Shown here: positions 1-64,000 of the stretch, piece by piece | How positions within the stretch are numbered: the first letter of the stretch is position 1 | How the letters are laid out: every line of letters starts with the position of its first letter | DNA from: Paramecium tetraurelia | Taxonomy: Eukaryota > Ciliophora > Oligohymenophorea > Peniculida > Parameciidae | Reading direction: 5' to 3' | DNA: 64,000 nucleotides | Assembly: GCF_000165425.1 (NCBI RefSeq) | Contig: NW_001798956.1 | Location: 311,373-375,372, forward strand | The notes under the pieces: generated by a model | Database searches by the model: none | Told to the model about the DNA's origin: nothing | What the model saw: only the letters and a program-made list of their open reading frames with translations | Position numbers and translations under genes: made by a program

Positions 1-113
1 TTGTGATCTTTAATTTCTTCTAAAATTTGTTCTGGTTTCGGATTGTCTTTTACTTTTTCATAAATATGGGGTAACTCTCCCCTTATAGGTTTCTTGGAAT
101 TACAGACTCCCAT
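1..113 (-). CDS. N-terminal fragment of a protein with an N-myristoylation signal
   Basis: Only the first 37 codons are inside the window; the gene runs off the left edge. The start is the ATG whose complement lies at 111-113. The protein begins MGVCNSKK: Gly2, small residues at positions 3 and 6, and lysines at 7-8, which fits the N-myristoyltransferase consensus. Cys4 could be palmitoylated, so membrane anchoring is likely by inference. The rest (PIRGELPHIYEKVKDNPKP, then a short acidic helix) carries no domain I recognise. Function unknown. Confidence 0.6.
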   Translation of the reverse strand, partial: MGVCNSKKPIRGELPHIYEKVKDNPKPEQILEEIKDH

Positions 114-188
114 TGTGTTATTTTAAAATCAATATTTAATAATTTTTTTATTGATAAATCTCTAAATTATATGTTATATATATATAAA

Positions 189-1214
189 TCATTTTCTTGA
201 CTAATTTTAAAGATCAAATTAAATGGTTTGTTTATTCTTTTTAAAGGTCTCTGATGCTGCTGCTTCTTCATTTGACTTTAGTTTTTCCTTAAATTATTGA
301 ATACTGTTCATTTTAGTTTGAATCAAACCATTAACTTCCTTCAAAAATTTAGTATTTTCATCATTATTAATCTAATTATCTAATAAATAAAAATAATTTA
401 TACCTTTTATAGTAACCTAATGAAGAGACATAACTTCCATAGATAAATTACTTATAGTTTTTAATAGATTTCTACTCAAATTGTAAGAGAACTCAGCTTT
501 AGCATTTTTCTTAATTTAGATTTATTCCTCTGTTTCAGCTATTTTTGCTTTCAAAATTTTAACAATATCAATAAATTCTAAGTTATATGATATTCCTTAC
601 ATGATTAAATGTTCTTAATCTCTTTAGCAGCTTAAGTTATAAGCATAGTTTAATATCCAGTTTTGTGACATGTACTTCTCCAATAATAAAATACCTTAGT
701 TTATAATCCTAACTAATATTTTTAATAAGCATTGAATTTTGCTAATCTACTTTTACTTTTTCTATCTGCATATTATTTTAGAGATTTAAAATATTTCTTA
801 TATAATTTTAGTCTTTCGTAATTGAGAACCATTCTAATTGCCAATTTATCATATTGTTCTCTCTAATTTCAATATAAATGTTACTTTTTGCAAATTCTAA
901 TTAATTTTTTCTTTCACAATTTCCTGCTGTTCTAAAACTTATTGTTATAATTCTGAATAATTTGTTGAACAATTAGACAATTCTTATTAATATACATTTG
1001 TCTTATTATTTACTTTCAATTCATAAAACGCGTGCAATTTTCTTAATGTGTCTTATTTAATTTCGTTGAGTAAATCATTAAATTCTTTATTATCTTGAGG
1101 ATTAAATTAGACTTCTGTCGATATCTAAGTTATTCTCTCTTAAGTGCTGTCCTTAATTTCGCCAACAGCTTTTTTTAATAAGTTTATGTGTTGTTTCATT
1201 TGAACTGTACTCAT
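189..1214 (-). CDS. Coiled-coil protein, 326 aa, function unknown
   Basis: Start ATG at 1214, stop TGA at 191-189. Two introns (22 and 23 nt) are needed, and removing both gives exactly 327 codons. The protein is almost entirely charged helix rich in K, E, N and Q, with Q often encoded by TAA/TAG. A central segment ends FYYWRSTCHK, a tryptophan-containing helix resembling one Sfi1/centrin-binding-type repeat; this similarity is weak. The tail is EEAAASETFKKNKQTIQF. No signal peptide or membrane segment is visible. It lies about 90 bases upstream of the next minus-strand stop. A cytoskeletal role is possible but not shown. Confidence 0.75.
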
Positions 1215-1306
1215 TATTATTCTTAACTGATTATTTAAAATGAAATAAATATAAAGTTTATATAATTAATATAAATTAGACACTCAAACTAAATAAATAT
1301 TAAATT

Positions 1307-4300
1307 TCATTAACTCAATCTCTTCAACAGACTTAGATTAGTTTTGTCATTTAATACATCTTCAGATAATGTGACTAATGCTAAGATATAATTTTTGTAT
1401 CTTCTTTGGGAATAAATGATTTGCAACAGTATAATAATGAAATACACAAGCAGAAATGTCAAACCGAACGAGTAGAAGTATATTAATAAATTATTTCTCT
1501 ATTCCTTTATGAAATTTTATGATACAATATCTACCTTTTCATAAAATAATGCAAAAGCATCTGAAACATTAAAAAAATACTAAACGACAAGGTTATTAAA
1601 TTCTTTGTAGTACTATATTTCATCAGTTATATTCTTCTGATAAATTCCATAAGTAATCTCAACTTCAAAATCGTTTTTAAATAATGAATCCAAATTACTA
1701 ATAAATCCAATAATCCCTTTTCTCAGGACATCTGAATTATTCTCATAAGGGTAAAAGGAACCATAATTAAGCTAGAACTCATTTGAAGTTAGAGATTTAT
1801 TGCAAAAAGGCAACTCATCCATTAAATAATCACAAAAATCACCCTTATATAGATCATATAATTGTGACTTATCACCTTCATCAATTTAATCACTCAGTAT
1901 TATTGATGAAAATATAGATATTATTTTTTTTTAATAAGTTTAGGAGATGTTTTAAAAGTATTTAGGAACCTGGTCATCTTGGAAGAAAATTCTGAAATCC
2001 CCAATCTCAGGATCACTTATTTTACTAAATTATTCTTCAAAAATATGTTGCCCTTTTAAAATTGATGCAAAAGATAGCAAGAACCCTAACTAAGCTTAGA
2101 ATTTAACATAAGTCTTTATCAAATGTTCTATTGGCATATATTATGTATCACTAGCCTTAATTTAATAATAGCCAAAAGATGCTAATGCAACTAATGCAAT
2201 GTAACAAAATAAAGATATGGCCAACTTCAGAACAATACTAATCGATTTATTCTATATTCGTTCATATAATAGTTATGTATCTCTTGATCTAAGATTTTAG
2301 GATGATTAATTGATTGTTGAATGTATCAACCTCAAAGGAGATTTACATGTATAATAGGATTAACTCATATTCATTTGTTATTTTTCATTATCTGACTACT
2401 AAATTTATTATTGTTTGATCTCAATCAATCGAGATGCTTGATCTTCATTGATCCTTGAAATGATTTGTATTAAATATTTATGTCTCTTTTCAAAATAATA
2501 CCAATTTCTAATATTGATTATGAAAGGTGCGCTAAATAATATTATCTATATAATTAAAACGGTTTACCAAAACACCATAAAATTTGATGTATAGTCACTT
2601 AAAATTAATGTAAACTTTTCAATAAGATAAATGGTATTTTAATATGCTTATATAATATTTAATCTGAAAAACAATAAGGATTTACTAAATTATATGGTTT
2701 CTTTTTAGTATGACACTAAACCCATAGTATTTTCTCTAATTGCAGTAGAAAATGAAGAATAACTTTCAAAACTTATTTAATTTTTTAGTAACGTTAAGTT
2801 AAACGAAGGTGAATGTTAATCTTACTCAATATTGATTAAATCCGAATAAAGTTTACCGAAGTTTGATCGAAACTACTATAAAATTGCCTCTTTCTCTTTA
2901 GAAAAAGAGTTCTTTAAATATTCTGATTGGTTTAAGTTTTGATAGATAACTTAGTTAAATCCATAATGAAATGCTCTATTGTAAAATTGATTCATCAACT
3001 AAGGTGACCATATATATTTTGTGAATGTTAATTTTGCATCAAAATCAAATTCTAATTAGTTAATTTGGATTATTAAAAATACAACAACCAAAATCACCAA
3101 TACTAATTTGTAAAAATAAATCTGAAAAAATGGTTAGCTGCTCGATTATTTGAGTAATATATCATGCAAGATATATTATCCTTTTTATTCTGAACTAACG
3201 ATACTAACATCATTCAATGATTTGGCTTTGACATTTTCTATTTACAGAATCTCATCATTTATATTATCAACTTGTTCATATTCTGCTTTTGTCTCTAATG
3301 GGTTTAACTCTAACTAATACTGGATTAGTTGACCTTTCAGTTCAATTTTTGATAGTTTTACCTTAAATTTCAAAGTTACATCATTTTCTGTCTAGAAAAA
3401 TTAATATTCGATTACTTACAATATGTAGATTGATGAGTTGGCTTAATTTCTCTTATAATTGAGGCTCCAAAAAGTCAAATTAATATGTTTCGTGATTTGA
3501 GTAACAATTCTTTGAACTTAATAACTAATGTTTCTCTGACCTATCTGAACAAATGAAATAATCTAAATTAGGAATATTGCTATAATTATTGAGTTTGAAC
3601 ACAGATTAAATTTAATTTTTATATTGATTATCAATCTTTTGAATATTCTACCTCACAACAAAACTAACCTCCTTTTCGATTAGGAATTCATTATTATTTA
3701 TGATATAAAATAATTCTGTCCAGAAATATTATATATAACTGTATTGCTTCATTTAAGAATTTAATTCATTAAATTATTCTAAATAATTGCTCATTCCAGT
3801 AATCTTACCTGATTGATCAAAAATGATATAGCCTTTATCTTAATTGCCTTTTTTTAACAATGATATAAAGATGAAATCAGACTTATCATTGCTTACAGTA
3901 AAACTCAATTCTAAACATTAAATTTTCCCATTCTCCTGCTACTAGAGAACTTCAAGAGAATTTTAGAGAGTATATGATTTCAACTGATTTCTTTGGAGAT
4001 ATCTTTCTACAAACTAATTATGCAATGAGGATATTGAATCAGGCATTAATTGCTCCATAAATTCTAACTTAAAATCATTATTGTATCCAAAGAATTACAG
4101 CATAGATTTATTACTATTTAGGATTTGACCTCTATGTCTAATCATACTGACTGATAGCATGATGGCTTTATTTTTGATTATCTAAATGGCTTCTAAGGTT
4201 TTATGATCACTTTCCAATATTTTCTTAATGATTTTCTTCTGTTTTATAGCCTAAACATAATAATCTAAATACTTGTCCATAGTTTTACATAATCACAGAG

Positions 4301-5713
4301 TTAAAATTAATTGAGATTTTTAAATAAATAACATTTGTTCTATTCTCAAGGACATTATTTTTTTTAAGCCATCTTTAAGTATTTTAAATAGATTAGGAAA
4401 CTTTAACAATTCTGCTACCAACTTCAGCAAAATTCTTACTGCCCTATATTAAATTAGAGAGAAGATCAATTTATTTAGTAAGAATATTAGTAAATCTCTT
4501 TGAATATTCCATTTCTATTAGGAGATCCCTATTTAATTATTAAATCATTAATGTTGATTTGTTAACTTGCGTAATTTCCTATTAAATGGAGCTTTTATAG
4601 AATTCATTATAACTCTTATAAAAAAAGGATAATTTATTTTACTAGTACTCAAATTTATTGAGAATGAATAAGGCTTAAAAATAGCTTTACTCACTTTTGG
4701 TCAGATAGTCAAATAATATCAAAACATTATTTTCATTCTAAAAATAGTGATTGCTTTTTATTTCATTTTCAACAATTTATTTAATGAAATTAAGATAAGA
4801 TCCATTATCTGATTTATATTAAGTGTCCTATTTTAAAAATAACGGATTAAAATTTAATTTAATCTTATTCTCTATTACATGGAGAATGTTGTTGGATTTA
4901 ATAAATCTAAAGAGATTAATTTGAGTAGATAAGTAAAATGACAATGTTGTCATGTAAAGTAATATATTAAAAATTAAAACTTCATCCATTTTAGTATATT
5001 GATTTACCTAACAATTATGCTATACCCAATCCCAGTAAGAGAAATACTGAAATGATTAAATTGCAAGCAATTAAGCCTTAATTAAAGTTGTGGGGATCAT
5101 TTTACTAAAATAAATTGTGGTATTGAGTCAGAATCTAGGTTATAATTGTAAGCAAATAAAATATGACAAATCCAGTTTAAGTATTAATTACAACAAATAT
5201 AAAAATTCTAATTATATCTAATATATAAATTGCATATAAGTAAGGAGTATAGAATTGATTAAGTGGAAATTATCGTTTACTAAAATTGATTGCTATGTCC
5301 CTTTGAAAGTATGTGGTTGCGGTTAAGAATATCAAAAATAATGCAAAAATCAAAAGAGTAATAATTATTTCCATAAAGCCTGACGAATTGTGATTCATAA
5401 AATTAATATAAGTCACTATAAGAGGAATTCTAAATAACTTTTAGAAAATATTCAAAGTAATGCTTGTTAGTTATGAAATTTTCTGCTGTTTAGGAGAATG
5501 AAAGTATATAAACAGCATTATAAAATAGATTAATGAAAGTGATATGATGAAAACTTCTAATAAGTATTCAGTGTGATTTCTATCTATAAAGAGTGAGTAA
5601 TTAGTTATCTATTGAATGCTGCTTAACATCTTATCATCATATTTGAGTTACTGCCACCCATGTTATGGAAAACACAACGCAACATTTTGAACAAACTCAA
5701 GTATCATAAGCAT
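1307..5713 (-). CDS. Large multi-pass membrane protein with a PAS domain (tmcB-like family), about 1438 aa
   Basis: Ciliates carry large families of proteins with clusters of transmembrane helices around a PAS sensor domain, often annotated as tiny-macrocyst (tmcB)-like; this gene has that layout. The N-terminal third holds many hydrophobic helices (for example VFIISLSLIYFIMLFIYF and IIITLLIFALFLIFLTA). A PAS-like stretch follows about midway, recognisable from KSMLQFFGYNNDFKLEF and YIIFDQSGKITGMSNYLE. The C-terminal half has four further helices and ends near VLNDKTNLSLLKRLSQ. Two introns (22 and 28 nt) are clear. A third frame change near 5008-5047 fits only a 40-nt GT..AG segment, unusually long here, so that junction is uncertain. 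Ligand and partners are unknown. Confidence 0.72.
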
Positions 5714-5811
5714 TTTAATGACTCCGATTTTAGTTTTTGTTTAGATTGAAAGTACATGAACAAAATTTTAATATGTAAAATTCATTTTTTGTAATTTTGA
5801 TAAATATTTTC

Positions 5812-6678
5812 TCATTTTTTCTGATAACTTATTTATAATGTGACTTCTTCGAACTGGGTCCCATTCAATTCATTCAAACAATTAGTCGCCTAGAGTTCGT
5901 CTTCAAATTCAACAAAGGCCACACCTTTTGGTTTGATTCCTCTGAACTCTCTAAACCCGTAAAAGTTTCTAAAGTGCTGTTCCAAGTTAACAAAGTCAAC
6001 CAAGTGCAATCCCTCAACAAATAAGACTTTATTTGGTTAATTTGGAATCGAAGAATTAAATATATAATAATACTTTTATTTTATTGCTGGTTCCACTGTA
6101 GACTTGATTCACTGCTAAAGGCATAGATATAGTTGGTGCTTCTCGTTATTATTTCTAATTGATCATTTCCCTTTATCTTTTATCTTGAATTCTCTTTTTA
6201 TGTTCTTTTATTTTGTCACTCATAGGCAACTTCTCCTTCTCCTCATAATCTCCTTTTGAAATATAGTATGATTTTTCTTTAGCAAAATTCACTTTCTAAT
6301 CATCAGACTTAGTCTTACCATAACTTTATCATACAATTAAGTATTATGAAATGCTTTTTGGGCTTTTATTGCCGCTTCTTCATCTTCCATTAAAATAAAA
6401 GCCTGTCCCCTCATTAAAATATTTTTCTTGACAATTATATCAAGCACTTTTCCACTTTATGAAAATAATGCAAATAATGTTTATCTCATTTCCTCAGCAG
6501 TCACTTTCTCATTTAATCTATTGATATATAAAGTTTTATTTGGTGGATTCAAATCAATCTCTTTAAAATCAACAGTTTATTTGGTTGGGACCTGCTCTAC
6601 CTATGCTTATTGAACAGGTTTAAGTATCTCTTCTCTATTAATAGAAAATAGAGGCGGAACATTTAAACCTTGCAACAT
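5812..6678 (-). CDS. U1A/U2B''-type spliceosomal protein with two RRMs
   Basis: Homologues (U1A, U2B'', fly SNF) bind stem-loops of U1 or U2 snRNA in the nucleus. RRM1 has RNP2 TLYINRLN and RNP1 RGQAFILM, followed by the family's DKVMVNFAK-type end after a 23-nt intron. A K/E-rich linker leads to RRM2 (KVLFVEGLHLVDF; GVAFVEFE). The chosen ATG at 6678 opens MLQGLNVPPLF in the RRM1 frame; an ATG at 6662 is in another frame. A second intron in the linker is required by frame, best fit 31 nt but not certain. About 270 aa, close to the family's usual length. One copy may serve both snRNPs, as SNF does in flies (inference). Confidence 0.9.
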
Positions 6679-6721
6679 AAAATAAAATTTAATATATTTG
6701 TGTATTTAGCATTTCAAAATT

Positions 6722-7872
6722 TCAATCCATATCTTCTATCTCCTCGAAGTAATCAAATTCTTCTAAAGCAGCTGAATCAACAGTCATATCAATTCCTTAT
6801 GATTAGGATTGCTGCATATATTCATCTGATTCTTAAAACTAATCTTATTATAATTATGAATCCCTCAGATCCTAAATTTATAATATTTATACATCTCCCT
6901 CCAATTCCTCTTCTAAATCTTCATTATCATATTTTTCATCCTCAAAATTTCTGTTATCGACCTTCTTTTACTATGCCTTTTTTTAATCTGCTTCCTACTT
7001 TTACTTTTCTTATTATTATTTCAATAATTCTTGTTGCTTTTGCTATTCCTTTAGTTTTTCTTATTCCTTCTTTTATTACTCTAATTTTTATTATTCTTAT
7101 TGCTTTTTCAACTCCTCCTATTATTTCCTTTATTCTTCTTATTGTTTTCGTTGCTATTCCTTCTTTTATTCTTCTAACCTCTTTTACTCTTCTTATTTTT
7201 TTTTTAATTCATCAAGTTTTCTTTATTCATCTTATTATTACTTTCTCTTGTCTTCTTCTTGTCTTTTGAGTTCTTCCTATTTTCTCAATTCATCTTATTT
7301 TTTCTACTCTTACAACTTTTATTCCTATTATTATTTTTATTATTATTATTATTATTGTTATTGCTACAATTATACTTCTTTTGGAGATGGCTGAGCAACT
7401 TTTTAATGAACTTTTTCCTCACTATAATATATATGATGTGAATTTTACGATTATTTTTCTGAATTTCTATTTTTCAATAAGAAATATAGCAATGGCTTTG
7501 TTGTGTCATTGGCTTCAATATTTAATTTCTTGGCAATCTATTCCCTATTAATTTCTTCTCTCAAATTACTTTCACTAAAAAAAAATTCATTCAAATTGAA
7601 TACCTTGAAAATATTGAATTTGTGTAATGCATATCAAAAAAGAGGAAAAACTCTTTTATCAATTCTAACATATCTCTACCACAACCCAATTCATAAATTG
7701 TTTAAGCTTTATTGTTTTCCCAAAAGAATGGAGATGGCTTTTTGTTGTTGCCCTCTTACTAATCAACTACATTAAAGACAGATGCTCTTATTTAAGCCCT
7801 AATCTTTGCCAAGGATCCATTAGCCTCTAAAGATTGTATAACTAAGTTCTTAAGTTCTGTTAACTCCTACAT
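6722..7872 (-). CDS. FOP/CEP43-like LisH centriolar protein, 373 aa
   Basis: The first 130 residues match the FGFR1OP (FOP, CEP43) family: MQELTELKNLVIQSLEANG, then AQIRASVFNVVDQQ and a LisH dimerisation segment around FLFFDMHYTNSIF, then LREEINREQIAKKLNIEA. FOP works at centrioles and basal bodies with CEP350 and CEP19, and it is related to plant TON1. One 29-nt intron lies within the LisH region. After residue 150 the protein turns into a long Q/E/K tract encoded mainly by TAA, TAG and CAA, then an acidic C-terminus ending EEIEDMD. The start at 7872 gives the conserved N-terminus. A basal-body role is likely (inference from family). Confidence 0.87.
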
Positions 7873-7931
7873 TATTAAAAATTTGAAAATAAATAATAAG
7901 AATTTTAATTTTTTATACTATTTTTATTCAC

Positions 7932-8417
7932 TCATTCCAAATCAAATTACTCTAATTCTCCTAATTACATAAAATCAAATGTTGAATCCCTGCGGTTTTG
8001 ATAGTATTCATAATGATCTGCTCTGATCTTTGCATTAACGAAATCCCCATCTCGAAATCTATCAAGAGGATGACCATGAGCAATGCAAAATAATTAATAC
8101 CAAAATAACCTATATAAACAATACACAAAAGGCATTTCTATCTATTAAGAACAACCAGGATCCCTTACAAATTATTCATCAAAGAAATATTTATTATAAC
8201 ATAAGTTTAATGTTATTCCTGTTAGACAACTTAGGATTGCAATTGTCCATTTATAAGGAACCAATTTTTATGTTGGATTGAACTTATAGACCTCCCTCAT
8301 AATGGGAGTCATTTGATCTTTGTACATCAGGAAGTATCTAAAGATATACACTGGTTTCTTGGTAAAAAGCTTTTCTTAAAGCTAAAAAAATTGTGTCCAT
8401 TCGTGAATTCTTCTCAT
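7932..8417 (-). CDS. Small protein with one membrane helix, 161 aa, unknown
   Basis: An intronless frame of 161 codons begins MRRIHEWTQFFQLQEKLF and ends LGELEQFDLE. A single hydrophobic segment (WTIAILSCLTGITLNLCY) sits at about residues 70-87. A Cys/Tyr-rich stretch follows (MPFVYCLYRLFWYQLFC), then a polar tail with YYQNRRDSTFDFM. Size and layout would suit a ciliate-specific subunit of a mitochondrial membrane complex, but nothing in the sequence proves this. The start lies only 35 bases past the stop of the upstream kinase gene. Confidence 0.7.
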
Positions 8418-8452
8418 TTAATAAAATTTAACTATTATAAAATAATATAAGT

Positions 8453-10413
<1,961 letters not shown>

Positions 10414-11493
10414 TAACGATATTTATATTAATTTTATTTGAATTTATTTAGACTCTTAATAATTCTCTACAAAAATCTAAATGCTATAAATTTGCAATTC
10501 CGATTTAGTTGTTAAATATAAGGGATTCAATTACATTCGCATTCAAAATCAATCAGACGATATTATTCTATTTATACTCAAAGTTCTATTCAAATAATAT
10601 TCCCAAACACATACTCCATTATGTCATACAATTAAAAAAATATTTTATTGTAAAATTCTCATCTAAACCCTATCTTCTTTATTATCTTATTTCATCAGAT
10701 AATTTATTTATGTATCAATACTACTAACTTTTAGATTATTAATATAAATTTACTTTTAAGGATAGGTTTTAAGGTATCTTAAACACACAAAAATGTATCC
10801 GTTTAATATATGTTTAATTATATTTAAATGCTCCGAATCTTCAATTTAATCTATTTTTTATTATTTTTAATTAAATATTCAGGAAATTAAAAATTATTAA
10901 AGAAAATTCTAATAGAAAATCATAGATACTTTGATAAATCATCATTAGATTTACATAGACTTAATTTTTATAACAATATCATAAAGTAAATGTTAAAGAA
11001 ACATCTGTTCAGGGATAATAAATAATTAAATAGTCTTAATTTTGGTATTGAAATTGATCCCATTGAATTCAATTTTTGATGATTCTTTTAAATTGAAAAT
11101 ACAATTCTGACTTAATTATTAAACCTTTATTCTTCTGTTTTTAAATAAAATTTAATGTAAATAAATCTACAATGAGTTAAGTTCTTTATGTTTAATTTAT
11201 AATAAAATTACAGAAGATATATTTCACTCTTATTATTCAATTACAAATTTACATACCTTGTTAATAATAACTATGAATACGTAATAGAAATATAGAATCT
11301 TTAACAACTTATAATTTTAGCATAGCATTATAATTTTAGAATAATTTGATGAATAGGAAATGTGACCAGAAATATTAATAGATCTCAGTAACAATTTCCA
11401 AACTGATCCTATTATTAATATTTGATCTATAAATTATATACAAAATTTTTGTTTAGAAATTCAATTATCGTTAATAATTTTATATATATAATA
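10414..11493. other. Intergenic region, about 1.1 kb
   Basis: This divergent spacer lies between the kinase start and the start of the 11.5 kb gene, and is long for such a compact genome. It is very A+T-rich and I found no convincing reading frame. A possible box C/D-like element sits near its right end (11346-11406). Confidence 0.6.
11346..11406 (+). ncRNA. Possible box C/D small RNA (weak)
   Basis: TTGATGA at 11346-11352 resembles box C and CTGA at 11403-11406 resembles box D, about 60 bases apart, a usual spacing for C/D snoRNAs. Flanking ATAAT and ATTAT could form a terminal stem, but it is offset by a few bases from the boxes. No guide target was identified. In such A+T-rich sequence this may be chance. 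Confidence 0.15.
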
Positions 11494-14400
11494 ATGCAGT
11501 GTCGTAAAGTCGAACCGAATGTGATAATGAATTCAGCAAGATTAGCACAACGTCCTGTTGAGGCAAATAAGATGGAGGAAGAGATAATTCACGTAATGAA
11601 GAGTCCAGACAAAAAGAGTCCCAAGAATAGCAAATCACTAAAAAGTGCATCTTCTGGCCCAATCATAAATTTGCAACAATAGATTATAATTCATCAAAGT
11701 GCTCCTACCAAGGACTCTTAAGTTTTATTGAAATTCCAAAATTAAATGAAGAAGAAGAAAAAGAAGAAGAAGACTTAAAAGAAACAGAAAGCAGAAACAA
11801 TAGAAAAGTAAGGATCAGAAGTGAGGATAGATTAAATACTAAAATCAAACTTAAAAAAATATTAAAGTATTTTATGTGATTTACAAATTAGAGGAAAAAT
11901 AAGAATAAATGCTGAAAGAAGAAATGCAAAAGTAGAGAGTAGTTAGTTTGAATGAAATGAGAAAGATGATGGATTAACAAATAAGATAATTGAATTAGCA
12001 AAGATTTGTCAGAGTAAATTTAACATATTATTATATAAAGTCAAGATCTCCACCTTCATCTATGTTGCCTTGGGGTGTTAATTAAAATAAACTAAAGCAA
12101 TATTGGACTAAGATGTTGGAAATCCATGATAAATTAGAAAACCCTAATGAAATGAATTAAAATGCTACAGAATAAGCAATAAAAGAAAAAATGAGGAGGC
12201 ACAAATTAGGATTAGACTTTCTAAATTCTAAACCTGAAAAATAAATCTAAAAAATGATCTAAAGTAAATTCTATTGAAATTTTAGAATAAAAATCAAAAT
12301 AAGTCTTGGAAAATGTTTAATCTCCAAAAAATCAGAAGAGCAATTGCGAGAATAAAGAAGCTGAATAAGATCTTAAACTTTATATCCTGTATAAGAGAGA
12401 ATTATGGAGACATTAAAAAATTGAAGAGTATCTAATTTAATTATTACTAAGGAAGAAATAATAAAAATTGAAAAAAGAAAAGTTGGAATAAAATTTGTAA
12501 ATACTAGAGAAAGAAGCTAAACTATTTGCTAAATCGAGGAACGCTTCCATGAAATCCAGTTTAGCAGTATAAGTAGCTCCTAGTAATGGGCAGTAATCAT
12601 CTCAACACTTTAGAACTTCTGAGCCCCCTAATTTTAACAAATTGGAAAAGGAATATAAAGAACTTATGAGATCTCTCAGACAATCCAGCTATAGTAGTGC
12701 ATAATCTCACACAAGAAAAACAAGTTAAATCAAATTTATAGATTGGTTTTAGAAATTGCCTGAATCTTATCTCTAAGAATAACTCTCTTAAATGTAATCC
12801 ATCAATGAACAAATGAATAATAAGGGGTTTCAATACAAATTAAGTGAATAAGAAATGTATCAATTTTTAGAGCAATTTCTGAAAGAAAAGTTTGAATAAC
12901 AGACTAAGTCAACTATTAAAGACAGATTTAACGAATTATAAGAAAGATTCTAATAAGCATCTTAACAGCAATCCTCTAATAGCTAATTATAATGTCTACA
13001 GTAAAATGTAAATCCTTAGAGTCATTAGAGTAACAAAAGTTAAAATCAAAAAGAATAAGCATCTAAGTCTCCAAAAGAACCAATATAAAATGAAATAAGT
13101 GAAGAATAATTAGAACACGTATATAATGTGGCTGCTACTATCATATAAAAGATTTGGAGAGGCTATAAGACAAGATAGGTTGTTTTTGAATATCTTGAAT
13201 ATCTAATTTCATAGGAAGAATTAGAGGAATAAGAAAAAGAGGAACAAAAATTGTAGTAGCAGTTTGAGGGATTGTCTTAAGAGGAAGAAATCAAATCTGT
13301 AAGTTAAATGTATGATTCTGAAATTAAGATAAACCCTCTTGAATTACAATAATAGGATTCTCCAAATCCTTAATATTAAGATAAACCTATACTACCCTTA
13401 GAGTCGTTATAATAATCAAGTTCAAGAGATACTAAAAGTATTCCTAATCAAACTATTGATTAATTCTTAGAAGAATAATCATCCCCTTAAAAATCAATTC
13501 AATAATAATAAAAATCAGAATAATCATAATTATAAATTTAAGAGTAAGAAAATAACCCAAATTCATAATAAGCATCTGAAAAAAACATTCATTTATATCA
13601 TGGATTGAATTCTGATCCAGAATACTTTATGCAAGTTATTAAATTAAGAGAAGAAGCTTTGTAATTGAAATATGACTAATAATTAGCATTGTTAGAAAAG
13701 ATGTTAGATAAAAAGAAAGTCTCAACTGATTTGTTCTCAGAAAATAAAGATAAATTGGATAAAAGATATAAAAGGGAGAGGGATAAGTTATAATAATCCA
13801 AAAATGAGGTCGAAAGATTGCATCAAATGTTTAAAGACACAATAAAATCAACACAAAAAGACCAATAATTTATGGAAAGAATGAAAGTCTAGACTGATGA
13901 AGATAATCTATCCATTTGGTAAATTTTCTCTATTCGTTCAGAAACAGAGTAATCTGATGTAGAAATAGAAAAAAAATAAACTCCACATTATGGTTTATTA
14001 TAATAAATTAGTAAATATTAGTTAATAATTTAGAGAATGATTAGTTTAAGAAGTATTCTAAAAATAGAAAACAAGTGAGGAGTTTTGATTAATAGGTAAG
14101 TTTAGATGAAATTTCAATGAAAAACGAAGAAATCTAAACAAGTACACTATTTAATGTCCACACAGAATCGATAAATCATTCTTTACACAAATCCTTATAA
14201 TTAACATCCACTCTCTAATAATCTATACCTTCTTAAGAAGCAGTGCAAACTGAATAAATAGAAGTTCCTGAGAATAAAGTTATTTAACTAAAAGAATGCT
14301 CTGATAGCTCAATAATTCCTTTTGATGATAGAAAAATAGATAATCTTACTGATTATATAGTTTAAAACATCATTTCCGAATTTGCTGAAGAGATGAATGA

Positions 14401-15311
14401 TTTCCCATTATAATCTCTTGGCATTTTGATGGAATGGGATGAAGAATCTCAATTAGACTAACAGTTTCCTCCAGGATTTCCAACAACACTTAATTTCATT
14501 AAGGATTATCTTGTTTCATTTAGTGAATTTATTCAAAGTAAGAATTTTATCATTTTTAGAGCATTATCTTGCAATTTTTTTAGAGTAGATTAATACTCCT
14601 TTGGGTATTACACCTTCAGATTTATTAAAGACAATTTCCCTTACTGGAATGTCATCAAATGTTCTTGATGACTCTACATCTGGACCTTTGTATCCATTAA
14701 TAAAACACATCCATCAAATGGAACCTTTAATTGAAGAAGAAATTTGGTCAAAATTTAATTAGTCTTATGCTCTCAAGTTAAAATACTTTAACGATATTAA
14801 CATAAGTGAAGAATTTAAGGAACTAGAAATATATCATTTAAGGATGATTTATGAAGCTTTTAATGAATCTATAAATTATATAAGGCCATACGGGATTAGA
14901 GGATAACCATATCCATGGAAGTCAAATCCTTTGAAGGTTTACTAAAATTAAACAACAAAAGAGTCTATTGATCGATCTATGGGATTTGCAATTTCTAAAA
15001 TGCTAAAATGGGGTTCTTTTTTGTGTGGGTTTATTCCTGAAAAAATAGAAACTCCTCAAGGAGAAATCATTGTAATAGAGGATGACTACTTGAATTCAAT
15101 TAAAGAAGACAGATTATAGTAAATGTTAGAATATGAAGTAATAAATAATTTGATAATCTAGATACAAGAATCAGAGGAAAAATGGTTAAATTATGAGGAA
15201 GAATAAGCTGAAGTGGCCGTGGAAATATCAGATGTTGTTTTTGAAACTATGCTGGATGAAGCAGCAGAGGAGATCTTCAAAATTTCATAAGCTTATAAGT
15301 TCTAAACATGA
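11494..15311 (+). CDS. Q-rich IQ/coiled-coil protein with a DUF4378 (TRM/CAP350)-like C-terminus, 1241 aa
   Basis: Four introns (25, 22, 23, 22 nt) leave exactly 1242 codons. In order: a basic N-terminus; coiled coils (QRVVSLNEMRKMMDQQIRQ); an IQ motif AATIIQKIWRGYKTRQVV near residue 520, which would bind calmodulin or centrin; long Q-rich linkers; more coiled coil; and a structured final 290 residues. That end has LRMIYEAFNESINYIRPYG, then PYPWKSNPL, and finally EKWLNYEEEQ with AVEISDVVFETMLDEAAEEI. This matches the pattern of DUF4378, the domain shared by plant TRM proteins (TON1 partners) and human CAP350 (a FOP partner). The match is by eye. A basal-body or cortical-microtubule role is inference. 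Confidence 0.78.
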
Positions 15312-15498
15312 GTGATTCACTAATGATTAAAAAAGCACTATTATTGTTATATTATTTATGCAATTAATAATGTATTTAATAAATAATCACATAAACTAAT
15401 ACATGTTTTATCCATAAATTCAAAAATTGCATTATTTATAACAAATAATTTTAACATAATTTTAATAATTAAATCAAATTTAAAATTGAAAATTATTT

Positions 15499-15896
15499 AT
15501 GTTGCAAGAAGATCATCAGAATGCGAATATGAATAAGATAATTTCCATCATAAACAAAGCAATAAAAAGTATTCTAATATTTCTAAATTAGAATGTCCTC
15601 AATATGAACAGTCCTAAAATTATCTTCTCGAATCAAGAAAAATTGTATTGTTTAATGAAGGTTTAAGGGAGTAAATCTTAAAGTGTTAAGATGAAATAAG
15701 AGAACTTTAGAAGGAAATGACTCAACCTTCTAAAAAGTTAAGAAGAAAAGCTAATGAAATTTCAAAAAAGTACAGATGCTCTAATTGTGAAAAAAAATAT
15801 GGCTCAGAAGCATCACTTAATTTACATTGTAAAATAAAGCATGCTTTTTCAGAAACAGATTCAAAAACTTAAATTGATCACAGTTTTCAAATTTGA
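15499..15896 (+). CDS. Small C2H2 zinc-finger protein, 124 aa
   Basis: One 23-nt intron joins MLQEDHQNANMNKIISIINK to a coiled region (GLREQILKCQDEIRELQKEM). One C2H2 finger follows near the C-terminus: YRCSNCEKKYG, then SLNLHCKIKH, with spacing C-X2-C-X12-H-X4-H. A basic segment (KKLRRKANEISKK) just before the finger could be a nuclear signal. Single-finger proteins of this size can bind nucleic acid or protein; the target cannot be told from the sequence. Confidence 0.78.
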
Positions 15897-15958
15897 TTTT
15901 CCTTTTTAATTCGCAGTTTTTTTATAAATTAAAATTTATAACAATATTATTAATCATT

Positions 15959-16800
15959 TCAAATATTTCTAAAATTAGGCGATCTCTTTTCAATAAAAGC
16001 TTAAATCCCTTCTTTTGCTGCTTAAGTGTTGAGCAAACTATTGAATAGTTATCTTTCAACCTAATTAGCCTAACTTAAAGGTAACTCTTATGCATTCTTA
16101 ATAGCTGTTTTACCAACTATCAAAGTGTATAACGATTTCTCACTAATTCTTTTCGCTATCTTTATGCATTCATCTCTTAGTTGATCCTTTTTGACTACAT
16201 TTGAAACAATTCCTCTGTTTAAGGCCTCCTATGCTGTAATCTAATCTGAAGTTAGGATATATTTCATAGCAGTTGTTCTACCTACAAGATGAGTCAGTCT
16301 TTATGTTCCAGCAATTCCAGGAATGACACCTAATTTTAATTCTGGCAATCCTAATTTTGCATCTTCTGAAGCAATAATGATATCCCCATTTAATGCTAAT
16401 TCAAAACCTCCCCCTAAGGCTACTCCATTAACACCAATTATAAGTGGTTTTCTCAATGAATCAAAAACAGTATGAATTTCATAGAATATATCAGAGATTT
16501 GCTATGATTCATATGAACAGTCACTAAGTTCTTTGATATTGGCTCCGGCGCAGAATACTTTATCTAGTTTAGATAGAATCACTAAAACCTAAAGTCAACA
16601 ACAAATTATACTTTAATATTGGAGTCTTTGTCTAATTCACATACGGCTGAGCATAATTCTTTCTTCATTTAGCTTGATAAAGAATTTAAATCAGATGGAG
16701 AATTAAGATAAACTAATCCTATTTATTCTTTCTCTAATTTCTCAACCACAACTTTTTAATTTGTGCAAAGGTTTGCATGTATTAATTACAATCTTTACAT
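15959..16800 (-). CDS. Enoyl-CoA hydratase/isomerase family protein, 272 aa
   Basis: Crotonase-fold enzymes of this kind hydrate trans-2-enoyl-CoA in fatty-acid beta-oxidation. Visible are the oxyanion-hole segment FCAGANIKEL, the signature GVNGVALGGGFELAL with the first catalytic Glu, and KLGLPELKLGVIPGIAGTQR with the second. One 23-nt intron lies after residue 54. The start at 16800 gives MQRLQLIHANLCTNQKVV, a short presequence-like end that may direct it to mitochondria. Length is close to ECHS1 without its long presequence. The family is certain; substrate chain length is not. Confidence 0.92.
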
Positions 16801-17732
16801 TAATATAAAAATTTATGAAAATCATTAAGTATATATATAGATTAAATAAATATGAAAGATATTGAATTTAAGTATTAGCAGATCTGAATTAATTGGTATA
16901 ATCATTCTTCATTAGCATAAAAATAATCAATTATTGAGGTATAATAGAAAATTAATAAGATTGAACCGATATAAATTTATATTTCATGAAATCATGAATT
17001 TTTATATTTTTTTATTTACTATCTTTGGTATAGTTATTCTATTATTGAATTCTTAACTTTTATCTTTTATTGTCTAATATATGTAGTTACTAATAGAAGA
17101 AAGTTCAAACCTTTTCATTAATTCTGAAATAATGCCCAAAATAAAGCATAGCATTTTTGACTTTAACTAATATAAATTTTTAATGATTTTAAATTAAATT
17201 CCTTGAATTTTAAATCAAGAATCACAAACATAAATATTTAGTATACACTAAAGTTTATGCTTTGTTTATAAGATAAAATTAAAGACTATTGGCCCGCCCT
17301 TAAAGATCTTATATAAAACTAAAACCATGCAGGATATACAATTAAAAGTCTTTAGTTGATTTCACTTTAAATAATAATAAAGGATGTAATAATAAGAAAT
17401 GTATATGGAGGTTGCAAATTAATCATTATTTTATTATTTTTTTTTTGAGAACATTTTTGATTAAATTTATTGATGAATATCCATATAATCAAACTTACAA
17501 AATTAGTTTTGAATTAAAACTATCTAATTTCTTTATTTATTAAGAATAATCTTTATTTAATATAATTCTAGTTAAATCTTGCGATATTAAGATTAAAATT
17601 ATGTAGACTTGAATAAAATCTTGAGGTTAAAATATTTACCAGGATATTAAATTCAATATAGTATAAGTGAGTTTTATTTTAAAATATTTGTGTAAATTAA
17701 TAAAAAAGAATTTATATTAAAGACAATACTCT
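16801..17732. other. Intergenic region, about 0.93 kb
   Basis: This spacer separates two divergent genes. No supported reading frame was found. It contains an isolated GC-rich patch (GGCCCGCCC at 17291-17299) enclosed by complementary 7-mers, described as a finding. Confidence 0.6.
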
Positions 17733-20700
17733 ATGCTAAACACAGAAATCCCTAATCCTTAAAAAATTGAAGAAGCGTTTAACATAATTATGAATTCCAA
17801 AAATCAATAGATTGGCAAAGAGGCAGATACGTATTTGAGAAATTTGGAATAAAATTACCCATACATTTTAATATCATTATTTCAGATCTTTGAGAACAGT
17901 TAGGTATAACTTCTAGATATACTATTTCAAAGGTATATCTAAATAAATTCTAAGCATTGCTGCTAATAAAGAATGTTATCGTGAGAAATTGGGTCAAATT
18001 TTAAATGAAAGACAATCTAAGAATATAAAATATTTCAGAGGATTTAAAGAATCATGTGAAGGATAAAATATTGTAATTTTTGGGGGTTGTTTAAGATGAA
18101 AAATATAAGAAGGAAATCAATTTGATTATCTCCGTCATAGCTAAGCATGATTTTCCAAATAAATTTTAAGGATTAGTTAATTACTTTGTTTAAGGTCTTT
18201 AAACTATAATCTAAAGTGGATCCACTAATTGCGCATTGACTTACGATTTAGTTTGCTCACTTAAAGTAGTTTAATCTAGTGTGATTTAAAATAGAAATAG
18301 TAATTAAAGTAGATTTATTTTTAGCTGCCTTTAGAATTTAATAAGTGTAATTCTCTTAGGCAATTTGGAATAATCTATTACTTCTTTGGAAGAATATCAC
18401 TTAGATTTAATAGCAAGAGTTATAATAGAATATAAATAACTATTCTTTTGTTAACAACATCTCAAAAAAGTTGGATAGATTGTTATCATTGTCAATCATG
18501 TCTCTAAACTAAGAATAAGACTAGTAATTATATATATTTCTAAAGTTAGAGAAAAAATACAGTTAGTATTCATGTTGTTGTTGGAGAAAACAGCATATCT
18601 CCTAAAAAATGTCCAAAAACAAAAGTTATTGTAACCAAATCTAAAAACTTTGATTCATAGTGTAGGTAATATTCAAAATCATTTTTCACTCAGTATCATC
18701 TCAGGGTTTTCAGATTACTTGCTTTTATTAAAATTAATAATATAGAATGAATGGGATGACAAAAGAGTTTTAAGGACTGGATTAATTGGACTCGTCAAGA
18801 CTCTTAAATCCTTATTCTTTTTAAGGGAAGAGTAATTTTATAATAAGAAACTTTAAGAAGCAAAATCAGAGTAGGTTAGATAATCAATTTAATTGGCAAG
18901 TTAACTTTTTAATTCGTTCTTTTAAGAAAATATGTAATTCCTTATTGAATAACTAATAAAAATTGCCTCAGTCCCCACTGATCTAAGTGACGAAGAATTA
19001 ATTGAGTAAGAAGAAGACTTAACAATTGATGATGCAAAAAATGAGATGCAATGTCCAATATTTACTATTTGTTTAATATGTCATGATTAGTTGATGTTAA
19101 GATTTCCAGAATTATTCATTCAGAAAATTACCTAAATAATGCAATAATTAATAAACAGTAACTTTAATGCAAGCTAATAAATATTGGAGAGCTTTTTTGC
19201 AATCTTAGGATCCATACCCAAGATAACTACTAAATTAAAAGTATAACCAATTTAAATTCAACCAATTTTATAATATCTAATATAGAAAAATACAATTTAA
19301 AGTTAGAGAAGGTTTGCATTCTTATGTAGAAATTATAGCAATTATTTTACTGATTCTGAATTGCCTTAAATTTTAGAATATGCTAGATTGTTACTAAGCA
19401 ACTCATAAGATTAGATAGTTCAGTATTAAACATTAATGTGCATGAAGAAAATCATTATTTGTATGGGCCAAAACTTTGATTATAGAAATAGCTAATTTTT
19501 TGAATAGATTGCCCCTGTGATTGTTAAACTATTATGCAATCTCTAAAAATCCAACATTTTATGGCCTTTGCTGTAGCTACTAGAAAATCTCATTTAAAAA
19601 TATTCTGAAATTAATGTAAATTCTATGTAAATTTTGGTTAAAGTAATTGAAAATTCTGACATCATTTTATTAATGAAAACTAAATCATAATTACTTGTAG
19701 GAGCCTTATGTGATATGTTTTTCGCTTTATTTGTTTCTTTCCCTTTAGGAACAAATTTAAGTCACTTATATTAATTGGCACTAGTTTTGATTGATACTAA
19801 TATAGACTCAAAAGAAAATAACATTTTCGAACTTTTGCAGTTTTTAATCTAAGAATATGACCCTGCATCAGATAATAATTCCACGGGTGTTTTATTTAAC
19901 AATTTGTACACCACACATGAGAAGCTGTTTATGGAAGATACCGAATTAAACCATATGTAAACTATATTAAGAGTCATTGAAGAGCTATATCTCTCAAACC
20001 ATATTTAGTTGTCCCCAAACATTTTTAATCTTCTTTAAGAAAAGTTATAAATTGCATAATAAATTGATTGTCATGATGCTGCTTTAATTTTAAAGAAGAG
20101 CTCCATAAGTTTACTGGAAACTATAATTTTGAAACAATATGATAGTATAACAGTGTAATACTACTAAAAGATTATACTATTTTTAATCTAAGAATTGATT
20201 AAGTTAAGTGGAGGTGATTAAGTTGACCAAATGTATTACACAATTTAGTACAAGAATAACATTTTGGAGATCCTAAATAGATTTATCCTTAAAGATTTAT
20301 CAAGTATGATTCAAGTATTAAATTCTGCCCAAGTGTCATTAGATTAATATTTTACTTTATGGTAAGAGACAGCTTAACACATAATTAATAGGGGGAATAG
20401 GAAAATAAATGTAATTACTTAGTTGTTATTCCTAAAATATATTTAAAAACCTACATTTGAGAAAGTATCTTAATTTGTGCTTTAAGAAGCATTTCCAGAA
20501 ATTGATTATGATTTTGAGCTTAGATCCTAAGAATTCAGAGAATTGCAATAATAAAACAAGAAGAAATTAGCTAATTCTAAATAAACTAGACTATCGAAAT
20601 AGTTTAGAAACAATTTTAGGAAGGAAATCTTATAGGAAGCATGTTTATATGATGAAACATTTAATTTCAGGTCATTCTTCTTTTAAACCATATAAGTAAT

Positions 20701-20749
20701 TAAATTGATATTTTATTAGGAATGCATGAAATCTTCATAATTACTCTGA
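17733..20749 (+). CDS. Importin-beta family nuclear transport receptor, roughly 1000 aa
   Basis: Karyopherin-beta proteins carry cargo through nuclear pores and bind RanGTP with their N-terminal HEAT repeats. The N-terminus fits: MLNTEIPNPQKIEEAFNII, then ADTYLRNLEQ and, after a 29-nt intron, FQALLLIKNVIVRNWVKF, the usual 'K..I...W' importin-beta N-domain pattern. Helical repeats rich in L, I and Q continue throughout. The end runs ISQFVLQEAFPEIDYDFE-type acidic helix, a basic stretch, then ETFNFRSFFFQTIQECMK before TGA. I traced the two ends and part of the middle; internal introns are not all resolved. Length and N-domain recall importin-7, -8 or -11, but I cannot choose. Confidence 0.8.
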
Positions 20750-20883
20750 ATTGACTTAGATTATAAACATCCCTTCTATTATCGACAAACTTAATCAATT
20801 GTTAAATGAAAAATGAGAGAGTGTGAATAATATAAATATATTAATTGTAATTTAATGTATGTTTATATATTGTACAGATGAAA

Positions 20884-21319
20884 TCATTCTTTTTTTTCTT
20901 CTGCTCTTACTTTTCCTTTGCCATTAGTCAATCTAACATTGAGTTCGGCTGCTCTTCTTACAAGTGTAGCTCTTTTTCTTGCTGAGAGATTATGAGCCAA
21001 TTCACCTGCAAAAGTTCTGTTATTTGTGAGTAATAATTCAAGATCCTTTTCATTTGTGATTAATAACTTTCTGAAACCAGATTAATCCAAATATCTAATT
21101 GGTTGTTATTTAAATATACCTTGTCTTTTTATCACCTCTATAACCAGCTTTTGGCATAGGTCTGTTTCCTCTGAATCTTCTTCTGACTCTGTTATCAATA
21201 CCTCTTGGTCTTCTCCAACTAGGTCTTAATTTGTGTGGGTAGTCTTCTGATTCAAATCTAACAAATCTCTTTGTTCTCTTGTGTACAATTCTTTTGTGAG
21301 CTAGTGCTTTGACAACCAT
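20884..21319 (-). CDS. rpl32: 60S ribosomal protein L32 (eL32), 136 aa
   Basis: The protein is co-linear with eukaryotic eL32 of the large ribosomal subunit. It begins [19 protein letters not shown], has the hallmark [18 protein letters not shown] and [14 protein letters not shown], then [18 protein letters not shown] and [19 protein letters not shown]. One 25-nt intron (21095-21119) interrupts the codons after KKTR; removing it gives exactly 137 codons. Length matches the family. Codon use shows the fewest A+T-driven substitutions in the window, as expected for a highly expressed gene. Confidence 0.97.
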
Positions 21320-21910
21320 TTTTAATTAAATAAAAGATTTTATTTCAAATATACATCTTCACACTCAGAAATAATATAAAATATGCAATACACTCGAATC
21401 TAATAGCTTCCTATCAATATTGAATACTATTCATTTTAGAATTATAGAATCTGATGCGATTAAGCAATCCTACTCTTTTATTATTATTAACTTAAATGAA
21501 AATAATTGAATCATAAAAGATAATCAATTATAAACCTAAAGATCGTGGTTTTAGTTTTAAGATATCTAAAAGAACGGCAATATCATAGAATGGATAGGGA
21601 TAATAAAATTATTTTGTTATAATTATATGTTAATCTTGAAAAATATCTCAATTAATATCTCTTCTCATAATATTCCATCATAATTTAGGTCTTATATATT
21701 ATATAATAAATGATAATAAGATGGATTAGGGTACATATAAATTATATTAAAACTCCATATTAGTCTTGGATAAATATTATTACTTAGATGAGATGGTTAA
21801 GACTTTAAATACCAAATATTTTCAAGATATCTTAGGTAAGTAATATTTTATAAAATCTTATTTACTAACCTTAGAATTTATATTTGTATTTGTGATCAAA
21901 TTTAAAAAAA
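21320..21910. other. Intergenic region, about 0.6 kb
   Basis: A+T-rich spacer between the rpl32 start and the cyclin stop. I saw no supported gene or RNA. Confidence 0.6.
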
Positions 21911-22780
21911 TCAAATTTGAACATCTAACTTGTTTTAATTAAAACCTCTTTAATTGCGTTTTTTGATTCTTAATTTCTATTTTTGAATTCTCTTCCTTTA
22001 TTATTTTAAGTTAGTCTTTTGATCATTACTAATTGCAGTTAACATATTCACTTTGGTTTAAATTATATTCATTATCTAATATTGATGAGAATAAAATACG
22101 TTGGTTGTTATCTCATTTTAGTCCTTCTTAGGTTTATTAGCAAATGCTAAGATAGCTTAGAATAAATCTAATTTTGAGAAAGACCAAAATTTTGAGTCCA
22201 ATGTAACAAATAATACTAAATCAACATATTATATTGTTTCTTCTTAAAGAAAATCAGAAATTGTAGGGAGATTCACATCAAAGTTTATGAGATTTAGAAT
22301 TTTCAATTCCATTTCAAGAAAGTCTTTCTCTGTATAATTACCATTTCCTAAAAGGATACAGTCTTACAAATTAATCTAAGTTAAGTTTGAACATTCGTTA
22401 TACTATAATATTTATATAAGTAAACCTTTATAGAGATAAATAATGAAGTAATGGCAATCAATAATATATTGCTTAAATTGCAACACTTTTAAGAAAAGCA
22501 TTTTTAAAATAATTAGGCAGCCAGTTCTGTGGTCTTCAAACTTAAATTATTTTCTTCACATAACTAATTTAAACTAGTAAATATCATTTACTCTATAAAT
22601 CCACTAGATCAAAGTTTCCACCTTTTAAACAAGATTTTCTACCTGATCGAATGATTCCAGTATAAAATTTCCGTTCATATAGAAATTCTGTAGATTTAAT
22701 AAAATTGAAAGTTGAGATTATTTTATATCATCTTTTGAATAATCAAAAGTTCTTTATATATTTAAAAGTATCTTAATCAT
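21911..22780 (-). CDS. Cyclin-box protein, 272 aa
   Basis: Cyclins bind and activate CDKs. The cyclin box spans about residues 60-170: WIYRLCEENNLSLKTTELAA, then ILLIAITSLFISIKYNE with the conserved Lys, and later YTEKDFLEMELKILNLINF with the conserved Glu, ending VNLPTISDFL. Two introns (28 and 23 nt) leave exactly 273 codons. A second, degenerate cyclin fold may follow. The C-terminus is strongly basic and Q-rich (RKRIQKQKLRIKKRNQRG). No destruction box is obvious. The subtype cannot be assigned; a mitotic B-type-like N-cyclin domain is likeliest. Confidence 0.85.
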
Positions 22781-22823
22781 AAATAATCTGATTATAAAAT
22801 AAACATAATAATATTTAAAAATT

Positions 22824-23179
22824 ATGGAAAATGTCTAAGGTACTACCTTAAATATAAATTAATAAGAGTTTGTGAAACAATCTCAAAACACATAGGTGAG
22901 GCATTGTAATACATATGAAATAAACAAAAAATCATATAAAATCTATCTAAGAGAAACACAATATAGAATTTCAAAGAAAATAGGAAAATGTATAAGCTTT
23001 ATGTGAATATGGAAAGGTAAAAGTTGGATTAATAATCTGATGTGAGAGTTATAAATAGAACATTCTTCAGTAATGAGAATTTTATTAATATTGAGACCTT
23101 AGAAAATATAAATGTCTATAACGAATTTCAATTAATGAATAAGCCAACAGTACAAAATAAAACCCTTCTATTTAAATGA
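22824..23179 (+). CDS. Possible small gene, exon structure unresolved
   Basis: From the ATG at 22824 a frame opens with MENVQGTTLNINQQEF. A second, different frame runs from about 22988 to a TGA at 23179, encoding MYKLYVNMERQKLDQQSD, then INRTFFSNENFINIETLE. Both look coding in composition, but I found no intron of normal size that joins them. The downstream part could also be a separate 63-codon gene beginning at 22988. No domain is recognised. Confidence 0.35.
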
Positions 23180-23589
23180 ATGCATATCAAAGTCATTTTT
23201 TCAGAAACTTATGAATAGCTTATTAATGATTCAGATCAGCGAAATTAGATATTGTTCAGATATTATCATTTTTTAATTCTTCAAGACTGAATTCTACTTT
23301 TATTAATGGGGACCATTTACTTGATTTAATAAATTTTGGTCTCCATCATATATTCTACATTTTTGGAAATAATTTCATTGATCTGTAATTTATCCAAACT
23401 CATGTCCATTGATAATACTTAGAAATGTTTAATTAAACTGATATGGGATAGAAAGTTTAGATGATGTATTCAATTGCAATAAATATAATAAAGAATAATT
23501 AAGAAAATAGTATCTAGAATTATTGGAATTTTAAATGATTAAATATTCATATTTTAAGATTACAAATATAATTTATTTGAAATAAAATT
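23180..23589. other. Spacer with a possible short minus-strand frame
   Basis: On the minus strand an ATG at 23409 opens MDMSLDKLQINEIISKN and stops after about 42 codons (IQS, TGA). It may be a very small gene, an exon, or chance; it resembles nothing I know. The rest is A+T-rich and empty. Confidence 0.3.
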
Positions 23590-24627
23590 ATGAAAACCAC
23601 AACAGTAGTAGAATCATAGGTATTAAGGACCAATGTGGAAGTTGAATAAGTTCCATTAAGATATAATAGGAAAAGAAATTACATGTCAACTTCCTTTGTA
23701 TCGGCTTAATTTCAAAACAATTAATATGGGTGCTATCAAATAATGATCGACAATCATGATTGTCGACCATAATGTTAACCTCCTCCTTAGTAACCATATA
23801 TGATGCCTATGTATGTTCCTGTTCCATATCCTTAATAATAACAGAAGGAATGTGAATGTGAAGATGGTGAATCATACAAAGAAGAATTATTGTTTTTAAG
23901 ATAGAGAGTAGCAGAATTACTAGCAAGAGAGCCTGAAGTAAAGACTGTAAAAGAGAGAGTTGAAGTAATAGATAACACAAGGGTACTTATAAATGAGTAT
24001 TAATAATAGGTTGAGCAACTTGAACTTGAAGCATAGAAATTAAGATTATAATTACAATAAGCATAAAATTAATTACGATAAAAAGAGCAAGAGTTTATTG
24101 AATTAAGAAGTGGAAATGATCAATCACAATAAGGATTGTCTTCAAGAATTAGAATAATTGAGGTAAGAATTATCAATAAAATTAGGAACAATTGTATAAT
24201 GTAAGACTGGAAATTGAAAGAATCACTGGATTATTGAATTAAAAAGAATAAGAAATTGTAGATTGGGAAAAAAGATGTCATGAAATTGAAAGCTCTGTTA
24301 CTTATGAGATTGAAGAAAAAACAACTAAACTAAGATCTGTATTATTAAATAACATATTCAAAGGAAGTAGAAGTTTGGAAAAGTAGATTCAAGAAATTAA
24401 ACACAGACTATTTCAACTATTAAGAATAATTAATTATGGTGTAAGCAGAGATTGATTCAATAAAAAATGGAGGAGTAAAGGAAGTTAAGGAGGTCAAGGT
24501 TGAAAAGAAGGTTGTTGGACCAACAATCACAACTGTTTAATCAAGCCAATCAAGGACAAGAGGATCAAGAGTAATTGAAAGTTAGGAAGTCTATAAAGAG
24601 GGAACACCAGCTAGGCTATATCCATGA
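23590..24627 (+). CDS. Epiplasm/alveolin-like coiled-coil protein, 329 aa
   Basis: Two introns (23 and 25 nt) leave exactly 330 codons. The N-terminus carries valine-rich charged text (MKTTTVVESQVLRTNVEVE) and a Cys/Pro/Met-rich segment (PQCQPPPQQPYMMPMYVPVP). A central coiled coil of about 170 residues follows. The C-terminus is a repeat-like KEVKEVKVEKKVVGP and TRGSRVIESQEVYKEG. Such V/K/E-rich terminal repeats beside a coiled coil recall alveolins and other ciliate cortical (epiplasm) proteins; the assignment is by style, not by a diagnostic signature. A 20-bp perfect palindrome (23747-23766) lies in the coding sequence. Confidence 0.68.
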
Positions 24628-25261
24628 GAAATAGATATATTAGATAATTTTAAATATAAAAATGTCTTCATCTATATTTTAGGAAGTTTATAAAAGGAAA
24701 TCTTATATAAATAAAATAAATATGATAAAACCTAGATTATAAATTTGTAGGTTTACTATTAAATGCAACACCTCTATTTTTTTTCAAGAATAGATAATAT
24801 TTAAATAAATAATAAGAAGGTATCTTATTCAATTAAAAAATTCAATATTATAAGTCAATAAGTTTCTGCATTAAATGAGATAATTTTAATGAATAATTAA
24901 TTATAAAAAACAGTTGTATTTTTACCATTCATTGAATTTATTTACATAACTAAATGTATTTAATGAAGAATCTCGTATTCCTCCTTCGAGATATTGTATT
25001 GATTCTTTTTTGAAATAAAATGAAAGATTGTCTGTATTAGATAAGTAAAAGTTTCAAGAATTATATATAATTTACCATTTGGAATGAACCATCTCAAAAT
25101 AAGAGATTGTATTACTTATTAATCAAGCTATCTTATCTTTCCTACTGTTTGATAGATTCCGCAAAAAATAGAATCAATATAAAATCGGAGTATAATTTTT
25201 AGAGTTAATTAAATTTATCATAACTTTATTAAATAAAAATAAGAAAAATAATTATTATCAA
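24628..25261. other. Intergenic region, about 0.63 kb
   Basis: No supported gene. A small inverted repeat (ATCTCG...CGAGAT) near 24970-24990 could form a short hairpin; in a spacer between two genes of the same strand it may lie in the upstream gene's 3' end. Confidence 0.5.
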
Positions 25262-26126
25262 ATGCAATACGTAGATGACATGGTGAGAGTTCAATAATTA
25301 GCAGAATCGTGGTAAAAGAAAAAATCTCTTAAACTACTTAAATCAAGGCTATCAAGCGCTAAAAATCCCTAAAGAACCCTTTCTAGGGTTCCTCATCTTA
25401 CAAGAAATTACAATACTGTTGAATAAAATATATTTGCAGTTTCTAAATTAAACAAGACTTTTTCTCATATCTATAATTCTCCAAAAGAAAACTAAAAATA
25501 AACAAATTTATCTTTTTCAGTTGATGAAACTTTTTATCAATTTCCTTCCAAATCAAATACAAAAAAAGAAAATTAAATGGTTATTGATAGGATCTAATAT
25601 CAGTTTTAGATTTTCAAGTAAAAGAACTAGTCTAGAATTTCTAAGAAAACATCATTTTAGCCAAGAGCATCTTAAACATTCTCCAGAAATTCAATTAGCG
25701 TTCAGAACTAAGCGTAATAATCATTAAGCTCTACAATCAATAACAATCTACTTGTCAATCAAAGAACCGTATTAAAAAATGGCGTTAAATATCCATATCA
25801 ATTATTGATAATGAACGATTCTAGGCAGAAAATATTAAATAGTATGATCAATTCCAATGATACTACTTTGTTAACAATAAGCAATGCGGGTGATTTAGAT
25901 GAATTGAAAAAGAAGGATTCATAAGTTTATCAAAATGAAGGTATTTAATATTTTTATATGAGTAAAGACTGTTTAAAATGAAAAACGAAAACAAGAGTTA
26001 TTATCAAGAAATTATATGACTAATGCTATGTATTCTCTTATGGCTTTAAACAGAAGATCACAAAGCAATGTTAAAACCAAATATCAAACACTATTACCTA
26101 GAGATTCAAGGTTCTATATGGTTTGA
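25262..26126 (+). CDS. Basic protein of unknown function, 280 aa
   Basis: Start MQYVDDMVRVQQLAES; one 22-nt intron; end TLLPRDSRFYMV. The protein is rich in S, N, Q, K and R, with short basic clusters (QKKKSLKLLKSRLSSAKN) and little predicted structure before a helical C-terminal quarter (KRKQELLSRNYMTNAMYSLM). No domain, signal peptide or membrane helix is visible. The next gene converges on it with only 48 bases between the stops. Confidence 0.7.
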
Positions 26127-26174
26127 TGATTAAATAATTTTATATTAATTTAAATGAATAGGATCAGTTGAAGT

Positions 26175-27379
26175 TCAATTTAAAATCCTGCATTATAATT
26201 AATAGAGTTTTTCACGAGCATCTTTTAATTAGTTGCTTAATTCTATGTATCTGCTTTTATTTTGTTTTGGAGTTCCACATAATTCTCTTTCTAAACGTAA
26301 TACGTCTGCGAATAAATACTAGTACTGAAGTTTTAAATCTAATATGATTAGTTTATTATACCATCATGTCTGCCTACACTTTTGCTTCTGTGATCTTATC
26401 GAAATTGTGGTATTTTTTTAGGAATTTGGGAAACTTTACTTTCATTTTAATTTTGCAAAATTTCTGTACATTATTACGGTTCCCTTAGGTTATAAAGACA
26501 GGCCATATTATTACAACACTTTATGTCAAAAATTTAAGCTTCAATCATTCTTATAAAATGAGGACTTAGAAAAAATCTATTGTCATTTGTATATTATACT
26601 TTTCTGTCAATGTCTTAATATTTAGTTTTGAAAATGTAACATCTTTCTCTTCTTCAGCCAATTAAAATTGTCCTGAGTGATCTCTGCTGCAACTTTGCTT
26701 ATTTTTTTTTATATGGTTTCCTTTCATACAATTGTCCCTATACAGTTGTTACACACATTAATCAAACAATTCTTTGAGATTTTTAGGATCTTATTGCTCT
26801 AATAATGGAGTTCGTATATTTTTAATTTCTATTGTAAGATGAGGAGCTCGTTACGACGATTTAGCAGTTTAAGGTAATAGAGGTTATCTCTAAGTAATAC
26901 TAAATTCTATATGCAAATGAAATAAAAGAAAAAAATACAGTCTTTAGGTTGTCGATTAGTTAATTTTGAAGGTTCATTTCTTTGAATAATATTATTCAAC
27001 CCCTCAGGTTTTATTTAATTTAATAGTTATTCTTGTTTCTATGTTTTTAGAATATTAATTAATTCACTATTAGCTTCCTTCTCTTCAAATAATTATCTTT
27101 ACAATTGCTAAATATTTATACATCATACCTTCACTTGAATTTATAATGAGATTCTTAGCTTGTTAAGATATTGACATTCAGTTCTGTAGAACTATAACTC
27201 TTTCGCAATTACTTCTTCCTCCTATTACTGACAATAATTACATATTGATCTATTGGAGGTTATTGTTTTTCTAATAAATCAATTGTTTCATCAACCAAAG
27301 TTTTCAAAGTTGATGACTCTATTTTTTCATCTTTTATTATTTTAACTAGTTTAAGACAAAAATCTGTATAAGTTAGCAT
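26175..27379 (-). CDS. Coiled-coil protein with many introns, 362 aa, unknown
   Basis: Five introns (20, 21, 32, 23, 20 nt) are required, and their removal leaves exactly 363 codons. The start is MLTYTDFCLKLVKIIKDEKI. A coiled region (LFEEKEANSELINILKTQKQ) follows, then a middle domain with FDQCVQQLYRDNCMKGN, and a region EKFFLSPHFIRMIEAQIFD. A C-terminal coiled coil (NVLRLERELCGTPKQNKS) ends LYQLQCRILN. A Cys pair in IFDIKCCNNMACLYNL could bind metal but no full motif is seen. Function unknown. Confidence 0.7.
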
Positions 27380-28166
27380 ATTATATTAATTAAAAATTAA
27401 TAATAGGTTTTAACAACTAAAATTAAAACTAATTTCTTTATGACTACATTATTCTTGTGAATAACACTATCTACTGGAATATTTTGTTGTTATTTAATCA
27501 AATAGTATTCCCTAGTGTTAATGGTAACTATCAAAAAGCAATAAACTAAGCTTGACCTTTTTTTTAAAAATAAGCTAATGTTTAAAAATAAATTCTAAGT
27601 CAAAGACTTAAGCATCATTAGATATCATTTAATCAATGAAAAGATGTTTGTGAAATTCTAAATATTGTCTTTATAAGTATTGAAAAATACATTTAAAGCA
27701 ATTTGCAAAGGATGTGAATTTATTTTAAAGAAAATTAAAAATAACCTATTATCAAAGGACAGATTTATTATTTCAAATATCTTATCAAATCTATTTTAGA
27801 AGAATAGATTTTTTTTTTATATTTATTTGTTATTTCTATTATCTGCTCATCAATACTTTTTTAAATTAATAGATTCTTCAAAAAACTTCATAACGATTTA
27901 ACAATCGCTAATTATTTCAACCATAAATGACAAATTATCATAACTTACTATCTCAGTGTAATACCTTAAATGATTTCATTATTTATTATTAAAATGATAT
28001 AAAGCTATGTATCCAACAACTATTCTAAGGTCATTTTTAAAATAATTTTTATTTAAATTTCTTTCATATAATATACTCAATGATATTTCATTATATAAAT
28101 ACAAAAGGTGTAAAGAAAAGCTAAAATATTGTGAAAAATTTATTAAATTATAAACGAACATTATAA
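27380..28166. other. Intergenic region, about 0.79 kb
   Basis: A+T-rich sequence between two minus-strand genes. Frames open by chance are present on the minus strand (for example near 27979-28170), but they are hydrophobic and compositionally unlike neighbouring genes. Nothing supported. Confidence 0.55.
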
Positions 28167-29677
28167 TCAATAGTTTGAATCCAATTATTTTGTATCTATC
28201 CTAACTTCTATATTTTTGTCATCTACGTTTTAATTAGTCGAACCTTTTTAATTATTTGAAATGAGATTCCCTCTAGCATACTATAATCTTTATTATGTGT
28301 AATTAAATCTTGTATAAGTGTTTCTATAGGATAGTTATTAATTCTAATCAACTTTAATACCTTCATTGGTTGATTATTCTCTTGAGTGAGTTTAAGATTA
28401 AGTAGATTCAATAGGAAATTTATTATTGTTCAGTATTGGGGAAATTGGAAGAGAATTTATTTGTGTATTTAGAGAAACATTATCATTAATAGATCGTTTA
28501 TTTGTCTATTGTGCTGATGTAACAGTGCCTACTTTGACAATTTCTGGGGTTCCATTACTAGTTGATTCTTCAGAGAGCGGAGAAGCTTAGAATTTTTTAT
28601 TTTGATCTTAATTATCTATTCTATTATTTTACTAGTTTGGGTTGTTAAGTTATTCGTTATTTTATTAAGTTGTAACCTGTTAATTCAACATTGCTTATTA
28701 TTCATTTCTTCTCTGCTAAGCTCTTTAAGAATATAATGTTGTTTTGGAATGTTAATATGTGCGAGCAGTGTATGGTTATTGAACATCTATATTCTTTGAT
28801 TCTTAAACTTTTTATAGAGAGGGTGTAGTCTAAATTGGTGTTGCATTCTATGTAGGTAATAATTGCTCATTATTTTACTTGAGGATGTTTGGTTCTGGGT
28901 TTTTCTTTTGTTCAAATATGCTCATTTTTTTAAAAGATTTTTATCGTTCAACTTGTTTGGTATAACTAGTAAAATTATAGTTTTAATTATGTAGTTTTTT
29001 ATCTGCTTCCGAAATTTCACCACTGTTTACCTCAAAGGACCTTTGCTCTATGCAACCCATGATTTTAGTGTGTCTTCTAAATTCTTTCATGCATGATTGT
29101 AGATCATCAATAAGGTATTCTCTTGAAACTATTGAAAATCCTTTGACTTATTAGAAGAACGTATTCAAGGTAGAAGTAGATTTTGGGGTTTCTTAATATA
29201 TTATTTAATGAATACTTTTCAATTTATCAATTCCAAATTTGAGAGGCGTTGATGTGTCTTCTGTTTGGCCTTCAATTTATTCAACATTGTTATTTTTTTC
29301 TTTTAATTCACCATACTTGTGACCAGACTTCTTTATTATTAAGTCTTTATTAGGAAGGTCTAATTTGTTATGGAGTTTTACATACTTAACCTAAAATATG
29401 ATTCTGGCTAGAACAGCTCATGATCTGTTTGTTTTGTTTTGGTTGGAGATTTTGATTTTTCCTCCTCTTAACCATTCTAATTAGAGGGTTTCATATGGCC
29501 TATTTTGAAGTTTTAAATAAACAAACAAACATCCGAAATTGTCTTTGCTTGGTCTTGAAGGAGTTTTATGAGCAATTAGCATTTTTATTATGTAATTGAC
29601 ATCGGATCTGATATCGAAGGCAGTAATTTTTCAATGAATTCAATAAAGGCTACTTTTAATGACAATATATCAGCCAT
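28167..29677 (-). CDS. Q/N-rich protein of unknown function, 494 aa
   Basis: One 26-nt intron leaves exactly 495 codons. The first 60 residues (MADILSLKVAFIEFIEKL and QNFKIGHMKPSNQNG) form a small helical domain. Residues 100-230 hold a second ordered-looking region (SIVSREYLIDDLQSCMKEF, then MGCIEQRSFEVNSGEI). The rest, about 250 residues, is low-complexity Q/N/T/S, like yeast prion-type domains. The start codon lies only 15 bases from the divergent start of the next gene. No catalytic motif. Confidence 0.75.
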
Positions 29678-29692
29678 TTTTAATTAATTATA

Positions 29693-30997
29693 ATGAACAA
29701 CTTCGAATAAGACTTCTATTAATTTGTTAAAGATTAATTAGCCAAAAAGAGAAAGTAAAAGGACTCTTCCCCTAATACTCCACAAGATGAAACTGATGAA
29801 ATGGAAAGTAACTCATATTGATTTTATAAAGAAAATAGATTGTTCAATTAAAATGTCAGTAAAGTGTTGCAACAAGAGAGAAAGAAAATGAGAATCAATA
29901 AAGTTACAAGGGAGTAGTTGTTCGATAGAAGGTTTAAAGAATTTGCCAATATGGATACCTTTCTTGACATTAAATAGTTTCTCAAACATTTAAGCAATTA
30001 GAAGATAGCCAAAGCAGAAAAAAAAAAGAAGTTAAAAACTCTAAAGAAAATAGATTCAGATAGTGAAAATGATGATTTATTTGATTATGCTGAAATCATA
30101 CAAAAGAGCAAGTAAATTGTTGAGAAAAGTACAGTTATAAGGCATTCACCTGACATTAAAGGATACTTGATATAGGAGGACTAACAAAATTCACCAAAAA
30201 ATGATATAGAGGAACTCAAAACAGAAGATGACAAATTTTATAATGGAATCGATTAACTCTTTGTTGATATCAAGACTAAATCTGAATAATTAGCATTATA
30301 AAAAAAATATGAGTAAGAAAGAAGAAATTGCAAAAGATCATTCTAAATGATTAGATTACCTCAAAAACATATAGAAGAAAATCTTTAAGAAAAAGAGAGA
30401 ATGGACGAATTGATATCTAAATAAGCTAAGCAATTTAAGTAATAAACTGAAAAGGTTCTATCATTACTTGAAAAAACAACAAAGCAATTATACAATAATA
30501 AATAGAAAAAAGGACCCCAAAGATATATAAAAAAGAAGAAGAAGTTAACAGAACCAATTTAATAACTGTCAGATATTAGTGAATAGAGAACAACTTTCCA
30601 TCAACTTTATCCTGAAACTTCTCGAAGTACTAACAAACTTCCATAGCTATCTCCCAATGCATCCAAAATCTATTCTCATAGAACCTTTTTAAGTTAAGCT
30701 GTTTTTCCTGATTCGAGGAAGATAAGTCAGATTACTGAGAGAGAGGAACCTTAGGCTAAGATAAAGAATCAATTTAAACAGTTCATTTAAAAAATAGACA
30801 GGGCTAAAGCATCTTTTGATAAATCATATTAGAATGACAAGGAGTTGTTGTAAATTTAATAAAGAATAATAAAAAATATGAATAAAATAGGAGAGATTCC
30901 ATTGGAGAGTTTAAAAATACTTAATAAAAAAGAATTTGAGATTAGCAATCTGAAGTAGAGTAAATTTAAAAAACTAAGGCCTATGCAAATTTTATGA
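29693..30997 (+). CDS. Charged coiled-coil protein, 426 aa, unknown
   Basis: Start MNNFEQDFYQFVKDQ; one 24-nt intron after codon 39; then an uninterrupted frame. The sequence is rich in K, E and Q with long helices (VLQQERKKMRINKVTREQL; QEKERMDELISKQAKQFKQ) and a basic patch (QRYIKKKKKKLTEP). The C-terminal 80 residues (KIKNQFKQFIQKIDRAKASF ... LKQSKFKKLRPMQIL) are also helical. A filament or basal-body component would fit, but nothing diagnostic is present. Confidence 0.72.
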
Positions 30998-31239
30998 TTT
31001 TTCAAAATAAAATACAATTTATGAATTTTCTTTACTATTTTTAAGGGTTTGAATTAAATGTTATATTTTTATAATTCTAACGTCTGAAATGTGAATAATT
31101 AAAGGGTACTCTATATATTTAAGGTGTCTATTCATATCAAGAAACATGATTAATTGCATTGCCCATCACATTTGAGTGAAATTTATAAAATAGGTAAGAT
31201 GAATTTAATTGTAAATGAATTATTTGTTTAACTAATATT

Positions 31240-31579
31240 TCATCCGAATTGTATTTATGAACGACCTCCAGGTGGATTCTTAACTTTGACTGATGTGTGG
31301 GTCCCTAAAAAATATTCAAAATATGAAAAACCTTAATCCTATTATTATTATTGTTGCTATTGTTGCTATTATTGCTATCCTTTTTGAGGAGCAGGGTCTC
31401 CTCCAAGAGTAAATTGACTAGCATTAGGGTCTCTTACAACTCGTTTTTATTGAGGAGCAGGCTCATCAGAGCCCTGAATAAGAATTCAAAAATACAAATG
31501 AGATGGATGAATTACCACCTGGTGCTTATGTGGTTTTAGTTGATGGCTTTGAAAGTGAATACCCTTAGATATTGTTCAT
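31240..31579 (-). CDS. Jupiter/HN1-like small protein, 96 aa
   Basis: Two introns (22 and 27 nt) leave exactly 97 codons. The protein shows the repeated PPGG motif of the Jupiter (HN1/JPT) family: QAPGGNSSISFGSDEPAPQ at the N-terminal side and VKNPPGGRSQIQFG at the very C-terminus. A middle NASQFTLGGDPAP and a run of about 12 glutamines, encoded by CAA, TAA and TAG, separate them. Jupiter binds microtubules in flies; HN1 proteins are small and disordered. Family assignment rests on these short motifs and overall size. The same DNA on the plus strand is open for about 60 codons but looks accidental. Confidence 0.75.
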
Positions 31580-31831
31580 TATTTAAATAATTAATGATTA
31601 TACATTCACTTCATATTAAATATATAAAGTCATCAAATATCTTAAAATGTATTGAGTTAATTCAAATTATCCCATTATCACTAATTTATATTATTTTAAG
31701 CTGTTATAAATTATATTATGTATACTATCAATAACCATTTGCATAGAAAAACATCATCAAACATCAAAAGCAATGAGGTACAAAAATACAACTATCCCAA
31801 ATAACATCATAAATATTCCAATACTCAACTA

Positions 31832-33099
31832 ATGTAGAAATTGGCAGGTCTGTAAGTACTTAAGAAATTAATAACAGGACCATCCAAATCATTAAATCAC
31901 AATAACTCTAAGACCAGAATACGTACAGAGGGGAACGAGAAGCAATTTAAAGGTCAAATGTCAATCTCGCCAAAAAAAGAGAAAGAAAAGGAACAATCTG
32001 CTTCACCTCCTTAAAGAAATTCTCATGCTTAAGTTAATGTTATTTCGAACCTAATAAATTAAAATTTGAATCATACTGAATATAAACGATTAACCAGAGA
32101 GCAGAGAAATCAAAGTGCAGATTTTCAAGCACTTTTATCGCAATAACGGAACGAGAATGGCAATTTGAAGAATAGTACAAAAAAGAAATTCAATTCTTAT
32201 GGAAATTTGAATGAATAAGTATATTTCTCATAGAGAAGTGGATTGTCTGAGTGCCCATCTGCTTTACAACTCATTCAAAACACTATTGATTAAAAACTCA
32301 TGGGATTAAAGGGATCTGCATCTATGAAGTAGTTTCCCTCTCCTCCAACTATAAAACTATAACAATAATAACAAATAACAACCCAAGAATTCAAAGAGAA
32401 ATTAAGCAACTTAAGTAGAGATTTAAGGTAAAATAAAATTTAAATTGAAGATGAATTGCTAAAGACATAAAAGAAATAGAATTAAAAATGTGTCACTCGA
32501 TATGATAATAAAGAAGGGGAAAAGTAACAAAGGGAGAACATATCGCAGAGAAGTAAATCAGTTGACTCCTAATCTTCTTTATTGGAAAATTTAAAATAAC
32601 GTTATGAGTGTGATGAAACACAAAAATTGAATTACTATCAGACTTAAGCAGATGATGAGTATAGAGGCAACCAATAAACTTATATCAAACAAAGAAAATT
32701 GGAAAGCAAGATAGATCAATTAGTAGTTTAAGTTCAATTATTAAAAAAGAAATCTGAATAGTTAGAATTGTAAAATAAGTTTCTGTTTGAAAATCTAACT
32801 AAATTTCAACAAGAAACAGATTGCAGTACAGATGTATTATATTTGTGTAATAATTGTAGGAGAGAAACCTTTTGATGAATAAATTAGATTAAATGATAGG
32901 AATGTAAAAACGGTAGGAAGAGAATCTTAATTTCTTTAAATAGATCTTTGCCAAAGGATATGATCAATCTCGAAGAATAAAAACTGAGTAACATCAGTAA
33001 TAAGTAGAAGAAGAAAATATGAAGATAAATTAGAAAACAGAATCTAAATAACGACCTTTTGTCAAGTCCGCTTATTAAGGACTAGATTTTAACATTTGA
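31832..33099 (+). CDS. Low-complexity coiled-coil protein, about 411 aa, unknown
   Basis: Start MQKLAGLQVLKKLITGPSK. The first 230 residues are polar and disordered-looking; a coiled coil follows (KQRKLESKIDQLVVQVQLLK) to DCSTDVLYLCNN. If a 32-nt GTAGGA...TTAG intron is removed there, the frame runs to 33099, ending FVKSAYQGLDFNI. Without it, translation stops at 32875 after RRETF (347 aa). The intron version is preferred because the downstream frame has normal coding composition. No known domain. Confidence 0.65.
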
Positions 33100-33175
33100 A
33101 AAAACTATTTATAATAATAAACAATATTTCCCCAGTCCATAATATATTTTGATAATTTCAAATGATTAATATAAA

Positions 33176-33328
33176 TCATTTCTTCATAAACCCAAACAAA
33201 CTTTTTTTTTCTGGTTGTTGCTATTAAGCTTAGGTTTATTATTGTTATTGAGCCTAAAAGTTTATAAGATTAATAAATTACAGGAGGAGGTCCTTATTAT
33301 TAAGCAGCTGGTTGAGCAGTTGCAGTTG

Positions 33329-33382
<54 letters not shown>

Positions 33383-35856
33383 ATGGATAATTATTTTAAG
33401 GTTATTGATTTTATTGGGTAGGTTGAGTTTGAGGTTGAGTTCCTTTTTATTATGGTTATGTAGGGGATGGTTGTTGTCTGCTTGAATCTGGCTACTGAGT
33501 AGTGGTTCTATTTACAATAGGATCATTAGGTCTTTAAGGAGGTTATTCTTAATCTCTTATCACATCTGTTCTTTGATTGGATATTTAAGTATTAGTTGTC
33601 TAAGTTTTATTTTATTAATTATTATTTGTAGTTACTTATTATTATTAAGTTTATAATTTTGTTGTTGTTGTTGCTTATTATTATTATTAAGGTGCTTATA
33701 ATGACTATTAATATATTTAAATATCTTACTTATTATTTATTCTATTAATTAGATGAAGAACTAGTTTATTATTTTTATTTTTATATATATTATTAATCTT
33801 CCTATTCTTCTGTTGCTGATAAAATATATTCTGATAGACTAAATAATAATTTTTTATATTTACTCAGGATCTCTTTTAATTATCTTTTGTGCATTTTTGA
33901 ATGTCTCTATTTCCCTATTTAATTTCTTTCTCTCTTCGACTACGTTCTAATCTTCACTTATAACAGACAGAATGGTTTAGTTTTGCATTAAGTTTGATTA
34001 CAATTATCTCAACATTTGATTCTATAGAATAGACATTATATAAATACTTAGCATCCTTTAACTAAAAAGTATCCAATAAGTTTTGGAATGTTGTCTCTAG
34101 TAGCTCTGACTACCAATTTGAAATAATGTTCTATTTTGTTTCTTAATTCTAAAACCATAGGATTTCCTTTTTGTTAATCAGCCTTTGATTCCTTGCCAAA
34201 TTTGATGAAAGGCTTGCCACTTAAATAATTGAAATCATTCGTGAATATGTAATTTTATTCTGCATCAAGAACATCAGTAATAGAATCATAGGCATTCTTT
34301 TTACATTCATGAATCACTTCCATAATTTAATCTTATAGCATTTTGTAAACAGAAGGCAATCTATAAAATATAAATAGTCATATACTATTGTAATTGACTT
34401 TCTAAAATAGTGGTTGCATATTATTCTAGGATCTAAAATGCTTGTTCAAGAGTTTCATAAGCCGGAGCATATAATTTCTTTAATTCTGGATTCAAAAGGG
34501 CATAGAATGCATCCACAGGTAAAAACCCAGGAATAGATTATGCCTAATATTTTTAAATGACTTAGAGAATGTCCTCATCCTTAAATTTCTTTAAAGCACA
34601 ATGGTCTAATTGACTGTAGTCATCATATAAATCCTTGAAAAGCAATTTAATTGATGACCCAGCTGGCACTTGTAAACTCTTGATATTAGCCTTTTGCTTT
34701 TCATATTGTCCTGAGATAGAATTTCTAAAACGAACTGAAAACTCATGGATGAGTTGCCAAATAAAATGTAATTTATCCTAAATAATGTTATAGAATAAAA
34801 TTACAGAATCTTCAATAGGCAATCCAGGTCCCAAAATGTCAAGTCTATTCTGCACTTTAGAAATCCTTTAATTAATTTCCTACATTAAAGTAGGCAAGAA
34901 ACTTCGGATTCTTCTATATAGAATTCTAGTTAATTTGCCTGTCAACACTTGAGTACCAAATATATCTCCAGGAATGGAAGAATAAACAGGATGATTGGCA
35001 AAGAAGTTCTTTTCTCTCTGAACAGCTTACACAATGGGAACACTATCCTTAATTTCTTATTGGGATCTCAACTTCACTCCCACATAACCATATTTGAGGG
35101 GTACTTCCTCTCCTTTCAACATTTTAATTGCATTAGTTCCTTAATCCATAATATCTATTTTTGTTAAGACTCCTACAGTTCTGATGCCATCTGGATCCAA
35201 CTTCTTAGCCAATAATAGTGCATCTGATGTTGTCATATCAGCATTAGCTGCAACAACACATAAAATGATAGCTGATGGATCTTCGCAATATCTCTTAGCC
35301 ATGTTGGTTGTGATTTATTCAATATCTTTAGGTTAATCCATAATTGGTATTCTTGTAATTCCAGGTAAGTCTATATTACATAGATTCTTTTATCGTTACC
35401 AACAAGGGTTAGATCTGGACAATTAGGTCCAGTCACTGCCAAAATGATTGGTTTGTCAATGATGTTTTTGCTTGATCCACACACCTTGTCAGTTAATTCT
35501 TCGATGCTCTTTCTGACTTCTTCAAAATTGGTATATTTCTTGCCTTTGATTTCCTCTACGAATTCAGCTGTTGGTTAAGCACACACACTTTAAGGTGAAT
35601 AAGACAGACGCAATTCCAACGGTCTTCTTGTGACAACACCCTATTTATCAAATCATAACATTACAGATCCTCTTGGTAAGAAATCAATTCCAACAATATG
35701 TTCCAACAATGAAGACTTACCTGCAGATTGGATACCAAGGACAACGATTCGAGGTAATTTTATGTAATCATTAAGTCCTATATCACGTAATTGATCAACT
35801 AAAGTAATCACTTTTCTTAAGTTTCCCAACAAACTCGTTTATGACTCTTATGACAT
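33176..35856 (-). CDS. Dynamin-family GTPase with an N/Q/P-rich tail, 832 aa
   Basis: Dynamins polymerise on membranes and cut or remodel them using GTP. The G domain begins at residue 1 with [21 protein letters not shown]1 [13 protein letters not shown]2 [11 protein letters not shown]3 LTLVDLPGITR and G4 [13 protein letters not shown] are intact. A stalk follows, and a GED-like segment ([33 protein letters not shown]). There is no PH domain. The last 170 residues are Q/P/N-rich, contain about 17 Asn encoded by (AAT)n, and end [10 protein letters not shown]. Seven introns of 24-29 nt leave exactly 833 codons. The G3 motif is itself split by one. Which dynamin class (endocytic, mitochondrial, nuclear) cannot be told. 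Confidence 0.93.
33330..33380. repeat. (TTA)17 microsatellite inside the dynamin tail
   Basis: About 17 uninterrupted TTA units on the plus strand. On the coding (minus) strand they read AAT and give a polyasparagine run in the dynamin's C-terminal tail. The run is in frame, so length changes would only alter the number of Asn residues. Confidence 0.9.
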
Positions 35857-36788
35857 AAATAATTAAATAATGTGTATAAAATTTTAATTCTATATTCTCA
35901 TCATTATTTAAATTTCATAATTCTTTTTAATACCTAAATCAAATAAATTTTATTTCTTACCTTTATCTCTATGTTAATTATAGTAGTTATTATCTAGAAT
36001 ATTAAGTGATAATAAATTAATTTTTATGAAATATTGTAATACTTATATCCATAGAATTGAAATTTTCTACAATTAAGAATGCATTGATTAGTAAAATATC
36101 AAATATCTTATTTCAAAGTAATTTGTAACTAATAGTATCATTCAATACAAATGAATATATTTTAATGGAGTTCTAAAATACCATAAAAAAGATAAAGAAA
36201 CGAATAACTTGAATTATAATTATTAATGAGAAATTAAGCAATAAATTAACTAACTGGAATTAATGCTAAAAATTATTCTAGTGGGAAATGATAACCATAT
36301 TTTATTTTTTGATTCTCTCAATAAAATTTACTCATATTCTTATTAAAAAGAGCAGCTAAAATAAATTTATTTCTTAAACCTCTATTATTTTTAAGAAAAA
36401 TTCATGAGAAATATGGACAAATAGACTAAATTGATATAGATTCATTTAGGTCAATCATTCTAAAGTTCTTGTAAATTTTGAAATACTAAAACGATTTTGA
36501 AGTTTTGATCATTTTGCTGGCGTTTTTCAAATTTTACAATCAAAAAAAGATTATATAATTTTTTATGTGATTTAAGTAGGATTGAACTTAATTGCTATCA
36601 AATTATATAATCTTTAATATTAAGAGTTACAATAAAACAAATTCTTTAATTATAATATTTATTATGAATTGAAAGGAATTAAAACTTTTATATTATAAAT
36701 TTAATTAAGAATTTTTATTTTATATTTGTAACTTCACTTATGATAATTTTTTATCTACTTTATTCTCTTTTTTCATTATTTATTTAAA
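35857..36788. other. Intergenic region, about 0.93 kb
   Basis: Divergent spacer between the dynamin and VWA genes. Very A+T-rich; no supported frame or RNA found. Confidence 0.6.
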
Positions 36789-38138
36789 ATGTCTGCCTTC
36801 AATAAGTATTATTCGATCCTTGAATCCAACAAGGATATTAAATAACAATATAAGCAAAATAATCCAGAAGATGAAATTCCAGAAAAAAGCAAATAAATTT
36901 AGGAAATGAATAATCCCATCGATATTAGGTATGGATATCAAGACAAAAGCTCCCTGCTTTTCTAAATTAATAAAAAATTTCCAAATTAACCTGATTTCAA
37001 AATTGGAGTGGATTTAATATATTTAATAGACATTAGTTAATCATTAAATGATGAGTCCTTAGAAAAAATCAAATCGGCCTTAAAGTGCTTAGTTAATTAC
37101 TTAAGTGATTAAGATAGATTATGCATTGTTACTTATAGCAATAAAGCTTGTTAACTATTTCCATTAATTCCTCTCAGTGAAAAAAATAAACTGAAGATAA
37201 TTAAAAAAATTGAATAGATCACTATAAAGAAAGAAAATTCTAATATTTACAGTGCTCTTTAAATTACTCTCTTGTCTTTGGAATTAAGACAATTTAAAAA
37301 CGAAATTACCAATGTCAATATAATCAGTTAAGACTAAGATTTAAGAAAGTATAGCAACGATTTCAAAGAGGCCTTTTAAAATGAATAGGCTTTTAAATTG
37401 AAAGTCTTTTTGTTGTTTTCTTAAGACCTGATTTAGTTTTGTTAGAAAAAGAAAAGGGAAAGTCAAAAATTTGGACGATATCACATAATGAAGAAGTTCG
37501 ATTAATTATCCTCATTACTATGTTTCGAAACCTTGAAACTTCAATAGACTGTTATTTTGAATCTAGAAATAAGAGTGAAGACTCATTAAAATAATCCAAT
37601 TTAAATATCAGAATGTAGTGGTGGTAAATTCATTTATGTTAGCCCATATGAAATTCGAATCAAAAAGAAATTGGTTTCTATTGGGTAAAACAAACCTCAT
37701 TTGATCGGCATTGGAAATATTCCCAAGTCTGAGGGTGGTGAAATTTGTAATATAGAAGTATCTTTCTAACAAATACATTCTAATCATCACTAAAATTACG
37801 ACATTCCAATCTATGCATAATCTCAGAAAAACAATATTTTAGATGAAACTGTTATGGTTCAAATATATAAGCTGAAATCTCGAAGTCAAATGAATGAGGC
37901 TATGCTATACTACGATCCATATAGAATTTAAGATTGCATTGAAATTCTACAAATGTTCCAATCTGAAGTAGCAGATCTACCTGATGGAATAAAACAATAG
38001 TTAAATGTTGAAATGCAATAATTTGAACTAGCCCTATCTTAATACAAGCACAATCCAGCCTAATAGATAGAAAATCCATTTACTAAAATAGACTAATAGA
38101 GTAAGATTCTAAAGCTCAAAGTTTTTGATAAGCTTTGA
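36789..38138 (+). CDS. von Willebrand factor A-domain protein, 449 aa
   Basis: The single frame has no intron. After a charged 60-residue N-terminus, a VWA fold begins: DFKIGVDLIYLIDISQSLND, with the metal-binding DxSxS as DISQS, then LVNYLSDQDRLCIVTYSNKA and later ENSNIYSALQITLLSLE, where the family's Thr/Asp MIDAS residues are weakly kept. The next beta strand is LKVFLLFSQDL. A conserved-looking C-terminal region (ISECSGGKFIYVSPYEIRI; YDPYRIQDCIEILQMF) follows. No signal peptide, so probably intracellular, like Copine or WAV-type VWA proteins of protists. Binding partner unknown. Confidence 0.85.
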
Positions 38139-38379
38139 TTAAATTCTTTTTATTGTTTGCTTTCTATTTATAAATTTTAAAATCTTAGATGTATTAAAAC
38201 AAATAATCCTATAAATTCATTTGATATTAATTACTCTTAAAACAGAAGCATTACCAAAATATCCAAATGGATCTTTATGTTTTATTGGTAATATCTAATT
38301 ATAGATTGTTGATAAGAAAACATAAATTTTATTGCAATATATACAGAAATAAATTTATCATAATATAATATCAAAAACA

Positions 38380-39288
38380 ATGTCAGCTTCTAAATTGATG
38401 TACTCATCTCCTGGACCTAAGAGTTAATCTGCTGTTTCATACGGTGGCGAGAGAGACAGGGCACTTTCTCCAAGCAGAGCCAAGATCTCCTAATTAAATG
38501 AAAAGCTCTCTAACCTATAGCATTCCATTAATGAGGACTAAGCAGTATTTCTATATATCTAACAATTTTATATAGATCAAGAAAGAAACATTCGAGTAGA
38601 AAGTTAAAATCTTGGAGGATAAAGTTACTAAATAATAATAGAGCGATGAATCTAAATTCAAGTTACTGAAGGAATAATTATCAAAGGTAGAGGAAGGGGC
38701 ATAAAATGAGAAAATAATTAGAGAGGTATATTTAAATTAGAGGATTAATAGAGTGGTGATGAGAAATTGAGAACAAAAGATTTGAAGGGATTGGAAGCCT
38801 ATTTAGGTAAAGAATTGTAAGGAGAGAAAGTGAATAGGAAAGATCATGAATAAAAGATCATTAAAAACACTGACGATAGAGTCTATAGTTTAAGATTGGA
38901 TTTGGCTAGGTAAAAGAAATATAGAGAGGAAACAGAAGAAAAGAACGCTTAAGAAATTGGGGATAGAGTTTTATAATTATAAGAAGAAGTTGAAGAGGAA
39001 AGAAGATAGAGGTATATCAGTTTATTTATTCAACTTAGAGAAGAATAGAACTAACAAACTATCAAGAGATTGGGGGACTCAATACTGAAATTATAGGAGA
39101 TCTTAACCACTGAGAAAAAGTAGAGAGAAATTGCTTAGGCTTAGATGTTTAGAATGTTGGATGAAATGAATGCATATTTGAATGGTGAATTGAATGCTGA
39201 AAAAAATGAGAGGGAAGCTACTGAAGAAACTATCATCAACCTCATTGATTAAACATGTAATAGAGTGGAGAATTCATTAAGAAAATGA
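38380..39288 (+). CDS. SF-assemblin family protein (striated rootlet), 274 aa
   Basis: SF-assemblins polymerise into the striated fibres (kinetodesmal fibres in Paramecium) attached to basal bodies. The short non-helical head (MSASKLMYSSPGPKSQSAVS) with Ser/Pro sites precedes a continuous coiled-coil rod of about 220 residues, including ERDRALSPSRAKISQLNEKL, IKNTDDRVYSLRLDLAR and GDSILKLQEILTTEKKQREI. The end ETIINLIDQTCNRVENSL is typical. Three introns (31, 26, 27 nt) leave exactly 275 codons. Length matches the family. Confidence 0.9.
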
Positions 39289-39352
39289 ACTATATAATAA
39301 AGTAAAAACAAAATATTTATTTTTTTAAATAAATATAAAAAGAGTTGTCCAA

Positions 39353-39836
39353 ATGGAAGAGGAAAATAGTTTTAAAGATAGTTTCAATGATGAACTCACC
39401 AATACAAGATCTCCAAAATCCAAAAAAATCAAAAAAATTGATTCTCCTACACATAAAAAAAATGTAGGACATTGGACAAAGGAGGAGCATGAAAAATATC
39501 TATAATTCTTGGAGGACAACATTTAAATGAAGAAAAATAACAAAATCTTCAAACCAATGTCAGAAATTATTGGTACTCGTTCTCCAAGTTAATGCAGGTA
39601 CATAATTATAAAGAATTAGATCTCATCATCAAAAATTTAATCCATCATCCCCTCTAACCTAGAGGAAATCTAGTAAAATAATTAGTGTTTCCAATTAAGC
39701 AATGCCAGCAATGACCTTGTAAGAAGAAACAAACGTGAACTTGGAAGATGAAATATAAAGTAGTAATAGGATAAAACTCATGTTTTTTGATGAAGACGAT
39801 ATGGTTCAGCAAAATTTTAATTTAGATGATTTATGA
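39353..39836 (+). CDS. SHAQKYF-type Myb-like protein, 153 aa
   Basis: A single Myb-like helix-turn-helix lies at about residues 40-90: GHWTKEEHEKYLQFLEDN, then MSEIIGTRSPSQCRSHHQKF. The last motif corresponds to the SHAQKYF class, known in plants and protists as DNA-binding regulators. A 22-nt intron (39598-39619) splits the codon in this motif. The N-terminus is K/S-rich, and the C-terminus is acidic (FFDEDDMVQQNFNLDDL), as in an activation domain. DNA target unknown. Confidence 0.88.
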
Positions 39837-40375
39837 TCATTATAAATTATAAGCTATTTTTAAATAAAAATAGTGCATACTTAAATCTCAATATCATCTA
39901 CTCTATATTTTATGCTAATATATTACAAAGCCTAATTTATGCTCAAAATGAGTTGAATTCATCTTTATAGTATATAATATATATCTATATTTGCTTATAT
40001 CAAATCCCTAAGGCATTCTTATAGGTGAATAAACAAGAAAATTAATTTTGTTATAAGATTCTAATATTTAATTAAATTTAATTTATTCCATCTAAAATAA
40101 ATTATGACTATCAGATTATGATTTAAATTTGATTCAAGTTAGAAAATGGGCATTCTGATTAAATAAAAAGTCTAAATGATTTTAGAATTGAGATTTAATA
40201 GTCAAATATAGTTCATAAATTACTAAATAATAATGTCACTATTATCTAGAAAGTGATTTCACTTGTATAGCTTATATCAGATCAAGAGTTCCTTTGTATT
40301 ACTTACTAGGAATATTATAAATAGTAGGCAATTAGGCACTTAATGGTTCATCAATGATTTAACTCTGAAAAGAAT
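39837..40375. other. Intergenic region, about 0.54 kb
   Basis: Convergent spacer between the Myb-like and carboxypeptidase genes. Several short frames, none convincing. Confidence 0.5.
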
Positions 40376-42128
40376 TCATTCGAGAACTAAGTATAATTAG
40401 AAAATTTACACTTTTCTTTTCAACTAATAAGAAGGTATCCTCTTGAAACTATAAGTTTACTCGTTCTTGAAGAAAAGAGTAGGCTATTGAATGGGTGTTT
40501 CAGATTACTGTTTCGGTTTGCTTTTAGCCATCATAGGAGTAGAATCTCTTCTGGAAGTGACTTTTAACCTTGAATTTCTGGTCACAATAATGTCTTATTC
40601 AGCATCAGAATCAGACCCAGACTCTTTATCGTCAAATCCATCTTTTTTGATTAACCTGATTGCTTGATTGATTTCTTATGCTTCATATAGATGAGGATCG
40701 GATTAATTTTCGTCATATTAAAAGAGAGCATTTAGAATATTTTAACCCAATAGTTAAAACTCTTCTTTTTCGAAAGGTTTTTTTAATGCTCCATACAAAG
40801 ACGTTTCAATGGTCATTGAGTTGGCAATTTAAAACTTCTTCCACATAGCTACTCTAGCAGTACTCATTCTATCTGGTGTCACACTGAATGTGCAATTCTA
40901 AATTATCAATTTTTTTGACTACCAAATAATTAAAGAGATCACATCCTTGTTGTAATAATCTGCTGAATTACTTAACTCTCATATAATCTGATATATGTTT
41001 GATTGGAGTAGCACAACCATATAAAAACTAATTCAGTTTTTTAGAATGCCCGTGCAAATCAATAAGAAAAGCCACTTTGTACTTTTTGATATGTTTAACC
41101 ACACTATAAATTTCAGGTTCAGTAGTTTAATTGGGCATATCCCACTTTCTAAGGATTAAGATTAAACAGGGTTTTACCTATTTAAATCGATTCCATTGAA
41201 ATTGCACCTAGAATTGCCAAGAAATACACCATCAGGATTTAGCATCGGGAATATTATGAATCTATACTTATTCTAAACCTAGTGACCAGCATCTAATAAT
41301 TTAATTATCTCTTCGCAGATGTGTGAACCTACTGACTCACTTGGATGTTGGCGTGCCAAAATGATCACAACTTCAGAAGCTAATTATTTCAATATAAAAA
41401 TATACTTTACTTTTATTTTTGGTTTTGAGTTTAAATATAGGCAATCCCAAGGGAGTAGTGCATAGTACTTTGTGTTTCAGAGCTGAATGGTAAACTAGTT
41501 AATGTAGATTGCTGACTGTGTAAGGCAAAGTCAAAGCAAAGTATACTATGCTTTTATTTTGGGTGAAATTATAATTAAATTGTAAAGTATATAGTGGAAA
41601 ATTCTACTGCAAGTTTGCAATAGAAGAATCTTAAGAATGGTAGAAGGGATGATTAATATTTGTTCTGTAATAAAATAATTCTTTAGTAGTCTCACTATTC
41701 CATTTGTTGTTATCGTATACTCGAATGTGGTTGTATTCTTTTAGTAGAGATTTCCCTCTTCGATTGTTGAGAATTCGAAAAGTCAATAGTTATGGCTGTT
41801 TGACCAAAACACCAAAATAAAACCATTGTGTACATCCATTAGTATTGGTGTCCCCATTCAGTAAGATATTCAATTCAGTGCCTTCTTATTGTACAGCCAT
41901 GATGTTCGAATTCTCAAAAGATCCATAAACAAGAATTTCTGACGATTCAAAGAACGGTTAGGGTTCATGTTTGAAATTGCGTTGTCTATATTAATCAATT
42001 AGCTCCTTCTTGCAATCCGTATTTATTGTGGGCGATTTAAGTTTCTTTTCAAACAATTATGTGAAGTCTAGATATTGATTGCCAAAATCTTTATTTGTCT
42101 TCAGCAATTTTTTCATTTATACGTTCAT
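40376..42128 (-). CDS. Cytosolic carboxypeptidase (CCP/AGBL, M14), at least 555 aa
   Basis: CCPs remove glutamates from polyglutamylated tubulin and related acidic tails. The N-terminal CCP domain reads [19 protein letters not shown]. The peptidase carries the zinc ligands in [15 protein letters not shown] (H and E) and in FLIDLHGHS (H), the substrate Arg in GIDLNRKWD, and the catalytic Glu in [11 protein letters not shown]. Three introns (31, 29, 25 nt) leave exactly 556 codons. The last 120 residues are acidic then basic and Ser-rich ([15 protein letters not shown]). Coding-like sequence continues upstream to about 42374, so the true start may be further out. The specific CCP subclass is not assigned. 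Confidence 0.92.
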
Positions 42129-42426
42129 TATAATATTAACTAAATACTTTAATATAATAATCATCAAGATACAATTGCAACTTGAAGACAATCTACTTCA
42201 ATTGGACGTACCTCTTACCCCTTCGAACCTCCCTTCTCTTAAGTTTATTAGAACTATTCAGGAAACCTTCAAATATGTATATAAATTGTAATTATAATAG
42301 CAATCTCTAGAGGATTAATATATTTAAGGGATTATATTTTGATTTACAAGGGACTGACCATGCAATCTTACATTAAATAATAGTTAACTAAAATAAATTT
42401 TATTGATTTTATTTCTCTTAATCATT

Positions 42427-43355
42427 TCATACATTCAATTCAGAATTAACCAACTTCTTAGTTTCTTCCTTTGCTCCCTCAAGATGTTCTTGTGCTTTAT
42501 TTGCAATTCCATCTCCTTTTGATGTGATATGAAATAGGGCCAAAGGACAGAACCATAATAAGTCTGCATCTATTTGAGCTGCTCCCAAAAATAATGCATT
42601 TTTTCCTTCTCTTAAGTATTCAAGACTTCCATCGAATCTCTATACTTCAAGCAAAAGGTATAGGAAATAGAGTACTCCCACAATTGGTTACCAAATCATT
42701 GGCCAAAATCCTGCTGAAGTAAGGAGTGCCTAACAGTCAAATGTAACAGAATACCAAAAAGAAACCCAAAAATATTCCAAGACCGGCTAGCTAGAAAAAG
42801 TTTCCTTTGATTGTAAAATCAACTCCGTTCAATCCTGCATCTCTATTTCTAACCAAGGCCAAAACGTAGAGGTAACCAAACACACAGAGGAAATAAAATA
42901 CTTCAAATTTACTTAATGGGTAGTTTACTCCATAGAATACCATGAATGAAAACTTGCCAATGAAGTGAATACTGAAAAATAGGAAGTTCCAGGGTTTCTA
43001 TTAAATATAGAGGAGATGCATATACCTTTTTGAAAAATGTACTTCCAAACTATAAAAATGCTAAGAAAACAGCATAGATAATGAAATTCAAAAAGTTGAA
43101 AACAGGTATGAGGCTGATCAACCATCGAACTGGACCTAAAGAATTCACAAGAGCTGTGCTTCCTGAAGCAAGAGCGCATATTAATATCTAAACAATAATT
43201 GCATTGTTTATTGGAGATCCTGTTATTTTGTAGTATTTCTCAACTTCGTTTATTCCCTTCTCACCAGCTTCTTCAATTTCATTTAACTTCTCCTCCAATC
43301 TCACTTCTGCAACAGGTTTCTCCGTTGCTGGAACATCTTCTTCTCGGTTTTCCAT
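42427..43355 (-). CDS. Multi-pass membrane protein, 291 aa, unknown
   Basis: Two introns (28 and 25 nt) leave exactly 292 codons. The N-terminus is acidic and helical (MENREEDVPATEKPVAEV). Five or six membrane segments follow, including AIIVQILICALASGSTAL, LIPVFNFLNFIIYAVFLAFL, FLFFSIHFIGKFSFMVFYG and EVFYFLCVFGYLYVLALV. The C-terminal 50 residues are amphipathic and charged (EHLEGAKEETKKLVNSEL), probably cytosolic. No transporter or channel signature is recognised. Confidence 0.78.
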
Positions 43356-43526
43356 TTTTTATTTAATTGAGTATAAAAACGAATATGGAATAGAATTAAG
43401 CAGGATTTAATTTGAAACAGTTAGGCAAGTTATTTAATCGAAACAAACAATAAATAAGCAGAATCAATTCGTATTCCTTCAAATTATTGTGCTTTTTATT
43501 TAAATATTTTTAAAAAATACATACTT

Positions 43527-44729
43527 ATGAAAGTAGCTAAACAATAGAAGAAATAGTCAATTTGGGATTAGGTTAAAAATGAAGAGAAGGATTTCTATTT
43601 CAATTACCTGTAGAAGAAATCGAGGAATCTCCAGAAGAAATTAAAGGACATCGCCGATTTAGAAGAATTATCAAAGACCAAGGAATTAAAGGCAGAATAA
43701 GTTCAAAAGATTTAAAGCAAAGAAGAAAACAATGAAAAAGTAAAGGAATTAGAAGCCTAATTATCCAACTGGCTATCAGCAAAGAAGGAAGCAGAATAAA
43801 GTGGAACACTCCTCACCCAAGAAGCATTCATTCTCATTTTAGAGCATTTGTCTGAAAATCAAGACACTGTTGCCCTTCTCTCTCAAGACCATAATTCACT
43901 TTATGAACTTGCTAAACTACTTTAAAATAGAGTGAATGGGTAATTGAGAAAGAAAGATCAACCATGGAAAGGTTTGAATGTAAATATATAAAAATTTAAA
44001 TTTAGTTGAAACATTAAGCACATTCTGAACACCCCAAACAAGTCGAAGTGGTCTAGCCATTAAAATAAGAAACCCCTTAACCCTAAGATATTGTTGAAAC
44101 CCACAAGGAATAGACACAATAACAGGAATAATATGTTTTGATTAAATCTAGTCCAAAAAAATCATTCCAAGAAGAAACTAGAACTTAAGTACATCAAACC
44201 TTAGATTAATAACCTAATCAACATTCGGATGATACTTAATAGTAAGAAAACACCAATTTAGTACCAAATACCAATCAACCTTAGGAATAATCATAATAGC
44301 CAGATCAACATGAAAAACAAGACAATCAAGAGAAAACTCATTAACATAGAGAAGGTCATAGATAACATTATTAACATGATAATTAAAGAAAAGGCTATAA
44401 GAAGAATTATCATCAAGATAATAATTATGATAGAAGAAATAATGGGGATGACCATAAAAATAGACCTTATAGAGGAAACAGACAATATTAAAATAGGGAC
44501 AGATAATAGAAGGAAGAATGGTAAGAAAAGAAGGAAGTAGTAGAATAATAATAGGATAATTAAAGCTAACATAGTTCGGATGAAGAATATATTACCATTG
44601 AACGCAGGTTAATTAATTTTATATACTTCTAGATAAAAAAAACCATAACATAAACCATAGAGAGGTGGAAATAGAAATAGATAATAGAGGTAAGGAGACA
44701 CTCAACAGAATGTAAATGTCGAATAATGA
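43527..44729 (+). CDS. Q-rich protein with a basic RG-containing tail, 383 aa
   Basis: Two introns (26 and 25 nt) leave exactly 384 codons. Residues 1-140 are a coiled coil (MKVAKQQKKQSIWDQVKN ... YELAKLLQNRVNG). The rest is disordered, rich in Q, H, N, D and R, with RKGYKKNYHQDNNYDRRNNG, PYRGNRQYQNRDRQQ and finally KPQRGGNRNRQQRQGD. The RG and RGG clusters suggest RNA association, as in SERBP/Stm1-like proteins, but no homology is proven. Function open. Confidence 0.72.
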
Positions 44730-44764
44730 GGTTATATAATAATATATACAATAAGAAAATAGAA

Positions 44765-46366
44765 TCATAACTAAGACATTAAGTCCTATCTTTACTATTA
44801 TATCACTCTAATCATTTTAGAGTATTCTGCACAAATGATATCCATCATCTTTTATACTGTTTATTAATGATAATTAAAGTATTTTAAGGGATCATCATCC
44901 TATTTCCAATTTTATTTGTTAATAATTTCATTAGCTTTATCGAAATAAGTGTTTAAGTGTTAAAAGTATTCCTATAGCATAATTTTAATTTATGATTTGT
45001 AAGAAACAGATTCGATTAATTATTAAAATATTATTGAAGCAATTGAAATTAGTTTCTATTACTGTTTCATTTAAATCTATTCTTATTGAAGTAACCTAGA
45101 ATTAAGCAAGGTGTAATCCATATTTTCAATCCGTTCTAATTTTTATTTAAGTTCCTAAATTCCCCTATTACTTTGATCCAAGACTTTTTGCTATTACTCT
45201 TTCTGCAAGTTTAGCTAAATCAATTCATTCTCTAGTTCATCTTTTATTTTTTTCAATTTATTTATTTGTTGATTTGCACTTAAGTTTTGATTGGTCTGGA
45301 TTGTTTCCAATTAATTTTTTTACTATAAAATGAGTTCTTTTTAGTTTATTACACATTATAAAATCTACACTCTAATATTCTCTACATCTCCTTCGTTTAT
45401 ATCGAATTCTTTCATCAATGTTAAAATAAACGAATCTATACATTAATTATCTTTCAATTTTGGAGACTCCGATTTTTAATTTTCAATATCCTAATTACTA
45501 TTTTCACCAAATGATATTTCCTCTTTGAATTTTGCATTAAACATCTTTGAAAATTCTAAATAACATTGCTCATTATCCAAAGTAAATGAATTCTTTGAAA
45601 GGAACTATTTAACTGTAGACTTTAACTCATCAAGGTCGCTTTTTAACAGCCTATATTTTTCATGATATTTATTCTTAAATTTTTAAAGTTTGGTTTTTTT
45701 AATTTCTTAAAGTTATTGATATCTTTTAGATATATCAAAGGATTGGTTCACTTATATGTTTGTTGTAAGATCCAAGTACTTCTGATTTTTACATGAATTA
45801 AATTCTTTTTCCAATTAGATATTCAATTATGAAAGCTCATCATCTTTAGCTTTTTATACATAGTAAAAAATAAATACTTCTATAAACTCTCTCAATTTCA
45901 TATATTTGTTATTTAATTTCACTATATGTACCATAACATTGACTTAGATCATTCGCACCTGGTGATTATTGAGATAAATTTTATATCTTCTCTTAGACCT
46001 GAACTATCAAGTTATTCAATTCTGTGAATAGGCATTCATTTGTTTTTGGCGTAAAATTTATATCTATTTGAAATTCATCTTTATTTTCATTTGCGGTATT
46101 TTCATTTTCAGAGTCTTTTTATATTTAAAACTCATACTATAATTGTATTGTGTTGATTCTCTTTAATTTTTACACTATAAAATAAAATGCGGTGATTATT
46201 AGGATTCATCCATTTAATTTTCAGGTCCCAAATAATCCTATTTTCTAGGGGTTTGAAATAGATTTATTCTCTTATTTCCAAAGTATTCTTTTGATTGACC
46301 CCTAGTTCCTAATTAATTTTCAATTTCCATTCCAACATAATCCTCAAAACAAGAATTTTATAACAT
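44765..46366 (-). CDS. Long coiled-coil protein, 516 aa, unknown
   Basis: Two introns (23 and 28 nt) leave exactly 517 codons. A polar 100-residue head (MLQNSCFEDYVGMEIENQ) precedes near-continuous coiled coil (LFTELNNLIVQVQEKIQN; YRLLKSDLDELKSTVKQF; QINKLKKIKDELENELIQL). It ends ICAEYSKMIRVIQQQRQDL. The stop is 35 bases beyond the convergent stop of the Q-rich neighbour. Possibly a structural or basal-body protein; no domain assigned. Confidence 0.75.
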
Positions 46367-47436
46367 TTTTAATTATTACATATTGATAATGTAAAGTAAA
46401 AAAAATCAAATTTGCGCTTTAATTCTCTTTTCTATTACCATTAATAATCTATTCACTATCCTCATGTCACTTGATAAATATCGTTTAATTATTACAATAA
46501 TCCAAACAAAAGTCTTTTTACACTCATTTTATTTTCTTTTCTTTAAGAAGTTAATTTAAATAAATTTAATTTCTTCACTTTTTAATCATTTATTCTTTTA
46601 TTAGATTTCAGAAATAACGAAACATCAAAATTTTAAAACTCCAAAAGAGAAATAAATTAATTATTGTAGATTAAATAATCTTTAAGACTTTTAAATTAAT
46701 TTTCGATTTTTCTATATAAAAAATGCTTCTTAGTTAGAAGGAATATAAAATGTTATTTCTGAATTACTTAGTTGCTCATTCATTTGAACTTGTTTTTTTT
46801 AACTTTCTAATAAAACTGGTCAACAAATTAGCAAAAACGAACATTTATTGGTTTCTTAGTAATTTATAATTAATCATATAATATTTGATAAATTCATAAT
46901 TTTATTACTTATAATGATATTTATACTTTTTTTATAAGAATAGACATTTTGACTATTTTTTAAGAAAGCTATTCAGTATTGAAGTATTATATATAGATAT
47001 CCCAAGGGGAGAGCTAAAAATAAGTTAAATTATTAAAACAATCGATTAATAGAATTTGAAATAATTTTACAATCTAATAAATTAAAACTTTTAAATCTGT
47101 ACAAGAGTTGTAATTTAGGCATTTAAGTGAAATATATTCTAATAAATAAGTTAATATACAAATTTTAAATACATAAGCCATGCTTTCTTTATTTGATATA
47201 ATGAAAATGGAAATATTTCTAAGTTTATTTTATTTCATTAAATTAGAAGTATATCTAAATATGTGTTAAATATTATTAAGTAAATACGAATAGAGTCAGA
47301 TTCAATTCTCAATATCTAATATTTTATAGTTTATGCAATTAACAGTTCATAATTTATTTATAAATTTACTTTTTTTTTTAAATACATGTAGTTTACTTCT
47401 AGCAAGGAAAGTTAATATCTGTTTACTTTATATGAA
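46367..47436. other. Intergenic region, about 1.07 kb
   Basis: Very A+T-rich spacer between divergent genes. A short GC-richer patch (CCCAAGGGGAGAGC near 47002-47015) stands out, but no gene or RNA fold is supported. Confidence 0.55.
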
Positions 47437-47942
47437 ATGTGCCGAAGAAATGTTATAAATTAAGCGTAAAAGGGAGAACTAAAAGGTAACTTTTTGCTTG
47501 TGATTTAACAGATTTGTTAATTTAAGGTGACAGAAAAACCTAAGAAATTTTGTAAATATATCAGAAAAATGCAAATAAATAAGAATTAGAGAAAGGCATC
47601 CTTGATTTATTGGGTAAGCTCTCCTAAGACATTATCTAGATTAATCTGATGGATCTTATTCAATTTACAGCATTCCTTCTTAATACAAATCTAGAAGACC
47701 GAAACCTGTGCAAATTAAATCGCTTGAAAAAAATTGGTATTAATTAAACATATTTAAGGGCATGCAAATCTTAAGATTCTCTAAATTAAAAACCAATTAT
47801 GAAGGAAGATTTGAATAAACTAACCAGGGCAATAAAAGAACGTTATTCTTTCAACCATCTCGAAATATAATATAGATCAAAAAATTAAGGCAAAAGATTA
47901 TCTGATAATTTCTACATAGAATCAGTTAAAACAGGTCTTTGA
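47437..47942 (+). CDS. Small basic protein, 159 aa, unknown
   Basis: Start MCRRNVINQAQKGELKDL; a 26-nt intron follows codon 16. An upstream ATG five bases earlier leads to a different frame that looks worse after the intron. The body is helical (QELEKGILDLLGKLSQDI; FTAFLLNTNLEDRNLCKL) and the end basic (NFYIESVKTGL). No domain recognised. Removing the intron gives exactly 160 codons. Confidence 0.6.
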
Positions 47943-48868
47943 CAATCATTTATACATAATTTGTTGCTATTCCAAAGATTCTATAAACAGTCTATATTTT
48001 TATGTTTCCAATGCAGTTTAATATTAAATCTGCATTTTTAAAAAAAATTTGTTTTTTTCAATATTATCGTAAATTATTTTTATCTTAAGTCAAGGTTTAG
48101 TTTTTCTTGAGTTAAGCTTTCTTTTAACTCTGGATCTTAATATTCTTGAATATTGGTTAATTTTGTTTGATATAAGCTCTCAAATTCATCGAATACTTAA
48201 TTATCTTAAACATTTATCACAAATTTGTTGAAGGATATTCTATTATTATTAAATAAAATTTTATATTAATAAGAGATTCCCTTACCAATCCTTATATAAA
48301 CTAAATTAGTTCAGCAATAAACTAATTCTAGAAAAAAAATTGTTATGAACTTTTTTATATTACTTAAGAATCTCAAATAATTACAGAAAGTATGTTAAAT
48401 TAATTAAATTATTATTATCTAATTTGATAGTTCATAAATAATAGCTTTAATCTTAAAAATGCATCAATTGAACTCCATTTAGTTATTCTAATTTGCAATT
48501 TAATAATCTATCAGAATATCGGTTAAGTAATCTATTTTTCGAATCTTAAGTAGAATTGGAAGTAAACATATTAGTCGGACATTCATTTCTTAATTAGAGA
48601 TCTATTAAAAAGAGAAGTGTGGGCTGACTTATTTTTTTGATCTTTTTTAAATTTGTTATAATGAAAAAAATAGGAATAAATAAATTTTATTTTGATAATT
48701 GAGAATTTTTCCTTAGATGCAGAACAATAGAAATATAAGTTCACTTAAATTTTAGGTACTGATACTGTAATATTGCTATCTAAAATAAAATTAGAATTGT
48801 AAATTAAATAGAAGGGTTACTGAATTTTCTAAACATATAAAACTAATTGGTATTAAAAATAATTTAAA
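47943..48868. other. Spacer holding a possible gene remnant on the minus strand
   Basis: Between about 48080 and 48250 the minus strand reads FNKFVINVQDNQVFDEFESL and YQDPELKESLTQEKLNLDL, which has normal coding composition. Upstream pieces near 48450-48580 (SKNRLLNRYSDRLLNCKL) also look coding, but no start, intron set or stop gives an intact gene. I read it as a decayed gene or an unresolved small one. Confidence 0.3.
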
Positions 48869-50340
48869 ATGATCATTTTAATATTTCTGGCTTATATCCA
48901 TCTAAGTGTTAACCAAAAAATCGAATCGAGTTTTCTTAGAGTATACGGGATTTAAGCTTTCTAAATAAGGAATATAACATAAAATGGGTTTCCTTTAAAA
49001 TCAAAGATCACCATAACGCTTTAGCATTTAGAAGGAGAAAAACCAATACTCCTAATGTGTTCTAATAAACCAAATGCGAATATTTCAATGGATTATGAAT
49101 CAATCATGTAATAAATAGAATTATATATTGTAGAAAATAATGCTTTTATGATGTAAATGCATATGAAGATAAGAATAAAAAGTAGGTGCTATCTCTTTAG
49201 GATAAGTAATTTGTGGGGAAATTTCATCACAATTACAATATATATGAATATTAGGATGCTGGTTTATTTATTGGAGCAATTTCAAAACTATAATCATCTT
49301 ATAGTATTTAAGCAGAAATCTAGTCAATTTACACTTGTTAAAAGTAAAGAAATGATATAAAATTAGAGAATGTCGCAATGGAGCCAGTTGTTTTTATGGA
49401 GTTTGCGAATGTTTATAAGGATCATTTGGAGATGATTGCAGCATCTAAGGGTTGAATATTTTGGATTAGAAAACACTTTCATCAAGCCATTTATATTATT
49501 TGAACATCAAATAACTAACTAAGACTGCTTTTTTAAGAATATTGTCAAATTCGATTCCAATTAGAAGATAATGTTATGCTGAGAAACCTTAAGTGAATCA
49601 TGGAGCTTAGGTTTTAACAAACTTGTTATAACTAGATCATGATCAAATAAAGAATTGCCAGAACATTACATTCTAGGTTTAGGATGAGATGAAAGTTTAG
49701 TAAATTCCTTATTATTTATTTAAAATTATGGATGTAGAGAGTGTAGAAATATTTGATAACAATCTTCAAGAAGAAAGTTTATCGACTTTTATGTTGATTC
49801 TATTTATCGGTTTATCAATATTTCTTTTCCTTATGATAGCTTGCTGTTGCTCAAAGTACTTTAAAAATAAAGTCGATTATTAAAAATAACAATTATAAAC
49901 AGAAGCTATTCCAACTTATGTTGATTTATACATACCCACTTACAAATTCTAAGAAATTAAATAATCTGATGTTCCTTACATTCATACAGATGGTCATTAT
50001 TGTTCAATTTGTTTAGAAAGATTCGATTTATATAATAATGTTAAAATCACATATTGTAAACATCTCTATCATTCTAAATGCTTAAGACTTTGGATTGAAA
50101 AGATAAAGGTAAATAATACTTTCAAACTAGGTCTGTCCTCTTTGCAGAGCACCTTTGGATGAGTAAACTATCATTTCTATGGTCCCTCCAAAATCTTTGA
50201 CCCTTATAGATTAGATTACGAATAAAAGCACTAATAAATTCAAATCGTCGTAAGGATCATTGAATTCTTTGAATAATCAAAATACAAATAAGTTTTAACA
50301 TTTGAATTATCAACGCAGTTTAGCATACATTGATTAATGA
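48869..50340 (+). CDS. Type I membrane protein: EGF-like ectodomain, TM helix, RING-H2, 466 aa
   Basis: Three introns (26, 23, 22 nt) leave exactly 467 codons. A signal peptide MIILIFLAYIHLSVNQKIES comes first, then a lumenal domain of about 130 residues. An EGF-like module follows: KECRNGASCFYGVCECLQG then FGDDCS, with six cysteines. After more lumenal sequence comes one membrane helix, FMLILFIGLSIFLFLMIACCC. The cytosolic part has a RING-H2 finger: HYCSICLERFDL, then CKHLYHSKCLRLWIEK and, across an intron, VCPLCRAPL. RING-H2 fingers act as ubiquitin E3 ligases. The order signal-lumen-TM-RING resembles PA-TM-RING ligases, but with an EGF module. Substrate unknown. Confidence 0.88.
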
Positions 50341-50419
50341 ATGTATTTAGTTTTTCTTTTTCGAATTTGATTAATAATAGTGATCCATTATAAATAAATA
50401 TACAATATAATTAGTAAAA

Positions 50420-50986
50420 TCAATTTGATTATTATTGACTTCTTTATTAAACTTATCTTAATCTATTTGTTTTCATTAATTGGTTTATCTCATTAAATAT
50501 GTTTTATTAAATTTCAGTGTCCTATTGATTTTCTCCTTAGATTTAATCTTTATCAATCTCGGATACTTGGCTCCATCTTGGAACTAAATTTAAGGTTTGC
50601 ATTTTCGCCACTTATTCTAATTTTCTTTAATGTTTTTCTGTTAATTTTGGTTTCTTGCGTTTATCGAACAATTTGTCAGGGTTATTTCTCTATTCTTACT
50701 TGTATTTTTATTTTATCTTTTTCAATGTAATATTAATGTCGACATGATTTTTGAAATAATTATATATCATGTCAATGCTTCCAGAGAAAATAGCATTTAA
50801 CCTATATAACAATTCAGTGTTCGTCTCGTTCCAAAGCTTTGATTTATAATTCCTCTTCAATTTTTGCACCTTCCCCTAAGGTGGCACCAAATCTTTTAAT
50901 TTCTAGTAGGAGTTTTTTGAAATTTCATTGTGATTCTAAGATGAAATTTCATTTTATGACAAATATACACAATCCTCATCTAACAT
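50420..50986 (-). CDS. Basic helical protein, 188 aa, unknown
   Basis: An intronless frame of 189 codons. Start MLDEDCVYLSQNEISSQN; a central segment YNYFKNHVDINITLKKIKQK, then DKLFDKRKKPKLTEKHQRK, a strongly basic stretch that could be a nuclear signal. It is followed by MQTLNLVPRWSQVSEID and a Q-rich end. No known domain. It ends 80 bases from the convergent stop of the RING-H2 gene. Confidence 0.68.
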
Positions 50987-51330
50987 TGAGAAAAAAGATT
51001 TTGCTTTTTAATTTCTATAAAATATAATAATTAATACTCTATTGTTATTTTTGATATAAATATACATGAATTTTGATGAATTCTTATAGATATTTTTTGA
51101 TCACTAGTAAAAATGCATCAAATGAATTTAAAGACAATATAATCAATAAGAATCTATCTTCAAAAACTTAAGAATTAAACTTGAAGAATAATTTCATTAA
51201 AAATGAATATTGTTCAATTAAAAAAATGGAATGTTTGGTTTATTCCTAATTAGAAAGAAAAGCAGTATGTGATCTAATTTAATTCGTAATTTAATATTTT
51301 GAAATATATTATGTTTAAAATTAATATAAA
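50987..51330. other. Intergenic region, about 0.34 kb
   Basis: Divergent spacer; A+T-rich, nothing supported. Confidence 0.6.
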
Positions 51331-53153
51331 ATGTACTTAAGGGAGAGAAGAGCAACATCCTATCAGAAACCTTAAGTAGGTCAAGATGATTTGAGAAATC
51401 AATTGAATTTACTTGATTAATTTGTGAGACCAACCTATGATGTTAAATTGCCCCATGATCCTAGTCAAAAAAGCGGAATTCGATAATCTAATCATTTGAA
51501 TAAATCCTTTCAGTTACCAAAACTGTCTACATTGCCAGAAGAATCGATAAATGAGGAAGTGGCTCAAATGTAGTAGGCTATAGATTAATAAAACCAGACT
51601 CTAAAGCGATTATTGAAAGAATAAAGAGAAGTAAGAGTATAAATGGATTATTAAGGTAAATAAAGCTTAACTTTTTAAGTAAGAACTTGAGAATTTAAAA
51701 ACTTAAGTTCAAACTATACATCTAAAATTACCAAAACTGCCATAATATGAATAATTAAATGAAATTAAGCACGAAATTTCATCATTAAGACAATCCTTCT
51801 TCCAATAAGCTCAACAACCCTAATAGCCAATTATACAGCCTCCTTAGATAATATATCAACAAATGCCTTAACCTCTGCAATAACCCCAGTATTATCCCCC
51901 TCCTTACCCCTATTATCCTCCACCTTATCCACCTTATGGATAGCCTCCCCCTCCTCCATATGGATAGCAACCTCCTCCCTACCCACCTCAACAATAACTA
52001 TATTAACCACCTTACTAGTACAATCCCTATCAATATCCTTACTAACCTCAGCCTTAACCCCAAGAAGGCTAATAAAATTAATAAAACCCTTAATCGGCTG
52101 GCAAAATAAAGACAAAAACTGCTGGATCACAAGGCTAAAATTCAAGAAGATCAAGTCAAAATATGATACCTTTGGTTTCCAAGAGGTCCATACAATAAAC
52201 CAAATAGAGTTTTTTTTCAGATGTATAATAAATATAACATAAAAGTAGAAAGGAGATAAGAGAGTGCCATTTCAGGGTTCAAGATTGAAAGTAATTTTTA
52301 ATGCAGTTCGATTTGCTATGAGGTGGAAGATATATTGTAAGCCGTTGAATATTCTATGGAGAAAATTATATAAACATTCTGTTGAGTGCAAAGCAGTGAT
52401 ATAGAAAATATCTTATCATGTTGCTCTGAAACGGATAAATGATTGGTGCAAAATGGTTTTAGCAAAGGTTGAAAATTACTTGAGTAAAATAAAAGAAATA
52501 GATTTTATTGTATATTTCTTTGTTATCAAAAGAATCCAGAAAAACCATTGACGGAATAAGAAATAGATCAATCATATATGTAATTAACGAATGTGATGAA
52601 ATATCTGATGACCAGTCTTGTTACATATTGTACAAACGATTTCATGATTCCAGAATTGAAATTTTTATCTTACCTTTAGTTTTTTGATTAGCCAGAAATA
52701 GATAGAGGACTGTTCGTTGCGAGAAGAGTATTATTTTGGAAAGAGAAATAATTAGACATGACTAAAACATAATAGATGATGATTGTGGGGGATCTAGTTA
52801 TATTAGTACATATATTGCCTGCTTTATTGGAAATTCCAGGATAAATATTTTTAGTCAAATGTATGGTGTCTCTTGTTTAAATTCATTTTATGAAATATTT
52901 TGATTTGAGAGTGCTCAATCGAAATCCAGAGTATAGAATTATTCAATTAAATTTGGTGGATGTGGTGGATGGCAAATTAGTTGCCAGACTAGAAAAACTG
53001 GAAAAGTTTGATGATGAAAGATATATTGTAGGAGTCTATGAGGAAAGCCAATTTTAAGGATTTTATGCTAAAAGACCTCATTTCCAAGATGATATGCAAA
53101 AAGCGCTATTTTAAATACATACTAATTTATTATAAGCATTAGCTGCTAAATGA
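51331..53153 (+). CDS. P/Q/Y-rich protein with an ordered C-terminal domain, about 578 aa
   Basis: Start MYLRERRATSYQKPQVGQ. Residues 60-150 are coiled coil; residues about 150-260 are a tract of Pro, Gln and Tyr (PYPYYPPPYPPYGQPPPPPY). The last 300 residues are ordered and helical: FNAVRFAMRWKIYCKPLN, YHVALKRINDWCKMV, LTNVMKYLMTSLVTYC, GDLVILVHILPALLEIPG, and a final FYAKRPHFQDDMQKALF. I do not recognise this domain. Introns of 28 and 23 nt are clear; a third near 52170-52205 (best fit 35 nt) is uncertain. Confidence 0.7.
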
Positions 53154-53200
53154 AATTTTATATATTTATTAATTATATTCAAATTTAAATTAGCAGTTAA

Positions 53201-54473
53201 ATGGAGGATCTCTTGGAATGCACTAAATGCGGAAATGAAGTAGATTAAATATTAGCATTGTCATGTGAACATAATCTATGTCTTTTATGTTCAGCCAAAC
53301 TTTATAATAAACTATAATGTCAAACATTAGTTTGTGAAATCTGTTCCTCATAAACCCTTTTGGATCCCTCTGCAATCGAAGTCTTACAAGATATGTACAA
53401 ATTGCAGTCATCTCGAATGTCAACTGCAAATTTAAAAAGCTCAAGATAACAAATCCAATATTAAGCATCCACTCATTCAAAAGCATCCTAAATTCATCTT
53501 AATACTCAACAAGGATTGACAGTGACATGTTAATAACATGCAAGTGAAGAAGCATTACTTTATTGCTATTCATGCGAAACCCCTTGTTTTTGTATGGAAT
53601 GTTATCTCTAAGGATTGCATAAAAATCATGAGGTTAAGAATGTCCAAAAGTCTTATTCAATCATTAGAACAACTAAAGTAAAACCATTTCATTAATTTTA
53701 GGCTGATCAATTCTATTAGAAGGTGAAATCTAGTTAAGATCAATTATTGCAGGATTAATGTAAATTTGCTGCAAAAAAGAAAGAATTAGTTGAAATCAAC
53801 ACTTCCACAAAAATGTAGATTCAATCTAACTTTTAAGAATTATACAAAGCTCTTTAATTGAAAGAGTCTGAACTTATCTAAGTAGCAGATGATACTATGT
53901 GTGAGAAGGTCAAAGAAATAGATGCTGAAGTTCAAAAGATCTAAGCATAAATGGATGTATTAATTTATATCAATATATTTATAGAAATTGAATGACGTTT
54001 TAAGTGACATAGAATCATATTTCCCTGATCATCCAGATCAAAGTCAAGCTATCATGGCTTTTAATTACATTGCTCTAAACAATAGGAAAATAGATTAACT
54101 TACAAGAACCATTCTTACTGAGAGAAATACTTGGGGTGCTTCATTATAGTTACAATACTAATTGGATCCACAGAGCATCATTTAATAGATTGAAGATATC
54201 AGATCTACCAAACTTAAAATCATGTCTTTGAGAGCGTTAGAAACTGTCGAACCTACTATCAATGAAAAGAAATTGTATGAAAGAGCGAGAGAGGATAGAA
54301 CTAAAAGGTTGTTTTAATTTTAAACTCCCATTCAGTCATTAGTGTAGGATGAAAATAAGGAGAATAATTAATCTTTCATTGCAAATAACGGCGAGTAAAC
54401 TCAATTATCGGAGTTTCAAAGGAAATTTTAAGAAGCAAAGAGAACTTTATCATAAAGATAAAAATTAAATTGA
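53201..54473 (+). CDS. TRIM-like RING/B-box/coiled-coil protein, 414 aa
   Basis: The domain order is that of TRIM proteins. An N-terminal RING-type finger has LECTKCGNEVDQILAL, CEHNLCLLCSAKL and VCEICSSQ. A B-box follows at about residue 115: TCQQHASEEALLYCYSCE then CFCMECYLQGLHKNHEV. A coiled coil of about 130 residues comes next, and a C-terminal part without SPRY or NHL repeats (GASLQLQYQLDPQSIIQQ). One 28-nt intron leaves exactly 415 codons. RING and B-box are frequent in ciliates; ubiquitin ligase activity is inferred. Confidence 0.88.
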
Positions 54474-54548
54474 AAAATATTAGAATTCTATATCTATATT
54501 AAAATTAATATATTATAGCCTAATTTTGGATGAATATAATTATTGAAT

Positions 54549-55180
54549 TCATTTTGGGGGACTTACAGCCTGTTAACGATATATGCGATTATATTGCTCC
54601 TTAGGAAGTGTGTGGTAATCGATAATTTATTTCTTGATCAAAGAGTTATTTAGATTTTAGTTTTAGGATACATATGATGCATCAATTGAAGACATCTAAA
54701 TCGAATTATTCACCTTCTATTTTCTTTTAAGGAATTCATTGTCATTTTTCTTCTTTATTTTTTCCTCCCTCTCCAATTAGGATAACCTAATATATAATTA
54801 GTTAAGTACTCCTTTTTGCCTTTAACAAATTATAATGCTCTTTAAGTTTCTATTTCTAATTTTTACTTTTCTTATTTTTTTTGTTCTGCTAATTCCTTTT
54901 TCACTTATTCCATCTCCAACTCCCGTTACTTTTTCTTCAAGTAATTCTCCTTTTAAATTAAGAATAATCTTTCATCTTCCACTGGTTTCAAACCACCAGA
55001 GCCCTTTTTATTTTTTATGAGGAGTTATCTTTTGGTCTTCTTCTCTATTTTTTTTGGGTCCTCAATAACCTTCTCCTTCTTCAACTCTTCAGGCAAGAAC
55101 CTTGTATCCGGCGGAGGTTATGGAGGTTATAGTTTTTGCATTCGATCCACTAATTTTTACATTCTCGAAAAGTCGTACAT
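54549..55180 (-). CDS. K/E/Q-rich coiled-coil protein, 202 aa
   Basis: One 23-nt intron (GTACTT...TTAG) joins KFVKGKKE-type helix to LSQLEREEKIKKKNDNEF and leaves exactly 203 codons. Start MYDFSRMQKLVDRMQKLQ, a Pro-rich turn (QPPQPPPDTRFLPEEL), then a long charged helix (LKKKQRELEMEQVKKELA). The end is LPKEQYNRIYRQQAVSPP. No domain known; resembles small flagellar or basal-body coiled coils in style only. Confidence 0.68.
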
Positions 55181-55339
55181 AGATTTTAGATATTTTATTT
55201 ATTATCTTAAAAAGCATTAAATAAGAATTTATTAAACTAAAATATTTCACCACTTTAGAAACAACTTCAAATTAACATTAGATTTCATAATTTTATAACT
55301 GATAATTTTATAATATATTTCATTTATTTATTATTTAAA

Positions 55340-57208
55340 ATGGCATCTGCCACAAAAGAGAAACAATTAAAAAAAAAAGAGAAGGAAGACCAAATCCAAA
55401 GCAGGTCCTTAGGCAATTTTCATAATTTGGAATTGTTGTGTAAAGCAGACGATAGATAAAAAAAAACATTAGAAAAGATAATCAAATAAAAACCTGACTT
55501 AGCCAGAAGTTTAAACATATATGCCGACGGAGTTAAATATTACATAGCAAGATAATAACAGAGAGATAAATTGTTGGCAGGAAAAGACCTACCTTTGATG
55601 GAAGTTTCAGAGGAATAACTATAATTGCCATCACTACCTCTCATAACGAACAGACAAATGGCAAGGTAATACAATAAGGATTTATTCCCCCCCAGACTTT
55701 TAAGTGAAAGTTTGGAAAAACAAAATAGAAAATAAATCAATCCAAATAATTACACTCCTTTCGCAAATAGACAAAGAGTAGCAATCCCTGCATTAAATCC
55801 ACCTATGAAAATCAACAGAGACAGAGATTTGCCTAAATTAAAGGTACATGCTGAAAATATGTATAGTTTAATTATTTTGTTGGGTCTGGCAACAATGGAG
55901 AACTAGTAAAACGAATATTATAAAAGAGAGAGCAATATTGGACTGCAGTACCTTTAACATTCTAATATAAACACTTCATGTGGTAACAATCATACAATGG
56001 TATGGATTTTAATCGCTTAACTCAATAAGAGAGTTCATTTGCAAGAGTAATGTATAATTTCTTCGAGTTTCATAAGAATATTACTTCAAAGACAGGTACA
56101 TAGCAGAATTAAATTTAGGTTTGTCGTAATCTTTACTCTAATATTATAATAACATTGAGAAAACCTTTGATATAATACCTTTAGTTTTTATCATTAATTT
56201 TAAGAACTGTGATTGGATGAAAGATATTCAGTAATTCACAGAATTTTATCAAGCTAATAACCCATTAGTATAAGCCACTATGAAATCCACTTTAGACTTT
56301 GATTTTTATGTATCCAATTTGGTAGGTACAAAAGTGAATTACAATGGAATAAAGACTTATAAAATGTAGGAAACCTTGACTAGTAAATCCTAATATTTAT
56401 GGCTTTTAAAACCAGCGGATTGGAATAGGGGAGAAGGTGTTCATGTGTTCAACACTCTTGAAGAGGTTGAGACTTTAATAAAGTCATACTATTATGGCAA
56501 AGGGAACTATGAGTGCAAAGAGTTTGTGATTCAAAAATATATTGAGAGACCATTATTGTTGAGTGGAAGAAAATTTGATATAAGATGTTGGGTCCTCGTA
56601 TCTTAAGAGATGCAATACTTTTTATTTAAAGAGGCTTATATTAGAACAAGTGGAACAGCATTTTCATTAGATAATGTAAAATAAAAAATAATAAATTAGA
56701 AAGATAGATATATTCATTTGACGAATAATGCAGTTTAAAAGAATGCCTAAAATTATGGATAATTTGAAGATGGCAATCAATTATCTTTGAATAGATTTTA
56801 ATAATTATTAGAGTAAGTCTAACAATTAAAAGTAGCTAATAGGAGACAACTTATAATTTCAGAAAGTAGGGATGGCCAATGATAAAGGATGTGGTTAAAA
56901 TAACTATGAATTCAACAAGAATGAATAAGAGAAATAGAAAATATGGGATGCAATTATTGGGTTATGATTTCATGATTGATGAAAATCTTAAATTGTGGTT
57001 GATAGAAGTCAATGCGAACCCGTGTTTGGAAGAGAGTTCGAATCTGTTAAAAATGCTGATTCCTAGGATGTTGGATGATGCTTTTAAGTTGACATTGGAT
57101 TAAGTATTCACCCCTGAAGTGGACTTTGGTGTTTGGCAGCCCAAATTTAAAGTGGATGAATATGAGGACCAGGAGAATATGTGGGAATCATTGGGATTTT
57201 GCAGTTGA
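55340..57208 (+). CDS. Tubulin tyrosine ligase-like (TTLL) enzyme, 588 aa
   Basis: TTLL enzymes add Glu, Gly or Tyr to tubulin tails using an ATP-grasp fold. Visible: KMQETLTSKSQYLWLLKPAD with RGEGVHVF, the ATP/substrate segment RPLLLSGRKFDIRCWVLV, KDRYIHLTNNAVQKNAQNYG, and the metal-binding WLIEVNANPCLEESS. Four introns (30, 23, 23, 26 nt) leave exactly 589 codons. The 26-nt one lies just before ETTYNFRKQGWPMIKDVV. The N-terminal 170 residues are charged and not conserved. Whether it adds glutamate or glycine is not decided here; the general layout recalls TTLL3/8/10-type glycylases as much as glutamylases. Confidence 0.92.
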
Positions 57209-57284
57209 AAAATTAACTAAGTATATAAATATTTATATATGATTATAAAATATATAAAGATTTAAATAAATATTTAAATTTAAT

Positions 57285-58502
57285 ATGGATTAATAAACAG
57301 AATAAGATAAGCTTGAATCAATAGCTACTCCAGGAGTATTAGATAAATATCAAAATGCAGGCAAGATTGTAAATGGTATTTTTTTTAATTTAATAATGAT
57401 CAGTTGTTCTTGAAAAAGTGATTGCCAAAATATAGCCAGATGCTGACATAGCTTCCATTTGTGCTTTTGGAGATCAGGAGATTAATGGAGAACTACAAAA
57501 AGTTTACAATAAGAAAAATATAGAAAAAGGCTTGGCATTTCCAACAACTATTTCTGTCAATCAAATATGCGGACATTATTCTCCATTGAAGTCTGAAAAC
57601 AGTAATTTAGCAAAGGGAGACGTGGCTAAGATGTAAAATTAATAATAAATAATAGTTAATTGGGTGTTCATATTGATGGATATATTGCAATTGCTGCACA
57701 CACAGTTGTAGTAGGAGAAGCTTAAGTAGAAGGCTAAAAGGCTGATGTGATATTGGCTGCTTACTAATCAGTTTAAGCTCTTTTCAGATCAATCAAACCA
57801 GGTACTACAAATACAGCTTTAACAAAACTTATTTAATAAATTGCAGATGACCACAAATGCACTCCTTTGGAAGGTGTTTTGAGTCACGAAGTCAAGAGAC
57901 ATTTTATTGATGGAAACAAAGTCATCATCAATAGAGAAACCCAAGAATAAAGAGTCGATGAAGAAGAAATTCAAGTCAATGATGTTTTTGTTTTGGATGT
58001 GTACATTACAACTGGTGATGGAAAGACCAAAGAAGTAAAATTCTAATCTTATCCCTATAGTCTGATTTGAGAACTACAGTCTACAAAAGAGCATTGGATA
58101 GATAATACTAATTAAAAACTAAACATGGCAGAGCCTTCATGTAAGAGGTCTATGAAAAATATCCATCTTTGTGTTTCTCATTGAGAGCTTTCGAAGATGA
58201 AATCACAGCTAAATTAGCAGTTCAAGAATGTGCAAAACACGAATTATTGAATCCATATCCTATTTTGATTAGTCCAAATAGCATTGTAGCATAATTCACA
58301 ATTACTGTTGCAGTTCTAGCCAATAGCACAATTTAAATTTCAGGTTTGAAGTTGGACGAGACTAAATTCAAGTCTGCTCATGATCTTAATGATCCTGCCC
58401 TCAAAGAATTATTGAAAGTATTTCAATCATTTATCCCCTTAGTTGCCAATGGACAAAGATTCATAAAAAAAAAGACAATAAGAGCAAAAACAAAAAGCTT
58501 GA
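57285..58502 (+). CDS. PA2G4/EBP1-like protein (MetAP fold), 371 aa
   Basis: EBP1/PA2G4 keeps the methionine-aminopeptidase fold but is a ribosome and rRNA-associated growth regulator. The sequence follows it: TPGVLDKYQNAGKIVN, ASICAFGDQEI, LAFPTTISVNQICGHYSP, VAKIQLGVHIDGYIAIAAHT, CTPLEGVLSHEVKRHFIDG, DVFVLDVYITTGDGKTKE and LCFSLRAFEDEITAKLAV. Four introns (28, 23, 26, 25 nt) leave exactly 372 codons. The last intron (58418-58442) matters: with it the protein ends in the family's lysine-rich tail (DSQKKRQQEQKQKA), without it the frame reads on in an unlikely way. Confidence 0.93.
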
Positions 58503-58687
58503 TGATATATATCATAGTAGTAATATAGGTATATTAATAATTATAAATGCAAATATTAATCATTTAAATCTATCTCATTGAGATGACTCAAAATAACATA
58601 TAAATATATATATGTAAATTGAATGATAGAGGCATTTCAACTTTCATTTGTTATAATTTATTATTAAATAAAATAAATTAGAATGAA

Positions 58688-60354
58688 TCAAATATTACCG
58701 TTATTGAGTTATTATTTTATAGGTTCACTTGCCTAAGTAAAATTATCAAGCTCATATCCATTAAATTATGCTAATTATAGATTATCTCATACCTTAGATT
58801 GAATTTCTCCTTAACATTATAACATTTTGTTAAATCAATTCGTTATTTTCTTCATCCTCTATAGATATTTATCTAGCATCAAAGTTATCCTCCGTTTACT
58901 ATAAATACTAATGACTAAGATTACATGAGGAATAAATGGTGCCTTTAACTCCTTATTATAGAGCTTTTACCATGGAAAATTTTTAAACCAAGAATGTTAT
59001 CTCAATTCTTAGGGTCCATTAAAACCTAATCTATTTGCAGGTTTTCTTTAAATTAACTAATATAAGAATAAAATCTAAAGTTTACTCGATTGATAAAATC
59101 AGCTGATTCTAGAGACCAATTGTCAGGAATTTCTGATCTTTTAATTTGGACTTGCTTAGCCAATATTTAATCTCTAATTTCTTTACGAGATCTTCCTGTG
59201 TAAGGTCTCTATTCTAGTTTAAAACGAATACTTTGCCAAGCATAAATTCATAACCAATAACTCCTAAGGCAAAGTAATCAACCGCATATGAATGGTTCTA
59301 ACGACACATTACTTCAGGAGCCATATATCCAGGTGTTCCACTTGTATCTTAAGCATTATCAGGTCTCAAAACTCTAGCAATGCCTAAATCAGTAATTCTA
59401 ACATATCCTATTAATTTGATAGTAGTATTACCATTTTTGTCTAAGACTAAATTCTCTGGTTTGATGTCTCTATGTATTATATTTTTAGAGTGCATATGTT
59501 CTAATCCTAGAAAGATGCAAGCCATAAAAAATCCTCTTTGTTGTACAATGAACACTTACTTGTTTGATCCTCACTGAATCTACGCATTCTTCCTATGTGA
59601 TATCTCAGATCTCCTCCTTGCATGTAATCCAATACATAAAAATAAGTTTTCTCTGTCTTAGAAGGCAAAGTAGATGTTAACAAGAAAGCTAGAATTTACA
59701 TATAGATAATTACGGATGCTTAAGATTACTCAATATACTTCTTTCGTTCATAACAGAATTTACACTTTTTTTAGCAATGATCCTTTTGATATGAGAATAT
59801 ATTAATACAAAGCTTTAGACATCTCTTTCATAGCATAAGTCTAACCATTTTTTTTGTGTTCTACTCTCCAAACCTTACCAAACCCACCAATTCCAATAAC
59901 ATACAAAAAATTAAACATGTTTCTCTAAACGACTACTTCATTGGGGAAGTAATTATTTTACATGAATGATGATTATTATTGTTTATGTTAATTCTGTTAT
60001 TGTTGAACTACTTGTTTCTCTTGTTCTTCATCCTCTTTTTTAAGTATCAAATAATTTAGAAATGACATCTATTGAGTTTATTTAGGTTTAGAAATTGATG
60101 ATTTTTTGGAATGATTAGCCGATGTAGATTAACTAGACTATACTGAAATCTTCTACATGGCATGCATCAATGGAGAAGGAGAATGATCGTTGTGTTCATT
60201 CCATCTATTAAATAATTGTATATTATATTCATTACCTATTATTATGTATATTTTGGGCTCCTTGGTTTCCTTGATTTAGTAAGCTTTTGTCACCTCTGTT
60301 AGCTTACCCTGAATCTTATCTAGAATGAGGAAATCTGTAATTCAAACCTTTCAT
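58688..60354 (-). CDS. STK32/YANK-like AGC protein kinase with an apparent frameshift, about 477 aa
   Basis: STK32 (YANK) kinases are an AGC subgroup of poorly known role. Seen: glycine loop [48 protein letters not shown], catalytic loop [21 protein letters not shown] (DLG in place of DFG), [12 protein letters not shown] and [15 protein letters not shown]. Nine tiny introns (22-31 nt) are needed. Between RENL and LDYM the frame shifts by one at a run of five A (59638-59642); a four-base run would restore it. A 25-nt GT..AG segment could also restore it, but only by deleting conserved residues. Residues 1-130 are Q/S-rich. Confidence 0.85.
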
Positions 60355-60488
60355 TTATATTATTTATTATATTATATATTTTTTTGTAAATTATAATTAT
60401 CTAAATCTAATTTTTATCCAAATATTATATAAATTTATGAGTTTATAACTCGTAGATATCTCTGGGAACTAAATGAAATAAGATTCTC

Positions 60489-61320
60489 ATGATAAAGATA
60501 AATAAAAATTTTAATTGCTTAGAGGCCATTTCAGAAAAGAATTTTGATAATCAATTCTAAATATTGATACTTTAATTCATTATCACTTCAGGCTATGATT
60601 TATTTTATAGTTCAGAAAAATGTATGGGGTGGTTTCAGAATTTATCGTTAAGGAATAAAGAGGCTGGTGTCAATCCTTTAATTGTGTGGGATGCTTATAT
60701 GGGAATTTATGAGTTTTTCGATTCAATTCGGTATTTCAATAAACAAAAATGTAGTTGCTTAGTACATGCTCAATTAATTTTAAGTTTAATATTTTGTGCG
60801 CCTGTATTGCTAATAAATCATTATATAATCGTGTTCTTTGGCAATAGGACCATTCAGAATAAAATAAAGAAAATGCCTATATTTTATTATAATAATTCTA
60901 TGGAAACTACGATGCCAGAATGTAATAATTGTCTGGTTGAGTAAGTTGAAAATGACAAAATAACTTAGTTACATTGTAGTAATATGTAAATCTATTGTTT
61001 AATATAGGCATCATTTCCACCTCCAATGTCTATAAGCTTGGATGAGAATAAAATAATAATGTCCAATTTGTAGTAAAAGAATTTGGCAATATTTAACAAC
61101 CTAATCTAAAAGTTGGAATTTATTATTTTCTTATACTTCAATTTCCTAATAATATCTGTAATTTATGTCTTTATATAATTATTGCTCTAAAAAATTTGGC
61201 AGAATGCATATATCAATTTAAAAATATACTTTCTTAAAATTGCTATTAATAAAAATATTTAGAAAAAGGAATGGCATAATACAATTGTTTGTTGAAATTC
61301 AATTGGCTTCATTTGATTGA
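60489..61320 (+). CDS. Membrane-associated RING-finger protein, about 269 aa
   Basis: The start MIKINKNFNCLEAISEKN follows an in-frame TGA. One clear membrane helix (CLVHAQLILSLIFCAPVLLI) lies near residue 105. A RING finger follows: ECNNCLVEQVENDKIT, HCSNMHHFHLQCLQAWMRI and QCPICSKRIW; a 22-nt intron splits the zinc-binding region. After residue 210 all three frames remain open, and a neighbouring frame would give a second membrane helix (FIIFLYFNFLIISVIYVF), so the C-terminal end is uncertain. A membrane E3 ubiquitin ligase is likely. Confidence 0.75.
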
Positions 61321-61784
61321 GTCTTCTTAAGCAGTAACAGAGTTTATAATAACTACTCATTTCTCTAAATATTTTTACATAAGTTTATTATTATTCAAAT
61401 TTTCCATTTTTTATTTTGAAGCAGAGGCAATCTTTTATAATATTACCATAGCTTAAAAATAATATTGTTTTTGATGCATCTCATCAAGTCAAAGGTATTT
61501 TATACTCCACTCTGTGCTAGAAACATAAGTGTCTTTATCTAACTTTGATAAAAGTTATTAAAAAATTCTCTATTGATATAGGGAATTTAGAGATATTCAA
61601 TATTTCTTTGATTCATGTAGTTTCTCAAATTTTCTAAAGTTAAACATTGTGCATCCTTTCATGAATCATTAGTCATATAACGCAATTTGATTTTATTTTA
61701 CTATGTTTTATCACTCATAATATCCATTAAGTTTATTTATTCCTAATAAATTTATTGAAATTATTATTAATTATTAACTGTCAC
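61321..61784. other. Spacer with a possible gene fragment on the minus strand
   Basis: The minus strand from 61616 to 61395 is open for 73 codons: MNQRNIEYLQIPYINREFF, then LMFLAQSGVQNTFDLMRC and KLWQYYKRLPLLQNKKW before TGA. Composition is coding-like, and the frame continues a little upstream until a TGA. It may be a small gene, a truncated copy, or chance. Confidence 0.3.
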
Positions 61785-62282
61785 ATGAAGTCGAGTGACT
61801 TGCTATAGTAATTTAATGATTTCAGAAGAAAGCTCAAAGCACAAATTTAATCAAATGAAATTACAAAAAGTCCAATAAAAAATTAAGTGAAAACTTAAAC
61901 TTCCCCCTAAAAGCCTAATTCTGGAATTAAAACAAAAATTAATCTAACTTAGCATTAAAATAAAATATAAAATAGATGTAATACTATTTAGGCAGTTCCA
62001 AATAAAAATCAACTTAAATCCATCAATAAAAATCTCCAATTATAATGCATCACTCATGAAAAATTATTATCTAAATAGGAGAATGCATAGTCCTTTAAAT
62101 GCTCTAATCCTTAAGGTAAAAAAGAAAGTATTGGCATTAATCTCTTAAATCAAGAATAATTGTATCAATTTTATTCTACATTTGAATAAATAACAGAGGA
62201 TGAAGTTAAATAATTACCAAATGAATACAAATAACTTTTAAAATAGTTGGCACAATTTGTAAATAAAAAGCTACCTTAATGA
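61785..62282 (+). CDS. Small Q/K/N-rich protein, 165 aa
   Basis: An intronless frame of 166 codons. Start MKSSDLLQQFNDFRRKLK; mostly polar, with TQTSPQKPNSGIKTKINL. The last third is helical (LYQFYSTFEQITEDEVKQ, then LLKQLAQFVNKKLPQ). No known domain. Its stop faces the convergent stop of the next gene 107 bases away. Confidence 0.65.
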
Positions 62283-62389
62283 AATTTAGGATCTTCCTCA
62301 AGATGAGAAGTTGTATTTACTGATAATATAAAATATGTAACTCTATAATTTGCAAATTTTAAGTATAGTAAATGAAAATAAAATCAATG

Positions 62390-62839
62390 TCATTTTTCTT
62401 TGTTTTTGAAGTGAATTTAATTGATTAATTATTTGAAGACCTCAAACTTTTCGCTAGACTAACATTTATGCTTTATTAAAACATTCATATTTTAAGGAGA
62501 TTCTTATTATATTTTCTATGTGTTTTCCTTATTTTCTTCAAATTCATTAGATTTTCCATTAATACACATTTTCTCCCCATATTTTCCATTGATCATAAAA
62601 TACTTAAGATTATTTTTAGTACCAGATTTAGCTATTTCAGAGTTACTGTCTTTCTTTGAAGATTATCTAGTTTTTATTTTTTAGTTGTTTAAAATAAAAG
62701 CTGAATTGAATTAAGGTAGAGTGTTTTGTTGATTTACAAGTGAGTTTCTTTAAAATGGTCTAACTTTTTAATTAGAATTTGAAACAATTGATTATTGAAG
62801 TAGTTTGTTTAGTTAATTTACCATTTCATTAGAAGTCAT
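62390..62839 (-). CDS. Small Q/N/K-rich protein, 149 aa
   Basis: An intronless frame of 150 codons. Start MTSNEMVNQLNKLLQQSI; polar, low-complexity middle; end KHKCQSSEKFEVFKQLINQI with a short helix. No domain or membrane segment. Similar in size and style to its convergent neighbour but not visibly homologous. Confidence 0.65.
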
Positions 62840-63320
62840 ATTTTTAAATTAATAAATTAATTTAAAATAAATCAAAATAGTTCATCTAAAAATCTCAATA
62901 ATAAAGGATTGTGTTTTCCTAATAAGAAGTATTCCATAAAAAATATTTTCGCACCTACCTGAAAAATATTGATTTACTCGAATTAAAATATATATTAGAT
63001 AACTTCTATATTATAGGAATAAATAATCTTAATGTACTAAATTAATGGTCATATTGTTTGACTTACTTAGATGAGTAATCAAAAGTTACGAAGAATAAGA
63101 ATTAAATTAGATATCTTAGTTTTAAAACCAAAACAATATAATATTTGTTTTCCTTAACCAGTTTTCTATTTTATAATATTATGGCCTTATCTAATGAAAG
63201 ATAATAACAATGTTAAAATTTTCATATACATTTTAAATGTGCAGAATTGGATTTTTATAAGTGAATAATAAACTAATAATTATAAAATATTTATTTTTAT
63301 TCAAATATAATTAGCTGAGA
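62840..63320. other. Intergenic region, about 0.48 kb
   Basis: Divergent spacer, very A+T-rich; nothing supported. Confidence 0.6.
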
Positions 63321-64000
63321 ATGAGTTATCAACTATATCCTAAGCCTTTCTAATTTTGTAAAATAATTAAATATTTTAGATTACTATCCTCCTTACATTC
63401 ACTAACTTGGCCTTCCATTGATCAATCCTTATAATCTAAATAATTATCCTCAATAAATGAGCTCATTTTATTATTAACCCATCATAGGAAATTCATCAGA
63501 CAATTGTATTGTGATAGAAGATGATAATGTAAGTTAATAATTTAATATTATTTCTTAGATTTAACATCCACTGAACCCCAATCAATAATCAATAGTTTAA
63601 ACATAAACCAATAGAGAACAGACAACTCAATAAGAGTAGTTGATGATTCTAGAATAACCATTTAAGAAGTAGATATAATAAAGTGACAAATTAAATGAAA
63701 ATGAACCACACATTCGTATAAGTGTCTTCAAGCAGCATTCAAGCTAAATTGATGCTGAATATATCCTCTAATATGATAGGTAAGTTAATTAAATATCATT
63801 TAGAATCATGGGAAACGAATACAAAAAGGAAATAACAATAGGTAGAAGAAAATAATAAGATGACAAATCAGAGAATTGTGATATTTGTAATTGTTTCAAA
63901 TAATAACTCTAGATTTGCCTCATGGAGATAAGAATGTTGAAAAGCTTCACTGTAAATTGTTGACAGAAAAAGGATTTTCTTATTCAAATCTTCTAACAAA
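63321..64000 (+). CDS. N-terminal part of an unknown protein, cut by the window edge
   Basis: Start MSYQLYPKPFQF; introns of 22, 30, 24 and probably 20 nt. The first 110 residues are rich in Y, P, N and Q (YYPPYIHQLGLPLINPYN), as in disordered scaffold regions. A segment SENCDICNYLPHGDKNVEKL with further HC may start a zinc-binding domain, but it runs off the edge. No assignment possible. Confidence 0.6.

Follow-up and report, generated by a model that had tools for sequence, protein, structure and literature searches.

The FOP-CAP350 module is known in animals and the TON1-TRM module in plants. Plant TRMs bear a DUF4378 domain, the end of which coincides with the M2 motif; VARLMGL and DUF3741 are other TRM domains. 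The C-terminal region of CAP350 is reported to bind FOP through an M2 motif common to the TRMs (PMC5493781, PMC4357431). The TRMs, of which Arabidopsis has 34 (PMC6300067), bind TON1 by an M2 motif at the C-terminus, and the M2 motif of CAP350 recruits FOP (PMC4357431, PMC6300067). Among ciliates, Tetrahymena Fop1 is described as residing on basal-body triplets and stabilising basal bodies (PMC6813674). A published table already includes CEP350 for Stentor, which is also a ciliate (PMC9371601, Table 1), so presence in ciliates is not, as such, wholly new. Among the literature matches listed, we found no description of a DUF4378 family in a ciliate, and those naming DUF4378 concerned plants or Chlamydomonas, judged by their titles.

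We analysed a 64,000-nucleotide stretch of the Paramecium tetraurelia genome, hereafter the window (contig NW_001798956.1, positions 311,373 to 375,372), which contains a FOP/CEP43-like gene and, in divergent orientation, a DUF4378-family gene. Our main reading, to which we give a probability of roughly 60%, is that the window encodes a basal-body-type FOP together with a DUF4378/M2-type scaffold that would recruit a FOP-family protein.

The FOP/CEP43-like gene lies on the minus strand at 6722..7872. The splice model, read with genetic code 6, has four exons (7872-7604, 7574-7449, 7421-6893 and 6871-6722) separated by three short introns (7603-7575, 7448-7422 and 6892-6872), and yields a protein of 357 aa. 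This spliced protein matched FOP_dimer (PF09398) with E=1.9e-22 and 79.8 bits against a Pfam cut-off of 29.4, and in a PDB search the human FOP domain, 2d68, was its sole match at E<=1 (E=0.003). LisH_2 gave a match near the N-terminus at 20.3 bits, below the Pfam cut-off of 27, and a stretch rich in Q, K and E follows the FOP_dimer/LisH part. From these profile matches, the predicted product is clearly a FOP-family protein, and the first-pass annotation, which had called this LisH protein FOP (CEP43), was correct. Close copies of the gene are present on contigs C69, C188 and C177, making four with that in the window.

The DUF4378-family gene lies on the plus strand at 11494..15311, with six exons in the splice model and five introns (11867-11891, 12264-12285, 14011-14033, 14538-14559 and 15138-15161). 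The last of these, 24 nt long and free of in-frame stops, falls inside the DUF4378 domain. Because paralogs, among them L007 (23 nt) and L002 and L008 (both 26 nt), have introns at this same point, we take the protein to be 1233 aa long; the 1241 residues reported in the first-pass annotation include eight that come from the retained 24 nt. We rejected the longer reading, which gave an IQ match alone in the Pfam scan and against which the paralog introns argue. The gene is under purifying selection and its duplicates have been retained; when the window copy (on C3) was aligned with the C188 copy, the first 907 codons of the alignment gave a dN/dS of 0.142.

The predicted protein contains three recognisable parts. 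An IQ motif, as had been claimed, is found at residues 531-546 (13131..13178, plus strand), where PF00612 matched with E=1.2e-4 to 1.3e-4 and 21.9 bits, above the cut-off of 20.3. IQ-like stretches were also found in L009 and L015 by pattern search, and a looser one in L024 by eye. Residues 700-774 (13638..13862, plus strand; IKLREEAL...IKSTQKD) form a probable coiled-coil block located by pattern search upstream of the DUF4378 domain, and one pattern for this block matched 12 of 19 family members. The block presumably resembles human CEP350, a likeness that we did not use as evidence. The third part is the DUF4378 domain (PF14309) at residues 1081-1217 (14826..15260, plus strand), which covers profile positions 56-166 and so extends to the last of the 166; the end of this domain, at about 15195-15278 on the plus strand, is a presumed M2-like tail.

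The DUF4378 match of this one protein is marginal and depends on the gene model. The domain alone scored 15.6 bits (E=0.021) with the 24 nt retained and 21.7 bits (E=2.9e-4) after removal of 15138-15161, and the whole 1233-aa protein scored 19.0 bits (E=0.0019), all against a Pfam cut-off of 25.7. The whole 1241-aa form gave no DUF4378 match in the Pfam scan, which we attribute to the retained intron together with divergence. Thus, the Pfam check that had been suggested for this C-terminus gave no PF14309 match with the protein as first read, which on the terms of that check would have counted against DUF4378, and a sub-threshold one with the intron-free domain. Neither VARLMGL nor DUF3741 was among the Pfam matches at E<=10 for the 1241-aa form or at E<=1 for the 1233-aa form, in single-sequence scans that are weak, the first having missed DUF4378 too. 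CAP-Gly was absent from the Pfam scans of both forms.

The similarity of the C-terminus to DUF4378 could be spurious, the region being instead a ciliate-specific, acidic-rich helical domain. In keeping with this, the window protein falls below the curated cut-off, and single-sequence folding was uninformative, an AlphaFold model of the last exon alone reaching a pLDDT of only 38.6, which is unusable. PDB searches with the single domain and with the family profile gave no match below E=0.5. The family as a whole argues the other way. We found at least 23 loci, 19 of which were aligned, falling into about nine groups. All 12 aligned members scanned matched PF14309 in a listing to E=10 (best E=2.4e-10), and among 24736 models this was the only one to match more than two family members. 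Single scores cover nine paralogs, L009 and L019 not among them: four exceed the cut-off (L007, 28.9; L013, 37.9; L015, 41.4; L017, 29.8 bits) and the other five lie below it at 16.6-24.1 bits, the weakest with E=0.01. In three paralogs the match is nearly full-length (3-166, 7-166 and 8-166 of 166), whereas two shuffled controls, scanned out of four made, matched no Pfam family at E<=1. We consider a spurious match very improbable. An exon-wise genome search with PF14309 gave no match and is uninformative, as its controls were silent too. When viral and prokaryote contigs were scanned with the family alignment, the pattern matched, but tblastn found no relatives. We conclude from these profile comparisons that the DUF4378 family is real and much enlarged in Paramecium tetraurelia, with the window protein a divergent member. 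The earlier assignment of this C-terminus to DUF4378, made by eye, therefore holds at the level of the family and is marginal for the window protein taken singly.

A more serious alternative accepts the DUF4378 call and gives the protein another role or partner, its nearness to FOP having arisen by chance and been kept by descent through genome duplication. The two genes stand head-to-head with a gap of 3621 bp, within the 5 kb first noted, and between them lie a gene for a kinase and additional open reading frames. On the duplicate contigs C188 and C177 the FOP and DUF4378 genes are still linked, 8.1 and 9.6 kb apart, with more open frames in between. Within the window interval, 10680..10942 (strand unspecified) matched the C188 interval by blastn (69% over 274 columns, E=1e-16); the C188 counterpart lies inside a 573-aa open frame (L062, 1791-3512), and the window segment is a remnant of that DNA, a trace of what was lost between the two genes. 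Comparison with C188 thus indicates that the tight spacing in the window arose by DNA loss. The wider spacing on the duplicate contigs and the loss in the window suit chance linkage, as do the C69 contig, where the fourth FOP copy is found without a DUF4378 match at E<=10, and the fact that three linked copies represent one ancestral linkage rather than three events. Against chance, the expected number of such pairs is low, at 0.007-0.03 for a distance limit of 5 kb and 0.017-0.07 for one of 12 kb, in a rough, post hoc estimate that assumes uniform placement. Furthermore, plant and animal family members recruit FOP-type proteins (PMC4357431, PMC6300067), so that binding to some member of the FOP family is the first guess regardless of linkage. 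We regard another role or partner as possible, with a minority share of the probability.

Given the spacing on C188 and C177 and the loss in the window, we rejected linkage as decisive proof of partnership; the closeness of the two genes is weak evidence of it. The first-pass annotation had proposed a ciliate version of the TON1-TRM / FOP-CAP350 module with nearly adjacent partners. FOP-family and DUF4378 proteins are indeed both encoded; a dedicated near-adjacent pair does not follow from this, given about nine DUF4378 groups, the wider spacing of the duplicates and a C69 FOP gene without a DUF4378 match on its contig at E<=10. Among those groups, only that of the window co-occurs with FOP-family loci when compared by contig.

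Under our main reading, a scaffold recruiting a FOP-family protein, the DUF4378 protein would most likely be elongated, with a middle that may form a coiled coil and an IQ motif that may bind calmodulin or a centrin. Its C-terminal DUF4378/M2-type tail would bring a FOP-family protein, in the form of a TOF-LisH dimer, to the basal bodies or to cortical microtubules associated with them. The partner could be the neighbouring FOP or another. About nine DUF4378 groups compete as FOP partner, and several of them match PF14309 better than the group to which the window gene belongs.

An exon-wise genome search for CAP-Gly found four loci above the cut-off, on C227, C128, C219 and C108, and none of these contigs bears a DUF4378 locus. 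We speculate, with considerable doubt, that the DUF4378 family expanded independently in ciliates, to some twenty scaffolds lacking CAP-Gly, several with IQ. These would distribute FOP-family proteins and centrins among the many differing cortical microtubule arrays around basal bodies, much as TRMs distribute TON1 in plants; the ancestor would have combined IQ, coiled coil and DUF4378, with CAP-Gly an animal-side addition. With the large ciliate family, the scaffold half of the module would reach a third lineage. In Paramecium, whose basal bodies number in the thousands and whose genes are easily silenced, one could examine whether separate DUF4378 proteins direct FOP proteins to separate arrays.

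Compared with the known systems, the window FOP shares with FOP / CEP43 (FGFR1OP) and Tetrahymena Fop1 a FOP_dimer domain, a sub-threshold LisH match near the N-terminus and the Q/K/E-rich stretch thereafter, and differs in its length of 357 aa and its several genome copies. Its candidate partner, compared by profile and description, resembles CAP350 / CEP350 in its C-terminal DUF4378 region with a presumed M2-like tail, but has an IQ motif, lacks a CAP-Gly match and measures 1233 aa against at least 3116 (from an antibody range of 3066-3116 aa given in PMC4357431). On the same basis it resembles the plant TRMs in its C-terminal DUF4378-type domain and enlarged family, and differs in its IQ motif and conserved upstream block, with VARLMGL and DUF3741 not among its Pfam matches.

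The assembly (69.07 Mb in 231 contigs) has the character of a ciliate macronuclear genome, with TAA and TAG read as glutamine and TGA as stop, and the introns in the present gene models are 21-29 nt long. Introns this short, together with genes present in twos or threes, point to Paramecium. The FOP gene occupies 7872-6722 on the minus strand and its spliced product is 357 aa. In Pfam searches this protein matched FOP_dimer (E=1.9e-22), with LisH_2 at a sub-threshold 20.3 bits, and a PDB search returned 2d68 (FOP; E=0.003) as the sole match at E<=1. Three close copies were found, on contigs C69, C188, and C177, with 84-92% identity across the first ~90-100 residues. Remoter copies lie on C157 (65%) and C128 (38%), C171 gave a weak match (E=1.5e-7), and a search with the FOP_dimer profile PF09398 additionally recovered C80 and C176, both above cut-off.

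The neighboring gene lies on the plus strand at 11494-15311. Its open frame requires four introns. A fifth, at 15138-15161, is 24 nt long, a multiple of three, and contains no in-frame TGA, so it can be translated through; introns of this type are readily kept by mistake in gene models. The first-pass annotation had given a length of 1241 aa, which we reproduced when this stretch was kept. Paralogs, spliced with a script similar to that used for the window gene, have introns at the matching position (for example, 26 nt in loci L002 and L008 and 23 nt in L007), and removal of 15138-15161 allowed the adjoining protein sequence to align with the paralogs free of gaps. We therefore adopted the model with five introns and 1233 aa. 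Comparison with the copy on C188 gave a dN of 0.120 and a dS of 0.844, a ratio of 0.142, over the 907 codons upstream of the domain; the ratio was 0.136 on the full 1217 codons, a set in which the C188 tail is mis-spliced. In comparisons with C177, dS was saturated or very high. With the ratio of 0.142, we conclude that the protein is under purifying selection.

The C-terminus had been proposed to be a DUF4378 domain (PF14309). A Pfam scan of the 1241-aa version did not find DUF4378 at E<=10, whereas the C-terminal 312 residues with the intron removed matched at E=2.9e-4 with 21.7 bits (residues 160-296 aligned to profile positions 56-166 of 166). The same segment with the intron kept gave E=0.021 and 15.6 bits, and the entire 1233-aa protein gave E=0.0019 and 19.0 bits; all three scores fall under the curated cut-off of 25.7 bits. 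Searching the genome with the window domain returned at least 43 pieces at E<=10, which we read as at least 23 distinct loci including the window's own. Nineteen of the 23 were spliced and aligned, and 12 of these 19 entered a family alignment. Every one of the 12 matched DUF4378 among the matches listed to E=10 (best E=2.4e-10), and every other model was matched by at most two members. Among the columns invariant in this alignment are two tryptophans and the pairs asparagine-glutamate and arginine-proline. When nine paralogs, a set that does not include L009 or L019, were scored singly, four exceeded the cut-off (L007, L013, L015, and L017) and the other five scored 16.6-24.1 bits (weakest E=0.01). 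Two shuffled versions of the window domain matched no Pfam family at E<=1. An exon-wise genome search with PF14309 did not find the DUF4378-type loci (L002-L030). From the profile matches we conclude that this is a DUF4378 family, with the window protein as a divergent member whose own score is under the curated cut-off. The earlier call held for the family and was marginal for the window protein taken alone.

A single IQ motif in the window protein scores above the Pfam cut-off. Similar stretches occur in L009 and L015 (by pattern) and in L024 (looser, by eye); the look-up in the remaining paralogs used partial sequences and says nothing on absence. A block starting REEAL or similar, sought with one pattern, is present in 12/19 members and is probably a coiled coil. 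In a tree, the 19 domains form about nine groups. The window copy groups with those on C188 and C177 (support 100/100) on a long branch, and the window and C188 copies are sisters (94/88).

In the window, the FOP and DUF4378 genes are head-to-head with 3621 bp between them. The interval holds a Ser/Thr kinase gene (8453-10127, minus strand), whose 195-aa open frame at 9540-10127 matched Pkinase with E=3.9e-45, and smaller reading frames; by eye the kinase is AGC/NDR-like. Beyond the pair, a minus-strand open frame at 15959-16582 appears enoyl-CoA hydratase-like by eye. The divergent orientation is retained on C188 (FOP start ~185,605, DUF4378 gene start ~193,745) and on C177 (~372,708 and ~363,125, respectively). 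The fourth close FOP copy (C69, ~261430) is on a contig with no DUF4378 match at E<=10. The C188 interval, in which the kinase DNA is retained, has ~5.2 kb alignable to C177 (72%) with long open frames, and a 263-bp remnant in the window (10680-10942) matches DNA inside a 573-aa open frame of C188. Because the window and C188 copies are sisters, the simplest reading is that this remnant reflects loss in the window copy after genome duplication. The linkage thus predates the duplications behind the three copies, but the close spacing in the window came about through loss. A rough uniform-placement estimate predicts 0.007-0.03 FOP/DUF4378 pairs within 5 kb by chance, depending on how copies are counted, which is suggestive but post hoc and not decisive. 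Operons are not known in Paramecium.

CAP350 bears a CAP-Gly domain, whereas Pfam scans gave no CAP-Gly match in the window protein, and all four CAP-Gly loci found in an exon-by-exon genome search are on contigs without DUF4378 loci. Plant TRMs have the further domains VARLMGL and DUF3741, neither of which was found in the window protein at the sensitivity of single-sequence scans. The protein should be called "DUF4378-family, CAP350/TRM-like" rather than "CAP350" or "TRM". In published work, the C-terminal region of animal CEP350 directly binds FOP (PMC5493781), the M2 motif common to CAP350 and plant TRMs recruits FOP, and CAP350 M2 also binds TON1 in yeast (PMC4357431); a C-terminal M2 is described in 34/34 Arabidopsis TRMs (PMC6300067). 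The most likely mechanism is that the window protein would act as a scaffold, whose tail may recruit some member of the FOP family to basal bodies or their microtubules. Related work describes Tetrahymena Fop1 steadying basal bodies against beating forces (PMC6813674) and loss of CEP350 fragmenting centrioles by way of WDR90 mislocalization (PMC12704290).
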